A DNA stretch of 64,000 nt from Candidatus Endonucleibacter sp. (ex Gigantidas childressi) (lineage in GTDB: Bacteria > Pseudomonadota > Gammaproteobacteria > Pseudomonadales > Endozoicomonadaceae): assembly GCA_030674875.1 (NCBI GenBank), contig JASXSU010000003.1, positions 846,076-910,075 on the forward strand, written 5' to 3'. Shown here in pieces: positions 1 to 64,000 of the stretch. Each line of letters begins with the position of its first letter. The first letter of the stretch is position 1. The translations under genes were made by a program, and so were the position numbers. The notes below the pieces were generated by a model, which was not told the origin of the DNA, ran no database searches, and saw only the letters and a program-made list of their open reading frames with translations.

Positions 1-90
1 AATAACCATATACGGATAAACAACAACATCACGCAACGGTAGCAAAGGCAGCACAGAGGCATTGGACGAATTTAAGGTTTTATTATCCAT
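1..90 (-). CDS. lon: Lon protease, N-terminal 30 codons (cut by window edge)
   Basis: The minus strand from position 90 reads ATG and stays open to the window edge. It gives 30 residues that include LPLLPLRDVVVYPYMVI, the characteristic opening of the Lon substrate-binding domain. Lon is the cytosolic ATP-dependent serine protease that degrades misfolded and regulatory proteins. The start is supported by a purine-rich GAAGAGG about 8 bases upstream. The AAA+ and protease domains lie outside the window, so integrity cannot be judged. Confidence 0.85.
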   Translation of the reverse strand, partial: MDNKTLNSSNASVLPLLPLRDVVVYPYMVI

Positions 91-616
91 AGCTAAAGCC
101 TCTTCTCATAATATTATATACAGGCCAAAATCGGCCAAATTATTAAACTGAGCATTTATCTACTTAGGCTCAGCAACCATCAATACAAACAGGTATTATC
201 TCCACTCTATCAAGACTGGATCACACTCAAGTAGCGCTCCGCAATAAACGGAATCCCATAACTATAAGATGCGTGTATTCACAAAAAAACACAAGTGTGG
301 TGACAATAATTGGGGTACTCTTTTGTTGGAACATTTTTTGACTATTTAGTTCCTGGCTATAAAAACAAAATCTTATTTTTAATACAGGCGTTAAAATCAG
401 AACGATTTCAAAAAACAAAGTAAGGCCTGATTCAAAAGGTACGTGCAACCGACACTTAGTATATGCCGCTGCCATTGCGTAGTGGTAGGCGACAACCCGG
501 CGAAGCTCCATGAGGCTAGTAACTTAGGTTATTAGAAAGGTGAGGGCAGTCAGTAGCCTCATATCGTCAAGGACAATAAGTATATAGAAAGCGTAGTTAG
601 AATGGTTTGCAGAATG
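91..616. other. Intergenic stretch between lon and rsmJ, no gene recognised
   Basis: The first 30 bases hold the likely lon ribosome binding site. The rest shows no family-like protein, no tRNA and no clean terminator. Long open frames here have no recognisable domain and I treat them as chance. The lon promoter should lie in this interval, but I cannot place it. Confidence 0.4.
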
Positions 617-1420
617 TTAACTTGACTTTGGGATAGATTGTTTAACATAAACGTCAAAGCGGTTATTTTTCATTTTGATACATGTCGTGGGCTTTGTGTT
701 GTTTAGTGGTGATGCATAAGCTGGTCTTTTGACAACCACTCTATATTTTGCTACTTTTAATGCTGGTGCTAACAAATTATCAGCATCGTTATCTTCACCA
801 ACAAGCGATTGAAATATTCTCATTTCTTTTTTTACAGCAGCCAGTTTCTCTCTATGCGGATACATAGGGTCAAGATACACAACATCAACCGCGTTAACTA
901 AGGTCATATCACTAATACTTGATGCGTGCATAAGCTGCATGTTGCATACTATATCTTTAATATCCTCATTGAGTTTAGCGAACATCAAGCCTTCATAAAG
1001 TAAAGCAGCCACTATGGGCATTCGCTCCATTAAGGTAACTTTGCAGCCAAGACATGCCAGTACAAATGCATCGCGTCCAAGTCCTGCGGTAGCATCAAGC
1101 ACGTGAGGAGTAAAACCGTGTTTTAAGCCAACCGCTTTGGCAATACTTTGTCTGCGACCACCTCCAAATTTTCGTCTGTGAGCAGAAGTACCATTAACTA
1201 AGTCAACTTTAATACCAGTGAGTCTGGGTTCATCTAATTTTCGCAATTCAAGAATTTGCTGATTTAAAACAAGTAAAAACGTAAGATGTGAGTGTTTATT
1301 GCTAGCAGAAACATCACCAATATAGGTAAGTTTCCATTTCTGTGCGATTTTTATTGCGCGCTCTTTATCGATGGAGTCTACATAGGCAACAGCAATATGC
1401 GATAAGCAATCATTATTCAT
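617..1420 (-). CDS. rsmJ: 16S rRNA (guanine-1516-N2)-methyltransferase RsmJ
   Basis: A 267-residue protein, the usual length for RsmJ (YhiQ). The family methylates G1516 of 16S rRNA using S-adenosylmethionine. Visible family features are the segment [19 protein letters not shown] before the Rossmann fold, the SAM-binding motif [15 protein letters not shown], the acidic motif II region VTLMER, and [12 protein letters not shown], the catalytic-loop motif of N2-guanine methyltransferases. The start ATG overlaps the stop of a small upstream frame by 4 bases, suggesting translational coupling if that frame is real. No truncation is seen. Confidence 0.93.
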
Positions 1421-1548
1421 TTGTAGTGCCGTTTGGGAGGTTCATCGTGATATGAGAGCACTGAATTTACAAATTCAAGCTGCGGTGGTGTAGGCACCAT
1501 AACACTTAGTAACCTTTTTGTGACTGAATGCCAAGACTCATTTTTCAT
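1417..1548 (-). CDS. Possible small protein overlapping rsmJ start
   Basis: A 43-codon frame starting at an internal ATG ([14 protein letters not shown]...) ends in an ATGA overlap with the rsmJ start. I do not recognise a family. A longer frame to position 1632 exists but its extra N-terminus looks like read-through of intergenic DNA. The 4-base overlap is the main reason to list it. It could equally be a leader that couples translation, or chance. Confidence 0.3.
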
Positions 1549-1849
1549 AATAATTTTGTGTAAGTGGGCTGTGTAGATGCAATATAATTTAACGAGCAAT
1601 AAAGAGAAGCTTTTTCGTTCAAAGGTGGGCATATATACTCGTTATCATTGAATGTGCGGGTAGCCGACAAGTAAGCTGGTTTTTAGTGTCTACGAATAGT
1701 CGGTGACTGGGGTGAGTCAGAGTGGTCAGCAGCTCCGCTCTTTCAAGGGAAAATGAGTATAGTAAGAAGATATACAAAAGTCTTCTAATGCTGAGTACTG
1801 CGACCAACTTTTATTTGATAGTATGGCATGTTGAGACAAGTAATTTGAA

Positions 1850-1990
1850 ATCCTTTAGGTATATACCCAAAGGATTTGGAATTGTTAGGCGGTGGCAGCT
1901 GAGCGAGTCCGTATAAGCGTAGAGTGCTAAGCTACTGTAGTGAGCGAACGCTGACAACAAAGTGGCAGTTTTAAAGGCGACGGCTATTGC
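1850..1990. repeat. Diverged intergenic palindromic repeat
   Basis: The stretch opens with TATACCCAAAGGATTTGGAATTG and ends with a TTTTAAAGGCGACGGCTATT-like arm. These match the two arms of the 124-bp TA-flanked element found intact elsewhere in the window. The middle carries the same GAGCGAACGCTGACAACAAAGTGGC core. It is more diverged than the copies inside transposase genes, so it is probably an older insertion. Confidence 0.55.
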
Positions 1991-1996
1991 AGTTGA

Positions 1997-3181
1997 TTAA
2001 GGTGGCAAGGGCCTGATTAAAAGAAAGGTAATTATACTAGCAATGATAATATATAAACTAAGAGGCATTGTTGAGGCCGTAGGCATAATCTCAATAGCAA
2101 TGCTTCCTAATATTATTAAAAATATACTTTCAACACAGTAATAGAGAGCTGTTGCGAACCCTGCTGAGTTATTGTATTTTTTTAATGCACCATTGGCAGA
2201 TACCGAACAAATCATAGAAATACTAACAGCTATTACATACATAGGCACCATAAAACTAACTATATGAATGCCTAATACTTGCTCAAAGCTAGTTAATGTT
2301 ACCGCAGCTCCAACCAGCAAAAATAAAGCACGATAAACAATGCCTTTTTCACCCCATGAAGCAACAAAATATCTCACAAAACGAGCAGTTATAATCATAA
2401 CTAACGCAACACTACCAAACCACAGGCTAAACTCTATTTTAGAATAACCAAGACTAGTCATTAAAATACTTGGAGCAGTAGAAAAGTATACAAAAAATGT
2501 ACCCATAGCTGTTGCAAAGGCGATGGTATATGCCAAAAATGAACGTGAGCAGAGAATGATTGAAAATTGTCCCCACTCAAATGGCAAAGTATGGAGTGGA
2601 CGCGTTTCATTCCAGCGAAACAGAGTATGGATGCCAGTGAGTGCAGACAAAACAGCTAAAGTAATAAAAATACCTTGCCAGTTGGCGTAATGATTAATTA
2701 TAGCGCCCATAATTGGAGCCAAGGCTGGTACAAAAGCTAAAATTGACCCCATCATAGCATAAATTATTACTCCATCCTTGCTCTCAGAAAATACATCACG
2801 CACAGTTGCAAATGCTGCAACCAGCATAGCTGAAGCAGCCATAGCTTGAAATAATCTACAGACCAAAAACAACCAAAAAACATTGCTAAAGGCAATAACT
2901 GCTGAACTAAAGCAATAAATACCGCAACCTATCAAGACAACAGGCCGTCTACCTATCTTATCTGATAGCGGACCAAAAACTAATTGACCAACTCCGAGCA
3001 TCATCATGTAAAAGGTAAGGCTTAATTGCACTAGATTAGATGACACCAAAAAGACGGTAACCATCTCTGGCAATACTGGTAGATATAAATCCATACCTAA
3101 TGATGCAATAATGTCAATCGGTACAAGTAAGCATAGTGAATACGGTAGGGTGTAAGTCCATGATCCTGATTTATTGATCAT
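1997..3181 (-). CDS. MFS drug exporter, CmlA/FloR (chloramphenicol/florfenicol) type
   Basis: A 394-residue, 12-helix major facilitator of the Bcr/CflA drug:H+ antiporter group. The N-terminus matches the CmlA/FloR lineage closely: SW.Y.L..., then IASLGMDLYLPVLPEM (CmlA has LASLGMDMYLPAVPFM), GQLVFGPLSDKIGRRPV (motif A), ATVRDVF and PALAPIMGAII (motif C region). The length is slightly short of CmlA (about 419) because the C-terminal tail is shorter. Members pump out amphenicols across the inner membrane. Whether this chromosomal relative confers resistance or exports another compound cannot be told from sequence. No attenuator leader typical of plasmid cmlA was seen upstream. It stands alone, with diverged repeats on its downstream side. 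Confidence 0.8.
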   Translation of the reverse strand: MINKSGSWTYTLPYSLCLLVPIDIIASLGMDLYLPVLPEMVTVFLVSSNLVQLSLTFYMMMLGVGQLVFGPLSDKIGRRPVVLIGCGIYCFSSAVIAFSNVFWLFLVCRLFQAMAASAMLVAAFATVRDVFSESKDGVIIYAMMGSILAFVPALAPIMGAIINHYANWQGIFITLAVLSALTGIHTLFRWNETRPLHTLPFEWGQFSIILCSRSFLAYTIAFATAMGTFFVYFSTAPSILMTSLGYSKIEFSLWFGSVALVMIITARFVRYFVASWGEKGIVYRALFLLVGAAVTLTSFEQVLGIHIVSFMVPMYVIAVSISMICSVSANGALKKYNNSAGFATALYYCVESIFLIILGSIAIEIMPTASTMPLSLYIIIASIITFLLIRPLPP

Positions 3182-3551
3182 TTTGATTTAAATCTATAGT
3201 AAAAAATGATAATTATATCTTAAGTGACGTAATAGCGAATAACCGTATTGGCTCAAATGATGCACGCAGTGCGGCTATTACCTTGTTCTGGTTGAGTGAA
3301 CCGGAGACTTTAATAAAAGACGATATTTGTCATTTATTGGAGTGTTATTATAGGGCAGAAACGTAGTTACAAACAATACCAAAAAGAATTTAAAGAGGAT
3401 GAGTAGCCTTCAAAAAGCACTCTCAAAGCCAGCCTGCTAGGCTGCATTGTCGAGTGATTCGGGTCATTAAATCGGCCTTCTATGGGAGGGCTAGTCCAAC
3501 TAAAATTATAACAGCCCAAGAGTTACAGTCGTATAGAAGAAGTGTTAAAGA

Positions 3552-4473
3552 GAGACCTTTGCACGAAACACAGGGAAATCATGTTGATAATCTGGAATAA
3601 TAGATCGAAGGCAAAACGCGGAAACCAATAGAACTACAATGGCCTGGAAAAATCTTACACAACGTAGCTTGGCCGACGCCATGCTGATCGAGCACGATGC
3701 AGTCAAAGAGCTGGATGCCGTGCACGAACTTATTGATTGGTCACGGTTAGAGCAGCGGCTGTCACAAATTCATTCCAAAGCGCGTGACGAGAAGGCTTGA
3801 CCTCCACTAATGATGTTTAAAGCGCTGCTGCTACAAAGCTGGTACAAGCTCAGTGATCTGGCGCTGGAAAAACAGCTGGCGCGAGATTTGTTATTTCGCC
3901 GTTTTACCGGGCTGGATATTTCTGAGTCTGTGCCGGATCACTCGACGTTTTGGCGGTTTAGACAGAAACGGGACACGCTATGTTTAATGGACGGATTGCT
4001 CAGCGAGGTCAATGCCCAGCTTAGTGAGCAATGGCTTTATACCCGTCGCCTTTCAAGTTGCTACGTTGTTGGCTGCGTTCGCTCACCCCGATCACCTACT
4101 ACTCGTAGGCTCACGGGGCTTCGCTTACTTGCTGCCTAGTAGCAATTTGAAATGCTTTGGGTATATATCAAATCGGGAGAAGTCAGTATTGTCGATGCCA
4201 GCGTGATTGAGGCCTAGCAATGCCGCCCCAACAAAAACAAGCATGGTGATTCGACTCAAGACCCTGAAGCGGATTGGAATGTAAAAGCTGGTTCCGATGG
4301 GAAATAGGGTTATCGATACAGCAGGCAAGCCGTGCCTAAAAAATGAAAAGGTGGGGTAATAAGACGCAATTCGTAAAGAATTCGCCCCTATGGCGTCATT
4401 TTTGACCTTTTTATCGTCAAAAAATGTAACTCATTATAATGGGCGTCAAATGGCGTTATCATGCAAAGGTCTC
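3552..4473 (+). mobile_element. IS5-family element A, inactivated
   Basis: The inverted ends are GAGACCTTTGCAC and ATGCAAAGGTCTC. Between them an IS5-type transposase can be followed in pieces: MAWKNLTQRSLADAM... from 3639 to a stop at 3798, then MMFKALLLQSWYKLSD in another frame from 3810, then SIVDASVIEA near 4190 and further DPEADWNVKAGSDGK. It is dead through a frameshift near 3798, stop codons, a large C-terminal deletion (DDE region missing) and insertion of the 124-bp element at 4040. The ends match those of the 139-bp miniature elements in this window, so an active relative could have mobilised them. Confidence 0.8.
4040..4163. repeat. 124-bp TA-flanked miniature element, copy 1 (in IS5-A)
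   Basis: It begins TACCCGTCGCCTTTCAAGTTG and ends CAATTTGAAATGCTTTGGGTA, with TA on both sides. Removing the element and one TA rejoins the transposase as ...QLSEQWLYIKSGEVSIVDASVIEA in one frame, which shows both the borders and the 2-bp target duplication. Its reading frame appends TRRLSSCYVVGC... and a stop to the host ORF. Confidence 0.85.
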
Positions 4474-4656
4474 AAGGTGCTAAGTTTTTGGTGCTATATG
4501 GTGTGTTAAAACCATGTTATACAGGATAGATACGTTAAAAATCAGTGTATAAAACAAATGATTTGATGTTCAACGCCTTAGAAAGTTTCGTAATGGCTGA
4601 CAAAACTTGGAAAGTTCAATTACCGTGACCAAAGTCGTTGGTTATACTGAGGTCTC
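4474..4656 (+). mobile_element. IS5-family element B, right-end remnant
   Basis: Encodes the last residues of the element-B transposase (KFLVLYGV.KPCYTG) and the non-coding right end finishing in CTGAGGTCTC. It matches 13590-13789 closely. The left part is missing and element A abuts it directly. Confidence 0.75.
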
Positions 4657-4669
4657 ATATTATTAAAAT

Positions 4670-4808
4670 GAGACCTTTGCACAAGCTGTAATTTTGTTAG
4701 TCGGTGAGGAAAACACGCACTAAAATAGATGATTTATGCTTGTAAATGATCGATTTAGTACGTTTTTAAAGAAGCCAACTGGCAAAAGAACAATCGTGCA
4801 AAGGTCTC
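4670..4808. repeat. 139-bp miniature element with GAGACCTTTGCAC ends, copy 1
   Basis: A non-coding element with perfect GAGACCTTTGCAC/GTGCAAAGGTCTC ends, flanked by the 5-bp direct repeat AAAAT. It sits 16 bases before the first possible xerD start, so it lies where the xerD promoter and leader would be. Confidence 0.8.
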
Positions 4809-4824
4809 AAAATAAGAAAAAATA

Positions 4825-5760
4825 ATGCATTATTCACAAAAGATAATGGAATCAAGCAGTGCTAGGGATTTCAATACCACGGATTTAGAATCATTCAATA
4901 CCTATCTCTGGCTAGAAAAGGGGTTGTCAAAAAATACGCTAGAGGCTTACCACAGAGATCTGAAGCAATGGTGTAAATGGCTTGGTAAAAAACAAAATAA
5001 ACCCGCTCGAAACGGCGCTACCAATGATCTTCGGGACTGTCTTACCGATAGATTTAAGCAAGGTTACCACTCACGCTCTACAGCCCGTTTTCTCTCCAGT
5101 CTTCGCGCTTTCTATCAGTACCTTTATCAGCAAGGCGTATCTAGCGAAGATATAACCGTCCATATTGATTTGCCAAAACAAGGGCAGTCTTTACCTAAAA
5201 GCATAAGTGAGAAAGATGTTGAGGCTCTACTTAAGGCTCCTGACACCGATACATCTTTAGGTATGAGAGATCGCTGCATGCTTGAAATTCTTTATGCTTG
5301 CGGGCTAAGAATTAGTGAGCTAGTTAATCTTACAATTAATAATATCAATAGCCGACAAGGCGTTATCCGAATTATCGGCAAAGGCCACAAAGAAAGATTA
5401 GTGCCCATGGGGGAAGAAGCTTGCGAATGGCTGGAACGATATATGAAAGATACTCGTCCACTGCTTTTAAAGAACAAGAATAGCTTGGCTCTTTTCCCGG
5501 GCAGATATGATAAGCCTATGACCAGGCAAACCTTTTGGCATAGAATCAAATTTCATGGGGTAAGCGCAGGGATGATGGCAAATATTTCACCGCATATGCT
5601 TCGTCACGCCTTTGCTACACATCTTTTGAATCATGGAGCTGATTTACGTGTTGTGCAACTATTACTAGGCCACAGCAACTTGTCCACAACACAAATATAC
5701 ACGCATGTGGCTCTTCATCGTTTGGAAGAGCTTCATGCCATGCATCATCCGAGAGGCTGA
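4825..5760 (+). CDS. xerD: Site-specific tyrosine recombinase XerD
   Basis: A 311-residue tyrosine recombinase that, with XerC, resolves chromosome dimers at dif. The N-terminal SAM-like core-binding domain is followed by the catalytic domain. All six catalytic residues are visible: R162 (GLRISEL), K186 (GKGHKE), H257 and R260 (SPHMLRHAF), H283 (LLLGHS) and Y292 (TTQIYTH). Sequence similarity is to XerD rather than XerC (LPKSISEKDVEALL, HLLNHGADLRVVQ), and dsbC follows as in many gammaproteobacteria. The conserved N-terminus makes the ATG at 4846 (MESSSARDF) a likely alternative start; neither start has a good ribosome binding site. A 139-bp miniature element lies immediately upstream. Confidence 0.93.
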   Translation: MHYSQKIMESSSARDFNTTDLESFNTYLWLEKGLSKNTLEAYHRDLKQWCKWLGKKQNKPARNGATNDLRDCLTDRFKQGYHSRSTARFLSSLRAFYQYLYQQGVSSEDITVHIDLPKQGQSLPKSISEKDVEALLKAPDTDTSLGMRDRCMLEILYACGLRISELVNLTINNINSRQGVIRIIGKGHKERLVPMGEEACEWLERYMKDTRPLLLKNKNSLALFPGRYDKPMTRQTFWHRIKFHGVSAGMMANISPHMLRHAFATHLLNHGADLRVVQLLLGHSNLSTTQIYTHVALHRLEELHAMHHPRG

Positions 5761-6231
5761 ACGAAGTACCCAATATTGTCTTGCTCTGACTTGCTCTTTG
5801 GGTGACAGTAGATAACTAATACCGTCAGATCGACCATACCAGTTATCGTGAAGGTAAGAGCAACCAATACCTTTATACCTTCAAGGCAATGGTTGTAGAT
5901 TACAGCCTTAAGGATGCTTTTTATGCTCTTTCATAAAGCTGATAATTAATCGTGCTGATTTTTTCACAAAAGACAAATGCTCATGGTAAAACAGCCGATA
6001 AGTTAAAAAGGCAATACTCAGTAACGGTTAAGTTATGTGGTATCACGATCAGGTCTATACCCTTTACTATTGAAGGTTTGGGTCGGTGAGAAACTAGTGC
6101 AGCCCTATGCTACGAGTAATATGTGGCTGGGGGTGAGTGAGATCAGCCAGCAATACCTTTACTTTCAAGGAAAGTGTGGGTATCACGATTAACTAATAAC
6201 TCCAGACGAACCAAATAAAAGGATACCAACT
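5761..6231. repeat. xerD-dsbC gap with palindromic repeat debris
   Basis: The gap of about 470 bases has no gene. It contains several arms of diverged palindromic repeats (for example TACCTTTACTTTCAAGG near 6160 and CCTTCAAGGCAATGG near 5880) in both orientations. dsbC has an AAAGGATACC ribosome binding site at its right edge. Confidence 0.5.
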
Positions 6232-6975
6232 ATGTGTCGCATTGTACTATTTACAATAGGTGTGCTGTTTTTTCAGTATTCATTTGCAGATTCTGGTAAC
6301 GATGCACTTGTAAATATAAACAAGCAACTAAAGAAGTTAGACCCAGATATCCGGATTAAAACGATTGAGAAAAGCCCTGTTTCTGGGTTATTTACTGTAA
6401 TTGTCGACGATGGTTATGTGTTTTATATCAGCGATAATGGGAACCATGTTATTCGAGGAGATATTATTGCCATCAAGGATGGCATTCCTTCTAATCTAAC
6501 CGAAAAAGTCCGGAATCAAGAAAGCAGCAAGCAACTAAGTGTGCTCAACCCCAAAGACATGATTATTTTCTCTCCTAAAGGTGAAACCAAAGGTATAGTT
6601 TATGCCTTTACCGATGTGGATTGCGGTTATTGCCGAAAACTTCATCAAGAGGTGCCTATGCTGAACAAGTTGGGAATTGAATTACGGTACCTTGCGTATC
6701 CACGAGGTGGAGCTGAAGTGCCAGCTTATAAAAAAATGGTATCCGCATGGTGTTCAGATGATAGAAAAACAGCTATATCTAAACTGAAAAATGGACTAAG
6801 TATCACGCCAAAAAACTGCGTAAATCCTATTGATCAGCAAGTCAAGCTCGGAACTAAGCTCGGTATATCCGGTACTCCTGCTTTATTTCTTGAGGACGGC
6901 AGTCGTATTTCTGGTTTCCGTCCGGCAAAAGATATTGCTGAGATTATGGGTATTTCTGACAGCGTTTCTCCATAA
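6232..6975 (+). CDS. dsbC: Periplasmic disulfide isomerase DsbC
   Basis: A 247-residue thiol:disulfide interchange protein. Residues 1-19 form a Sec signal peptide ending around FAD. An N-terminal dimerisation domain (to about residue 75) is followed by a thioredoxin-fold domain with active site C131-G-Y-C134 in FTDVDCGYCRKLHQEVP and the cis-proline loop SGTP (P216). Cysteines 174 and 196 correspond to the second, structural pair of DsbC. The protein shuffles wrong disulfides in exported proteins and is kept reduced by DsbD. The xerD-dsbC neighbourhood is conserved in gammaproteobacteria; here the gap is widened by repeats. Confidence 0.93.
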   Translation: MCRIVLFTIGVLFFQYSFADSGNDALVNINKQLKKLDPDIRIKTIEKSPVSGLFTVIVDDGYVFYISDNGNHVIRGDIIAIKDGIPSNLTEKVRNQESSKQLSVLNPKDMIIFSPKGETKGIVYAFTDVDCGYCRKLHQEVPMLNKLGIELRYLAYPRGGAEVPAYKKMVSAWCSDDRKTAISKLKNGLSITPKNCVNPIDQQVKLGTKLGISGTPALFLEDGSRISGFRPAKDIAEIMGISDSVSP

Positions 6976-7099
6976 AAATACGACAGACTAAACAAGTATT
7001 AGGTTCAAAAAAATACTTGTAGTATTCAATAAAATATATGCCATCTGGGCTTTAAGATACTATATTTTAGCTTTGCCCATGTTCTTTGTTAGTGACCAT

Positions 7100-7640
7100 C
7101 TTGTTATTAAAGATGTGAGGTCGTTACCCTCCTTGCCAGCATAGTTGTCGCTTCTTCTGACTTCTCTAACTTAAACAGGGGGTGGGGTCAGAGAGCGATC
7201 AATTCCACGCTATCCAGAAGAGTTCAGAGTTCATAATTCAGAAAATGATGCCACCCATAAAGAACGCTTTAATGCTGAGTACAGTCTGATAATGTGTTAC
7301 CAGACAGGCGTAAAAACTCCTACAGGCCAGAACCTAGCAACAAGTTTTCTGAATCTGAACGTTAGATGATTATTGAAATCAGTAACAGTGCTCGTTTCAA
7401 GAGTCTTCCTCTCAGGCAAGCTGTGCCCATACTGACGGATGAGGGGTACTTGGCGTATGAAAAAATATTTCACACGGTGTTGATGAAGTCGATAGGCAGC
7501 ACTATATAGGTCGGGCTGCTCGCTCAAGCCGTCACATACCAACCTCTTATTGCGGCACCGGACCTAATTAGGTCTGGTCATGGGATATAGCATTTTTGCT
7601 CTCTTCTATTCGTGGCTAGCTTTGTTATCTGCATCTGGTT
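7100..7640 (+). pseudogene. IS3-family transposase (OrfB) remnant
   Basis: The plus strand near 7300-7620 reads, with stops and frame breaks, as an IS3-type OrfB N-terminal half: YRPEPSNKFSESER, then MIIEISNSARFKSLPLRQAVPIL, DEG.YLAYEKIFHTVL, and PDLI.VWSWDIAFL. The last corresponds to the PNQVWSWDITYL motif preceding the first catalytic Asp. The upstream 100-200 bases resemble 60770-60900, so both loci descend from one repeated element. No intact ORF remains. Confidence 0.6.
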
Positions 7641-7970
7641 ATAGACATCTACAGTCGTAGAACTGTTGCATTGTAAGTTCATCAAACTAAATGGTAACGG
7701 GTATATCTAGTGCCTGTTTGATTGTGTGAAGTCAGCAGGCTATGATGATATAGCTTTACAGTGTATCATCAGGTGTGCCAATTGTTGTGGGTGTTTAGGA
7801 CGTGTTCATTTTTGTATATCTAGGTGTGTCTGGGTACATTGTTCTGGTTGAATAAACCAGTATGCTAAAAGAGAAAAATATTTTAAAGTGCAGTGTTAGA
7901 CTCTGTACGTAAAGTTACTTTAAAGGCTTGTGATATGATGTTCTCGGCAGGGTTAGATGGGGGAGGGGTG
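7641..7970. other. Gap before the channel gene, no gene seen
   Basis: About 330 bases, AT-rich and without a recognisable coding frame. The right edge carries GGGGGAGGGG (7960-7968), a strong Shine-Dalgarno-like tract placed for a start near 7975-7985, where the open frame contains no ATG, GTG or TTG. Confidence 0.35.
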
Positions 7971-8028
7971 ACTTATAAAAAATATATATAAATTTTATAA
8001 TGATCATCTGTTAAAGATAAGCTGGTTA

Positions 8029-9024
8029 GTGCTAACGACAATATTGTTTCTGCATTTTTCTTTCAGTTGGCTAGCATTAGTTGTCGCTGGTGAAGAGGTT
8101 TTAGTGCAGCCTATTGACTGGATCTATTTTTATGTGACGACAGCTACAACCATTGGCTATGGAGATTTTAGTCCTGTAACTAATGTCGGCAAGTTATTGT
8201 CAGCAGTCATCGTTATGCCTGGTGCTGTGCTGTTGTTTGCAGCATTTCTGGGAAAAGTATCTGCGTTATTTATTGGTGTTTGGAGAAAAGGAATGCAGGG
8301 AGAAATTGATTATTCTCAACTGAAAGACCACATAGTTATCCTTGGCTGGCATCCAGAAAAAACTAGTCGTATGGTGCAACTGATTTTTGGTGATGTGCGA
8401 GGGCAAAAAAGAGATGTAGTACTGTGTACTTCTGAAAATGTGGAAAACCCATTCCCGAATATCGTTCGTTTTGTAAAAGGAACAAGATTATTAGATAAGG
8501 ATGTTTTCCGTAGGTCTGCACTTGAACTGGCAGGTAGAGTCATTATCTTTCAAGAGACGGATGATCAGACATTGACTGCTTGCTTGTCTGTATGTGCCAC
8601 GAAAACAACGGCTCATATTGTTGCTTGGTTCGAGGACTCTAAAATGGCTGGGCTTGTGCAGAGCCACTGCCCCCAGGTGGAGTGTCATACAAGTCTTTCC
8701 GTGGACTTACTGGTTCGCTCAGCTCAAGATCCTGGTTCTTCAAGGTTACAGTCTCAGCTTCTGTCTACGTTGGAAGGCCCCACTCTATTCAGTGTTCAGG
8801 TTCCTGATGATTTTGAGGGAACAACATTCAGCTGTTTGTTGGGAGTTATGAAGCTAAAACATGAAGCGATTGCTATGGGCCTTGCGGAGACAGTTATGGG
8901 TAAAGATTTGTTGTTGAATCCTCATGGTGATCATAGGGTCAAAGCTGGTCAGCTAATTTATTTTATAGCTGCAGAGAGGGTAGGGAAATCAGAAGTAGCC
9001 TGGAATGATATGGTTGCAGGATAG
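8029..9024 (+). CDS. Potassium channel with RCK/TrkA-N domain
   Basis: A 331-residue ion channel subunit. Two transmembrane segments (residues about 1-22 and 60-88) flank a pore loop with the K+ selectivity filter TIGYGDF (about residue 41). A TrkA-N/RCK Rossmann domain (HIVILGWHPEKTSRMV, about residue 102) and a C-terminal regulatory part follow. RCK channels conduct K+ and are gated by nucleotides or ions. The GTG at 8029 is the first standard start, but the frame is open upstream to 7972 and encodes a plausible extension (KFYNDHLLKISWLV) as in homologues. A strong ribosome binding site also sits at 7962-7968. The true start may therefore be a non-standard codon, or the start codon may be lost. 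Confidence 0.8.
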   Translation: MLTTILFLHFSFSWLALVVAGEEVLVQPIDWIYFYVTTATTIGYGDFSPVTNVGKLLSAVIVMPGAVLLFAAFLGKVSALFIGVWRKGMQGEIDYSQLKDHIVILGWHPEKTSRMVQLIFGDVRGQKRDVVLCTSENVENPFPNIVRFVKGTRLLDKDVFRRSALELAGRVIIFQETDDQTLTACLSVCATKTTAHIVAWFEDSKMAGLVQSHCPQVECHTSLSVDLLVRSAQDPGSSRLQSQLLSTLEGPTLFSVQVPDDFEGTTFSCLLGVMKLKHEAIAMGLAETVMGKDLLLNPHGDHRVKAGQLIYFIAAERVGKSEVAWNDMVAG

Positions 9025-9111
9025 GGTGGTAGAGCTGATATCTAAGAGTATCAAGACGTAGTGTAGCCACTTTTATGGCTGAACTTTTGTGTGACCCTGG
9101 ATAGTATGATG

Positions 9112-9507
9112 CTACAAGCTTGGTTCTCTCCTATCTTGTGTAGGACTACATTTTGTTGTTTCTACTATTGTATTATTTTCAGGACTCTTTGATCTTCCTT
9201 TTATTGGAATGAAAAGCGCCAAGGTAATACTGCTTGCTACGGCTACTATAAGAACGAATTCGGCTGTATTTATTGCTTCTGGTGCTTGTCCAAGGCGGTT
9301 ATAAAGCGACGTAAGAAAGGCTGGAGCTAACCAGTGCTGCTCTGGAGTCAGCTTCCAGGGCATGTACAGAAGAGTTGCTGTGCCGATGCAAAGAACTCTG
9401 GTTATCCGAGAGGGCAGTTTTTTGATTACAAGTTGGAAAGAGGCTATGCAGCCCGTTGCTCCTATTAGGTAAATGATCCAGCCTAACAAATATTGTGTGT
9501 TTGTCAT
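9112..9507 (-). CDS. Conserved small inner-membrane protein
   Basis: About 131 residues from the ATG at 9507 (MTNTQYLLGWIIYLIG); a TTG nine codons upstream is a weaker alternative. Predicted membrane segments are residues 3-24, 35-52 and around 80-103, with a hydrophilic tail. The pattern LLGW..YL.G, then R..RVL..TATLL..PW, then HWLAPAFLTSLY matches a conserved hypothetical membrane protein seen in many gammaproteobacteria. I know no function for it. Confidence 0.65.
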   Translation of the reverse strand: MTNTQYLLGWIIYLIGATGCIASFQLVIKKLPSRITRVLCIGTATLLYMPWKLTPEQHWLAPAFLTSLYNRLGQAPEAINTAEFVLIVAVASSITLALFIPIKGRSKSPENNTIVETTKCSPTQDRREPSL

Positions 9508-9683
9508 ATAGTTCTTGATATTATTACTTTGCAATTTGGTGCTGATAATCAGCTTATTTGGTGCGTACAGGGTGAGTATACATATGTTAATGAATTAATA
9601 ATAATGAAGTAGTATGAAGCTATTGCTGTGTATAGGATATATCATTGGTGGTTTTTATGGTACAGAATGTTGATAACGTTTGG

Positions 9684-10947
9684 CTATGTACTGGACAAAA
9701 AGCGAGAAGTTTTTGATTGTCAAATCATAATTAGTATGAGATGACTCCCAGATAAGGTAGCCTTCAAGGTATTTTACTCCAGAATAGTTTCTGGTTGTTG
9801 AGCATGAAAGATATCAGTTCATTGGCCAAGAAGCTTAAGGCTCATCTACCCCTGCATCAAGCTAGGATCACCTTCATTGCACAGTTTGTAATGGAGCCGT
9901 TTCACTAACTTGTACCGTGTAGCCGAAGCGTTTCAGACGAAGGCAGGCAGCGAGTCCAGTTATCGCCGTATATACCCGTCGCCTTTCAAGTTGCTACGTT
10001 GTTGGCTGCGTTCGCTCACCACGGTCACCTGCTACCTAGTAGCAATTTGAAATGCTTTGGGTATAAAGCGATTTTTCGCTGACTATGACTACAGTTTTGA
10101 GCAACTAGGTGAGCTGATTCTGAGCTGCCTGGACATAGATCGCTTTACCATGTGCATGAATAGAACCAACTGGAAGCATGGCTCCCAAACGTCAACTATC
10201 TGGTGGTATCAATTGCTGGCAAGGAACCTCAATTCCAATTGTTTGGGAGTGTCTTGATAAAGAAGTAGGAAACGCCAATACCGATGAACGCATAGCGGTA
10301 ATGGAGCGTGTACTAAATCTCATTCCCATAAAGAGAGTTGATAACCTTCTGGCAGATCGTGAGTTTATAGGCCACGAATGGTTAGACTAGTTACGTCAAA
10401 ATAAACTGTTATGCAGAATTCGGGTTAAAAACAACAATGAGGTGGAACATCGAAGCAAAAAGATTGGCATTGGCAAGCTATGCAGAGGCGTTAGTATCGA
10501 TCAAACAGTAACGTGGCATAGCAAAAAGAAAGTATCTGGAGTACCGCTCTATATTGCAGCCCGTCGAACTCTGAAAGGATTGTTGATCGTCGTAGCTACT
10601 AAAAAGCCAGACAGCATAATAGATTAGTATAGTAAGCGCTGGAGTATTGAAACTATGTTTGGCAATCTAAAAAGTCGTGGTTTTGATTTGGAATCCAAAC
10701 ATATGACGAGCCTTGACGAATGGATAAACTGATGGGACTACTGACGATTGCTATTGTGTGGTGCCTACTAGTAGGGAGCCGGTGTTATGGGAATGCAAAT
10801 CAATTGCCGCTGAACAAGCATTACCGTCCAGCCAAGAGTCTGTTTCTATTAGATTTGGATAGGCTTAGACGGGTACTCAAAAACAGATGTGCAAAAAATG
10901 ATCAAACCACTTTTTTAGATCTGCTAAATGTTTTGTCCAGTACATAG
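9684..10947 (+). mobile_element. IS4-family element, copy 1, inactivated
   Basis: The ends CTATGTACTGGACAAAA and TTTTGTCCAGTACATAG bracket a broken IS4-type transposase. Recognisable parts are DRTNWKHG-like (RTNWKHGSQ near 10165), ER..VMERVLNLIP, LLADREFIG and SKRWSIETMFGNLK. It is interrupted by a 91-bp version of the TA element at 9973, and by frameshifts and stops near 10180, 10388 and 10625. The related copy at 19997-21164 provides the uninterrupted sequence for comparison. Confidence 0.8.
9973..10063. repeat. TA-flanked miniature element, copy 2 (91-bp version, in IS4)
   Basis: It has the same ends as the 124-bp copies with an internal deletion. The filled site is GCCGTA-TA-[element]-TA-AAGCG. 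The other IS4 copy in this window reads GCCGTATAAAGCG at the equivalent place (minus strand near 20880). The empty and filled sites prove the borders and the TA duplication. Confidence 0.9.
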
Positions 10948-11003
10948 GTGATTGTGGTGAGCGAACGCAACCAACAACGTAGCAACTTGAAAGGCGACGG
11001 GTA
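10948..11003. repeat. Half copy of the TA miniature element
   Basis: The segment GTGATTGTGGTGAGCGAACGC through GCGACGGGTA is the right half of the 124-bp element, starting exactly where the IS4 copy ends. IS4 insertion into a pre-existing copy, with loss of the left half, would explain it. Confidence 0.65.
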
Positions 11004-11063
11004 TATACAAGGAGCCAGTCGCTATTGCCTGCACAAAGAGACATATGCTATTTTCAAAATCAC

Positions 11064-11661
11064 TCATGCTAAAGCAATTAACTTTCTTTTCTTAAATATC
11101 TCTGCATCAGACTCATTGAAGCTAGGGTTGAATATGCTATAGCACTGATTCGCTGGGTAAAATATTTGCACAATGATGTGCTTTTCTCTGGGAAGGTGCT
11201 TTCTATAAGGATCCCAACCATCAGTACAAAAATAACTTATTTTATCTGAACAAGGTTGAAGAAACTCAATAAGCCGTTTTAACACCTCACTGGTTTTTCT
11301 TCGGTAAGCGTGGGCTAGCACTTTCTTAAACAGTGGCTCCCATGCATAGCAAAGCCATCGCTGATTTTTTTACTACCAAGATATGACCACTGTTGATCCA
11401 TCTCACAGATCATCTCAACCCTAGCATTTTCAAAGAGAAGCTCAGTTACATTGAGCGGTGACAGTTTTTTAAATGCTCTATGACAGTTGTGGGGCTAATT
11501 TCAAGTACCCTTGCAATATCATGCATGCCTGAACCGTTCATAGTCATATCAATAATGCATTTCGGTATTTCAGGTCGATTGCCGTTGTATGGATAACTCA
11601 ACTGAAAGCTTACCTTACAATTTTTGTAATGATAGCTAGGTTCCAACATTGTTTGCGCCAT
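11064..11661 (-). pseudogene. IS1-family InsA/InsB remnant
   Basis: The frame at 11446-11661 resembles InsA: a zinc-finger-like start, then YPYNGNRPEIPKCIIDMTMNGSGMHDIARVL and HTH residues. The frame at 11064-11321 resembles the C-terminal part of InsB: RRKTSEVLKRLIEFL, YFCTDGWDPYRKHLP and KHII. The linking region is broken by stops. No intact transposase remains. Confidence 0.7.
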
Positions 11662-11871
11662 ACTTTATGACGGCGTCGCTTTCTCACACTTACGATATAC
11701 TACTTCGACTACAGCCATTATTACTCTCTACGAAAATTTGCGAGAATACCATAGGTGGAAGTAGAAAAAACAGTCAGCAATAAGTCTGAATCATGACCCG
11801 ACTAACAAGAAGCAATGCGTTATTGAAAAAAATCCGACTCTCTTTAATCAAAGTCAATCCGGTGGTCTTTT

Positions 11872-12261
11872 TTAAGGCACAGATATAGACGCATTCGCAG
11901 AATCTTCATCTAGATGTTCTGCCATCTTTTCTACGTCAGGCTCTATGGCATGCGCTGCAAGATCAAGTAAAACATGACGAATATGATAATCATCCAGCTC
12001 ATATAACATCTGCTTGCCATGACGAGTAGCCTTGAGTATCCGAGCTTCCCTTAATTGCCGCAAATGATGGCTTGTTAATGGTTGTGACATTGCCGCTATT
12101 TCTGATAACTTCGTTACATGCTGCGGTCCTTCTATGCAAGCCATTACCAAATGCAATCGTCCATCATCACCCAATAGCTGGAAAATCGACGCTAACCTGC
12201 GATAATGATCATCTGTTAGCTCAGGTAAGTGCTCACTACAAGGTGGGTGTAAATCAGTCAT
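11872..12261 (-). CDS. ArsR/SmtB-family metal-sensing repressor
   Basis: A 129-residue winged-helix dimeric repressor. The HTH lies around residues 47-75 (VTKLSEIAAMSQPLTSHHLRQL) with the wing TRHGKQMLYEL after it. In the final helix D91, H93, H104 and E107 have the exact spacing of the alpha-5 zinc site of SmtB (D104, H106, H117, E120; CzrA has His at the last position). It is therefore likely a zinc, or related divalent metal, sensor that leaves DNA when metal binds. Such genes usually sit beside an exporter, but none is next to this one: IS1 debris lies downstream and about 700 empty bases upstream. It may act in trans or be an orphan left by rearrangement. Confidence 0.83.
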   Translation of the reverse strand: MTDLHPPCSEHLPELTDDHYRRLASIFQLLGDDGRLHLVMACIEGPQHVTKLSEIAAMSQPLTSHHLRQLREARILKATRHGKQMLYELDDYHIRHVLLDLAAHAIEPDVEKMAEHLDEDSANASISVP

Positions 12262-12988
12262 AAGCCTTTATATACGATTAAATTAAAATTTACGTTTGAA
12301 ACCAGATCTGCTTCTACAGCTTTAATCCATAGCTTTTTAGTCAACTCTGTTTCACCTTTATCTTGGGCGCTTAGAATGCTATCTAGCTCCATTGCTCCTA
12401 AAGGTCTTTATTATCCTAAAGAACTTTATTTATTATTTTAGACAATCAAATTTATAGAATATATATCTTAATTATGCACGAAATAATTCCTATAAAGTTT
12501 TATTTATAATAAAAAACAAGGCCAGTTAACAAAAAAATATTTAGATACAATATACGGCTCGACACCACTGGTAATCCAGAATAGTTTATTTTTATTATTA
12601 TGATAGCCGGTGATTTTCCATAAAAAATGCGGATAACTGATGATGGTTGTAGCAAATAAGATATAGTTTTAGAACTAATCCAGTTTGCGTGCTAACTAAT
12701 AGCTACTCTAGATAATCTAACAAACTATATGCTTAAATTAATTCCTATTGATAAATTGCAATCACTCTTTCGGCAGAAGATATATTGCTTTCTTGGTCAT
12801 ATTTCAATCTAGCTGATAGTCATTACAGTTAATGAATCCCACTATCACCTTGTCGTGTGTTTCTTCTGACCTTGAGTAACAAATCTTTCTTCTTGTTAGT
12901 CTCTTAATTCTATTTCTAAAGTTCAGACTTGCCATTTCTATACATAAAAACATGCAGGCAGTTGTTACAATATTCTTTCTTATTTATA
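12262..12988. other. AT-rich gap, no gene seen
   Basis: About 730 bases upstream of the SmtB-type gene. No open frame resembles a known family and no tRNA is present. A metal-responsive promoter/operator for the regulator should lie near 12262-12330, but I cannot identify a clear 12-2-12 palindrome by eye. Confidence 0.35.
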
Positions 12989-13789
12989 GAGACCTCAGCC
13001 TAACTCAACAAAGACGATTATATTCTGGTAAAATATCGGCATGCAAAAATCCTTCACAACACAGCCCAAACTCTTCGTTTCAGCCAGCTACCTAAATCAT
13101 CCAATTCTTTATAGTCTAGATGATACAAAAGCGCTGCTGAAATAGTCAGAGATTGAGAAGTTATTATCCTCAATCTAACAAAAAAAGCACCTATGGTTTT
13201 TCCGTTCATGCCGGTGTCGATGAAGATGGCTTTATTCAAAGGCAAAGCGTAACGCCTGGCAATGTTCATGATTTTCAGGAACGTGATACCCTGCTGCTGG
13301 GGATAAAACGGCACTGTATGCGGATTCCGCTTACAGCTCTGAGCAGACCCGAGAGAAATAAGCGCAGCCTAGGTATTAAAGATCAAATTCAACGTAAGGG
13401 CTACAGAGGAAAGCCTCTGTCGAAAGAAGATAGAACTCGTAACAAAGAAATAGCCGTAACACGGGCGGGTGGTGAGTGTCCTTTTGCCACCTATAAAAGA
13501 CACTACGGACTTGCCAGAACTCGGTTCATGGGCCTTGCCAAAAATGCGACAATTTATGGACTGGCCGCTATTGCTGCGAACATTCGTAAAGGTACTAAGT
13601 TTTTGGTGCTCTATGGTGTGTCAAAACCATGTTATACAGGATAGGTGCGTTAAAAATCAGTCCGAAGCACTAAAATCAGTGTATAAAACAAATGATTTGA
13701 TGTTCAACGCCTTAGAAAGCTTCGTAATGGCTGACAAAACTTGGAAAGTTCAATTACCGTGATCAAAGTCGTTGGTTATACTGAGGTCT
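12989..13789 (+). mobile_element. IS5-family element B with internal deletion
   Basis: The ends are GAGACCTCAG and CTGAGGTCTT. The N-terminus (MQKSFTTQPKLFVSASYLNHPIL) is present up to about 13175, then joins directly to the C-terminal half (KKSTYGFSVHAGVDEDGFI... to KPCYTG). Compared with the copy at 61472-62791, about 120 residues of the middle are missing. Frameshift and stop codons near 13142 and 13300 confirm it is dead. Confidence 0.8.
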
Positions 13790-14022
13790 TTATGAAGTTG
13801 TACTCAAAATTGATGATTCATTGATCAGCAGTATTTATGAAAGTTTTGAGATGATACAAGCTGCATCTTGAACAATTTTGGGGGTAAGCAGAAATATTTT
13901 TAATAAGAAGCTTTTATTATAGCGTCTGTGATGGTATCTTAGCTGTCAGGTTTGGGATGAAGAGATTAAAGTGCTCTCAGCGAATGGTAAGTCCACTATT
14001 GAATGGGTAAGAGTAAGTTTTT

Positions 14023-16518
14023 ATGCGTAGATTAATGTATGGTGCATGTTTTTTTCTGGGATTAAGCTGTTTTACTACTATTGCTTATTGCAGTAAAGAT
14101 CACAATGTTAAAACTTTCAGAGAACACAAAATAGAAGTGCAGACTAATGGTTATAGTGTAAATCAATTTGATTTTCATAAGGAGGTATTATGTATAGGAG
14201 AAGAAGATATTAATGTACTTTTTAATTTTTTAATAAAGAACACAACATCAGTAATAAAATCAGATAAAAATGAAATGATGTTTGTATCAGGCCATAAATT
14301 AGATCTTACTAAACAAGTGGTTGTGAAATATACAGAGGGCGAGTCTAAGTGTTTGGATGAAGCTTTATCGTATAATATGAAAGCAATTTTTAATAAAATG
14401 GCTAACAGAATTGTTGATATAACATCAAACAACGAAGCAATGCATATGTGTATAAATTTTGATCTGAGTTATGAATGTTCAGATAATAATGATAGTCTAG
14501 GCTGGCATTTAGATGTTAATTGTGGAGATATACCTAGGCATCTTATTTTTTGTGTATTGCGATCATCATTTGACAAGCAGAAAACAGCGCATTCCGCCCT
14601 GAAAATTGGATTTGTTGCTAATAAGGTGAAGAACTATTTTAGTACAGGTTATGTCACACGAGATACTAGTTGTTTTTTAACAAAGAATTGTAGAGATGAA
14701 GATGAAATACTAGATCAGATTTTAACGGATAAAAAAATTCAATCTGCAGCTAGCATAGATAACATTGGAGGTGCTGGATATATTATCGACCAATATTATA
14801 GTGATGCTCGTGACACATCTATTGTGCATTGTATGGAAAAAAGAGGTAGCGATGAAGGTAGACTAACTCTAACGTGTCACTGTTTCTGCTACGATAATTC
14901 AAATGATTTGGATGGATTTATAAAAACAAATGTCATCCAAGACCAGGAAGAAAATACATTAAATGAAAAAAGTCATGAAGAAATTGACATAAATGATTTT
15001 GATGATGCACTTCTTTGTGATCGAGCTGTTCTATTAAAAGCTTTGCAGTGCTTATTAAAAATTGCTGATCAAAATGGTTGTCATGATCTTATCGATACCT
15101 TGAAACTCCGTGAGGTTCCTTGTGATTTGAATAAAAAAAATGTTGCTGAAACTCTGCAGTGTGCAGGTTTTAATGAAGATTGTGTTATCAGAGCTCTGAA
15201 GGAATTCATTGCTAGCCATAAAGGTACTTGTGAGTTAGGAGAAGATCTGCTCTCTCTTGCAATGCCATTTTGTAATAATAAACTCATCGAACTCTTGGTA
15301 AACTCTGAAGTGGATGTGAACAGTCTTGATGCGGATAAAAACACAGCGCTGTATAAGGCAGTGATGCATGGTAATATTGGCATCGTCAATATCCTGCTGA
15401 ACGCCGGCGCGAAAGTCGAGAGTATTAACGTGCTTAGGCGCAGTAAGCGTATGGAGGGTATTGCCACAGGTTTTGGTTGTACTCATAAAAATGTAACCGC
15501 GATGTATATGGCTATTTTATGTAATAATATTAGGATGATCAAAGTATTGCTTGACCATAAGGCTAGCCCTAATTTTCATGCTGAACATATGTATACACCA
15601 TTACAAAATGCTGTGAATGATGCTTCTGTTCCTATCATTAAATTACTGCTGCAGTTTGGTGCGGATATAGGTGAAGTAGACACATCTCAGGATAATGTAG
15701 TGCAACGCACAATTTGGTATCGTTCGAAGGCTAAATTTGTTATAGCTCTAATTGATGGGGCGGATAAAGATTTCATTAATGTGGTAGATAGATATGGCTT
15801 CTCACTACTGCAAAGAGCCATTTTAAATGGATCTACGGAATTAATTCAGATCTTAATAAATAAAGGAGCTGATTTTAAATATATTAGTCAGGATGGAGAT
15901 AGCTTGATGCATATAGCACTTAGTCTTCAATGTTTGGGTGTAACAGGTGAAAATGCATTTTCTATATTGAAGATATTGATAGATGCGGGATCAGATGTAA
16001 ATTGTCGCAATCAAAAAGGTTTTACTCCACTGATGCTTGCGGTTAGCCATGGGTGTTTTTTATTGGATCAAAAAATAAAAAGACGTGTCATCAGTTTGCT
16101 AGTGAGAAGTGGTGCATGTCTCAATATGTTGGACAATAAACAGAATACAGCTTTGCACCATATAGCTAATCTAAGCTCAGATAACGCTTGTGATATTGCC
16201 TTGTTTCTGCTGAAACATGGTGCTAGAAGTGATATTAAAAACATTGATAATGAGACAGCAGAAGAGCTTTCAGTTAATACTTTAAAAGAGATACTATCTA
16301 ACGCTCATGTTGTTCCGCCGACGCTGAAAACTCTTACTCAAAACCGTATCATAAAACAGCTTAGTGAGAATAGCAAGGAGACTAAACTCCAAAAACTTCG
16401 TGAGATACTCATTACTTTGCAGGTACCTGAAATACTTATTGGAGAGATGCTTAGAACTTGGACACGCTGGATTGATATAATTAGACCTTTGCACGATTGT
16501 TATTCTACCAGCTGGTGA
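14023..16518 (+). CDS. Exported ankyrin-repeat protein
   Basis: An 831-residue protein with a Sec signal peptide (residues 1-24, cleaved about AYCS). A cysteine-rich N-terminal region of about 380 residues has no family I recognise, and at least seven ankyrin-type repeats run from about residue 407 to 765 (for example NTALYKAVMHGNIGIVNILLNAGAKV and GFTPLMLAVSHG). Ankyrin proteins of host-associated bacteria often bind host proteins, so a secreted role is a reasonable inference, not a demonstration. The last 11 residues (RPLHDCYSTSW) are encoded by the left end of a 139-bp miniature element, so the native C-terminus has been replaced. Lower-case features such as codon use look AT-rich like the neighbours. 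Confidence 0.8.
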   Translation: MRRLMYGACFFLGLSCFTTIAYCSKDHNVKTFREHKIEVQTNGYSVNQFDFHKEVLCIGEEDINVLFNFLIKNTTSVIKSDKNEMMFVSGHKLDLTKQVVVKYTEGESKCLDEALSYNMKAIFNKMANRIVDITSNNEAMHMCINFDLSYECSDNNDSLGWHLDVNCGDIPRHLIFCVLRSSFDKQKTAHSALKIGFVANKVKNYFSTGYVTRDTSCFLTKNCRDEDEILDQILTDKKIQSAASIDNIGGAGYIIDQYYSDARDTSIVHCMEKRGSDEGRLTLTCHCFCYDNSNDLDGFIKTNVIQDQEENTLNEKSHEEIDINDFDDALLCDRAVLLKALQCLLKIADQNGCHDLIDTLKLREVPCDLNKKNVAETLQCAGFNEDCVIRALKEFIASHKGTCELGEDLLSLAMPFCNNKLIELLVNSEVDVNSLDADKNTALYKAVMHGNIGIVNILLNAGAKVESINVLRRSKRMEGIATGFGCTHKNVTAMYMAILCNNIRMIKVLLDHKASPNFHAEHMYTPLQNAVNDASVPIIKLLLQFGADIGEVDTSQDNVVQRTIWYRSKAKFVIALIDGADKDFINVVDRYGFSLLQRAILNGSTELIQILINKGADFKYISQDGDSLMHIALSLQCLGVTGENAFSILKILIDAGSDVNCRNQKGFTPLMLAVSHGCFLLDQKIKRRVISLLVRSGACLNMLDNKQNTALHHIANLSSDNACDIALFLLKHGARSDIKNIDNETAEELSVNTLKEILSNAHVVPPTLKTLTQNRIIKQLSENSKETKLQKLREILITLQVPEILIGEMLRTWTRWIDIIRPLHDCYSTSW

Positions 16519-16623
16519 CTTTTTTAAAAACGTACTAAATCGATCATTTACAAGCATAAATCATCTATTTTAGTGTGTATTTTCCTCACCGACTAATAAA
16601 ATTACGGCTCGTGCAAAGGTCTC
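16482..16623. repeat. 139-bp-type miniature element, copy 2 (in the end of the ankyrin gene)
   Basis: A variant left end TAGACCTTTGCAC and a perfect right end GTGCAAAGGTCTC enclose the shared core (CCAGCTGG, TCGATCATTTACAAGCATAAATC). Flanks are ATAAT and ATAAG, consistent with a 5-bp duplication that has one change. The element provides the stop codon used by the ankyrin ORF. Confidence 0.75.
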
Positions 16624-16709
16624 ATAAGTAAGTGCAATTGACTGAAATTTTATAGGTGAGCCAGCTGCCGGTATATTTGTAGCTATCACACTAAAAATGG
16701 AAGCCAGGA

Positions 16710-17812
16710 ATGAGTACTCAAACTAGGCAATACAAACAGCTGACTCAAGGGCAACGGTATCAGATTGAGGCTCTTCTTGGAACAGACTACATGCAGAAAG
16801 AAATCGCAGTGTCAGTAGGTATCAGTGAGAGTGCTTTATCACGAGAGCTGAGTCGTAATGCCAGTGATGATGGCTACGGTGCTGAAAGCGCCCACGCACT
16901 AGCCAGTCAGCGTAGAGTGACAGCTACAAAGTTCAGCAAAACAGATCAACGATACATGCCCATAATAAAGAAAGGGCTATTGCTTGGTTGGTCTCCTGAA
17001 AATATCAGTTTCCGGATGAAAGTGGAAGTGCCCGACATCGCACTAAGCCACACCACTGTTATACCCAAAGCATTTCAAATTGCTACTAGGCAGCAAGTAA
17101 GAGAAGCCCAGTGAGCCTAAGAGTAGTAGGTGATCGGGGTGAGCGAACGCAGCCAACAACGTAGCAACTTGAAAGGCGACGGGTATATAAACGTGTTGCT
17201 ACTAACAAAGTGCGTGGAGGCTCTTTGTATAAGAATCTACCCCCCCCCTTTGGCAAGAGGCGCTGCAAAGGTGGTAAGCGTAAGGCTGGGCGTATCACTA
17301 TCCCAGGCCGAGTCGATATTTTCGATCGGCCCGCAGTTGTTGATCTGCGGTCTCGTCTAGGCGATTGGGAGGGTGATACGATTTATGGACAGGACGCCCA
17401 TCTGGTGACCATTGTAGACCGCAAGAGTCGGTTAACTTTAATAGGGGAAGTTGATACAAAACACGCCGAAGTTGTTGCTGAAATTATGATCAAGCTTCTG
17501 AAGTGGGTGTCATCGGTTTGCACAGTCACCCTAGATAATGGTGGTGAGTTTACAGCCCATGAGAAGGTAGCAAAAGCAATGAATGCAGATATCTACTTTG
17601 CCAAACCTTATGCTAGTTATCAGCGGGGAACTAACGAAAATGCCAATGGCATCATTGGGAGAACCTGACCTAAAAAAATGGCGTTGAGTCATCTGACAGA
17701 AGATGATGTGAGGACAATGGAAATGTTGATCAATACCATGGCTAGGAAGGTTTAAGGAGGGCGGACACCACTCGAAGTCTACACAGGACAACCGATTGCA
17801 TTTATTGCTTGA
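16710..17812 (+). mobile_element. IS30-family element A, copy 1, interrupted
   Basis: The transposase N-terminus MSTQTRQYKQLTQGQRYQIEALL and its HTH (MQKEIAVSVGISESALSREL) run to 17060. The DDE part (GDWEGDTIYGQ, TLDNGGEF, ASYQRGTNENANG) runs from 17190 to 17812. It is broken by the TA element at 17062, a run of nine or more C near 17240, and stops at 17668 and 17754. IS30 transposases bind their ends through the N-terminal HTH and use a DDE catalytic triad. Confidence 0.85.
17062..17185. repeat. 124-bp TA-flanked miniature element, copy 3 (in IS30-A)
   Basis: It is in reverse orientation relative to copies 1 and 2 (TACCCAAAGC first, GACGGGTA last). The insertion point is the same as in the second IS30-A copy at 22840, but one T has been lost at the left junction here. 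Confidence 0.88.
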
Positions 17813-17952
17813 ATCCAGCGGTTTAACGAGAATACTGTGGTGATTTTGCCCAAAAAATAAAAATTGGCGGCTTATCTAAAAATTTAACTGATGTTAAATT
17901 TCTAGTTCACACACGGCCGCGCTATCTTAGTCGTATTGAGTGTTTATGTCAC

Positions 17953-19767
17953 TCATTTGTTGGAGAAGTTTTTGAGTGTATCCTGAATATGTGTTTGAAT
18001 ACTTTTATATGTTATTCTGCTTGCAACACCGCCACCAATAGCATAGGGCTCACTCGTGTTATCTTTTGTATCTTGGTTTTGCCATCCTAGTACATGCCAG
18101 CCTTTTTCCATCAACTCTGTCTTGATATAATTCAAGCCAAGATTAGCCTGTTCTAGTGTGGGACTAGCAGGGCCAACCATTGTTGTAATAGGAGCAATAC
18201 GAAACTTTCCTTGCAGTTCTTTATAGTCGTTTGTTAGTAAATCTTCTAATTGTTCCATAACAGCAGCTTGATTTGAACCGGCTGTACCAGTATGCCAAGC
18301 ATTATTACTGTAAGTATCAATAATCTTCAGTGTTTGGTCATGATTTGCAGAATAAGTAATAGCAACACCTGGTAAGTCAGGATTTGATTCTGTTAATGCC
18401 TTGGCTTTTTCTAATATGCTTGTAGCCTGCTGTTTTGCTGAGGCATTCTGGAAACTAAGTATGTAAGGTTCTAATGCTATTACTGGGTTATTATCTTTTG
18501 ATGTAGGATCACTTATCCCTGAAATGCTTTTATTTTTTGTGTCATCGGCAAGTGTTTCTGCAGTTTTTGCTTTTTCATTTACTTCTATCTCTAGTTTGTC
18601 TTTTTTTGCGATGTGATGCTCTTCATTATCTGTTGTACTTGTTTTTCCATTTCTTTTGAACGTAAACTTGCCGATTATTATTTCATCTTTATTACGAAAG
18701 TCAGTTTCATATTTTGTTAATTTACCGCCTATGTCAGGAAAGAATTTCTTGTTTAATTTTGCCAAATTATCTTTCTCTTCACTTAGCAGTTTTGATACTG
18801 ATTTGATTGCCTTTTTTATTGGAGTATGTTCTTTTAAACCCATTTGACGGTGTATTATGTTGTTTTTCTCTTCTGATAAGGTTGCTGATGCACCTTTCAA
18901 TATTTCTTTTTGTTCTTTTGCACTTTTATTCATAAAATCATCGCCAGGAGGAGTTATTTGTATTCTTTTCCCCTTAATAGATACGAATATCACAAGATCA
19001 GATGAGGTGGTTTTTCCGTCAAGTGCCGATTTCAACATAATTGAAGCTGAAGAAATTAATTCAAGTTTTACTTTTGTCTCAATAAGAGTTTTTGCTTTAC
19101 TCATACGAGCTTCATTCCTAGTTTTAGAATTTTCCGTCACAATCTGATTTGGAGAGGATGTTCCAGTAGGCTTGTCAGGTTTAAAGCTAGAGCTTTGAGA
19201 AACGTTTTGTGTCGGATTGGGTATAGTAGTGATAGAAGGGGGCGTAGGGGGGTGAGGGTCGGAATCGACGTTTGCATAGATAGGATCGGAATCGACGTTT
19301 GCATAGATAGGATCGTTTTTATGGATATGTTGCTCTGTAGATGATTGGTTATGTGTTACCGTGTTGCCGTTTCCATCTTGATAGCTAGTTTTTACCTGTG
19401 TATCTGTACTTGTACCTGTACCTGTACCTGTACCTGTACCTGTACCTGTATCTGTACTTTTAATTATATTGCTTTTATTAGTTGTAGGTATGTGAGGTTT
19501 AATCGAAGGCATTTTTTGTTTGGAGAATATTTCTTCAAAATAAGCTATAGCTTTAGCAAACTCTATACTCCTACCTTTTGGCATAGTTATATTTTTTTTT
19601 TGGTTTTCTTTTTTTGAGCTATCGTCAGATGTTAAGCCGATAGTCTTATTAGGAGAAGAAATAGAAACTTTTTTGCTCTTAAAGGTTCCAGTCTTATTGT
19701 CTGTATTATCCTTATCATCGAGATTAACATTAACCACAACACTAGACGTCCTGTTAGTACCTTCCAT
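17953..19767 (-). CDS. Putative effector with tandem EPIYA-like (DPIYANV) motifs
   Basis: A 604-residue protein from the ATG at 19767, preferred over a frame opening at 19875 because AAGGA lies 8 bases upstream. No signal peptide is seen. The N-terminal third is Ser/Thr/Lys-rich and disordered-looking, with a (GT)n stretch and two adjacent 9-residue repeats DPIYANVDS (residues about 152-169), close to the EPIYA tyrosine-phosphorylation motif of CagA, Tarp, AnkA and Bep effectors. The remainder is Lys-rich, with a possibly folded C-terminal domain (from ALEPYILSF on) that I do not recognise. Function as a delivered host-modulating protein is inferred from motif type only. The flanks are IS30 and IS4 copies. 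Confidence 0.65.
   Translation of the reverse strand: MEGTNRTSSVVVNVNLDDKDNTDNKTGTFKSKKVSISSPNKTIGLTSDDSSKKENQKKNITMPKGRSIEFAKAIAYFEEIFSKQKMPSIKPHIPTTNKSNIIKSTDTGTGTGTGTGTGTSTDTQVKTSYQDGNGNTVTHNQSSTEQHIHKNDPIYANVDSDPIYANVDSDPHPPTPPSITTIPNPTQNVSQSSSFKPDKPTGTSSPNQIVTENSKTRNEARMSKAKTLIETKVKLELISSASIMLKSALDGKTTSSDLVIFVSIKGKRIQITPPGDDFMNKSAKEQKEILKGASATLSEEKNNIIHRQMGLKEHTPIKKAIKSVSKLLSEEKDNLAKLNKKFFPDIGGKLTKYETDFRNKDEIIIGKFTFKRNGKTSTTDNEEHHIAKKDKLEIEVNEKAKTAETLADDTKNKSISGISDPTSKDNNPVIALEPYILSFQNASAKQQATSILEKAKALTESNPDLPGVAITYSANHDQTLKIIDTYSNNAWHTGTAGSNQAAVMEQLEDLLTNDYKELQGKFRIAPITTMVGPASPTLEQANLGLNYIKTELMEKGWHVLGWQNQDTKDNTSEPYAIGGGVASRITYKSIQTHIQDTLKNFSNK
19261..19314 (-). repeat. Perfect 27-bp tandem duplication encoding DPIYANVDS twice
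   Basis: Two identical 27-bp units (19261-19287 and 19288-19314), each nine codons. The identity at DNA level suggests a recent duplication of the EPIYA-like motif, the way CagA-type effectors gain sites. Confidence 0.9.
19411..19446 (-). repeat. Hexamer microsatellite (TGTACC)6 in the effector gene
   Basis: Six perfect TGTACC units with degenerate units on both sides (about 19393-19457) encode the (Gly-Thr)n tract. A 6-bp unit changes length without shifting frame, so copy variation would alter linker length only. Confidence 0.9.
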
Positions 19768-19996
19768 ATGTGCATTCCTTGCTTGTAATTGTTGTAAATA
19801 AAAACGCTTCTTTATTAAGCATAGACTTGAGCTCTTATAAAACAAATAAAATTCTTTGTTAGTTGGAAATTTCAAAAATGTTAAGTGGCATTAAAAATAA
19901 AGCGTCAACATCATGACGCTAATGGTTGCTAAAAACCATAAAGACATAGATTATGCCGTGTTATTTTATTAAGAGTCTTGATTTTTAGATAGTAAC

Positions 19997-21164
19997 CTAT
20001 GTACGGGACAAAACATTTAGCAGATCTAAAAAAGTAGTTTGATCATTTTCTGCACAGCTGTTTTTGAGTACTCGTCTAAGCCTATCCAAGCCTAATCGAA
20101 ACAGACTCTTGGCTGGACGGTAATGCTTGTTCAGCGGCAATTGACTTTCATGCCCATAACACCAGTGCCCTATTAGTAGGCGCCACACAACAGCAATCGT
20201 CAGTAGCCCCATCAGTTTATTCATACGGTCAAGGTTCGTCATATGTGTGGACTCAAAATCAAAGCCCCGACGTTTTAGATTGCCAAACATGGTTTCAATA
20301 CTCCAGCGCTTACTATAGTCATCTATTGTTGTCTGGTTTTTTAGTAGCTACGACGTCAATAATCTTTTCAGGGTTCGACGGGCTGCAATATAGAGAGGTA
20401 CTCCAGATATTTTCTTTTTGCTATGCCACGTTACTGTTTGATTGACACTGACGCCTCTGCATAGCTTTCCAATGGCAATCTTTTTGCTTCGATGTTCCAC
20501 CACATTGTTGCTTTTAACCAGAATCCTGCATGACAGTTTGTTTTGACGTAACCAGTTTAACCATTCGTAGCCTATAAACTCACGATCTGCCAGAAGGTTA
20601 TCAATTCTCTTTGTGGGAATGAGATTTAGTACACGCTCCATTACCGCTATGCGTTCATCGGTATTGGAGTTTCCTCCTTTTTTGTTAAGACACTCCCAAA
20701 CAATGGGAGTTGAGGTTCCTTGCCAAGCAAATGATACCGCCAGATAGTTGGCGTTTTTGGAGCCATGCTTCCAGTTGGTTCTATCCATGCACAGGGTAAA
20801 GCGATCCATGTCCAGGCAGCTCAGAATCAGCTCATCTAGCTGCTCAAAACTGTAGTCATAGTCAGCTAAAAATCGCTTTATACGGCATAACTGGATTCGC
20901 TGTCTGCCTTCGTCTACATGGTACAAGTTAGTGGAATGCCTACGCAGTAAGGCCGTTACAAGGTGTGCAATGAAGGTGATCCTAGCTTGATGCAGGGGTA
21001 GATAAGCCTTAAACTTCTTGGTCAATGAGCTGACGTCTTTCATGTACAGCAACCATAACCTATTCTGGGGTAAAAGACCGTGCAGGTTACCTTGTCTGAG
21101 AGTCACGTCATACTAAATTATGTATTAAAAATCAAGGTCTTCAGGTTTTTTGTCCAGTACATAG
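19997..21164 (-). mobile_element. IS4-family element, copy 2, frameshifted
   Basis: The ends CTATGTACGGGACAAAA and TTTTGTCCAGTACATAG enclose a transposase in two frames. 20348-21106 carries MDRTNWKHGSKNANYLAV, NSNTDERIAVMERVL and LLADREFIGYEW; 19997-20290 carries MFGNLKRRGFDF and HYRPAKSLFRLGLDRL. Comparison with copy 1 shows loss of one base in the segment after ARRTLKRLL, which breaks the catalytic C-terminal third from the rest. It has no miniature element and is the empty-site reference for copy 1. Confidence 0.85.
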
Positions 21165-21311
21165 ATCGTTTCTGTTTCGTTTTTAGTCGTTACTATTGTT
21201 TTATAATTTGATGCCGATAATTACATTGTTAGGAGTGTATGTAATATATATTTGTTAATAGGCTAAACATAATACAGTAGTGCAAGTAAGTGGTCGTGCA
21301 TAGAATATATT

Positions 21312-22073
21312 ATGATCTTTTTTTATGGCGCAGAAGTTTGTGTAGTTTGGAGAATGATAATGGAAAGTGCATTATATTATATTGCTGATTGGTTTGCTAT
21401 GCTGACACTATTATTTTGTTGGATTGGCTATACGGTATATTCCAAACGAAAGAGCCTGACAACACCGTGCTTGGCTAATGTGTTGGCGTTATATCGATTT
21501 GAATGGATGTTGGTTTTTTTACGTCATGAAAACAAAATAAGTGATGTCAGCTTGCTCTCGAGCCTTAGAAGTGGCGTAAGTTTTTTTGCGTCAACAACCA
21601 TGCTGGTAATTGCAGGCTTGGTTGCTGGAATAGCGTCATCAGAACAAGCTATTGGTGTGTTGTCGTCGATACCTTTTGTAGTAACAACAACTCGAGAAAT
21701 GTGGGAGATAAAGCTATTGGTTATGGTGGTTATTTTTATTTATTCGTTTTTAGAGTTTACCTGGAGCCATAGACTTTATAACTTTACTTGTGTGGTTATG
21801 GGTAGTGCACCCATGAAGGAGGACATTGAAGCAAGACTAGAAGATAGGAAGGTTTTTGCTACAAAAGCCCAGGGTCTTATGACCGAGGCAGCCTATCATT
21901 TTAATTTAGGATTGAGATCTTATTATTTTGCACTGGCAACTATGGCGTGGTTTATTAGCCCTTGGTTATTGGTGCTGACATCTATGTTGGTGGTTGGTGT
22001 TTTGTATCGTCGAGAGTTCCACTCAAAAGTGTTAAGGATTCTTATGTTAAATGAAAAGAGTATCAATATTTAG
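21312..22073 (+). CDS. DUF599-family membrane protein
   Basis: About 253 residues (237-239 if the ATGs at 21354 or 21360 are used, which fit the family N-terminus better). Four hydrophobic segments are visible around residues 20-40, 90-110, 140-160 and 205-235. The family signature is the C-terminal YHFNLGLRSYYFALATMAWF followed by VLYRREFHSKVL. DUF599 proteins are inner-membrane proteins of unknown function found in proteobacteria. It stands alone between IS remnants. Confidence 0.75.
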   Translation: MIFFYGAEVCVVWRMIMESALYYIADWFAMLTLLFCWIGYTVYSKRKSLTTPCLANVLALYRFEWMLVFLRHENKISDVSLLSSLRSGVSFFASTTMLVIAGLVAGIASSEQAIGVLSSIPFVVTTTREMWEIKLLVMVVIFIYSFLEFTWSHRLYNFTCVVMGSAPMKEDIEARLEDRKVFATKAQGLMTEAAYHFNLGLRSYYFALATMAWFISPWLLVLTSMLVVGVLYRREFHSKVLRILMLNEKSINI

Positions 22074-22210
22074 TGTAACCTGAATACCATTGAATGTGTG
22101 AAACTAGCGAATCCCATTGCGATTACGAGTAGAGCAAATGATTTGGGTAGTAATAGCAGTAAATACCTCCTCACTTTAATATGAGCTGGTATAGCTAGGC
22201 AACAAGCTTA

Positions 22211-22540
22211 GTATCAAGTTTTAAGTGCGACAAAAGTAGTTATTCATAAAAGCATTCCTCCGGTGTTTTATAAGCTAACAGCTTCCTTGGTCTTGTATTT
22301 AATTTAACCGTGATGATATTACATTGTTGCTGAGTTAGTCCTGCCATTGATGTTCCCTTAACGAAGTATTGTCTGATCAAACCATTGGTATTTTCATTCG
22401 TACCAAGTTCCCATGAGTGATGTGGGTTGGCAAAGTAATAAGGGCAATTAGTCACTTCTTCAACTTTCTTATATTGGTGAAACTCGTTGCAGTTATCTGA
22501 TGTAATGGTTTCAAATTGCTTAGGCATTTTAATCATTAAT
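22211..22540 (-). pseudogene. IS30-family element B, C-terminal fragment
   Basis: Encodes TSDN.NEFHQYKKVEEVTNCPYYFANPHHSWELGTNENTNGLIRQY, the last DDE segment of an IS30-type transposase distinct from element A, and its downstream end. The matching copy is at 59240-60050. The 5' part is missing and element A sequence starts immediately after 22550. Confidence 0.8.
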
Positions 22541-22551
22541 TTTATCGCTCG

Positions 22552-23585
22552 CCTGTTGGAACAGACTACATGCAGAAAGAAATCGCAGTGTCAGAAGATA
22601 TCAGTGAGAGTGCTTTATCACGAGAGTTGAGTCGTAATGTCAGTGATGATGGCTACGGTGCTGAAAGCGCCCACGCACTAGCCAGTCAGCGTAGTAACAG
22701 CTACAAAGTTCAGCAAAACAGATGAGCGACACATACCCATAATAAAGAAAGGGCTATTGCTTGGTTGGTCTCCTGAAAATATCAGTTTCTGGATGAAGGT
22801 GGAAGTGCCCGACATCGCACTCATCCACACCACTGTTTATACCCAAAGCATTTCAAATTGCTACTAGGCAGCAAGTAAGAGAAGCCCAGTGAGCCTACGA
22901 GTAGTAGGTGATCGGGGTGAGCGAACGCAGCCAACAACGTAGCAACTTGAAAGGCGACTGGTATATAAACGTGTTGCTACTAACAAAGTGCGTGGAGGCT
23001 CTTTGTATAAGAATCTACCCCGCTTTGGCAAGAGGCGATGAAAAGGTGGTAAGCGTAAGGCTGGGCGTATCACGATCCCAGACCGCGTCGACATTTCCGA
23101 TCGGCCCGCAGTTGTTGATCTGCGATCTCGTCTAGGCGATTGTAGGGTGATGCGATTTATGGACAGGACGCCCATCTGATGACCCTTGTAGACCGCAAGA
23201 GTCGGTTAACTTTAATAGGGAAAGTTGATGCAAAACACGCCGAAGTTGTTGCTGAAAGTATGATCAAGCTTCTGAAGCGGGTGTCATGGTCTGCACAATG
23301 ACCATAGATAATGGTGGTGAGTTTTCAGCCCATGAAAAGGTAGCAAAAGCGATGAATGCAGATATCTACTTTGCCAAGCCTTATGCTAGTTATCAGCGGG
23401 GAACTAACGACAATATCAATGGCATCATTCGGAGAACCTGGCCTAAAAAAATGGCGTTGAGTCATCTGACAGAAGACGATGTGAGGACAATGGAAATGTT
23501 GATCAATACCATGCCTAGGAAGGTTTTAGGAGGGTGGACACCACTCGAAGTCTACACAGGACAGCCGATTGCACTTATTGCTTGA
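22552..23585 (+). mobile_element. IS30-family element A, copy 2, truncated and interrupted
   Basis: It starts inside the HTH region (GTDYMQKEIAVSEDISESALSREL). It contains the TA element at 22840 and carries small deletions (near 22693, 23030, 23142 and 23287), and it ends with VYTGQPIALIA. The DDE segment IDNGGEFSAHEKV to TPLEVYTG is open from 23286 to 23585. It is not functional. Confidence 0.82.
22840..22963. repeat. 124-bp TA-flanked miniature element, copy 4 (in IS30-A)
   Basis: Filled site ACTGTT-TA-[element]-TA-TAAACGTG. Removing the element and one TA gives TTVYKRVATNK in frame, the expected IS30 sequence. It is the same insertion point as copy 3. Confidence 0.9.
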
Positions 23586-23614
23586 GATATTCACCTGCTT
23601 CTTCCGCTTAAATA

Positions 23615-24604
23615 TTAAGTAAGAAAATTTTTGCATTGTTTATTCTGTTCAATGTCAGTAATATTCTGTAATGTTGTTTTTGCAATATTTTCTAAAGCAT
23701 TAACTGTAAAAAATGCTTGGTGACCAGTAATAAGAACATTTGAAAATGTTAATAATCTAGCGAGCGTGTCATCGGCAATTATTTTATTTGATATGTCTTC
23801 GAAAAACAAACCAGCTTCTTCTTCATAGGTATCTAATCCTAAGTACCCTATTTTGCCAGATTTAAGGCTTCTTATGACGGCAGTCGCGTCTATTAATGCC
23901 CCTCGACTAGTATTAATTAACATAACGCCATCTTTCATAAGCGATATGCTTTTTTCATTAATGAAGTGGTGAGAGCTGGGAGTTAATGGGCAGTGTATGC
24001 TAATAATATCTGACTGGTTTAGTAATGTTTCTAAGTCAGAGTAGGTGACACCATTTTTTAGGCATTCCTCGTTTTCGTATGGGTCATAAGCTAATACAGT
24101 ACAACCAAAACCAGTCATAATTTTGCAAAATATAGAACCTATTTTCCCTGTTCCAACTACACCAATGGTTTTTGTATTGAGATTAAAACCAAGTAACCCT
24201 TCCAGCAAAAAATTACCTTCTCTTACTCTATTATAGGCTTTATATATTTTCCTATTTAAAGCTAAAATCAAAGTAACAGCATGTTCAGCCACCCCATGGG
24301 GGGCGTATTCTGGAACATTAGCAACTTTAATATTGCAAGCAGATGCAGCAGAGAGATTGACATTATTAAAGCCTGCACAGCGCATGGCAACAGTTTTAAT
24401 TTTTAAGTTAGACAGTTCTCTTAGACACTTCCCATCCAACTCATCATTTACAAAAGCACATACGGCACGGCATCCTTGTGCCAGTATTGATGTCATGGAG
24501 TTCAGGTGTTCTTCTATAAAAACAAGATCATGTTTGAACTTGTTATTTTCTTGGAGAAAATATTTTTTATCCCAAGACTTTGTGCCAAATATGGCTACTT
24601 TCAT
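23615..24604 (-). CDS. ldhA: D-lactate dehydrogenase (fermentative)
   Basis: About 329 residues from ATG 24604 (MKVAIFGTKSWDKKYF), chosen because AAAGGA sits 8 bases upstream; a TTG six codons earlier is the longer option. It is a D-isomer-specific 2-hydroxyacid dehydrogenase. Visible parts are the substrate domain with MRCAGFNNVNL, the NAD-binding GVVGTGKIGSIF, the catalytic-region NTSRGALID and the C-terminal TGHQAFFT with the catalytic histidine. It reduces pyruvate to D-lactate with NADH, regenerating NAD during fermentation. ackA/pta elsewhere in the window complete a mixed-acid capacity. It is monocistronic between an IS30 copy and the yej operon. Confidence 0.9.
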   Translation of the reverse strand: MKVAIFGTKSWDKKYFLQENNKFKHDLVFIEEHLNSMTSILAQGCRAVCAFVNDELDGKCLRELSNLKIKTVAMRCAGFNNVNLSAASACNIKVANVPEYAPHGVAEHAVTLILALNRKIYKAYNRVREGNFLLEGLLGFNLNTKTIGVVGTGKIGSIFCKIMTGFGCTVLAYDPYENEECLKNGVTYSDLETLLNQSDIISIHCPLTPSSHHFINEKSISLMKDGVMLINTSRGALIDATAVIRSLKSGKIGYLGLDTYEEEAGLFFEDISNKIIADDTLARLLTFSNVLITGHQAFFTVNALENIAKTTLQNITDIEQNKQCKNFLT

Positions 24605-24842
24605 ATGTATTTTCCTTTGCAATTATGCTTTGACTAACGTCTTTTGCTTACAGTAGTTTGAGATTAATGATTGTTGGCCTTGTCTTTCCTAGGTTACAGA
24701 GCCTTAAGGGCAATGAGTATATGTCATTAGCCTTTGAAGTTGTTACTTTGGTTGACAGTGTTTGCTCGTTACAGTACCTTAGTGCGCGTAAACTTCTGTG
24801 GCTTCTCTTATTTGTTGTAACTGGTAGAGTAGCCGTATCTGG

Positions 24843-26429
24843 TTAGAAAGCTGCAGCAATCAGGGCTTTTGTATATGAATTTTTAGGGGATTTAAATATC
24901 TGCTTTGTTTCCCCAACTTCTATTAAATGACCAGATTTCATAACCAAAATATTATGGCTCATGGCTTTTACTACTGCTAGATCGTGGCTGATGAATATAT
25001 AACTGAGACCGTATTGTTTTTGTAATTCGCGTAATAGCTCTATTATTTGTGACTGGACGGTACGATCGAGTGCAGAGGTTGGTTCATCCAGAATAATTAG
25101 TTTTGGCTTAAGGACTATTGCCCTAGCAATGGCTACTCTTTGTCGTTGCCCTCCTGAGAACTCATGGGGGTAGCGGTTGCCGCATTCTGGGTCTAGCCCC
25201 ACATCTTTTAAAGCGTGAATAATAGTTTGATCCAAGTTAACATCATTAATGTTGTTATGGATGTTTAACCCTTCTCCGATAATATCTGCAATAGTCATTC
25301 TAGGACTAAGGCTACCGTATGGGTCTTGAAAAACAATTTGCATGGCTTTTCTGAATGGGCGATATTTTTTTTGTGACATTGTATGAATAAATTCATCCTG
25401 AAAAGTCATGACCCCGCTTGACTGGATTAGCTTTAGAATAGCTAGGCCCACGGTGGTTTTTCCTGAGCCGGATTCGCCTACAATACCTAAAGTTTCTCCT
25501 TGTCTTACCATAAAAGAAAGATCTGTTACGGCTTTAATGTGATTAACGGTTTTCCGAAAGAATCCTTTTCTAATGGGAAACCATACTTTTAAGTTGTCGC
25601 ACTTTAATAATACCGGATGCGAAGGGTTGCAGCTTGCAGGGCTTCCTGATGGTTCTGCTTTTAGTAGATCTAGGGTGTAAGGATGGCTAGGATGTGTGAA
25701 TAAATCTTCTGTTGAGCCACTCTCAACAACCAGGCCATTCTGCATAACACAAATAGTGTCAGAGACATGGCGAATTAAATTGAGGTCATGACTGATAAAT
25801 AAAATTGCCATACCTAGTTTTTGCTGAATGCTATGTAGTAATTCTAAAACTTGTCTTTGAACGGTTACATCTAGTGCGGTAGTCGGTTCATCAGCTATCA
25901 GTAGCTTTGGCTCGCAAGCCAGAGCAGTAGCAATCATTGCTCGTTGCCGCTGCCCACCGGAAAGCTCATGGGGATAAGCGCTTAGACGTTGTTTAGCATT
26001 ATCAATGCCCACTAATTCCAGTAATTCAAGAGCACGGTTCGATGCTTGAGAAGGAGATAAGCCAAGATGTAGAGTAAGAGCCTCACATATTTGTTTTTCT
26101 ATTTTGTGTAAAGGGTTCAGGGCTGTCATTGGTTCCTGAAAAATCATACTGATTTGGTGTCCCCTGACCTTACGTATTGCTTCAGTGGACATAGTTGTTA
26201 GATCTTCACCGTTGAAATTTATACTCCCTTTGACTATGGCATTATCTGGCAGTAATTTAAGAATGCTCAGGGCCGTAATAGACTTCCCGGATCCTGACTC
26301 ACCAACCACTCCCATGGTTTGGCCTTCATGCAATTGAAATGAAACGTCTTTTACCGCCTGTACCGACGTTAAGTTATTTTGTTGGAAGTTAACGCTTAGG
26401 TTTTTGATGGTGAGTAATGGCTTATTCAT
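24843..26429 (-). CDS. yejF: Peptide ABC transporter ATPase (two nucleotide-binding domains)
   Basis: A 528-residue fused ATPase with two complete ABC cassettes. The first has Walker A GESGSGKS, signature LSGGQRQR and Walker [13 protein letters not shown]; the second has [17 protein letters not shown] and [12 protein letters not shown]. It is the last gene of the yej oligopeptide importer, known for uptake of microcin C and small peptides and, in some intracellular pathogens, for resistance to antimicrobial peptides. Its start lies one base after the yejE stop, so the two are coupled. Confidence 0.93.
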
Positions 26430-26430
26430 G

Positions 26431-27468
26431 CTAATGACTCGTATAGTATTTTCTGGGATCTAGTGCATCTCTGATGGCTTCACCGATAAAAACTAGAAGA
26501 ACCAACATAATTGACATAACCAAAAAGGCAGTAATACCAAGCCAGGGAGCGTGAAGGTTATTTTTCCCTTGAGCAATTAATTCGCCAAGGGAGGGGGAAC
26601 CTGCAGGAAGGCCAAACCCAAGGAAGTCTAGTGATGTCAGTGTTGTGATAGCTCCGGTTAAAATAAAAGGTATAAAGGTAACAGTGGCTACCATGGCATT
26701 TGGTAAAATATGATGAAGCATAAGTCTGACGTTATCCATACCTAATGCTCTGGCAGCTCTAACATATTCAAGATTTCGACTTTTTAGAAACTCGGCTCTG
26801 ACAACATCGACTAACGTCATCCACTGAAATAATGACATTATGCCTAGTAACCACCAGAAACCTGGTTCGACAAAACTTGAGAGAATAATCAGTAAATAAA
26901 GACTGGGCATGCCAGACCAGATTTCTATAAAGCGTTGACCGATAAGGTCGACTTTTCCGCCGTAGAATCCCTGCAAAGCTCCAGCAGCAACGCCTAAGAT
27001 ACTGCTAATAAGAGTTAGCATTAATCCAAAGAGAATTGATATTCTAAAACCGTATATAACCCGTGCAAGAACATCGCGGCCCTGATCATCAGTACCTAGC
27101 CAGTTTTCAGTAGAGGGTGGAGCAGGGGCTATGCGCTTATAGTTAATAGTGTCATAGCTATAACGAATAGGTGGCCAAAACATCCAGCCTTTTTTTTCTA
27201 TTAACTCTTTGGCATAATCTTGTCGGTAATCTATTTCTAGCTGAAAATCACCATCAAATGTAGTTTCTGGATAAATTTTGATAATCGGCAGATATAAGCC
27301 GTGATTATAATAGACAAGCAATGGTTTGTCATTGGATATTAACTCAGCAAATCCGGCTAAGGTGAACAAAACTACAAATATGAAAAGTGAATAATATCCT
27401 CTTTTATTAGATTTAAAGTTTTGCCAGCGGCGACGGTTGAGAGGGTTTGAAAGCCATCTGATATTCAT
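26431..27468 (-). CDS. yejE: Peptide ABC transporter permease YejE
   Basis: About 345 residues from ATG 27468 (MNIRWLSNPLNRRRWQNFKSNKRGYYSLFIF), which matches the YejE N-terminus; an upstream TTG inside the yejB end is unlikely. An N-terminal membrane anchor precedes a large periplasmic loop (NDKPLLVYYNHGLYLPI...). The DppC-type permease domain follows, with the EAA-like RAARALGMDNVRLMLHHILPNA. It forms the membrane channel with YejB. Confidence 0.92.
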   Translation of the reverse strand: MNIRWLSNPLNRRRWQNFKSNKRGYYSLFIFVVLFTLAGFAELISNDKPLLVYYNHGLYLPIIKIYPETTFDGDFQLEIDYRQDYAKELIEKKGWMFWPPIRYSYDTINYKRIAPAPPSTENWLGTDDQGRDVLARVIYGFRISILFGLMLTLISSILGVAAGALQGFYGGKVDLIGQRFIEIWSGMPSLYLLIILSSFVEPGFWWLLGIMSLFQWMTLVDVVRAEFLKSRNLEYVRAARALGMDNVRLMLHHILPNAMVATVTFIPFILTGAITTLTSLDFLGFGLPAGSPSLGELIAQGKNNLHAPWLGITAFLVMSIMLVLLVFIGEAIRDALDPRKYYTSH

Positions 27469-27472
27469 CGTG

Positions 27473-28564
27473 TTAGTCTCTGGCCTCAAAGTCTATTCTG
27501 GGGTCAACTAGCATATAAACTAGGTCTCCTAAAAGCTTTATGACCATGCCGATGAGTGTGAATATAAACAGGGAGCCAAAGACAACCGGGTAATCTCGGT
27601 TAATGGCGGCTTCGTAGCTCAGAAGTCCCAAACCATCTAGTGAAAAAATAATTTCTATTAGTAGTGAGCTGGTGAGCAATATGCCAATTAATGCGGATGG
27701 AAAGCCTGAGATTACGATTAACATGGCATTTCGGAAAATATGACCATATAAAATCTGATTTTCATCTAGCCCTTTTGCCCTTGCTGTTTGCACATACTGA
27801 CGGTGAATTTCGTCAAGAAACGAGTTCTTTGTTAACATTGTCAGAGTGGCGAAACCGCTTATAACTATGCAGAAAATTGGTAACACCATGTGCCATGAGT
27901 AATCCATTATCTTTTCGATAAGTGATAGCTGCTCGAAATTGTCTGATGTAAGCCCTCGCAATGGGAAAATATTCCAGTAACTGCCTCCGGCCAGCAAGAC
28001 TATAAGTAAAATAGCGAGTAGAAAACTCGGTATGGCGTAGCCTGTGGTAATTATGGCGCTGGACCATATATCAAAACGGCTACCGTGTTTTATAGCTTTC
28101 CTTATGCCAAGAGGTATGGATATAAAATAAATTAGTAGGGTACTCCAAAGTCCTAGAGATATGGAAACAGGTAACTTGTCTTTGATAAGGTCAATGACTT
28201 TTGCATCGCGAAAAAAGGAGTCGCCAAAATTTAGGGTCAGATAGTTGCCCATCATTTGCAGAAAACGTTCATGGGCTGGCTTATCAAAGCCGTATAATTT
28301 TTCAATATCTAGAATTAGCTCCGGGTCTAGTCCCCTTCGCCCTCTATATTCATGAGACTCATCTAAAGACATCTGCTGCTGCATATCGCCACCGGTGGAA
28401 CCGCTGATGCGACTTATGGCGCTGGTATCAAATCCTTCTAATCGCGCTATCATCTGCTCTACAGGGCCGCCCGGAGCTGCTTGAATAATGACGAAATTAA
28501 GTAATAGTATGCCGAAGAGTGTCGGTATCATTAAGGCCATACGGCGTAGTATGTAACTGCTCAT
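27473..28564 (-). CDS. yejB: Peptide ABC transporter permease YejB
   Basis: About 363 residues from ATG 28564 (MSSYILRRMALMIPTLFGILLLNF), where the stop of the upstream binding-protein gene and this start overlap as TAATG. It is a DppB-type permease. Features are the conserved PGGPVEQ after the first helix, the YejB-specific insert with GGDMQQQMSLDESHEYRGRRGLDPE, and the EAA loop TARAKGLDENQILYGHIFRNAM. It pairs with YejE. Confidence 0.92.
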   Translation of the reverse strand: MSSYILRRMALMIPTLFGILLLNFVIIQAAPGGPVEQMIARLEGFDTSAISRISGSTGGDMQQQMSLDESHEYRGRRGLDPELILDIEKLYGFDKPAHERFLQMMGNYLTLNFGDSFFRDAKVIDLIKDKLPVSISLGLWSTLLIYFISIPLGIRKAIKHGSRFDIWSSAIITTGYAIPSFLLAILLIVLLAGGSYWNIFPLRGLTSDNFEQLSLIEKIMDYSWHMVLPIFCIVISGFATLTMLTKNSFLDEIHRQYVQTARAKGLDENQILYGHIFRNAMLIVISGFPSALIGILLTSSLLIEIIFSLDGLGLLSYEAAINRDYPVVFGSLFIFTLIGMVIKLLGDLVYMLVDPRIDFEARD

Positions 28565-30510
28565 TATTTCTTTCTCCATACTCTTGTTCGCCAAATATAG
28601 GCGATACAGAGCACTCCGAAGAGGATAATTATAGCTATTATGTTGTACTTCTTTGAATCCACTGAAGAAACAGTAACTGTAGGATAAAGTGGTTTATTGT
28701 TTGTGCTGTCTACCCACCATGTTTCAAAGAGGAAGTCATAGAGTGGGTCGTGATCAGGGTGCTTGAGTTTGTCTGAGTAAACTACTCGCAGCCCTGGGAG
28801 ATACCAGTGAGGAATTATATAGTTGCCCCAAAGAAGTGTACGGTCTAGAGCCTTTACTGCTGTGGTTAACTGCTTTCTTGATGGTGCTTTTATTATATGC
28901 TCAATTAGGTTGTCGACAACAGCAGATTGAACCCCCATTAGGTTTTTGCTGCCAGGGACTGAGGCGAATTCGCTGCCCCAATATTCAAGCTGTTCATTGC
29001 CAGGACTACTAGATTGCGACACGAGGGTGGTTATCATGTCAAAGTCTAGAGCTGTGATTCTTTGCACGTACTGGGATACATCAACAGTTCTGATATCTAC
29101 TTTAATACCTATTTTCTCAAGATTTTTTTTAAAGTGGAGAGAAGCTCGCTCCATGTCAGGACTCATTAGTAGAAGTTCAAACTCGAAGGGTTGTTGATTG
29201 GCATCTTTTAATATACCGTTTTTTAACTGCCAGCCTGCTTGTCGAAGTAGAATCAATGCGCTATTGAGCTGGTTACGAATGTTTCCAGATCCGTCATAAA
29301 CAGGGAGTGTATAGGCTTGGGTAAATAGTTTCTGGGGAAGAAGTTTTTTAAAGGGGGTAAGTAATACTAGTTCTTCTTTCGAAGGAAGGCCTGTTGCCTC
29401 CATGTCAGAGTTAGAAAAGTAGCTTGTTGATCTGCTGTAGCCATTATAGAAGAGGTTGCGGTTAAGCCACTCAAAATCCATGGCATAGATGAGTGCCCGT
29501 CTTGTAATTTCGTTTGAAAAGAATGGTTTTCTGGTGTTGAAAGCAAACCCTTGCATGCCTTTAGGTGAAATGGTTTTAATGGTTTCTTTTTTTAGTTGCC
29601 AAGATTTGTCTGAGACCTCCTCATAGGCTGTCGCCCAGTTTTTAGCTACATTTTCTAGGCGAATATCATATTCACCGGCTTTAAGTGCTTCTATTGCAAT
29701 ATTAGTATCTCTGTAATAATCGTAACGTCGGATATCGATATTATGGTGTCCTTTTTTTACAGGGAGATCCTTGGCCCAGTAGTTTTCAACCCGTTTGTAG
29801 GTAATTTGCTTACCGGCTTCTGTAGATGATATTTGGTAAGCACCATTGCCTAAAGGAATGGTCATGTTGGCGGCTTCAAAGTTATTTTCCTTCTTTTCCC
29901 AGAAGTGCTTGGGTAGTATCGATAGCTGGCTAACAATGAGGGGGAGCTCTTGATTGCTTGTGCTTTTAAATATAAAACGGACTGTGAGTGGATTAATAAT
30001 TTCAACAGTTTTTACACCACCATAGTATGTAGAGTAGAAAGGAGAGCCTTTGTTGATTAATAAGTTAAAGGTGTAGCGAACATCTTCTGCGGTAATGGCA
30101 TGTCCATCGTGGAATCTGGCATTTTTGTTAATGAAGAAGGTAATGCTACTGTTATCTTCAGCCAGAGAAACGGACTCCGCTATTAATGGATACATTGAGA
30201 ACGGCTCATCATGGCTTTGAGTCATAAGAGAGTCATAAATTAGGTGTATGCCGGAAGCGGCAGTTCCCTTTTCTATATAAGGGTTTAAACTGTCAAAGGT
30301 GCCAATAGAGGCCATTTTGACGGTTCCTCCTTTTGGTGCATGGGGGTTAGCATAGGCAAAGTGAGTAAATCCCGGCAGATATTTCGGGGTGTTTTGAAAG
30401 CTAAGAGATGTGTGATGTTGCTTAGCCAAACATTGAGTCAGAGGCAAAAGAAAGCTTAAGGCAATGACAAAATAAGGCCGTTTAATTATTTGCAAGAGGA
30501 AAAATGTCAT
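28564..30510 (-). CDS. YejA-like peptide-binding protein with C-terminal membrane anchor
   Basis: A 648-residue SBP_bac_5 (DppA/OppA-type) solute-binding protein with a signal peptide (to about residue 29, CLAKQ). Family segments visible are the N-terminal FANPHAPKGG-like motif YANPHAPKGGTVKMASIGTFDSLNPY, GNGAYQISSTEAGKQITYKR and the Trp-rich end YIIPHWYLPGLRVVY. Unusually, it ends with a strong transmembrane stretch (NIIAIIILFGVLCIAYIW) and a basic tail, which would tether it to the inner membrane. E. coli YejA (about 604 residues) lacks this. It is translationally coupled to yejB and is the second of two binding-protein genes in the operon. Confidence 0.88.
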   Translation of the reverse strand: MTFFLLQIIKRPYFVIALSFLLPLTQCLAKQHHTSLSFQNTPKYLPGFTHFAYANPHAPKGGTVKMASIGTFDSLNPYIEKGTAASGIHLIYDSLMTQSHDEPFSMYPLIAESVSLAEDNSSITFFINKNARFHDGHAITAEDVRYTFNLLINKGSPFYSTYYGGVKTVEIINPLTVRFIFKSTSNQELPLIVSQLSILPKHFWEKKENNFEAANMTIPLGNGAYQISSTEAGKQITYKRVENYWAKDLPVKKGHHNIDIRRYDYYRDTNIAIEALKAGEYDIRLENVAKNWATAYEEVSDKSWQLKKETIKTISPKGMQGFAFNTRKPFFSNEITRRALIYAMDFEWLNRNLFYNGYSRSTSYFSNSDMEATGLPSKEELVLLTPFKKLLPQKLFTQAYTLPVYDGSGNIRNQLNSALILLRQAGWQLKNGILKDANQQPFEFELLLMSPDMERASLHFKKNLEKIGIKVDIRTVDVSQYVQRITALDFDMITTLVSQSSSPGNEQLEYWGSEFASVPGSKNLMGVQSAVVDNLIEHIIKAPSRKQLTTAVKALDRTLLWGNYIIPHWYLPGLRVVYSDKLKHPDHDPLYDFLFETWWVDSTNNKPLYPTVTVSSVDSKKYNIIAIIILFGVLCIAYIWRTRVWRKK

Positions 30511-30529
30511 AATAAACCTAATACGTTAT

Positions 30530-30665
30530 TGTTATCTGCCTATTCCCCTAAAGGTATAGGTAAGCGCCAAACGACCGAGCCCCCATGAGCTTACGATGAG
30601 TAGGAGAATGGGGCAAGTGAAAGCAGCCAATAAACACATGCCTTCAAAGGTAACGGTATAGTATA
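30530..30665. repeat. Palindromic repeat between the two binding-protein genes
   Basis: Arms CCTAAAGGTATAGGTAAGCG and CACATGCCTTCAAAGGTAACGGTATA with a GAGCCCCCATGAGCTTACGATGAGTAGG core belong to the diverged palindromic family seen in many gaps of this window. It could form an RNA hairpin within the operon transcript and differentially stabilise the upstream cistron; this is inference. Confidence 0.5.
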
Positions 30666-32567
30666 TTACCTGTTTATTGCTGGCTTCTGCCACCACGTCA
30701 TCAAATCTAGGGCAAAAGGCGCAGGCGAGCTGGGGACTTGTATGGTATCTTTATGAACAATGGGCCAGACTGGAAGATACCAAAGAGGTAAGCTGTAGTG
30801 TTGCCAAAGAAGGACTCTATCCATGGCTTTAACATTAGATTGTAACTCGGAAAAAGTATTGACGTCGGCGATTTTCGATGTCAGTTCGTCGAGGATTTGT
30901 AGATCCGCTCCGGAAAGATTTTTCGTGCCGTGCTGATTAACTGTTGCAGACCCCCATTGGCTAGCTTGCTCTGTTCCTGGGCTGGGGGTATGGGGGAATG
31001 TATGCATGATTAGATCAAAATCCTGATTTCTTATGCGTTCTATATATTGAGAGGCGTCCACACTCCTTATATTAAGTTTGATACCGAGGCCTTTGAGGTC
31101 TTGTTGGAAGACTAACAGGCTTTTTTCGTGTTCTGGTAGCATGATCAGAGCTTCCAGTTCTAGTTTTTTTCCGTCTTTATGTTGAATATTATCTTCTACT
31201 TTCCATCCGGCGGATTCCAGTAACTTTAGGGCTGCTTTCTTTTTTTCTCTTGTAGACAAGCTATCGTTGTTGTTTGGGCTGGGAACAATAAATGGTTGTT
31301 TGAATAATTCACTGGGTAGAGAGCTTTTCCATGGGGTAAGTTTCTTCAATTCTTTAGGGTCAGGCAAACCTGTTGCCGCAAGCTGGGTACCAGAAAAATA
31401 GCTATTAGCTCGTTTATACATACCGTGGAATTGGTGATCATTAATCCAGTCGAAATTGAAGGCGTAGCCAAGAGCTTCTCGTACTTTCCTGTCGCGTAGG
31501 ATGGGTCGTCGAGTGTTATAGGTCAGAGTTAGGGTCTGAGGGTTCCCGTTTTTGAGTAGAAGTCTTGTAAATTTGTTTTTCTTTAAAGTACTATCTTTTA
31601 GGCGGTCATTCCATATTCTGGGGTCATCAATCAGTTTAAAGTCATATTGACCTGCGAGGAGTGCTTCTAGGGCGATAGTGTTGTCACGGTAATATTCATA
31701 TTTCAGCCGGTCAAAGTTATAGCGACCTTTGTTGATAGGTAGATCTTTGGCCCAGTAATTTTTTACCCGCTCATAGGTAATGGAGCGTCCTGCTATAATA
31801 TTGGAAGGTTTATAGGGGCCACTGCCAAGAGGAACGTCAAGACCTGGAGATGCAAAGTCTCGATTTTTCCAGAAGTGCTCAGGTAATATAGGCATTTGAC
31901 CTAGAATCAACGGCAATTCTTTATTTTTATTGTTGCTAAAGTGAAAAACAACTCTGTGAGAAGAGGTGACTTCTGCTGTTTCAATTTCACGATAAAAGTT
32001 TTTATAAAAGGCTGAGCCTTTTTTGCGAAGAAGGTCAAAGGAGAACTTAACATCATGGGCAGTAAGTGGAATATCGTCATGAAACCGTGCTTTCGGATTA
32101 ACATGAAAGGCAACCCAATTATTTTTTGGGTCAAGCTCAATTTTTTCTGCAATATATCCGTATTTAGTGAGTGGTTCATCCCATGATCTAGCCAATAACG
32201 TATCATAAATAAGGTTGCTGGCTGCTGCTGCGGTTCCTCTATCGGTGTAGGGGTTGAGAGTGTCAAATGTCCCAATAGCTGCTTGTTTTAGTTCGCCACC
32301 TTTAGGGGCGTCGGGGTTGGTGTAATCGAAATGCGTAAAACCTTTCGAGTATTTTGGGCTGCCATACAAAGTAATGGCGTGTTTGAGTTTAGATTCTTTG
32401 ATATTTTGTACTTTTGCCTTTGCTTTTTTTTTGATAATTTGTACTTTCGTCTTTTCTTTAATGTTTTCTACGTTTTCTACGTTTTCTACGTTTGCTACCT
32501 TTGCTTTTAGTTGGAATGCGAAAAATGTCAGCAAAATGGGGATTAGTTTTATGTATAAATAAGGCAT
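30666..32567 (-). CDS. yejA: YejA-like peptide-binding protein
   Basis: A 633-residue SBP_bac_5 protein with signal peptide (cleavage near QLKAKVA), first gene of the operon. An AGGAG ribosome binding site lies 5 bases before the ATG. Between signal and fold lies a charged linker of about 40 residues with VENVENVEN and KKKAKAKVQN repeats. The domain then begins ITLYGSPKYSKGFTHFDY and PDAPKGGELKQAAIGTFDTLNPY. It is paralogous to the next gene but lacks the C-terminal anchor. It delivers peptides to YejBEF. A gap of about 150 bases with a palindromic repeat separates the two paralogues. Confidence 0.9.
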   Translation of the reverse strand: MPYLYIKLIPILLTFFAFQLKAKVANVENVENVENIKEKTKVQIIKKKAKAKVQNIKESKLKHAITLYGSPKYSKGFTHFDYTNPDAPKGGELKQAAIGTFDTLNPYTDRGTAAAASNLIYDTLLARSWDEPLTKYGYIAEKIELDPKNNWVAFHVNPKARFHDDIPLTAHDVKFSFDLLRKKGSAFYKNFYREIETAEVTSSHRVVFHFSNNKNKELPLILGQMPILPEHFWKNRDFASPGLDVPLGSGPYKPSNIIAGRSITYERVKNYWAKDLPINKGRYNFDRLKYEYYRDNTIALEALLAGQYDFKLIDDPRIWNDRLKDSTLKKNKFTRLLLKNGNPQTLTLTYNTRRPILRDRKVREALGYAFNFDWINDHQFHGMYKRANSYFSGTQLAATGLPDPKELKKLTPWKSSLPSELFKQPFIVPSPNNNDSLSTREKKKAALKLLESAGWKVEDNIQHKDGKKLELEALIMLPEHEKSLLVFQQDLKGLGIKLNIRSVDASQYIERIRNQDFDLIMHTFPHTPSPGTEQASQWGSATVNQHGTKNLSGADLQILDELTSKIADVNTFSELQSNVKAMDRVLLWQHYSLPLWYLPVWPIVHKDTIQVPSSPAPFALDLMTWWQKPAINR

Positions 32568-32839
32568 TTATGCTCCTAGCATAGAGTCTTAATGAAGTGT
32601 TGTAGTGTACGTCAAGTAGTGCGATACCTACTCACACCTTCAAAGGAGTATACAGAGTAGGAGTATATATCAATTATGCTAGGTTTGGTCATTTTTTAGT
32701 TTTGCACTCTACAATTCGTGTTGCGAAAGGGTGTTGAAAGTTGTTCGTCTTGAGCATAGAAAGACTGCAGTGGTTGGCTAAATTAAGGTGTATGCCTGTT
32801 GGTGTGGGTGGGTTAAAGCAGTTGATAATGGGTTGACAG

Positions 32840-34456
32840 TTATTCATACGCCCTTGCTACGTCAACGAAAAGCGTTAATTTCTGACCAGGATGAATGTAC
32901 TTGTTGTTAAGTATATTCCAGTCTTTAATTTCATTGATGCCAATATTGAATTTATCGGCAATAAGGGATAGGGAGTCGCCAGATCGTACTTTGTAGCGGA
33001 CTTTGCGGACGACTTTATTATTGTTGGGAGATTGAACCCAAACAGACAGTTGCTGATTAATTACAAGGAGATTTTTTGGTGAAATATTGTTCCAGCGAGC
33101 AAGTTGACTGATATCTACGTTATATTTTTTGGAGATGCTCCAAAAGCTGTCACCGGGCTTAACGAGATAGGTGTATTTTTGTCGACCGCTGATAGTCCGG
33201 TTTTGTTGGAATAATTCTCGCTGATTGATTGTAAGCTTGTAGTCTCCTGCATTTTTTGCAGGTTTAGGGATTAATAGAGGCTGACCAATAACAATTATGT
33301 TTGAGTCTAGGTTGTTTGCTGCAGAGATTAGGTCTATTTGTGAGTTGAATTTTTTAGCTAGTTTGTTCAGATTATCACCAGATTTAACGGTGTAACGCTG
33401 CCACTGGATTCGTTTGTCGGATGGTAATTCGCTAAGTCGTCTTTTAAATATCTGAGTCTTGTTGACTGGGATAGCTAAGTAATATGGTCCTTTCGGTGGA
33501 GTTGACCATCTGTTTAATCCCGGGTTGAGTTTGTATAGCTCATCCATAGACAGGTCTGCTAGTTTTGCTGCCCTAGCCATATCTAGTTGGCCTTTGATAT
33601 CAACTGATTCAAAAGAGGGTTGATTGGGGATAGACGGTAGTTTGATGCCATATAGTTCTGGGTTTTTAATTACTTGCCCTAAAGCAATTAGTTTTTGAAC
33701 ATAATTTGTTGTTTCTTTAGGTAAATCCAGACTCCAGAAGTCTGTTGCTGCTCCCTTTTTGATGTTTTTTTGTAAAGCACGTTGTACGCGTCCTGGTCCG
33801 GAATTATAGGCTGCTAGTGCCAGCTCCCAGTTATTAAACCTTTTGTAAAGGGACTGCATATAGTTAAGAGCCATTTCTGTTGCTGCCACAATATCCCTGC
33901 GGCCATCGTACCACCACGTTGACTCAAGACCGAAGTGTTTGCCGGTAGTAGGCATGATTTGCCAGAGGCCGGAGGCACCGGCGTGTGAATAAGCAAAAGG
34001 ATCAAAGTCGCTTTCGACTATGGGCAGCAGCGCTATTTCTAGAGGTAGTCCTTTGGCCTCAGTTTCTTCAATAATATGATAGAGATAAGGTGCTGCCCTG
34101 ATTGAAATTGCATTAAAGTAACTTTGGTTGTTTTTATACCAAGCAAGCTTTATTTTAATCTGCTGGTTAGTTTTGTTGAGATCCATGGCAAGTCCATTCT
34201 GAATGCGTTGCCATACATCCGTTATATGTTGTTTTTTTCGGAGGTTTTTGGATGTTAGTGTTGTTTGTCCTTTCTGGTTGTTTTTGATAACCTGTATGCT
34301 GGAAGTATCTGCATTGTATTTATTTGCTGGATCCTTTTCTTGTAGAAATGATGGATTTTGACATCCTACCAGCATAAAAGTTAGGGTGGCAGCAGCCAGT
34401 ATCAGTAGTTGCTTGACTAAGGGGGATATAGCTTTTGTAAGGAAAATTGGAAGCAT
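32840..34456 (-). CDS. mltD: Membrane-bound lytic murein transglycosylase D
   Basis: A 538-residue lipoprotein. The signal ends in the lipobox LVGC (Cys32). A SLT (family 1A-like) domain follows, with catalytic E148 in PIVESDFDPFAYSHAGASGLWQIMP and the AYNSGPGRVQRA motif. Three LysM peptidoglycan-binding repeats complete it, around residues 350, 433 and 488 (VKSGDNLNKLAKKF, VKPGDSFWSISKKY, VRSGDSLSLIADKF). It cleaves glycan strands leaving 1,6-anhydroMurNAc ends. Its position near gloB and rnhA/dnaQ is the usual gammaproteobacterial order, widened here by an IS remnant. Confidence 0.93.
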   Translation of the reverse strand: MLPIFLTKAISPLVKQLLILAAATLTFMLVGCQNPSFLQEKDPANKYNADTSSIQVIKNNQKGQTTLTSKNLRKKQHITDVWQRIQNGLAMDLNKTNQQIKIKLAWYKNNQSYFNAISIRAAPYLYHIIEETEAKGLPLEIALLPIVESDFDPFAYSHAGASGLWQIMPTTGKHFGLESTWWYDGRRDIVAATEMALNYMQSLYKRFNNWELALAAYNSGPGRVQRALQKNIKKGAATDFWSLDLPKETTNYVQKLIALGQVIKNPELYGIKLPSIPNQPSFESVDIKGQLDMARAAKLADLSMDELYKLNPGLNRWSTPPKGPYYLAIPVNKTQIFKRRLSELPSDKRIQWQRYTVKSGDNLNKLAKKFNSQIDLISAANNLDSNIIVIGQPLLIPKPAKNAGDYKLTINQRELFQQNRTISGRQKYTYLVKPGDSFWSISKKYNVDISQLARWNNISPKNLLVINQQLSVWVQSPNNNKVVRKVRYKVRSGDSLSLIADKFNIGINEIKDWNILNNKYIHPGQKLTLFVDVARAYE

Positions 34457-34498
34457 GAATTCTTATCTAAACGTTTATCTAGTAGGTGACTATAACAT

Positions 34499-35549
34499 TG
34501 ACACCTCAGTATAGCCAATGACTTTGGTCACGGTAATTGAATTTTCTAAGTTTTGTCAGCCATTACTAAGCTTTCTAAGGCTCTTAATATCAAATCATTT
34601 GTTTTATACACTGATTTTAATACTTCGGACTGATTTTTAACGTACCTATCCTGTATAACATGGTTTTGACACATCATAGAGCACCAAAAACTTAGTACCT
34701 TTACGAATGTTCGCAGCAATAGCGGCCAGCCCATAAATTGTCGCATTTTTGGCAAGGCCCATGAACCGAGTTCTGGCAAGTCCGTAGTGTCTTTTATAGA
34801 TGGCAAAAAGACGCTCACCACCAGCCCGTTTTACGGCTATTTCTTTGTTACGAGTTCTATCTTCTTTCAATAGAGACTTTCCTCTGTAGCCCTTACGTTG
34901 AACTTTATCTTTAATACCTAGCTGCGCTAATTTTTCTCGTGTCTGCTCAGAGCTGTAAGAGGAATCCGCATACAGTGCCGTTTCATCCCCCCGTAGCAGG
35001 GTATCACGTTCCTGAGAATCATGAACATTGCCAGGCGTTACGCTTTGCCTATGAATAAAGTCATCTGCATCGACACCGGTACGAACGGAAAAACCATAGG
35101 TGCTTTTTTTGTTACCACGACTGTCATTCTTAACGTGCCAGCTCGCTTCAGGATCTTTTGTCGGTTTTCCGCTTTTGTCGTGGTCCGAACCTGATCGCGC
35201 TGCCTCTATCGGTGTAGCATCAATGATATTAATGCGACCTTCGCTCATTATGATGTTTTTGGCTTCAATCTGACGATTAATCTCTGGCAATAATTGATCC
35301 CACAGACGGTGTTCGACAAGTCGTGTTCGAAAGCGTCCCAAGGTGGAGGCTTAAGGAACTGCTCCACCAAGTTCAAGGTGACAAAATTTACAAAACAGAA
35401 GATCTCTATACCCAAAGCATTTCAAATTGCTACTAGGCAACAAGTAAGCGAATCCCCGTGAGCCTACGAGTAGTAGGTTATCGGGGTGAGCGAACACAGC
35501 CAACAACGTAGCAACTTGAAAGGCGACGGGTATATACCTGTTTTTCATG
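34499..35549 (-). mobile_element. IS5-family element B, 5'-truncated copy
   Basis: The DDE transposase is open from about 35341 to 34646 (GRINIIDATPIEA, YGFSVRTGVDADDFI, YADSSYSSEQTREKL, to KPCYTG). N-terminal sequence resumes only as RDLLFCKFCHLELGGAVP next to the TA element, and everything 5' of the element is missing. The right end reads CTGAGGTGTC. It lies between mltD and gloB. Confidence 0.82.
35409..35532. repeat. 124-bp TA-flanked miniature element, copy 5 (in IS5-B)
   Basis: On the minus strand it starts TACCCGTCGCC and is followed by TA-GAGATCTTC. The insertion point equals that of the copy at 62370, where upstream coding sequence survives and gives AQCLYRD after removal. Confidence 0.88.
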
Positions 35550-35712
35550 AAGGTGTGAGTAGGGGGCTAGCGAAGCTTTGCCACAACTCCAATAACAGCA
35601 AAGCATTGGTGGGGTGAGGTAGTCAGAAACCTCACGTTATTAATGGTAACGAATATAAGCACAGAGTATCCAGATCTCTCTAAAATGAAACGATAGCAAA
35701 GATGCTGTTGAC

Positions 35713-36501
35713 TCAAAAGTTATCTTTCATTGTTCGAATTGCACTAAATATGGCTGAAGGATTATTTTCAGTGGCTGCTGCACTGAGAGAGTGTTTTTGA
35801 GTGGCACAGTTAATTATAGAGGGTTGGCGGGTTCTCATAAACGGATTGATTTTTTTTTCAAGGGCAATAGTTGAGGGAAGGGAGGGGGTGTTTTGTTGCC
35901 GTAGGGTGTCTACTTCTTTGATATAGGCTTGTAAGTCTGTGTTTGCGGGGTCAATAGTGATAGCAAAGGCGAGATTGCTACTGGTATATTCATGGGCACA
36001 ATATACTTGGGTTTCGTCTGGAAGGACGGCAAACTTGTCTAGTGATGCTTGCATTTGTACTGCTGTTCCTTCAAAAAGGCGGCCACATCCGCCGGAAAAA
36101 AGTGTATCGCCACAAAAAAGCATTGGAGCTCTTTTATTGTCTTCGGCGACAAAATAAGAAATATGGTCAAGAGTATGGCCTGGAGTTGTAATAACCTGAA
36201 ATGAATGACCCAATACAGGCACCTTATCTCCTTCTTTTACTGGAGTAGTAACGTTTTCTATTACCGGGTTATCGGGACTATACACTGAAATAGGATGTTG
36301 GCTTATAAGGCTTTTTACTCCTCCGGTGTGATCAGGATGATGGTGGGTAATGAGGATGCCAGCTAGCTTTAGGTTTGTTTCTTCCATGAACTGTACCACC
36401 GGCTTATGATCACCGGGATCCACTACATATAGGTGGGTTTTGTTGTGAATAGCCCATATATAGTTGTCTGAGAACGCTGGAATGGCGGTAACGATCAGCA
36501 T
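35713..36501 (-). CDS. gloB: Hydroxyacylglutathione hydrolase (glyoxalase II)
   Basis: A 262-residue metallo-beta-lactamase-fold enzyme of normal length. The di-metal motif is THHHPDHTGG. Other metal ligands appear in TTPGHTLDH, the conserved FCGDTLFSGGCGRLFEG and YCAHEYTSSNLAFA. The C-terminal HAGH domain includes NPFMRTRQPSI. It hydrolyses S-D-lactoylglutathione to D-lactate and glutathione, the last step of methylglyoxal detoxification. It is divergently placed from the methyltransferase/rnhA pair. Confidence 0.95.
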   Translation of the reverse strand: MLIVTAIPAFSDNYIWAIHNKTHLYVVDPGDHKPVVQFMEETNLKLAGILITHHHPDHTGGVKSLISQHPISVYSPDNPVIENVTTPVKEGDKVPVLGHSFQVITTPGHTLDHISYFVAEDNKRAPMLFCGDTLFSGGCGRLFEGTAVQMQASLDKFAVLPDETQVYCAHEYTSSNLAFAITIDPANTDLQAYIKEVDTLRQQNTPSLPSTIALEKKINPFMRTRQPSIINCATQKHSLSAAATENNPSAIFSAIRTMKDNF

Positions 36502-36780
36502 GATTGATATCCCTGTAGAAAAAGATTTACTATTCTCCTGATTTAGGTGATCTTGACAACTGTCTATTTAGGGAGGCATTCATAATTTATTGAAGATACC
36601 CAAAAATAGCCTTTGGAGAGTTACACTCGTTACCCTAGAAGCTGTGAGTGTGTTGACTGCTATCATTCGTCCTAATTAGTTGCTATCTGTGGCTGGTGGG
36701 TGTGCTCGTTTGTCGTCTAGTTAACCTTCAATGGTTACGGGATGCATATGCTGGTATAAACTGAGAGTTGCTGATTACTC

Positions 36781-37572
36781 ATGTTGGGATATTTTCAAGC
36801 GTTGAATTTTGCCGAGAAATCACAGAGGCTTAGGAATTGGTTTGACTCTTCTGGTGGAGTATCCATTTTGAAGGCCGAACAGCGTTCCCTTGATTGCACG
36901 CTACAAAGAATATTTGGGTACTATGCCTGCCAAGTAAGTGTTGCGGAAGGCTTGGATATGCTTGATAACTGTCCAGTGGGGTATCACTTTAGCTTGATAG
37001 ACACGCCGACGGAGTCGAACTGCTTATCAGCCATTGCCTGTGATGCTAATTTTTGGCCTATTAACCCTGGCAGTCTTGACCTTATATTGTTACACCATGT
37101 TCTTGATATAGCTGATAGCCCTCATCGCCTGCTCATTGAAGCAGCGAAGAGTATTATGCCAGAAGGAAAGTTAGTTGTTTTAGGTTTTAACCCTTGTAGT
37201 CTCAGTGGTGTTGGTAGCTGGCTTATTCCTGAGAGAATAAAGGCCTTTAAAGGTGTAAAGTTTATTAACACTCGTCGTTTAAGAGACTGGTTAAATTTAT
37301 TGGGTTTTAATATTGAGCAGATCACCTATGGTTCTTATGTCAACCCTCTAGGTAGTTTTTTTAAAAAAGATTCTGAGGAGGTTATTGAAAAGCATTGTGC
37401 GCAGTGGCGACTGCCTTTTGGTTCTTTTTATAGCATACTGGCAACTAAAGAGGCGCACTGTATGACGTCTGTTAGGCAATCTTGGCTTAAGGTCGGAAAT
37501 AACATGATGGGGCAGCCAGTTGCCAGATCCCGAGCTAATTGTTTTGGAGAGAATATTGAGTCAGCTCGTTGA
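36781..37572 (+). CDS. SAM-dependent methyltransferase-like protein (gloB-rnhA neighbour)
   Basis: A 263-residue class I methyltransferase-fold protein. [40 protein letters not shown] is the typical post-II/post-III segment of Methyltransf_11, and [20 protein letters not shown] follows. The N-terminal motif I is weak (no clear GxGxG), as in the YafS-like proteins that sit between gloB and rnhA in many gammaproteobacteria. The substrate is unknown. Its end overlaps the rnhA coding region. Confidence 0.85.
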
Positions 37573-38008
37573 GCTTTTTACTGATGGTGCATGTAAGGGC
37601 AATCCTGGTCCTGGAGGTTGGGGAGCGTTGTTACGTTATGGTAAGGTTGAGAAAGAACTTTATGGTGGCGAAGAAATGACCACCAACAACCGTATGGAGC
37701 TTCAGGCTGCTATAAAAGGTTTAAGCGCTCTGACTAGGGCCTGTAAGGTTCGTGTAACAACAGACTCTCAGTATGTAAAACAGGGTATAACCACGTGGTT
37801 ATCCAGTTGGAAGATTAAAAACTGGAAAACTGCCGCTGGGAAAGTAGTGAAAAATCAGGATTTATGGGTGCTTCTTGATGAACAGAATCAAAAACACCAA
37901 ATAGAATGGTGTTGGGTAAAAGGGCATGCAGGGCATTATGAGAATGAAGTGGCGGACGCTTTAGCATGTAGAGGAGCGGAAGAATTTTTGCCTGATAATC
38001 TAAAGTGA
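37556..38008 (+). CDS. rnhA: Ribonuclease HI
   Basis: About 150 residues with the RNase HI active-site residues: D in [20 protein letters not shown] in [11 protein letters not shown] in TTDSQYV and the final D in NEVADALA. It removes RNA from RNA-DNA hybrids. I place the start at TTG 37556 ([11 protein letters not shown]). That matches the family N-terminus and has GGAGAG 6-7 bases upstream, giving a 17-base overlap with the methyltransferase. A TTG at 37520 would give a longer, atypical N-terminus. Confidence 0.93.
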
Positions 38009-38249
38009 TAACAGTGCCATACTCACTGTATTTAAAAATGCCATGTGTTAGTCGCATTCCATTAACTTCTGCTGTTTATCCAGCTATCTTAATTTATAGG
38101 TTTTGTAGCCACTCCTCTTGAAGATGTGGGGTTATTGACTGCTGTTTTTCATCCCAACAACCTGCCCGTAGACTCATGTGGGGGGTCGTTTCTTTTTCGG
38201 CAACTCACACCTTCAATAGTACTTGGTATAATGTTCAGAAGGATTTTTT
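38009..38249. repeat. rnhA-dnaQ gap with palindromic repeat
   Basis: Contains CCTCTTGAAGATGTGGGG near 38115 and CTCACACCTTCAATAGTACTTGGTATA at 38205-38231, inverted arms of the diverged palindromic family. The right arm runs into the dnaQ promoter/leader. dnaQ has an AGAAGGA ribosome binding site. Confidence 0.45.
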
Positions 38250-38960
38250 ATGAAACAGATTGTTCTTGATACAGAAACCACGGGTATTTCTCCTAAAGAT
38301 GGGCATCGTATTGTGGAAATTGGTTGTGTGGAGGTGATTGATAGAAAAATTACCGGTAACCACTACCATGTCTATATTAATCCAGAGTGTGTTATGGGTG
38401 AGGAGGTCATGAAAATTCATGGTATAACCAATGAGTTTTTGCAAGACAAGCCATTATTTTCTGATATTGCCGACGAATTCTTTGAGTTTATCAAAGGTTT
38501 TGAACTGATTATTCATAATGCACCCTTCGATTTAGGGTTTATTAATCATGAATTCAAACTGCTTAGTGGCAAGAATGAAAAGATTGAGGATTACTGTTCT
38601 ATAACGGATACTCTGGTTATGGCTAGGAGTAAAAATCCTGGTCAAAAGAATAATCTGGATGCTCTTTGTAAGCGTTATCAGATCAATAATGCTTCCAGAA
38701 CCTTTCATGGGGCGTTGTTAGATTCGCAAATTCTAGCAGAAGTTTATTTGGCTATGACCGGAGGGCAGAGATTGTTGTCTCTGGGGGGGGAGGATGAAAA
38801 AGAGTTTGGAGATAATAGCTCTATGATTAGAAGGCTGTCACCTGATCGTCGTCCATGTAAAATTATAAAACCTGCTCAGGATGAGTTGGAAAGGCATCAA
38901 AAAAAATTAGCTACCATCAATGGTAAAGCTGGTACTTGTCTCTGGCCTGAGGATATATAA
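38250..38960 (+). CDS. dnaQ: DNA polymerase III epsilon subunit (proofreading exonuclease)
   Basis: A 236-residue DnaQ of normal length. Exo I is D7-T-E9 in VLDTETTG, Exo II is NAPFDLGFINHEF and Exo IIIe is HGALLDSQILAEVYL with its histidine and aspartate. The C-terminal tail that binds the alpha subunit is present. It removes misinserted bases during replication. The rnhA-dnaQ adjacency is classical, although here they run in the same direction rather than divergently as in E. coli. Confidence 0.95.
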   Translation: MKQIVLDTETTGISPKDGHRIVEIGCVEVIDRKITGNHYHVYINPECVMGEEVMKIHGITNEFLQDKPLFSDIADEFFEFIKGFELIIHNAPFDLGFINHEFKLLSGKNEKIEDYCSITDTLVMARSKNPGQKNNLDALCKRYQINNASRTFHGALLDSQILAEVYLAMTGGQRLLSLGGEDEKEFGDNSSMIRRLSPDRRPCKIIKPAQDELERHQKKLATINGKAGTCLWPEDI

Positions 38961-39238
38961 ACATGGGATATGCACTTGATGGATGAAGGAGGTGGTATGA
39001 GGATTTGCCCATAGCTTCAATTGAAGCTGTGGAAGGTCGGTCAGATAGAGGTGAAGCGAGCATTGATGCGGCTTAATTCTAGGCCAAGAAAAGATTTGAA
39101 TTTCAAAACACCGCCCTGATAATGGGTGAACACAGGCTGCGTTAGCAGCTTAAGCTGAGATGCGTTTGTAATTTGAATCAGCGGTTTGATCTAAAGAGAC
39201 TATTCCAGCCAACAAAGAAAAGATGAGAAGAGGTTAAA

Positions 39239-40699
39239 GTGGTAAAAAAAAAGACACTAACCAATAACGTAGGTGCTCCTGTTGCTGACAACCAAAACGT
39301 TTTGACAGCTGGACCACGTGGCCCTCAGTTACTACAAGATGTTTGGTTTTTGGAAAAGATTGCTCATTTTGATCGTGAGGTTATTCCCGAGCGGAGAATG
39401 CACGCCAAAGGCTCCGGAGCTTATGGTACATTTACCGTTACCCATGACATTACTAAATATACCAAAGCAAAAATATTTTCAGATATTGGCAAGAAAACTG
39501 ATTTATTTGTCCGTTTTTCAACTGTTGCGGGAGAGCGCGGTGCAGCAGATGCTGAACGAGATATCCGCGGGTTTGCCATTAAATTTTACACTGAAGAAGG
39601 GAACTGGGATCTGGTCGGTAATAATACACCAGTCTTTTTTCTCCGTGATCCACTAAAGTTCCCTGATCTCAATCATGCCGTTAAACGTGATCCACGAACG
39701 AACCTTCGCAGCACAAAAAACAATTGGGATTTTTGGACATTACTACCCGAAGCATTACATCAGATCACTATTACAATGAGTGATAGAGGAATTCCTGCTT
39801 CTTACCGGCATATGCACGGGTTTGGGAGTCATACTTTCAGCTTGATCAATTCAGACAATAACCGGTTTTGGGTTAAATTTCATTTGCACACTCAACAAGG
39901 CATTAAAAACCTGGCCGATGATGAGTCTGAAACAATTATTGGAAAATGCAGGGAAAGCCATCAACGTGACTTATACGAGGCTATTGAGAGAGGTGACTAC
40001 CCAGAATGGCACATGAAAATTCAAGTAATGACAGAAGAAGAGGCAACAAAATTCCCATTTAATCCATTTGACCTAACTAAAGTCTGGCCGTACAAAAAAC
40101 ATCCACTCATTAATGTGGGCGTACTTCAATTAAATAAAAACCCAGAAAATTATTTTGCTGAAGTAGAGCAGTCTGCATTTAATCCAGCAAATATTGTTCC
40201 AGGTATTAGTTTTTCACCAGATAAAATGTTGCAGGGAAGGCTTTTTTCATACGGAGACGCTCAGCGCTACCGACTCGGGGTCAACCACCATCTTATACCT
40301 ACAAATCAGGCTCGTTGCCCAGTCAACACTTTCCACCGCGACGGTGCCATGCGAGTTGACGGTAACTATGGAGGTACCATAGGCTATGAACCCAACAGCC
40401 AGAACGAGTGGCAGGAACAACCTGACTTTAAAGAACCTCCTTTAAGCATTCAGGGTGCCTCAGATCATTGGAGCCATCACAAAGATGATGATGACTACTA
40501 TTCACAGCCCGGCGATCTGTTTCGATTAATGACTCCCACCCAACAAAAAACCCTCTTTGAAAATACCGCCAGGGCAATAAGAGATGCTCCTAAAGAGATT
40601 CAAATACGTCATATTAGTAACTGCATAAAAGCAGATAAGGAATATGGTAAAGGTGTAGCCAACGCTTTAGACATTTCTATAGATGAAATATTAAAGTAG
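39239..40699 (+). CDS. katA: Monofunctional haem catalase
   Basis: A 486-residue small-subunit catalase. Catalytic H55 ([12 protein letters not shown]) and N128 ([12 protein letters not shown]) are present, and the proximal haem tyrosine lies in [14 protein letters not shown]. It begins at GTG 39239 with GAAGAGG about 7 bases upstream. It converts hydrogen peroxide to water and oxygen in the cytosol. A gap of about 280 bases before it has no gene; OxyR control is common in the family but I cannot point to a site. Confidence 0.93.
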
Positions 40700-40989
40700 A
40701 AGTGCATACTCGAAAAGACGAAGAAAACACCACATAACAAGCTGCTCTAGCGATTTTTGGGCCTTGGACTATCCTAACCACCCAAAAATCGTAAAACTTA
40801 TCGTTACACATTTCAAGGAATCCGCGTTTTGTGGAGATCGTTATATGAATACGGTTGATGGTTTTTTTGGGAATATTCCCCCATAATGTCCTAAAATCTC
40901 CCATTCCGTGAGTTATCTTAGCGAAAACCTCTTTTTGGCCCTTCAGTTCAGTAAAAGTAGATCCATCATGCTTTCTAACGGACATGCGC

Positions 40990-41227
40990 TCATTTAAATA
41001 CAGATATCTACTTTGCCAAGCCTTATGCTAGTTATCAGCGGGGAGCTAACGAAAATACCAATGGCATCGTTCGGAGAGCCTGGCCTAAAAAAATGGCGTT
41101 GAGTCATCTGACAGAAGACGATGTGTGGACAATGGAAATGTTGATCAATACCATGTCTAGGAAGGTTTTAGGAGGATGGACACCACTCGAAGTTTACACA
41201 GGACAGCCGATTGCACTTATTTCTTGA
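40990..41227 (+). pseudogene. IS30-family element A, C-terminal fragment
   Basis: Encodes DIYFAKPYASYQRGANENTNGIVRRAWPKKMALSHL to VYTGQPIALIS, the last 80 or so residues of the element-A transposase. The rest is absent. A minus-strand open frame over 40677-40985 beside it has no recognisable family and I leave it out. Confidence 0.75.
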
Positions 41228-41374
41228 ATCCAGCTTTTTATGTTTTTGCAGGAGAAATTAGATAATTAATTTAATGTAATATGTGGGTGTCTCATATTTA
41301 ATGAGCCTGATGCTGGTACATTTCTCATACCTCCTGAAGTAATCTTGGTTGCCTGAGCTGGGTGACTTATTTAC

Positions 41375-41701
41375 TTATTTAAGTTTCTGGCCTTTCCCCC
41401 CTAAACAGTCAGGGGATGCTGGTGCTGTTTTTTGTTGTTCTTGCCATTCTTGATCAGTGTAGGTATGCAAAGATAAAGCATGAATAGTGTGGCGAAGTTC
41501 ATGGGCCAAAATGCTGTAAACTAACTTATGGCGTTTCATGAGTGTTTTGTTAGTGAAATCATTAGTGACCAGAGTCACATTAAAGTGAGATTGAGATCCT
41601 GCAGGAACGTTATGTAGATGACTCTCGTTAGTGACCTTGAGATAACTGATGTTTATTGCCGCTGAAAGTTTATCAGTGATGTGCGTCTTTGTAATTAACA
41701 T
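41375..41701 (-). CDS. bolA: BolA-family protein
   Basis: About 108 residues from ATG 41701 (MLITKTHITDKL); a longer frame to 41752 lacks support. The BolA core is clear: VTNESHLHNVPAGSQSHFNVTLVTNDF, then KTLMKRHKLVYSILAHEL and HALSLHTYTDQEW, including the conserved histidine used in Fe-S ligation with monothiol glutaredoxin. It takes part in iron-sulfur trafficking and stress-related envelope regulation. The C-terminal tail after the domain is longer than in E. coli BolA paralogue IbaG. Confidence 0.9.
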   Translation of the reverse strand: MLITKTHITDKLSAAINISYLKVTNESHLHNVPAGSQSHFNVTLVTNDFTNKTLMKRHKLVYSILAHELRHTIHALSLHTYTDQEWQEQQKTAPASPDCLGGKGQKLK

Positions 41702-41779
41702 ATTTTCCCCATGGGTAGTACTGTATTTATGTAATAACTGCAATCGACCCATGTTTTATGCCAGTCGCTTTTGAAGTGG

Positions 41780-41960
41780 CTACTTTGTTGTCAGTGTTCG
41801 CTCACTTATCGCCGCTTAGTGCCCTAAATTCTTTGGGTATATACCCGTCACCATTGAAAGTGTGGGTGGCGATGCCTGATGGATGCAAAGAGTGAGTGAT
41901 AATAGTCAAAAGTATCACGTCTTCATGGTAACTGGTATAGTTGTGAAGGAAATAACGACA
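41780..41960. repeat. Two diverged palindromic repeats back to back
   Basis: The first ends ...CTTTGGGTATATACCCGTCACC, which at once opens the next (CCATTGAAAGTGTGGGTGGCG ... CTTCATGGTAACTGGTATAG). They lie between bolA and the truncated ferredoxin-type gene. Confidence 0.5.
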
Positions 41961-41979
41961 GAGCTGGTAATAGAATTGC

Positions 41980-42525
41980 TTATATGAACTGAAGCATAAC
42001 CTGAGAGCCTTTGTTGGCTTTTTCATGAATCCACGTGCTGAAGTTATCTCCGGCCATTCTTTCCACCATTATACTTAGTTTTTGTCCGCATTTATCAATA
42101 CGCTCTATCGTACATTGTTTGCTGAGAGCCTTATTTATAACCAACGTTAGAGCTGATTGAGGGCTTTTAGTAGGAGCTTGTACAGGAAAGCGAAGGTGTA
42201 ACTCAATAGTAATACAGGTTGTGGTTGTGGCTGTAGTTGAAATAATGGTGGCCGGTGTTTCATTTCTTTTTATTAAGTTAACGTGCAGGTTGCTGTCGAT
42301 TCTGCTTTGGCAGGCAAGAATATAGCGATTTTGTATCTGTTTCTGGCTCAGTAACGTCTGACTTCCTTTTGGGGGATTTCCATGTTCAAGTCTAAGTAGG
42401 CAGGAATGACAAACACCAGCCTTGCATGAATGTGGCGCTCTAGCACCATGCCTAAGTAATTCGTCAAGGAGGGTTTCTCCTGTCTTCAATAAATATAAAC
42501 GGCCAGAAAACTTGATTTCATGCAT
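41980..42525 (-). CDS. [2Fe-2S] ferredoxin / FNR-type protein, truncated
   Basis: About 181 residues from ATG 42525 (MHEIKFSGRLYLL). The N-terminal plant-type [2Fe-2S] domain has C-x4-C-x2-C in HSCKAGVCHSCLL and the fourth Cys in YILACQS. It then continues into the start of a ferredoxin-reductase beta-barrel (RMAGDNFSTWIHEKANKGSQVML) and stops. Relatives carry a full FAD and NAD(P)H domain, so about half the protein is missing. The gene start abuts an IS5-B end only 6 bases upstream, so native promoter and leader are also lost. It is probably a pseudogene. Confidence 0.7.
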   Translation of the reverse strand: MHEIKFSGRLYLLKTGETLLDELLRHGARAPHSCKAGVCHSCLLRLEHGNPPKGSQTLLSQKQIQNRYILACQSRIDSNLHVNLIKRNETPATIISTTATTTTCITIELHLRFPVQAPTKSPQSALTLVINKALSKQCTIERIDKCGQKLSIMVERMAGDNFSTWIHEKANKGSQVMLQFI

Positions 42526-42530
42526 ATTAT

Positions 42531-43003
42531 GAGACCTCAGTATAACCAATGACTTTGGTCACGGTAATTGAACTTTCCAAGTTTTGTCAGCCATTACGAA
42601 GATTTCTAAGGCTTTGAACATCAAATCATTTGTTTTATACACTGATTTTAGTGCTTCGGACTGATTTTTAACGTACCTATCCTGTATAACATGGTTTTGA
42701 CACACCATAGAGCACCAAAAACTTAGTACCTTTACGAGTGTTCGCAGCAATAGCGGCCAGCCCATAAATTGTAGCATTTTTGGCAAGGCCCATGAGCCGA
42801 GTTCTGGCAAGTCCGTAGTGTCTTTTATAGGTGGCAAAAGGACGCTCACCACCAGCCCATGTTACGGCTATTTCTTTGTTACGAGTTCTATCTTCTTTCG
42901 ATAGAGGCTTTCCTCTGTAGCCCTTACGTTGAACATGATCTTTAATACCTAGCTGCGCTAATTTCTCTCGGGTCTGCTCAGGCTGTAAGCGGAATCCGCA
43001 TAC
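42531..43003 (-). mobile_element. IS5-family element B, right-half fragment
   Basis: It starts with GAGACCTCAG at 42531 and carries the transposase C-terminus (42559-42852 in a shifted frame; RKGYRGKPLSKEDRTRNKEIAVTW... in the true frame). It stops near 43003 within SAYSLSEQTREKL. The left half is absent. Confidence 0.78.
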
Positions 43004-43016
43004 ACCTAATATACGT

Positions 43017-43349
43017 ATGATTTTATTGGTAGTAGCACTACTATCGTCTCAGCTTGCCAGTGCTTGGCCTGAGAGATTTGAAAATTATTTCAACATCGAT
43101 AATAATGGGGAAATCCTACAAATTAGTGTAAATAAAGATAAATCATTTGATGATGATACACCTGATTGGGTACAAGAACTATTCACGTGTATAACAGCCA
43201 ATGGTCGATGGACGAAAACCGTCCCCGACTCCAATCATTTTATAATCAGAAATACTCAAGGTAAAGATGATTTAACAGTGTTGTTTACTTTACCACTTGA
43301 GCTTAGACAACTCTATATCTCAAAACCTGAAGTAAACGATGGCGAATAG
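43017..43349 (+). CDS. Small exported protein of unknown family
   Basis: A 110-residue protein whose first 17 residues (ILLVVALLSSQLASAWP) look like a signal peptide, followed by an acidic domain with one Cys. I recognise no family. The ATG is only 14 bases after the broken edge of an IS5-B fragment and lacks a ribosome binding site, so the frame may be the rest of a longer gene. Confidence 0.4.
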   Translation: MILLVVALLSSQLASAWPERFENYFNIDNNGEILQISVNKDKSFDDDTPDWVQELFTCITANGRWTKTVPDSNHFIIRNTQGKDDLTVLFTLPLELRQLYISKPEVNDGE

Positions 43350-43429
43350 CATTTTGCCTCTTTAGGAGTTGATATCACTGCTTACTTTAATGAGAGATTA
43401 CTGATATATAGCGTAAATATCTTTAATAA

Positions 43430-43568
43430 GAGATCTTTGCACGATTGTTATTTTGCCAGCTGGCTTCTTTAAAAACGTACTAAATCTATCATTTACAAAC
43501 ATAAATCATCTATTTTAGTGTGTATTTTCCTCACCGACTAACAAAATTACGGCTCGTGCAAAGGTCTC
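43430..43568. repeat. 139-bp miniature element, copy 3
   Basis: Ends GAGATCTTTGCAC and GTGCAAAGGTCTC with the common core. The flanks AATAA and ACACC do not match, so one side has been rearranged or changed since insertion. Confidence 0.78.
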
Positions 43569-43747
43569 ACACCATAAATTTAAATTTGGCTTTTAAGGCG
43601 TGGGTAAAAAATAAACGTACTTGTTCAGAGATTCCTTAACGGGCTATAAATAGCACTCATCGGTGTAAAACAGTGTGCTCGCAGTTATTGTTGCAGTTAT
43701 CAAGGGTTCTATCGTTATCTGTTTCACATTTTAAAGCATGCGGATAA

Positions 43748-43936
43748 CTACTTAGCACCACGTTGGATCATGCCAAATACAGGTGGTTTTTCTTTTGTCA
43801 GAGTTCCGCTATCACGCGCACTTTTCAGTTGGTTTTGTCGCCCCGCGCGGCCTTCTTTTTTAACAGATTCAGGATGCCCTTTATGACCTGCGACAATGTA
43901 GACTTCATCACGCTCGACCTCACCATCCAATACCAC
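43748..43936 (-). pseudogene. IS1595-family (ISXO2-like) transposase fragment
   Basis: The frame GEVERDEVYIVAGHKGHPESVKKEGRAG...KEKPPVFGMIQRGAK matches the first DDE segment of ISXO2-type transposases (EVDETYVGGKxxx...VFGMVERGG). Neither the N-terminal zinc ribbon nor the rest of the DDE domain is present. Confidence 0.65.
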
Positions 43937-43953
43937 TTCCTAGGTCTTGCTGC

Positions 43954-44340
43954 ATGATTGCTTCCAATAATAGAAATATCACAATTCAGTTAGTAACAAA
44001 TATAGTTATTCCCCTAGCAACACTTATCGCGGTTATAATAAATCATCTCGCTTTCAAGAGTCAGAGAGGTGGCCCACGATGTGAGATTAATAAAGAAATA
44101 CTCATGAATTTAAATACCACCCTGTCTAACCTAATATCACAAATACGTCAACTTAAGGATAACGGATTTAATAAAATGCAAGGAATTCCAGAAAAGCACA
44201 AGATCATTTTTGCTAACTCAGCATACCAACAATTCAATAGATTTATTGATCATACTACTGAAATTTATAAACCTGTTATTAACAAACAAATACTGAATGT
44301 CATTCCACTTACAAAGAACCATTTCGGATATAGATCGTGA
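43954..44340 (+). CDS. Hypothetical protein with one N-terminal membrane segment
   Basis: A 128-residue protein. Residues about 10-32 (LVTNIVIPLATLIAVIINHLAF) form a membrane anchor, followed by a Lys/Asn-rich helical region. The frame may be broken at its end: an adjacent frame continues for about 70 bases in similar AT-rich style to 44425. I know no family. Confidence 0.4.
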   Translation: MIASNNRNITIQLVTNIVIPLATLIAVIINHLAFKSQRGGPRCEINKEILMNLNTTLSNLISQIRQLKDNGFNKMQGIPEKHKIIFANSAYQQFNRFIDHTTEIYKPVINKQILNVIPLTKNHFGYRS

Positions 44341-44542
44341 TATTAATATCGGATCAATAGATTCATTTCAGACATATGATTTAGAATTTGGCGCACAAAG
44401 AAAACTACAAAAAACGCTTAGTAAATAAATTAAAATGTACGCCTGCATAAAAGCGTATAACTGCAACCGGCAACTACCTTCCAGCATCAGCAAAAATAGT
44501 AGCTGCGCGGTCACTTATATAACGTTCAGAAGTCCTGCTGCT

Positions 44543-46021
44543 TTAGAGGATTGTACATGCACCACTTTTCTTTTGTATGGAGTTAATGGGTGGTGATTTT
44601 TTGCTTATCAACATCCAGATTTGTGCGGTAGAATCAGTGCAGGCTGTCAGCACATGCTCATTATCAGGGCTGAACATTACAGTAGAGCATACACCACCAT
44701 GAGAAACACTAGCTTGCTCTATCCACTGACCACGGTCATCCTTCACACAAATTTTTGTCGTGTTATCTTCACCGGATGTCACTACACGCTGACTATCTGG
44801 ACTGAAACTTGCTGAATGGACACAACCTTCATGGGAAATAGAAAATGTCTCCGCCCAGCTGCCACTGTTATCCAGGCCCAAAATTTTTGCCGTGTTATCT
44901 TCACTGGCTGTCACTACACGCTGGCTATCGCGGCTGAATATTGCTGTATTAATCGCATCCCTATGTACAATACTTCCTTTCGCCTCCCAGGTGCCGGCGT
45001 CATCCCGACCCAAAAATTGTACCATGTGCTCAGAACCGTTGATTACCAGCAGCACATGCCGGCTATCGAAACTGAACATTACTGAAGTAATTTCATCACT
45101 TTGGGCAATACACCCTTTCTCGGTCCAGGTGCCATCACCATTCTGCTCCCAGACTTTTACCTTCTCCTCATTGACTGTCAGCACATACAGCGTATCAGAG
45201 CTGAACTCTATTTGAGAATACTTATCCGTACCGAAAAGATTCGTTGTTTCACTCCAGTTGCCACTGTTATCCTGCGATAAGATTTTTACCTGATCATCAT
45301 TGTCGAGATCCTGTGTCACCACATACCGAGAATCGGGGCTGATTTTTATTGAAGTGAGGATGGCTTGATGTGCAAATGTTATTTTCTCCACCCATTTGCC
45401 ATTCTCATCCTTCGCACAGATCTTTACATTGCCAGTATCATCGGCTGCCACCACATACTTACTATTAGGGCTGAACTGTGCTTTATTGACGCAATCTTCA
45501 TAAGAAATAACCCCCTTCTCGCTCCAGTTGGCGCTTTCATCCATCCCCCATATTTGTGCCTTGCAATCATCACTGGTTGTTACTACATACTGACCATCAG
45601 GGCTGAACACTGCTGAAGAGATCTCTCCTTCATGGTTAACAGTCGCTTTCTCCATCCAGTTACCACTTTCATCCATCCCCCAGATTTTTGCCGTGTTATC
45701 CTTACTGGCTGTCACCACATGCCGACCGTCAGTGCTAATCACTGCTGAAGTGATCGTTTCCTCATGGGGAATAGTCGCTTTCTCCGTCCAGATACCATTG
45801 TCATCCTGCCCCCATATTTTTGCTTGTAAACCGACGGCACTAGCGGTAAGCACATGCTTACCATCGAAGCTAAAATCTGCATAATTGACGCTGTACTGAT
45901 GGTTAATATGTCCTTTCTGTACCAGGTCGAAAGATTGAGCGCTTGCAGCAGAGGTATGAGAGACAGAAAAAGCAGCTGTAAGCACAGCTACAATAACTGA
46001 TTTAGTGCAAAATCGTATCAT
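44543..46021 (-). CDS. Exported WD40-repeat protein ending in a CaaX-like CTIL
   Basis: A 492-residue protein with signal peptide (residues 1-28, ...SHTSAASAQ) followed by about nine WD40-type blades of 45-50 residues. Each carries a S(P/x)D(S/G)xxVVTAS...AKIWGxDxxGxW pattern. Such WD40 arrays form beta-propeller scaffolds and are typically eukaryotic. The final residues are KKSGACTIL, so the chain ends in C-T-I-L, a sequence that fits the CaaX prenylation motif (X=Leu favours geranylgeranylation). Secretion and host lipidation are inference. It stands alone. Near-identical repeat units suggest recent internal duplication. Confidence 0.8.
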   Translation of the reverse strand: MIRFCTKSVIVAVLTAAFSVSHTSAASAQSFDLVQKGHINHQYSVNYADFSFDGKHVLTASAVGLQAKIWGQDDNGIWTEKATIPHEETITSAVISTDGRHVVTASKDNTAKIWGMDESGNWMEKATVNHEGEISSAVFSPDGQYVVTTSDDCKAQIWGMDESANWSEKGVISYEDCVNKAQFSPNSKYVVAADDTGNVKICAKDENGKWVEKITFAHQAILTSIKISPDSRYVVTQDLDNDDQVKILSQDNSGNWSETTNLFGTDKYSQIEFSSDTLYVLTVNEEKVKVWEQNGDGTWTEKGCIAQSDEITSVMFSFDSRHVLLVINGSEHMVQFLGRDDAGTWEAKGSIVHRDAINTAIFSRDSQRVVTASEDNTAKILGLDNSGSWAETFSISHEGCVHSASFSPDSQRVVTSGEDNTTKICVKDDRGQWIEQASVSHGGVCSTVMFSPDNEHVLTACTDSTAQIWMLISKKSPPINSIQKKSGACTIL

Positions 46022-46050
46022 GTATACATCCTAAACTGTTTATGTAGAAT

Positions 46051-46172
46051 TATACCCATCGCCTTTCAAGCTACTAAAGTGTTATTATTGGCTGCGCTCG
46101 CTCAATCAGTTCACTACTGCTTCGTAGGCTAACGCCTCCAATAATGTAGTAAGTTAAAGGCGATTGGTACAG
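46051..46172. repeat. Diverged copy of the palindromic element
   Basis: It opens TATACCCATCGCCTTTCAAGC and closes TTAAAGGCGATTGGTAC, with the TGGCTGCGCTCGCTCA core. It lies upstream of the WD40 gene and so may contribute to its promoter region. Confidence 0.6.
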
Positions 46173-46215
46173 ATGTGTGTTTTCGTTCAAAACTCTCGCA
46201 GAAATAACATCGGCA

Positions 46216-46245
46216 AGAATCGAAGTCGAAGTCGAAGTCGAAGTA
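46216..46245. repeat. TCGAAG hexamer tandem repeat
   Basis: About four consecutive TCGAAG units in non-coding DNA. A T-rich tract with long T runs follows at 46355-46410. No gene is apparent in 46173-46606. Confidence 0.75.
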
Positions 46246-46606
46246 TAGACTATAATCACAATCACATAGAGATATTTGAATCCAGCAGCAGATAGTCCGC
46301 TATGAGAGCACTTTTTGTTTAGACATTAATGCTAGCTTTTACATGGTTGAGCATTTTTTTTGTTTTGTTTTTTTTGTGTTTTTTTTTGTTTTATTTTGTT
46401 TTGTTTTGTCTGGGCGGAGGTGCGATGATCTTTTCATTATCAACAACTAAGTGTTTATCGTATGGCCATAAGTGGCTGTCACCGATTGTCAAAATAATCC
46501 ATTATCTTGTTGGTTTTTTGTAAAGGTAGAATTTTTTTGATCTTTGGTTTTCTATTGTAAATAAAATTTAACTACGAAGCCATATGTGAAGTGTGGTGAC
46601 TATTAT

Positions 46607-46900
46607 CTATGTACGGGACAAAAAACCTGAAGACCTTGATTTTCAAAGTATAATTTAGCAAGACGTGACTCTCAGACAAGGTAACCGGCACGGTCTTTTA
46701 CCCCAGAATAGGTTATGGTTGTTGAGCATGAAAGACGCCAGTTCATTGGCTAAGAAGCTTAAGGCTTATCTACCCTTGCATTAAGCTAGGATCACCTTCA
46801 TTGCACAGTTTGTAACGGCCTTATTGCTAGCCGTTCTACTAACTTGTACCGTGTAGCCGAAGAGTTTCAGACGAAGGCAGACAGCGAGTCCTGTTATCAC
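46607..46900 (+). mobile_element. IS4-family element, left-end fragment, copy 3
   Basis: It begins CTATGTACGGGACAAAAAACC and follows the IS4 leader and N-terminus (LSMKDASSLAKKLKAYLPLH...ARITFIAQFVTALL) to about 46900, where similarity stops. It forms the left border of the cassette-bearing island, in inverted orientation to the fragment at 51920-52155. Confidence 0.75.
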
Positions 46901-46948
46901 ATATAAAATGCCGCTATCAACTGTACTACGAAAGCACCAGAACCAGCG

Positions 46949-47224
46949 ATGGTAGTAGATGGCACCTCATACTTGCCGATGGGACTGCTACTGACCGGAG
47001 CCACAGTTACTTCCATCGGTGCGGCCTGTTTTGCTTGCTCTCTTTATAAGGGATTTCAAGAAGGTAAACGTGGCAGATCTCTCGCTTTGCATCCCTTCAC
47101 ATCTTTTGGAAGATTGTTGACTAATCGTTATCGCCAGTGTGTCTCCGGTTTTTCTCCGGTGAGTACAACGTCGAAAGAAGACAATATGAATCTTATGGAC
47201 AATATGATGACAACATCATTATAG
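46949..47224 (+). CDS. Hypothetical membrane protein fragment
   Basis: A 91-residue frame with one hydrophobic segment (LPMGLLLTGATVTSIGAACFACSLY) followed by a basic tail, like the C-terminal anchor of a larger surface protein. The frame is open some 45 bases upstream without a start. I recognise no family. It may be the remnant of a gene cut by the IS4 fragment. Confidence 0.35.
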   Translation: MVVDGTSYLPMGLLLTGATVTSIGAACFACSLYKGFQEGKRGRSLALHPFTSFGRLLTNRYRQCVSGFSPVSTTSKEDNMNLMDNMMTTSL

Positions 47225-47276
47225 GGAATCTCTATTAATGGTAAGGTAGGATTATTTATGGTGTATCGGTAAAGAG

Positions 47277-47302
47277 TAAAAAAGGGTAGCGTCCCCTTTT
47301 TC
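47277..47302 (+). terminator. Possible Rho-independent terminator
   Basis: AAAAAGGG, a short loop, then CCCCTTTTT forms an 8-bp stem ending in T residues about 55 bases after the preceding frame. A- and T-runs on the two arms would let it act in both directions. Confidence 0.4.
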
Positions 47303-47419
47303 GGGCTCCTTTTTCGGACTATAAATCAGGATCATCTAGACCACCATGTATTGGTTGATCGTTGTGGTATTTACCCATTTATTATACTTCCATACTATTT
47401 ATTGAGGCACAATTTAGAT

Positions 47420-47516
47420 TGCTAACGCCGCAACAAGCGGACTAAAATGGTGAGTTATAATGTGTAGCGAAGCGAAACTTAACCCACCATTTTAGTCCGC
47501 TTAATTGCCTTGTTAC
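47420..47516 (-). other. Integron attC recombination site 1
   Basis: Read on the minus strand it starts GTAACAAGGCAATTAAGCGGAC and ends GTCCGCTTGTTGCGGCGTTAGC. The arms AAGCGGACTAAAATGGTG and CACCATTTTAGTCCGCTT pair almost perfectly around a central loop. This is the R''-L''...L'-R' layout of attC sites, about 97 bp. The TAA of TAACAAG is also the stop codon of the gene ending at 47513, as in typical cassettes. The attC base is recombined single-stranded by IntI; no intI is in the window. Confidence 0.85.
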
Positions 47517-48064
47517 TCCTTTATCCGCTTAATTAACGAACTCAAGTGTTGATAATTATGTTGTTTTGCAATATTACTCAATTCACCAACAACTTTATCG
47601 GATAGTTCACTTTTTCTACTATCAAAAGTTTCATTAGCCTCATATGATTGCCCAGGCGTAGTACCTACATAGTCTCCAACTCGATTGAGGTTATATGCTA
47701 TCGTTTCTAATAGTGCAGGAGGAATATGCTCTAGTTCTAGTGTATTTAGCATATCTAATTGAACAATTAAGTTTTGGTTGTAAGCGTCAAATGCACCATT
47801 AGGCTCTGCTCTTTTCCAAAGAGCGTCAAAAACGGCACTTAAAAACGATATAAAGCTAGAGATCACCGGTGAAGTGAATTTGGCTAATGTTTTCAATATA
47901 TCCAAACGAAACTTTTCATCATCAATAAATTCATCAATTACAGTGTCAGTACTCTTTTCTAACATCTTAATTATTTCATCGCGAGATTTATTATCCTGAA
48001 TGATTTTATCTGAATAATTCTTATTTTCTTTGGAAAATTCTTCAAAAAATTCATCAAGATCATT
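47513..48064 (-). pseudogene. Gene-cassette ORF, 5' end lost
   Basis: An open frame of 183 codons encodes an acidic, helical protein (NDLDEFFEEFSKENKNYSDK... to SLIKRIKE). An in-frame TAG lies immediately upstream, and the first ATG only appears at 47965 (MLEKSTDTV). The residues before that ATG look like genuine protein, so the true start was removed where the REP-like DNA begins at 48065. I recognise no family. It is the cassette attached to attC site 1. Confidence 0.55.
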
Positions 48065-48071
48065 CTAAAAT

Positions 48072-48182
48072 TATGCATTCCCACGCTCATGCGTGGGAAT
48101 GCATATCTATAGTTTCCATTGCTCACACGCCTCCAGCAACCGTCTTGCTGTGTATGCATTCCCACGCTGGAGCGTTGGAACG
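48072..48182. repeat. REP-like hairpins (CATTCCCACGCT type)
   Basis: GCATTCCCACGC-TCAT-GCGTGGGAATGC is a perfect 12-bp stem (about 48074-48101). A second unit, GCATTCCCACGCTGGAGCGTTGGAACGAG, follows at about 48155-48182. Such units are scattered in gammaproteobacterial genomes and are moved by RAYT transposases; none is present here. Confidence 0.75.
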
Positions 48183-48189
48183 AGAAAAA

Positions 48190-48357
48190 AACCCCTGGAA
48201 TTAATCAGGCATTAAACAATGCTTATTTAAAACAACAAGGGTTAGTATCGCTGCGCGATGGATGGATAAATCTTCATCATACTTAATGAAACGCCCTGTG
48301 CGGATCCGCACAGGGCGTTGTGGGGGCTGAGGGTTAGAGGCCCTTGGCTACCCGATT
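48190..48357 (+). mobile_element. Group IIC-attC intron, 3' remnant
   Basis: The plus strand reads INQALNNAYLKQQGLVSLRDGW...HHT and a stop (48284), like the end of a group II intron maturase. A domain V-like hairpin follows (GCCCTGTGCGGATCCGCACAGGGC), then GTTGTGGGGGCTGAGGGTTAG...GGCTACCCGATT. The intron end joins ATACGAATG, so the restored junction would be TTGTT|ATACG, the bottom strand of an attC start. That is the known target and opposite orientation of class C-attC introns. The 5' part and the reverse transcriptase body are gone. Confidence 0.7.
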
Positions 48358-48367
48358 ATACGAATGT

Positions 48368-48787
48368 TTATGCTGCCTCAGTTTCAACATAGTCTGCACT
48401 TTCAATTTCTCGTTTTACTCTCATTGGATCTGTAATCCATCTTATGGTCACATCGCTAGCTCCTCTACCGGTAATAATTATTGTGCCGTAACCTAAAATG
48501 CGGCCTAAAATACCTTGTTTAATAATTATTGATTCAATTGCAGATAGCTTCATTTCATATGTTTTTCTAGAAATAATACCGTGTTTATAAATTACACGTT
48601 TGTTTGTTACGCCTTGTTCGGTATTGCGCCAACCTAACCAAATTAAGATAGCTGGAATAAGCCAAACTCCCATCGTGAAAACAGCTAAAATAAAATGCAC
48701 TACAATAGCAACCTTGACCATCCAATGATGTGGAAAAGTTTGATAGATGCGCTCGCCTTTTGATAATGATTCTTCTATATATGACAT
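48368..48787 (-). CDS. bPH2 (DUF304) membrane protein, gene cassette
   Basis: A 139-residue protein. Two closely spaced membrane helices (about residues 23-52) are followed by a bacterial PH domain: TNKRVIYKHGIISRKTYEMKLSAIESIIIKQGILGRILGYGTIIITGRG is the typical bPH2 core. A GGAGGGAACC ribosome binding site precedes the ATG. The start lies about 33 bases after attC site 2, and the stop is followed at once by the intron junction that marks its own attC, so it is a complete cassette. The function of bPH2 proteins is generally unknown (envelope or stress related). Confidence 0.85.
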   Translation of the reverse strand: MSYIEESLSKGERIYQTFPHHWMVKVAIVVHFILAVFTMGVWLIPAILIWLGWRNTEQGVTNKRVIYKHGIISRKTYEMKLSAIESIIIKQGILGRILGYGTIIITGRGASDVTIRWITDPMRVKREIESADYVETEAA

Positions 48788-48819
48788 GGTTCCCTCCTTC
48801 GGGCTTAGTTAGTAAGTCG

Positions 48820-48947
48820 AATAACGCCCCATTAAGAGGCTTTTTGGACAGATAGAGATGAGGGTGACTCTACGATAAACTTCTAGAATTCACTAAACTC
48901 AAATCAACCGCTGAGTAAAAAAGTCCCTCTTGAATTTACTTGTTATG
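48820..48947 (-). other. Integron attC recombination site 2 (VCR-like length)
   Basis: On the minus strand it starts CATAACAAGTAAATTCAAGAGGGACTTTTT and ends GTCCAAAAAGCCTCTTAATGGGGCGTTATTC. The arms CAAGAGG(G)AC and GTCC...CCTCTTA pair, with a long central segment, about 128 bp in total, similar in size to Vibrio repeats. It follows the stop of the gene ending at 48958 by about 10 bases. Confidence 0.82.
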
Positions 48948-48957
48948 TGATGGGAGA

Positions 48958-49935
48958 TTATAGTTTAAAGACCTTTTCCCTATTCTTAGCTAATTCTTTG
49001 TACATATCATCAAAAAGAGTAGAGTATCGAGATTTAATTGTAAAAGTATTATTATTAATAAGTTTATCTCTAAATATATCCATTCCTTTACCAATTTGAA
49101 TTACATGATTATCAAAACACATCATTCTATCATGAGCTTCTGTCTTAAAGATTTTATCTTTACAAAGTGATAGTTCAATTTCAAATTTATGTTTAGAGAA
49201 GTATGGTTTATTAGTAAAACTATTAATATAAGACTTTATTCTTGTGAAATCTACATCTATATTTGTACTGTGTGTATCACATGCACAAAAAATATGTATA
49301 GTAAATTTTTTTTCATACTTTGAAAGGCTTTCAATAAGGAGTTCAAGTGAAGTTTTTAAACCATAACGTAAATCACGTTCTATGTTTAATGCCATGTATC
49401 TGTCTAATATAGTAATAGTTGATGTGTACATGGCTAAACCTTCAAACTTATTTTTCCAAATATCATTAAACTCATCACCAGATTTAATGTCTTTTTCACT
49501 AATACATTTACTTATATTAAAGTTTATAGACTCATTTATATTTGTTGGAGATAAAATTTCTAAAGTATTATTATCAACAGGTAATGATTTTTCTTCAAAT
49601 AATTCTTGGTAATCAATTGTCAAAATTCCAGTTGTTATATTTTTTGTATAAAACAACATCTCAAATTCTTTTATTCCACTTAGGGAGGAAAGCAATGGGT
49701 CGCTAATATTAATTTCAGTCTTTTTAAATTTATCTGATGTTAAAGCTGTGATCCATTTTTGTTTATATTTAATTGGTATGTTATCAATAGCAATGCGCAT
49801 TCCATTTATATTGTTTTGGCATATTGCTAGACAACCATATTTAGACCAAGTCTCTAGAATTACACTATTAGTAATTGGTAAATTTAAAGACTCATCAGAA
49901 AATAATTCCTGATCAAAATAAAATGTAGTTAACAT
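48958..49935 (-). CDS. Partner protein of the cassette ATPase, unknown family with HDR motif
   Basis: A 325-residue cytosolic-looking protein, low-GC, directly following the ATPase gene with no gap. The N-terminal half has no recognised domain. The C-terminal half has ITILDRYMALNIERDL (about residue 173), a central sheet-like IHIFCACDT and TEAHDRMMCFDNHVIQIGKGMDIF (H268-D269-R270). The DRY...HDR arrangement recalls PLD-like effector domains related to the MITD1 C-terminus; this is a weak, by-eye match. The likely role is effector or target-binding subunit acting with the ATPase. It ends 10 bases before attC site 2. Confidence 0.6.
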   Translation of the reverse strand: MLTTFYFDQELFSDESLNLPITNSVILETWSKYGCLAICQNNINGMRIAIDNIPIKYKQKWITALTSDKFKKTEINISDPLLSSLSGIKEFEMLFYTKNITTGILTIDYQELFEEKSLPVDNNTLEILSPTNINESINFNISKCISEKDIKSGDEFNDIWKNKFEGLAMYTSTITILDRYMALNIERDLRYGLKTSLELLIESLSKYEKKFTIHIFCACDTHSTNIDVDFTRIKSYINSFTNKPYFSKHKFEIELSLCKDKIFKTEAHDRMMCFDNHVIQIGKGMDIFRDKLINNNTFTIKSRYSTLFDDMYKELAKNREKVFKL

Positions 49936-51288
49936 TTATCCCCCGAATAATTCATCAAGACGTTCTTCAAAGAATCCTGTAGGCCAAGCTGTACTAAAAT
50001 CTCCATCATCATCCAAAGTTATTGGGGTAACTTGCGCGCCATTTTTACCCACATCAACATATAATACAGAAACTAAATCCTTGCTTATTTTTCCTTCTCT
50101 TATTCGTCTTTGCATCCTCAGCATTAGTGCTTCACTATGTGTTTCTATAACCCATTGATTATTATTTTTTTCTGAAACTGAATCAATAAATAAATCAGCT
50201 AGGTGGGCTTGAAGCTTTGGGTGTAAATGTATTTCAGGTTGTTCAACACAAATAAGTTTATTTTCAGAAATTATTGCATCAAAAATTATTGGTAAAACTT
50301 GACCTATTCCAAAACCTACATCCTTTGGAGTTACAACTGCACCATTCCTTAAGTCCTCAAGCTGCACAGAAATCAATTGACCTGTATTTATATCACCTAA
50401 ATCCTTCGCATCTATTAAATAAGGAATTTTGAAAGATTTTAGTGCATTATTTATTTTTTCCTTTGTTATTTTATTGGCATTAAATATATCAAGGCCTAAA
50501 TTATTTTTACCCTGCCCTTTCTGATAGTTAGTTATTGCAGGCGAGTAAAACCTTTTAGGTGAACTTCTAAGAGGGCCTAAATACTTAATTTTTTCAAAAA
50601 TAGTACTTATGTCATCAAGAACTCTATCAGTATATTCACTGAGAGGTGATTCAAGGTCAGTAACAATAGTTGGAATATTCAGATGAGACCCGATCATAAA
50701 AGACTCGGATAGCAAAGTATCTAATTCTCCCCATTTCATTCTATCATCAGTGCGAAATTTCAATCTAGATGATATCACCTTTCTTAGGCTACTTTTGTCC
50801 TGCAAATTAAAAGTTATTCCTTTTGATATTTCAGCCCCCCGTTTTAATTGATAATTAACTTTTTCATTATTTTTCTCGCCACATGAAAACTTGTAATTAC
50901 TCAATGCTGGTTTACCGTCTAATTGTTTATACTTTAACTCTAAATTACGAACATCAGAATGTGAATAAAGCATATTGTATGAATGCCTTTGCTGATAGTC
51001 TTTTGCCTTTGTATTGCTCGTATATTTTATAGAGAACAACATCTCTTTTTTCGGATTTTGACCGTGTATTAATGATTCGAACGTTCCTAGATTGATATTT
51101 TCACCCGATGTTACCAAGTAACTATCTTTGTCTTTTGCAAGTATGGTTTGTTTGAGCATCATTAGTGATTGTATTATTGAACTCTTACCAGCAGAGTTAG
51201 GTCCATAAATTAAGGTAATTGGTGAAAAAGACAATGATTGTTTTTTTGAGAACGATTTAAAATTTTCGATCTGAAACTCTGTGATCAT
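49936..51288 (-). CDS. DUF3696-type AAA ATPase (OLD/SMC-like)
   Basis: A 450-residue P-loop ATPase. Walker A GPNSAGKSS lies at 29-37 after the Rad50-like opening MITEFQIENFKSF. YLGPLRSSPKRFY is at 236-248, the ABC-signature-like DVGFGIGQVLP at 323-333, Walker B EQPEIHLHP at 349-357 and the switch ETHSE at 382-386. The C-terminus (FEERLDELF) is the DUF3696 type. No TOPRIM or other nuclease domain is fused. Single ATPases of this group work in two-gene anti-phage modules with a separate effector, and the next gene, with no spacer, fits that role. Preceded 57 bases upstream by the stop of a truncated frame. Confidence 0.85.
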   Translation of the reverse strand: MITEFQIENFKSFSKKQSLSFSPITLIYGPNSAGKSSIIQSLMMLKQTILAKDKDSYLVTSGENINLGTFESLIHGQNPKKEMLFSIKYTSNTKAKDYQQRHSYNMLYSHSDVRNLELKYKQLDGKPALSNYKFSCGEKNNEKVNYQLKRGAEISKGITFNLQDKSSLRKVISSRLKFRTDDRMKWGELDTLLSESFMIGSHLNIPTIVTDLESPLSEYTDRVLDDISTIFEKIKYLGPLRSSPKRFYSPAITNYQKGQGKNNLGLDIFNANKITKEKINNALKSFKIPYLIDAKDLGDINTGQLISVQLEDLRNGAVVTPKDVGFGIGQVLPIIFDAIISENKLICVEQPEIHLHPKLQAHLADLFIDSVSEKNNNQWVIETHSEALMLRMQRRIREGKISKDLVSVLYVDVGKNGAQVTPITLDDDGDFSTAWPTGFFEERLDELFGG

Positions 51289-51345
51289 TTTATTTCCTAT
51301 TTAAAATAGTTTGTATATTACATAGAATTGTTAAAAACTGATAAA

Positions 51346-51516
51346 TTACTTTGGACACATAACAGTATTATTAGTAGGAAACTTTCCTTCTAATTCCTCT
51401 AAAAGTTTCCGCCTATCTTCATTTTGATCTTTTGGCTTTAATCGCGAATCTCCCATTAAAATCAATATGTTATCCTGTTTTATGGATTCTGGCTTAGATA
51501 AAATAAGGAAAGTTTT
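51346..51516 (-). pseudogene. Truncated upstream gene of the ATPase operon
   Basis: A 56-codon open frame (KTFLILSKPESIKQDNILILMG... to NNTVMCPK) has protein-like composition but no start. It is cut at about 51516, just after an in-frame stop. It runs in the same direction as the ATPase gene and ends 57 bases before it, so it may be the tail of a third member of the system or of an unrelated cassette. Confidence 0.45.
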
Positions 51517-51553
51517 CTATCTAATTCTCAGTTAGTCAGGAAGCGGTACTATA

Positions 51554-51706
51554 ATGCCTATTTTTTTACCTATATTACCCAATTGGCCAACTAACACCAT
51601 TCATAAAATGCCAAAAAAAATGACTTGTCATGTCGCAGATACATATCTATGTGAGCACCAATATGGTGAGCCGTATACCTTAACTGTTGAGGATAGAGTG
51701 TTGTAA
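51554..51706 (+). CDS. Possible 50-residue protein or fragment
   Basis: Open frame MPIFLPILPNWPTNTIHKMPKK...LTVEDRVL without a ribosome binding site. No family recognised; probably a fragment. The rest of 51520-51920 shows no gene. Confidence 0.2.
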   Translation: MPIFLPILPNWPTNTIHKMPKKMTCHVADTYLCEHQYGEPYTLTVEDRVL

Positions 51707-51919
51707 AGGGGAGAGAGCTTAATACACCCAAACACACTACCGCCCTTCTATCCATATTTTAGAATACTAAGGTTGTACCGCTTTTTTTATCTCTTGCATC
51801 TAACACAGCAGGATGATAACAAAACATCACCGGGAAGTAAAAGTCAGTAGTCGTTTTTATATGTAAGACAAGCCAGTCACAATCTGCAAACATGTTAATG
51901 TCTCTTTTATTCAATCAGA

Positions 51920-52155
51920 ACATTAGTGGAACGGCTACGCAGTAAGGCCATTATAAACTGTGCAATGAAGATGATTAGAGCTTGATGCAGGCAGGTGATC
52001 TTAAGTTTCTCAGGCAATGAACTTACGTCTTTCATGTTCAACAATCATCACCTATTCTGGGATAAAAGATCGTGCAGGTTACCTTATCTGGGAGGCACCT
52101 CATACTAATTATGCCTTGAAAATAAAGAGCTTAAGGTTTTTTGTCCCGTACATAG
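51920..52155 (-). mobile_element. IS4-family element, left-end fragment, copy 4
   Basis: On the minus strand it starts CTATGTACGGGACAAAAAACC and covers about 235 bases of the IS4 leader and N-terminus. It is the mirror of the fragment at 46607-46900, and both point inwards. It forms the right border of the cassette island. Confidence 0.75.
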
Positions 52156-52199
52156 GAGCTCACTACAACAAGGAGCTGCAAGGTGGGAAGCTGCGAAAT

Positions 52200-52390
52200 A
52201 TACCAGTAGCTTGCTCACATATAAAAATCTCAGTTAATTGTACTTATTGTATTAATTCAGCGCTACTTTGTTGGCTGTACTAGATCACCCAAGTCACTTA
52301 GTAAATCTAAGCTACTGAGATCCCCATGAGCCTAAAGTCTTCGCTCGTTTGATGCCTTGTAGCAACTACAAATCCTTTGGGTATAGTTCG
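52200..52390. repeat. Diverged palindromic element
   Basis: The arms GCTACTTTGTTGGCTG near 52263 and GTAGCAACTACAAATCCTTTGGGTATA at 52359-52385, with ATGAGCCTAAAGTCTTCGCTCG between them, identify an old copy of the palindromic family downstream of pta. Confidence 0.55.
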
Positions 52391-52472
52391 TTCAAGCAGT
52401 GCTATGGAATTTAATGCTGAAGAAAAAGCCTAAAAGGAAGAGGTTTTTAATACGAAAAGTAAAAATATTTAA

Positions 52473-54569
52473 TCATGCTTTATTGTTTTCCGCCTGAATG
52501 GCTGTTAAGGCAATGGTATAAACGATATCGTCCACTTGAGCCCCGCGGGACAGATCATTGACTGGCTTATTTAGACCCTGCAACATTGGACCTACGCTAA
52601 TCACATCGGCACTACGCTGAACAGCTTTGTAGGTGGTGTTGCCGGTGTTAAGGTCTGGGAATATAAAGACAGTGGCGCGGCCAGCGATGTTACTGTTAGG
52701 AGCTTTGCTTTTGGCAACGGACTCTACAGATGCTGCGTCGTACTGCAAAGGGCCATCGATCACTAGGTCAGGGCGCTGGGCTCTGACTATTTCAGTGGCT
52801 TCACGAACTTTATCCACGTCTGCACCAACCCCAGAGTCACCAGTGCTATAACTGATCATTGCAACACGTGGGTCAATACCAAAGGATGTTGCGGAATCTG
52901 CACTCTGAATTGCAATTTTGGCTAGCTGTTCAGCATTAGGATTCTGGTTGACAGCACAGTCACCGTAAATCAAAACTTGGTCTGGCAGAAGCATAAAGAA
53001 AATAGAGGAGACCAGTCCTCCGGACTCTTTCTTTGTCTTGACCAGTTGAAACGCGGGACGAATGGTGTTGGCAGTGGTGTGCACGGCGCCGGATACCAGT
53101 CCGTCTACTTCGTCCATGACCAGCATCATGGTGCCCAACATCACGGTATCTTCTAGCTGAGCTTCAGCCACTGGTGCAGTCATGCCTTTGTGCTTGCGAA
53201 TCTCTATCATTGGCTCTACATAACGGCTACGTATGTTGCCAGGATCCATAATCACCAAGCCGTCAGGCAGGGTGATGTCGTGATTTTTGGCCACCTGCTC
53301 AATTTCAGACTTATTTCCCAGCAGAATACACCGGGCAATACCACGATCCTGACAAATTACGGCGGCCTGGATGGTTCTGGGCTCATTGCCTTCAGGTAGA
53401 ACAATCCGTTTTTTAGCAGACAGGGAACGTTGAATAAGCTGATAGCGAAAAGCGGGAGGGGACAGTCGACGTTCGGCAAATCCTTCACAGTGCTTTTTCA
53501 GCCACTTAGTGTTGAGGTGGGTAGCCACGGTATTCATCACCATTTCCACACGGACGATATCGTCCAGTGGGAGTTCATTGTGGCGTCTATCCAGTTTGGT
53601 GGCCGTAGTGTAAGAGTCAGAATCGGTTAGTATCACCGGTAAACCGGTGCTAATGGCTTTATTGCACAGCTCCATAACTGCGGCGTCTGGTTTAATGCCA
53701 CTAGTGAGAAGCAAACCTGCCAAGGGTACACCATTGAGCGCAGCCATACAGGTAGCGATGACTATGTCATCACGATCTCCAGGAGTAATCATCAGATTAC
53801 CAGGTTTCAAGCAATGTAGCATTTTGGATGGAGCACGGGCGCTGAGGGTATAAGAGGTGACTCTACGGGTTTCTATTTCTCCGCGGTTCAGGATCTCGGC
53901 ACCCAGATAGTCGGCAATATCCATAGTACGTGAAGAAGCCAAACAACTCTTCCAGGGGATATATCCCAAAGGCTGGATCGGCTTACGGGAAAATTTCGGA
54001 AGGCTCTGAAAATTACCATTATTGTTCAACCTAGTTGCATTGTCAGCATCCAGCTTGTTTATGACATAGCCTACAACTCTAGGGTTTTTTATTCCGCCAA
54101 AGCTATCGGCAGCTATTTCCAGTTTATCCGCTAGATCCGACAGAGAAGCTTCATCTGGCTTGGAGACAAGAATAATGTCGGCATTAATAGCTTTTGCAAT
54201 GCTACTGTTCACCCGGTTGGCATATGGCATATTTCTGGTTGGTACTAACCCTTCTACCACAACAACGTCACAGTTCTTGGAGGCCTGACTAAACAGTGCT
54301 ATGATCACTTCCATCAGGATATCGCCCTTGTCGTCTCCTAGCAGTCTTTCTGCTCGTTGTGAGCTGATTGGTGTCGTAGGTTCATGGTCCATGATGTTCT
54401 GAATCAGCTTGGCCGAGTGCGCATGACCCTTGTCTCCAGGATTCAGCTGGGAGATAGGCTTAAAGAATTTTACTATTAGGCCAAGATTGTCAAGGGCTCT
54501 AACCAAGCCCAAAGTGGTGGAGGTAAGACCGACATCGTAACGGGTTGGGGCCAGGAGAAGTGTACGCAT
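52473..54569 (-). CDS. pta: Phosphate acetyltransferase
   Basis: A 698-residue long-form Pta. It has an N-terminal P-loop-like/BioD-type region (LLAPTRYDVGLTSTTLGLVRAL), a middle DRTGG domain (residues about 210-330) and the C-terminal catalytic PTA_PTB domain with VLPEGNEPRTIQAA and SGAVHTTANTIRPAFQL. It interconverts acetyl-CoA and acetyl phosphate and acts with AckA in acetate overflow and ATP generation. The start ATG at 54569 matches the family. It lies downstream of ackA on the same strand but separated by about 500 bases filled with palindromic repeats, so co-transcription is uncertain. Confidence 0.95.
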   Translation of the reverse strand: MRTLLLAPTRYDVGLTSTTLGLVRALDNLGLIVKFFKPISQLNPGDKGHAHSAKLIQNIMDHEPTTPISSQRAERLLGDDKGDILMEVIIALFSQASKNCDVVVVEGLVPTRNMPYANRVNSSIAKAINADIILVSKPDEASLSDLADKLEIAADSFGGIKNPRVVGYVINKLDADNATRLNNNGNFQSLPKFSRKPIQPLGYIPWKSCLASSRTMDIADYLGAEILNRGEIETRRVTSYTLSARAPSKMLHCLKPGNLMITPGDRDDIVIATCMAALNGVPLAGLLLTSGIKPDAAVMELCNKAISTGLPVILTDSDSYTTATKLDRRHNELPLDDIVRVEMVMNTVATHLNTKWLKKHCEGFAERRLSPPAFRYQLIQRSLSAKKRIVLPEGNEPRTIQAAVICQDRGIARCILLGNKSEIEQVAKNHDITLPDGLVIMDPGNIRSRYVEPMIEIRKHKGMTAPVAEAQLEDTVMLGTMMLVMDEVDGLVSGAVHTTANTIRPAFQLVKTKKESGGLVSSIFFMLLPDQVLIYGDCAVNQNPNAEQLAKIAIQSADSATSFGIDPRVAMISYSTGDSGVGADVDKVREATEIVRAQRPDLVIDGPLQYDAASVESVAKSKAPNSNIAGRATVFIFPDLNTGNTTYKAVQRSADVISVGPMLQGLNKPVNDLSRGAQVDDIVYTIALTAIQAENNKA

Positions 54570-54734
54570 GATGAGGCTTTCCAGCAGTTGTCAGGCTCTG
54601 TTTCAGCCAGTATTCAAGGTCTAACAGCAGGTATATCCATTCTCTGTAAGTATTTGGTGTTGTTGACTCTCCCTCTCCCTATTCACCAATTTATTGTAGG
54701 ATCGTAAGCCTAAGATTTTGTTATTCAGGCCTTA

Positions 54735-55080
54735 TGGCCACGGGTATATACCCGAATGATTTGAAGTTGCTATTCGGCGGCAAACGAGCCAATACTCAGA
54801 AACTTAGATTTACCAAGTGGCTGTGGTCAATGCAGCCAACAAAGTAGCAACTTCAAAGGCTACTGATATAAATCTCTGCAAATGTATTAATTAATACCAT
54901 ATGGTATCTGCATGTATAACAACAGGAGACCATAAATTAAATTCCGCTGTTTTTCATAGTAGAGATTATATACCAAATGGTTAGGATTTGCTACGCGGCG
55001 GCAAACGAGCGAATTCTAAGTAACTGGGGTGAGCGAGTGCAGCCAACAAATTAGTAATTTCAAAGGCTATGAATATAGTT
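54735..55080. repeat. Two diverged palindromic elements between ackA and pta
   Basis: Unit 1 (about 54742-54872) opens TATATACCCGAATGATTTGAAG and closes GTAGCAACTTCAAAGGCTACTG. Unit 2 (about 54968-55078) opens TATACCAAATGG and closes TTCAAAGGCTATGAATATAG. They share the GAGCGAGTGCAGCCAACAAA core but are far from identical to the 124-bp copies. Confidence 0.6.
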
Positions 55081-56271
55081 TTAGTTAGGGATTAGGGATT
55101 CAGTATCGCGGGCTATCATCAGCTCTTCGTTGGTGGCAACAACCATCGCCAAGGTAGAGTCTTTTTTGGTAATGACGCCGTTCTTACCTTGAAAGGTGTC
55201 GTCATTGACTTTTTCATCGATGTCAAAACCGAAGATAGATAGGCGTTTCAGAACATTTTTTCGTATATTACTGGAGTTTTCACCGATACCGCCGGTGAAG
55301 ACCAAGGCGTCAATTTTACCCAGTTCTGACGCATAACCTGCCAGTTTCTTGGCCAGAACGTTGCAAAAAATGTCTATGGTAAGCTGGGCACGCTCGTTGC
55401 CTTCTCTGGCTGCATTTTCAATCACTCGGCAGTCGTTATCAATTTCTGACAGACCCAGAAGGCCTGATTTTTTGTTCAGGATATCGGTAGTTTCTTCTAT
55501 GGTATAGCCGCACTGTTTTTTAAGAAAGCTGAAGACGTTGGGGTCAATGTCACCGGATCGAGTGCCCATAACCAGACCTTCCAGAGGTGTCAGGCCCATA
55601 GTAGTATCAAGAGACTTGCCATTTTTAACAGCGCAGGCGCTAGCACCATTGCCCAAGTGTGCCACCAAAATGGAGCTTCTTTTATAGTTGAGGCCCAACA
55701 TGTCGGCTGCTGTACGACTAACAAATTGGTGACTTATACCATGGGCTCCATAACGACGCAGACCATGTTGTTTGTACAGGCTGTAAGGGATGGCATACAA
55801 ATAATTTTCTGCAGGCATGGTTTGATGGAAGGCAGTATCGAACACCGCTGCTTGGATTAAACCAGGGAAGAGTGTAAGAGCAGCATGAATGCCTTTCAGG
55901 TGGCTCGGGTTATGCAGAGGAGCCAGTATACAGCAATCTTCAATCTTCTGAATGACATCGTCTGTGATCAGAGTGGATGTGGTAAACTTTTCGCCGCCAC
56001 TGACAACACGATGACCAATGGCTTTAATGCGGTCCATTAGGTTATTTTCATGAAGAACGCTGACTATGGTTTCAATGGCTCCATCGTGACCGGAGGTATC
56101 GAGTTTCTTGGTCTGTTTTTTATCGTTCATCTTCCAGGTGATGGTCGCTTCGTTGCCGACTAGGCGCTCAACAATGCCATTGATACTTTCCTCTTCGTTT
56201 TTTGGATTGATCACTGCAAACTTCAGTGAAGAACTGCCACAGTTAATAACTAGAATACTGTCTTTGCTCAT
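55081..56271 (-). CDS. ackA: Acetate kinase
   Basis: About 396 residues from ATG 56271 (MSKDSILVINCGSSSLKFAV), the canonical AckA start; a longer frame to 56319 is not supported. The ASKHA-fold motifs are present: NCGSSSLKF, HRVVSGGEKF, VFDTAFHQTMP, HLGNGAS, TGGIGENSSNIR. It makes ATP and acetate from acetyl phosphate. It is paired with pta as in most gammaproteobacteria. Confidence 0.95.
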   Translation of the reverse strand: MSKDSILVINCGSSSLKFAVINPKNEEESINGIVERLVGNEATITWKMNDKKQTKKLDTSGHDGAIETIVSVLHENNLMDRIKAIGHRVVSGGEKFTTSTLITDDVIQKIEDCCILAPLHNPSHLKGIHAALTLFPGLIQAAVFDTAFHQTMPAENYLYAIPYSLYKQHGLRRYGAHGISHQFVSRTAADMLGLNYKRSSILVAHLGNGASACAVKNGKSLDTTMGLTPLEGLVMGTRSGDIDPNVFSFLKKQCGYTIEETTDILNKKSGLLGLSEIDNDCRVIENAAREGNERAQLTIDIFCNVLAKKLAGYASELGKIDALVFTGGIGENSSNIRKNVLKRLSIFGFDIDEKVNDDTFQGKNGVITKKDSTLAMVVATNEELMIARDTESLIPN

Positions 56272-56410
56272 AGAACATATTACCAGTGGAAGTGACCGAA
56301 AGCTTTCGGTGGTACTCAATAATAGCGAATGAAGAGTATCGCCGAAAACTACTACCTTAACCAGTAATCTTGATGATCATGGTTTGTGGATGTAGTTAAG
56401 TTGTAGAAAA

Positions 56411-56573
56411 TATTATATACCTAATGAATTGACACTAGTCGCTTTTGACACTTTAACACGGGGCAAGCGAGCAAAGATTTTAGGCTCATAGGCATCAGGA
56501 GCTTATATTTACTACGTGACTGGGGAGTGAGTGTAGCCTATAAAGTAGTAACTTCAAGGGCGATGGGTATAAG
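56411..56573. repeat. Diverged palindromic element upstream of ackA
   Basis: TATACCTAATGAATTGACAC opens and GTAGTAACTTCAAGGGCGATGGGTATA closes the unit. It occupies much of the ackA upstream region. Confidence 0.55.
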
Positions 56574-57234
56574 TTCGTGTAAGTGTGATTAATTGTTCAT
56601 TAATATTAGCCTGAGAAGAGTTCGATCTACTCCCCAATGCTCGGCATACCCAATTTGGTGACAGTGTGCGGAAAATTCCTAACGTATTGCTGCCGTTCAC
56701 TTTGTTAAAGTAGGGTATAGCTGTTTATGACAATAACCAGCATCAGAGGAACCTATAGGCCAAGCAGTAAATACAGGTTTTTCGAGTCAGAAGGGGTCAA
56801 GTGATTAGTGTAACTGCTACCTCTGGAAAAAAAGAGCTAGATAATAAACAGCATATTCATCCATAGAATGACTAGGAATAAGTTGAACCAAGTGTTTTGA
56901 TGAAAGATTAAGTAAAAATCACGTAAATTAAGAAAGTAAATTAATGGACATCCATATATATGAAGTAAGAGTTATATTGTCATGCTCATTCTTTTGCAGC
57001 AGGAAGCTAGGAGTGGTGTGGTCTAGGTTGGTCAATAATAGCTTGTTATCAAGATGAGGAGGTTCATAGCCCTGAGTAATCTGCGACGTTATAGCGAAGG
57101 CCAACTCTTTTTGGTTTGATGTAGATTCTAAGATGATAGTATATTGAAGAACGATTTACTTTTTGTTGCTTACTCATATCTTAAATGGTAATTGATGAAG
57201 GTATGTCAGCTCAATTTTTCAGGAGAATGAATTT
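56574..57234. other. Gap before the phosphatase gene, no gene seen
   Basis: About 660 AT-rich bases without a recognisable protein or RNA gene. The phosphatase gene has TCAGGAGAATGAATTT at its right edge, a good ribosome binding site. Any regulator-binding site for the effector would be in this interval. Confidence 0.35.
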
Positions 57235-59211
57235 ATGACAGAATCTATTGGTTCTAGTGGATCAAGTAATCTAGCTCAGTCAGTTGTGCCTGGTAAGTCT
57301 ACTCAAAAATCACAAAAACATGGGCTATTTAAATATTGGACAGTAAAAGCTGTTGCGAAATGTAAAAAGATGTTGTTTCAAGTAAAAAAAACACTTAGTT
57401 CAGAGCCACGCGGTATTGATCTTAAAAAAATGACACGCGTAAGTGGTGAGGTTATTTCAGCTCCTCCTTACAAGAGTTCTGGTATGCAGGGGCAAGTGAA
57501 GATTAGGCAAAGGGAGGTAGATGAAATATTGACAAAAAGGCCTAATACTAATAATGAGTGTGAGCATCTTATACGCATGCTTGAGTCTAGGCGGGACGGT
57601 ATTCTTAGTGAGCCTTCTGGTCAAAACCAGCCAATACTGCAATCAATAAATAACCGGATTGATGTTCTTAGAGGGCGCTTGGTTAGCTCTTGTTCCAGTT
57701 ATAATGAAGGCCAGTTCAAGCTATTAAAAATAAAATCTGCCCTTGATCTGATTGAAAAAAAAGCTGTTCCTGGTATGGATGGGGTGAAATCTGAATTGAT
57801 GGCACGTATAGAAAAGCTGGATCGTGCTGCCTTGAAAGCATCTAAAACGGACCATCTGACAAAGGATAGGAGGAAGGAGCTAAAGAATTATCCGAAGATG
57901 TTGGTAAAAATGATGGCCAAAGCAGGCCTGAAAGTGACCATTAGTGATATCAAAGAGTGTTCGATTGATCTGTTGAATCGTGAGCAGTGGCATGAGATTA
58001 ATAAAGTTGGTTCTGTGGTGAGTAACGGCCAAGAGTATCATTTTAAACAGCAGTGTACGCCAGCTTGCATGATGACAGCGCGCTCAACAACAAATAAAGA
58101 TGGCTCTGACCCTAAAGAAAAAGTCGTGAATATTTTCCCAGAAGACTACCGTGGTAAGGGGGTTACAGCACACGCAATTAAAGGCACAACACATGCTTCT
58201 AATTTGTTCACGAGTCGTCTGATCAATGAGAAGACCCACAAGGAAGATTTCGCTATTGTTAGGCATGGCGTTAACTCTCCTTACGGTTTGAATCCAGGTA
58301 AGGAACGTTCTAAAGGAGCTGTTAATAGGGCGAAAGAGGTGGTTCTTGCTGGCATTAGCCTGAAGCCGGAACTCTTGGAAATGGCTTGTCAAGGAAAGAC
58401 AGTTAACTTTATGATGACATCCACCAGTTTGTTAACTCCTGATCCGTTCAGGGGGGTTTTTATGCCATTGGCGGACGAGAAGGTAATGTTGGAGGATCAG
58501 CTGGCCGCTTATAATACACTTGCTAATGAAAATCCCGTGACGCTAAATATAAGAACAGCAGATGGGACACTGCAGGAAATTCGTGTCAATCTGGAGCTTG
58601 TTCCGTTCAACTTTGGGGTGAATACGTTTGCAGTCGATGCTATTTCGGACAAGATAGGTGGATGGAAGTATTCAGACTCTATTAATGATAAGAGCTTTCA
58701 ACATTTAATTGGCTCAACTAAGCCAGGTGCAAGTCATGGCGGGATAGTTGGGCGATGGTTAGATGAAAACAAAACGCATCCTGACGCTGAAATTGTGAAA
58801 ACTTTGGTAAAACAGATAAGAGAAATATACAGCTCTAAGTCTCATAGAGCACTGGAAGGAGGTGCTTATAAGCTTCCTGCTCGGTTGATTGTTCTGACGA
58901 GGCTAATTGGCGGGGTTCCCTGCACTAATTGCAAAAGTGGTAAAGATCGAACCAGCGCGTCAGTAGGTGTAGCTGAAGCATTATTCACAGGCATTAGAAT
59001 GCATGGTGAAGTGCCAAGTTGGCATGAGGTAAGTGAGGATCAATCGCATCTTGTTAAGGAGTTTTGTTTTCAAGGTGCGCATCATGATATTCAGAGACTT
59101 AACACCGGAGTAGCGGGTTTCAAAATTGAGGACGCGGTATTTAAAGAGTATGGTATGAATGAGTCTGAAATGAACCATGCAAGAGGGTTGTCGGATATTG
59201 TGTCTAGGTGA
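57235..59211 (+). CDS. SopB/IpgD/INPP4-like phosphoinositide phosphatase, putative effector
   Basis: A 658-residue protein without signal peptide. The N-terminal 200 residues are Ser/Lys-rich and helical. The catalytic C-terminal half carries the CX5R phosphatase loop C566-K-S-G-K-D-R572 (TNCKSGKDRTSASVG), the version shared by SopB, IpgD and mammalian inositol polyphosphate 4-phosphatases, and upstream VPFNFGVNTFAVDAI, which matches the NxGVN motif of SopB. Family members are type III effectors that dephosphorylate host PI(4,5)P2 and related lipids, remodelling membranes and promoting host survival. No secretion apparatus or chaperone gene is adjacent, so delivery is inferred. Both catalytic motifs are intact. 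An IS30-B remnant follows 30 bases downstream. Confidence 0.85.
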   Translation: MTESIGSSGSSNLAQSVVPGKSTQKSQKHGLFKYWTVKAVAKCKKMLFQVKKTLSSEPRGIDLKKMTRVSGEVISAPPYKSSGMQGQVKIRQREVDEILTKRPNTNNECEHLIRMLESRRDGILSEPSGQNQPILQSINNRIDVLRGRLVSSCSSYNEGQFKLLKIKSALDLIEKKAVPGMDGVKSELMARIEKLDRAALKASKTDHLTKDRRKELKNYPKMLVKMMAKAGLKVTISDIKECSIDLLNREQWHEINKVGSVVSNGQEYHFKQQCTPACMMTARSTTNKDGSDPKEKVVNIFPEDYRGKGVTAHAIKGTTHASNLFTSRLINEKTHKEDFAIVRHGVNSPYGLNPGKERSKGAVNRAKEVVLAGISLKPELLEMACQGKTVNFMMTSTSLLTPDPFRGVFMPLADEKVMLEDQLAAYNTLANENPVTLNIRTADGTLQEIRVNLELVPFNFGVNTFAVDAISDKIGGWKYSDSINDKSFQHLIGSTKPGASHGGIVGRWLDENKTHPDAEIVKTLVKQIREIYSSKSHRALEGGAYKLPARLIVLTRLIGGVPCTNCKSGKDRTSASVGVAEALFTGIRMHGEVPSWHEVSEDQSHLVKEFCFQGAHHDIQRLNTGVAGFKIEDAVFKEYGMNESEMNHARGLSDIVSR

Positions 59212-59239
59212 ACGTAAAAAGCTGTACTGAAGTGTAGTT

Positions 59240-60052
59240 TATATTGCGGCGGTGATGGGTTTAGATCGATATATTTGGCGTGATAAAAAGAAAGGAGGCT
59301 TGCTATGGAAGCACTTGCGTTGTGCTCAAAAGCGAAGACGTAAACGCTACAAGGCTTATGATATTCGAGGCAGGATTGCCAATAAGCGCAATATAGCAGA
59401 CCGACCAGCTGAAGTAGACACGCGTGAAATACTAGGTCATTGGGGAATATATACCGTGATGGGTAAAGGGTCTATACCCGTCGTCTTTCAAGTTGCTACG
59501 TTGTTGGCTGCGTTCGATCACCACGATCACCTACTACTCGTAGGCTCACGGGGCTTCGCTTACTTGCTGCCTAGTAGCAATTTGAAATGCTTTGGGTATA
59601 AACACTGCGTAGTCACACTGGTTGAGCGAAAAACTGGTTACACATTGATAGGTAGTTAAACGATAGAACGACCAAGTCAACCAACAGTCTAACGATAAAA
59701 TTAATGGTAAAATGCCTGAGCAATTTAAAACCATTACATCAGATAACGGCACCGAGTTTCACCAATATAAGAAAGTTGAAGAAGTGACTAATTGCCCTTA
59801 TTACTTTGCCAGCCCACATCACTCATGGGAGCGTGGTACGAATGAAAATACCAATGGTTTGATCAGACAATACTTAGTTAAGGGAACATCAATGGCAGGA
59901 CTAACTCAGCAACGATGTAATATCATCTCGGCCAAATTAAATACAAGACCAAGGAAGCGGTTAGCTTATAAAGCACCGGAGGAATGCTTTTATGAACAAC
60001 TACTTTTGTCGCACTTCAAACTTGACATTAAGGTACATAATAATTACTAGGC
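59240..60052 (+). mobile_element. IS30-family element B, 5'-truncated and interrupted
   Basis: It begins within the transposase (RYIWRDKKKGGLLWKHLRCAQKRRRKRY), runs to GKG, is broken by the TA element at 59475, resumes KHCVVTLVERKTGYTLIG, breaks again near 59658, and ends with the DDE segment (TSDNGTEFHQYKK...GTNENTNGLIRQY) in 59712-60050. The N-terminal HTH is missing. Confidence 0.83.
59475..59598. repeat. 124-bp TA-flanked miniature element, copy 6 (in IS30-B)
   Basis: Filled site GGGTC-TA-[element]-TA-AACACTGCG. Removing the element and one TA gives GKGSKHCVVTLVERKTGY in frame. Confidence 0.9.
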
Positions 60053-60197
60053 AAAGGATGGCAAAGCATAGGCAGTCAAAGCAATATTATTTGATATACA
60101 AGGAGAAAATCTCAGGGGTATAATTACCTTCTATGAAACAAGCTTGATATAAAGCGGGTTTTTTTCTGGTTGCAACATGGCTACAACAGAGGTCTTT

Positions 60198-60644
60198 ATG
60201 GAAAAATTATTTAACGATGCAGTGCATCTTTTCGAAAGACTCATCCTTAGTATTCTTATTATAGTGATGATTTTTGGTGTGTCTTACGCAACCTACCTTG
60301 CCATAGAGACAATATTTAGCAGCATTCAATCTGGCATCCTTACCGGTGGACAAAGTAATGAACGTCATGGGTCTTTTGTGCAGCAAGGTCTGTATCGCAT
60401 GTACGGTAGCTTTTTGACTATTTTATTGGGTTTGGAGTTGATTAATACAGTTAAAGTCTACTTTAAAGAAAGTATTGTTAAACTTGAATCCATTTTTGTT
60501 ATTTCCATATTGGCGATCTCCCGTCACCTTATTCAGCTTCATATGGAAACAATAGATCCCCTTTTATTGGTGGGTTTGTCGCTTACTATGGCGGTATTAA
60601 TTGGTGGCTATGTTTTGCTAAAAAAACAATCCCCAAATAAATAG
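60198..60644 (+). CDS. psiE: PsiE-family membrane protein
   Basis: About 148 residues from ATG 60198 (MEKLFNDAV), preferred over ATG 60177 because AGAGG lies just upstream. Four membrane helices are visible (about residues 14-38, 64-80, 93-108, 121-140 of the shorter form). The PsiE signature region LINTVKVYFKESIVKLESIFVISILAISRHLIQL is clear. PsiE is phosphate-starvation inducible in E. coli; its molecular function is unknown. No Pho box could be identified by eye. Confidence 0.83.
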   Translation: MEKLFNDAVHLFERLILSILIIVMIFGVSYATYLAIETIFSSIQSGILTGGQSNERHGSFVQQGLYRMYGSFLTILLGLELINTVKVYFKESIVKLESIFVISILAISRHLIQLHMETIDPLLLVGLSLTMAVLIGGYVLLKKQSPNK

Positions 60645-60769
60645 AAGGCCTGTAAACAGACTGAAAATCAATTTCTTGTCGGTCAAGTACTTAATATAGA
60701 GGTTGATAGGACTGGTTGGTGCTATAAAATGGCTTAGCTATACTAGGCGAAAGTTTAGCATTCATTATT

Positions 60770-61300
60770 GTCCTATGTGTCAGCACAGTTGTCGCTTCTT
60801 TTGATCTTACTAGCTTAATAAGGGGGTGGATAGTGATCGATGGTGCGCTATTTAGAAGAGTTAAAAGAGTCTATGATCCAGAAAATGATGCACCCAATAT
60901 CTAGGGTGTGATGCTGTACAGTTGACGAAAGATAGTGTTATATCAAGGAACGCCAGTGCCTGGTAATGGTGAAAATACAGGTCAATAGAATTCTGCAAAC
61001 CAGTTGGCCGTGATCATTGAAACGACTGCGCTGAATGAAACAGCATTGGCTGAATACTGTTGTAAAATAAATCTATTTTCTGAACAAATACAGTAATAGA
61101 CGTAGATTACTATCAATAACCTTCAGCCAAATCGTGGTCACAAAACATCCTGTCTGAGGAATACAAAAAGTCATTTGCGGATGTTAAAGTAGCACAGAAT
61201 TGGGTGCATGGCTTTGTCCAATGGTACAACGAAAAACACAAGCACAGCGGACTGAAGTTTCTGACACCTGATCAGCAGATATTTATCAGATAAGCTTAAG
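60770..61300 (+). pseudogene. IS3-family element, decayed remnant
   Basis: An OrfA-like tail (LAVIIETTALNETALAEYC near 61000) and the OrfB C-terminus (FADVKVAQNWVHGFVQWYNEKHKHSGLKFLTPDQQIF, 61175-61290) can be read, separated by stops and deletions. The upstream 130 bases resemble 7120-7255, the other IS3 remnant. Confidence 0.68.
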
Positions 61301-61471
61301 AAATACGCTTGAGTTGGGGCAACAACTATGCTGACAAACACCGTCTTAAAGGCTTCGTAGTATTTAACAAACCAGCCTATTTTGCAGAGTCGAGCTTGTT
61401 GTGGGCCATGTCCTGCGGTTTTTGTTGGTGAAGCCTTATTGGTGAAGTCATTTGTTTAGGCTTAATTTAGT

Positions 61472-62791
61472 GAGACCTCAGTATAACCAACGACTTTGAT
61501 CACGGTAATTGAACTTTCCAAGTTTTATCAGCCATGACGAAGCTTTCTAAGGTGTTGAACATCAAATCATTTGTTTTATACACTGATTTTAATGCTTCGG
61601 ACTGATTTTTAACGTACCTATCCTGTATAACATGGTTTTGACACACCATAGAGCACCAAAAGCTTAGTAGCTTTACGAATGTTCGCAGCAATAGCGGTCA
61701 GCCCATAAATTGTCGCATTTTTGGCAAGGCCCATGAACCGAGTTCTGGCAAGTCCGTAGTGTCTTTTATAGGAGGCAAAAGGACGCTCACCACCCGGCCG
61801 TGTTACGGCTATTTCTTTGTTACGAGTTCTATCTTCTTTCGATAGAGGCTTTCTTATGTAGCCCTTACGTTGAACTTGATCTTTAATACCTAGCTGCGCT
61901 AATTTCTCTCGGGTCTGCTCAGAGCTGTAAGCGGAATCCGCATACAGTGCTGTTTCATCCCCCAGTAGCAGGGTATCACGCTACTGAGAATCATGAAACA
62001 TTGCCAGGCATTACGCTTTGCCTATGAATAAAGCCATCTTCATCGACACAGGTACGAACGGAAAAACCATAGGTGCTTTTTTTGTTACCACGACTGTCAT
62101 TCTTAACGTGCCAGCCCGCTTCAGGATCTTCCGCTTTTGTCATGACCAGAACCTGATCGCTCTGCCTCTATCGGTGTAGCATCAATGATATTAATGCGAC
62201 TTTCTCTCATTATGATGTTTTTGGCTTCAAGTTGACGATTAATCTCTGTCAATAATTGATCCCACAGACGATGTTCGACAAGTCGTGTTCGAAAGCGTCC
62301 CAAGGTGGAGGCTTTAAGAACTGCTCCACCAAGTTCAAGGTGACAAAATTTACAAAACAGAAATATCTATACCCAAAACATTTCAAATTACTACTAGGCA
62401 GCAAGTAAGCGAAGCCCCGTGAGCCTACGAGTAGTAGGTGATCTGGGTGAGCGAACGCAGCCAGCAACGTAGCAACTTGAAAGGCTACGGGTATATACAA
62501 GCACTGAGCCAACTGTACATCGGATAAGCGACACCATGTTCCAAGCAATAAGGCTCGAAATAAGGTCAACAGAGGATAGCTGGGGCGACCGGTATTAGAG
62601 GCGTAGATTGAGGATAGTAATTTCTCAATCTCTGACCATTTCAACAGCGCTTTTGTATCATCCAAACTCCGAAGAATTGGATGATTTATGTCGCTGGCTG
62701 AAACAAAGAGTTTGGGCTGTGTTGCGAAGGATTTTTGCATGCCGATATTTTACGAGAATCTAATCGTCTTTGTTGAGTTATGCTGAGGTAT
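61472..62791 (-). mobile_element. IS5-family element B, near full-length inactive copy
   Basis: It runs from GAGACCTCAG (61472) to GCTGAGGTATC (about 62791). The N-terminal frame MQKSFATQPKLFVSASDINHPILRSLDD...VQLAQCLY runs to the TA element at 62370-62493, then FCHLELGG, GRFRTRLVEHRLWDQLL, INIIDATPIEA and so on to KPCYTG. Several frameshifts (near 62140, 61990 and 61650) break it. This is the most complete copy and serves as reference for the others. Confidence 0.85.
62370..62493. repeat. 124-bp TA-flanked miniature element, copy 7 (in IS5-B)
   Basis: Same insertion point as copy 5. On the minus strand the site is GCTTGTA-TA-[element]-TA-GATATTTC; removal with one TA restores QLAQCLYR. Confidence 0.9.
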
Positions 62792-62855
62792 CGTATAATC
62801 AATACTGCCTCAAAGAAGTGTACGATGCCCGTAAAAGACTAGAAAATCACAATAA

Positions 62856-62994
62856 GAGACCTTTGCACGAGCCGTAATTTTGTTAGTCGGTGAGGAAAAC
62901 ACGCACTAAAATAGATGATTTATGCTTGTAAATGATCTATTTAGTACATTTTTAAAGAAGCCAGCTGGCAAAAGAACAATCGTGCAAAGGTCTC
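62856..62994. repeat. 139-bp miniature element, copy 4
   Basis: Perfect GAGACCTTTGCACGA/TCGTGCAAAGGTCTC ends, flanked by the 5-bp direct repeat AATAA on both sides (62851-62855 and 62995-62999). This is the clearest copy for defining target duplication. Confidence 0.85.
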
Positions 62995-63074
62995 AATAAA
63001 CTGCTTTATGGTATAAGTCCCGTAGCAGTTAACTGCGTATATTAAGAAATATGATTATGTAGAGCTTCGGTTAA

Positions 63075-64000
63075 TTATTTTTTATTGCAAGGTAATCGTT
63101 CAGATACATTATATAACCCTAATCTAAAATTACGAATATCTTCAATAATAAGTTGCATATATTCCGCTGAACTTAATTTTTTATTTAAAAATTTAGCAGC
63201 CAATAGAGCATATTTTATTTTTTCAGATTTTTTATTGGCTGTCGTCAGCATGCCTTCTGCTTTATCAATAAATCTCGTGAGAAACTTATGATCTTTTTGT
63301 GTAATTCTTCCGCCTATACCAGAAAGAAAACTTGTCACCTGCAAACACTCTGTCGCCCATTTAACATTAGCACTTATTTCCCGCTGCTCTTCCACAGGAA
63401 AATCAGTAATGGCTAATTCATCCATTATATATCTTATTGTATTTATCTTACCATTAATTCCTTTAATTTTATCTGGATCACTACAGTCGCTTTTCATTCT
63501 CTTTAACATGTCGAGTGAAAACTTATAATACGCTTTCCTATCCTCATCTTTCATTTTGAAATTCTGCGATAACGTTGAGGCTTTCTTTTTAGATTCACCC
63601 CTACGCTTTGCAACGATATCCATTGCTCTTTTAATACCATCTATCTTCTCATTCTTCTCTGCATTATGCATTATCATTCCATCTACAGCGTCTTTTACTC
63701 CCGGTATGTTTACCTCCACCTCGTTAAGCAAGATATCATCTTCAACTTTTGAGAGGCTGGTATCTAACTCTATCTTATCTGTTTTCATTATATTCTTATT
63801 ATTTTGCTCTATAATGGACAGTTTAGAATCTCTGTTAGAAGACGCAACTGTATTTTCTGACATTACTGTAGGCAAGGAAGAAGGCAGGCTTGCTTTAACG
63901 CCTTTATCTTTTTTTCCCCTAGGATCTACCACCGTTGCATTCTCAGCAATATTTACTTTACTTATGTTTTTTTCATGCAATACAGAAGATTTTGCTTGCA
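63075..64000 (-). CDS. Lys-rich helical protein, effector-like, possibly cut by window edge
   Basis: At least 301 residues to a TTG at 63980. The frame stays open to the window edge (AKSSVLHEKN...), so the true start may lie outside. The first 120 residues are Ser/Lys/Asn-rich and low-complexity, like the N-terminus of the protein at 17953. The rest is predicted helical (KAYYKFSLDMLKRMKSDC..., LTRFIDKAEGMLTT, SSAEYMQLIIEDIRNF). No signal peptide or family is recognised. The composition matches cytoplasmic effector candidates of host-associated bacteria, which is suggestive only. Confidence 0.5.
   Translation of the reverse strand, partial: QAKSSVLHEKNISKVNIAENATVVDPRGKKDKGVKASLPSSLPTVMSENTVASSNRDSKLSIIEQNNKNIMKTDKIELDTSLSKVEDDILLNEVEVNIPGVKDAVDGMIMHNAEKNEKIDGIKRAMDIVAKRRGESKKKASTLSQNFKMKDEDRKAYYKFSLDMLKRMKSDCSDPDKIKGINGKINTIRYIMDELAITDFPVEEQREISANVKWATECLQVTSFLSGIGGRITQKDHKFLTRFIDKAEGMLTTANKKSEKIKYALLAAKFLNKKLSSAEYMQLIIEDIRNFRLGLYNVSERLPCNKK

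Follow-up and report, generated by a model that had tools for sequence, protein, structure and literature searches.

The 64,000-nucleotide stretch of Candidatus Endonucleibacter DNA analyzed in this study, referred to as the window, harbors a gene encoding an OLD/ABC-type ATPase that is directly followed by a second gene, here termed the partner gene. This raises the question whether the two genes act together and whether they protect the cell against phages, as suggested by an original prediction of an undescribed defense module. Our results indicate that the pair probably represents a two-gene anti-phage module in which the ATPase gates a PLD-like effector and infection is aborted, as in PARIS, WonAB, and PrrC. 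This reading is supported by the pairing of the genes in relatives, the single clade formed by the ATPases, the PLD fold of the partner, its match to BrxL, the HxR motif, the type I restriction-modification (R-M) genes upstream, the neighbors of one relative (L026), and the low GC content. It is weakened by an aspartate that is not conserved, by MIT_C searches that missed known partners, and by the weak likeness between two effector families (types 1 and 2). A further point against it is the match between ATPase tail and effector, which is weak in L046 and does not hold in the window or in G032, a genome of another genus of the same family.

Both open reading frames of the pair are intact and are oriented on the minus strand, with the ATPase gene first (Table 1). 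The ATPase stop codon TAA is immediately followed by the ATG of the partner gene, with 0 nt between them, in agreement with the predicted lack of a spacer. The GC content of the pair, 29.7%, is the lowest among 309 sliding windows of equal length, that of the window being 40%. A collinear pair occurs in G032, where the ATPase is 72% and the partner 57% identical to the window copy. Between these two copies, differences at third codon positions exceed those at first and second positions (0.61 and 0.56), and dN amounts to 0.33 in the partner and 0.20 in the ATPase. Based on this codon-position pattern and the intact reading frames, both genes look maintained. A 36-codon open reading frame lies upstream of the ATPase gene. 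It was dismissed as part of the module, as no such frame was seen in the 600 bases preceding the G032 pair.

Table 1. Positions of the gene pair and of surrounding features in the window.
Feature	Position	Strand	Remarks
OLD/ABC-type ATPase, 450 aa	49936-51288	minus	DUF3696-like C-terminal tail at ~residues 401-447; proposed sensor/switch
Partner, 325 aa	48958-49935	minus	PLD-like (MIT_C-type) domain at ~140-325; proposed effector
36-codon ORF	51346-51456	minus	just upstream of the ATPase gene
attC-like site	48812-48947	minus	downstream of partner; motifs present, fold at chance level
Next ORF	48368-48787		bacterial PH-domain protein, bPH_2 2.2e-16
Next ORF, 150 aa	47513-47965		no Pfam family at E<=1
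Strong attC	47423-47515	minus	17-pair helix in scan, fold z -6.6; ~1.3 kb further downstream, past the next two ORFs
Repeat remnant	46607-46827		inverted relative to the other remnant
Repeat remnant	51939-52155		inverted relative to the other remnant
Transposase ORF	20348-21106
ORF, 658 aa	57235-59211		CKSGKDRT motif
ORF	14023-16518		ankyrin-repeat-like (by eye)
ORF	44543-46021		WD40-like (by eye)

Upon inspection, the window ATPase was found to contain GPNSAGKS (residues 29-36), DVGFGIGQ (323-330), VEQPEIHLHP (348-357), and ETHSE (382-386), and thus the Walker A, signature-like, Walker B, and H-loop motifs of OLD-type/DUF3696 ABC ATPases. A DUF3696-type ATPase with all motifs intact had been predicted. 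The motifs are indeed kept; however, the DUF3696 match is weak and remained below the Pfam cut-off (20.2 bits versus 22, 6.8e-4), which is passed by the relatives at L022 (22.9) and L027 (22.1). The Pfam match obtained was AAA_15 (2.6e-26). Among 128 matching PADLOC models, the best were PDC-M55A (1.8e-56), nearly level with NsnB (9.7e-56), and HEC-03B (7.7e-52). Judged by these matches, known and candidate defense systems commonly include ATPases of this type.

The only Pfam family indicated for the partner was MIT_C, under the cut-off (20.4 bits versus a gathering score of 25). Among eight members of the family to which the partner belongs (type 1), four matched MIT_C at E<=10, with the window partner scoring best. 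A profile search against the PDB returned human MITD1 as the sole match (E 0.19), and MITD1 was the closest PDB relative by Foldseek as well. In a moderate structure model, PLD structures were the top fold matches of the C-terminal half, while pLDDT was <50 for the N-terminal 133 residues. The predicted DRY...HDR pattern was located at D178-R179-Y180 and within H268-x-R270-x4-D275, which is similar to HxK(x4)D with R replacing K. The histidine of HxR is kept in 7/8 type-1 and 13/13 type-2 proteins, the single exception being L029 with R in place of H268, and the arginine occurs in all 21. At the position of the HKD aspartate, type-1 proteins carry D (2/8), G (5/8), or E (1/8), and D is found in 7/13 type-2 proteins. 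The C-terminal half of the partner therefore appears to adopt a PLD fold and to be an MIT_C-like domain, and the PLD-like effector of the original prediction is upheld by sequence profiles and the moderate model. A catalytic step is unsure, since histidine and arginine are kept but the aspartate position varies.

MIT_C domains elsewhere link the partner to BrxL. A search of 369 genomes of the class gave seven MIT_C matches in six genomes, six of them above the cut-off. All four of these six that were scanned are C-terminal domains of BrxL. The seventh, a sub-threshold match to PF16565 in G211 (L043), lies within the stretch of an ABC-transporter gene and was discarded as a chance match. At E<=0.001, the same search found no match in the window's genome, G190, or G146, all of which hold type-1 partners. 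As known partners were missed, the resemblance to MIT_C is remote. When profiles were compared, 117 columns of the type-1 partner profile aligned with the six BrxL MIT_C domains (probability 42%, E 2.6e-4; score 34.8, with 30 column shuffles reaching at most 19.3), and the alignment pairs DRY with DPY and HDR with H(A/D)R. Type-2 proteins gave probability 94% and E 8e-8 (56.5, compared with 25.3 or less in 30 shuffles). One of them, L077, matched a BrxL MIT_C HMM at 3.2e-5.

The MIT_C domain of human MITD1 is considered to bind membranes and to have no catalytic activity, and a binding role is therefore possible for the partner. According to this alternative, the partner would be a non-catalytic subunit binding membranes or nucleic acid, and the pair would be membrane-acting or structural. 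We consider this doubtful. MITD1 as closest PDB relative, the variable HKD-type aspartate, and the missing histidine in L029 point in this direction. A C-terminal 'HKD-endoDNase' with an HRD motif was reported in 1030/2913 type-1 BREX taxa having BrxL (PMC12839542), and we infer that this domain is Pfam MIT_C.

The two genes had been predicted to belong together, and homologues were consistently found side by side. All seven intact type-1 relatives (L002, L022, L023, L026-L029) directly follow an ATPase of the same kind, with gaps of 0 to a few nucleotides or an overlap (0 nt also in G032). At an eighth place, in G019 (L003), a C-terminal partner remnant of ~33 residues occurs with no ATPase in 1.5 kb upstream, possibly a trace of pair loss. 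The remnant adjoins a NERD-type gene which, by eye, looks the same as the gene following the G032 pair. Type 1 is a rare family. The partner sequence or profile was found in 3/57 relatives and 3/37 genomes of the family (counting the own genome and the G019 remnant), and the type-1 partner in 3/369 class and 1/398 phylum genomes (counting the own genome). This rarity counts against a defense module. On genome contigs, the partner occurred in 4/39 candidate stretches. No type-1 relatives were found in viral contigs or plasmids, and none in phages with the L002 relative as sole query. With the type-2 protein L077 as query, four plasmid records were found; the three that were opened annotate the pair only as a DUF3696 or AAA-family ATPase and a hypothetical protein. 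Directly after the R-M-linked pair of L022 (G190), a third gene at 370-1377 encodes 335 aa with weak Pfam matches only and two hydrophobic stretches by eye. No such gene is seen behind the window pair, and it was not counted as a component.

The ATPase profile matched at least 17/369 class genomes (E<=1e-20) and at least 28/388 phylum genomes (E<=1e-30), both lower bounds with at most three candidates scored per genome. The genes behind these ATPases encode type 1, type 2 (with DPY/DPH and HxR), HEC-03A-type proteins, NsnC, or others. NsnC was identified by HMM at four loci and HEC-03A at L050 only, the other HEC-03A-type rows being assigned by eye from their N-termini. Comparison of type 1 with a profile of 13 type-2 members resulted in probability 18%, E 0.0014, and a score of 32.4 versus at most 18.1 in 30 shuffles; with only two type-2 members, no signal was obtained (E 0.46). 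Type 2 appears to be a second, diverged MIT_C-like effector family on the same ATPase clade that weakly resembles type 1.

A tree was built from 30 chosen ATPases. All 18 ATPases accompanied by type 1 or type 2 fall into one clade (98/93), the eight with HEC-03A-type genes into another (99/95), and the four with NsnC into a third (100/100). The tree left out rows with other or unseen neighbors, the partial G146 ATPase, and the HEC-03A-type row L085; it is midpoint-rooted and has some long branches, and the window, L002, L057, and L061 deviate in composition. Two members of the first clade differ from their group in the effector: L046, with type 2, belongs to a group of five rows (100/100) whose other members have type 1, and L029, with type 1, to a group of seven rows (100/99) whose other members have type 2. 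This topology needs at least two effector exchanges. These natural exchanges offer ready comparisons for determining which part of the ATPase chooses the effector. The DNA of G146 and G178 is 89.6% identical over 473 bp of the downstream DUF4236-type gene and 84% (200 bp) and 73% (275 bp) in stretches of the ATPase gene, with the effector replaced.

In the two exchange cases, the ATPase ends with FFEES..EKF.GR when followed by type 1 and with FF.ER..EL/IF when followed by type 2. The tail of the L029 ATPase is 60% identical to type-1 and 54% to type-2 ATPases, compared to 27% and 46% for its body. In L046 only the last residues fit, the whole tail being nearer to type 1 (47% versus 38%). The ATPases of the window and G032 end with FFEER though their effector is type 1, and the tail does not follow the effector there. 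An apparent match of tail to effector is thus firm only for L029 and weak for L046. An insertion after RRIRE was rejected as an effector-matched feature, as L029 keeps it.

We further analyzed the genes surrounding the pairs. Of the 18 loci with at least 2.2 kb of upstream sequence, 14 encode type I R-M proteins upstream of the pair and in the same orientation, namely L031, L027, L108, L109, L098, L099, L101, L102, L103, L105, L107, and the plasmid loci L095, L096, and L097. They are absent at the window, L030 (the G032 locus), L026, and L100. The query proteins were taken from L027 and the three plasmids, and these four loci rest on Pfam (L027) and annotation (plasmids). L028, L029, L032, L104, and L106, with too little upstream DNA, stand outside the count. 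At L099, L101, and L103, HsdS was the only type I R-M protein seen, and at L103 the effector falls outside the contig. Eight of the 14 loci have HsdS directly next to the ATPase, and ~1.3 to 3.7 kb of other sequence separate the two at L098, L099, L101, L102, L103, and L108. The 14 loci are not independent, since L098-L103 are close relatives. As a limited control, other ATPase relatives with at least 400 bp upstream had Hsd proteins within 1.5 kb at 0/28 loci, for which only 456-1,056 bp were available; by the same measure, 6/15 loci with MIT_C effectors were positive (window and plasmids left out).

The lack of a nearby R-M gene at the window and G032 copies was counted against the main reading. 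Other neighbors may relate to defense as well. Those of L026 match KwaB, TIR-PNTD, and class I pAgo models, the TIR/short-pAgo set being, we presume, SPARTA. The neighbors at G032 comprise kinase genes with PD-T4-6/mad6 matches and a PDC-M21A/B pair. The predicted role as a defense module draws its support from these neighbors: type I R-M at most loci, the KwaB-like, TIR, and short-pAgo genes at L026, and the kinase and PDC-M21 genes at G032. At L027, the pair within the type I R-M locus is succeeded by a DUF4268/PDC-S11 gene (7013-8125).

The position downstream of hsdS, directly adjoining it at more than half of the R-M loci, would also fit an accessory of type I R-M, with the pair directly assisting or regulating the restriction enzyme, e.g., as extra nuclease or control subunits, rather than aborting infection. 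However, the copies in the window and G032 stand alone, the L026 copy lies beside the TIR/short-pAgo pair, and related ATPases belong to systems such as Menshen, where NsnC adjoins the ATPase. A role as an R-M accessory is therefore unlikely.

An abortive-infection module remains our preferred reading. In this module, the ATPase, an OLD-type ABC dimer as expected from its family, would sense infection or the block of a first-line defense such as type I restriction. It would then release or activate the PLD-like partner, perhaps via its C-terminal tail, and the partner would damage nucleic acid, or possibly membrane lipid, stopping the infected cell. ATP gating, tail docking, catalysis, trigger, and cell arrest are all steps that we infer. 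Tentatively, the pair may be a guard of type I restriction that follows hsdS, stays silent while the enzyme works, and fires when a phage anti-restriction protein blocks it. The effector would be an exchangeable cartridge that the DUF3696-like tail perhaps matches to the ATPase, and the window would hold a copy freed from the operon on mobile DNA. Since the pair often lies behind type I R-M genes, known anti-restriction proteins offer a direct test of this guard hypothesis.

A backup of this kind has a precedent in PrrC, which is silenced by its type I R-M system and activated by a phage anti-restriction factor, as reported in PMC2610378. PrrC is likewise tied to type I R-M, but it unites its ABC ATPase and a tRNA anticodon nuclease in a single protein. 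PARIS also combines an OLD-type ABC ATPase (AriA) with a separate effector, and it answers the anti-restriction protein Ocr (PMC12839542, as far as available). In contrast to the TOPRIM protein AriB, the partner is PLD-like and has no TOPRIM match in Pfam or PADLOC at E<=1. WonAB of Vibrio cholerae consists of an OLD-type ABC ATPase and a small effector predicted, in the text available of PMC12137116, to bind the dimerized C-terminal extensions of the ATPase. WonB, however, is a PD-(D/E)xK protein, whereas the modeled partner gives PLD-type fold matches. The available part of PMC12839542 lists TOPRIM, HNH, PD-(D/E)XK, and PIN nucleases as companions of OLD-ABC ATPases, with no HKD/PLD partner among them. 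In BrxL, a similar PLD-like domain with H-x-R is fused to an AAA+ ATPase within BREX, whereas here it is encoded by a separate gene next to an OLD-type ATPase.

HEC-03 and Menshen have related ATPases. HEC-03 also has a small effector gene directly downstream; however, HEC-03A is unlike the partner and resembles PIN proteins (by eye, with no Pfam PIN match), its ATPases form a separate clade, and the partner has no HEC-03A match (PADLOC, E<=1). In Menshen (NsnA/B/C), NsnC follows the ATPase, while no NsnC was detected here (PADLOC, E<=1), and the Menshen ATPases likewise form a separate clade. The partner also lacks the HNH match expected for Septu and the UvrD-like helicase match expected for Gabija (Pfam, PADLOC E<=1), consistent with the predicted absence of TOPRIM, HNH, and helicase. 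Searched against PADLOC and NCBIfam at E<=1, it gave no match, nor did eight partner proteins (six type 1, two type 2) against PADLOC at cut-offs of E<=1, 0.01, or 0.001. The term undescribed thus holds mostly for the partner, but not for the ATPase, whose type is known from PDC-M55A, NsnB, and HEC-03B.

Among the papers searched, none joined DUF3696 with phage and defense. For MIT_C, MITD1, or PLD in bacterial defense, a pairing with such an ATPase was absent among the matches listed; it may be contained in a 2024 'guilt-by-embedding' preprint cited in the available portion of PMC12988326. PDC-M55 and HEC-03 were also absent among the matches listed. The ATPase/PLD-like pair looks like a little-studied anti-virus module. 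If true, a PLD/MIT_C effector joins the two-gene defenses based on OLD ATPases, and this effector is connected with BrxL through its PLD domain and, at the fold level, with human MITD1.

The surroundings of the window copy were analyzed for signs of mobility. The pair had been predicted to be one integron cassette. The motifs TAACAA...CAAGAGGGAC...CCTCTTAA...GGGGCGTTA of an attC-like site begin ~11 nt past the partner stop codon; however, this stretch folds no better than shuffled sequences (z 0.2) and was missed by a strict attC scan, and no upstream boundary was found. No attC was recognized upstream of the ATPase gene, and visual inspection of the sequence behind the G032 partner revealed none either. 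The attC-like stretch had no blastn match among plasmids, and Rfam at gathering scores across the window yielded no match. On another contig, an integron-integrase match (G000 C2:76370-77089, L034) is above the family cut-off and covers 239/315 positions with one in-frame stop. To its left lie two attC-like sites, C2:74806 and C2:63124, both weak. One is the single scan match on L034, where shuffles average 0.25 and reach up to 3, and the other is a pattern match with two mismatches, for which a reversed control pattern also gave one. Inverted remnants of one repeat, ~81-88% alike, flank 46828-51938 including the pair; the genome contains at least 40 copies of this repeat. By eye, the start of this repeat resembles the transposase open reading frame. 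The pair likely arrived on mobile DNA. The predicted integron cassette is only half supported, and a clean two-gene cassette is no more than plausible. The window copy stands alone, on apparently mobile DNA.

Such a cassette-like setting, together with the low GC content, the flanking repeat remnants, and the retention of a mere remnant in G019, might suggest a toxin-antitoxin-like pair or passive integron cargo with no selected defense role in the host. However, the genes are intact, they display a purifying-type codon-position pattern versus G032, and the two-gene order is conserved across beta- and gammaproteobacterial records, making this alternative very unlikely.

Several further open reading frames of the window were noted. 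The CKSGKDRT motif of the 658-aa open reading frame is reminiscent of SopB/IpgD-type inositol phosphatases. Ankyrin-repeat-like and WD40-like open reading frames, as noted in the window, are frequent in host-associated bacteria.
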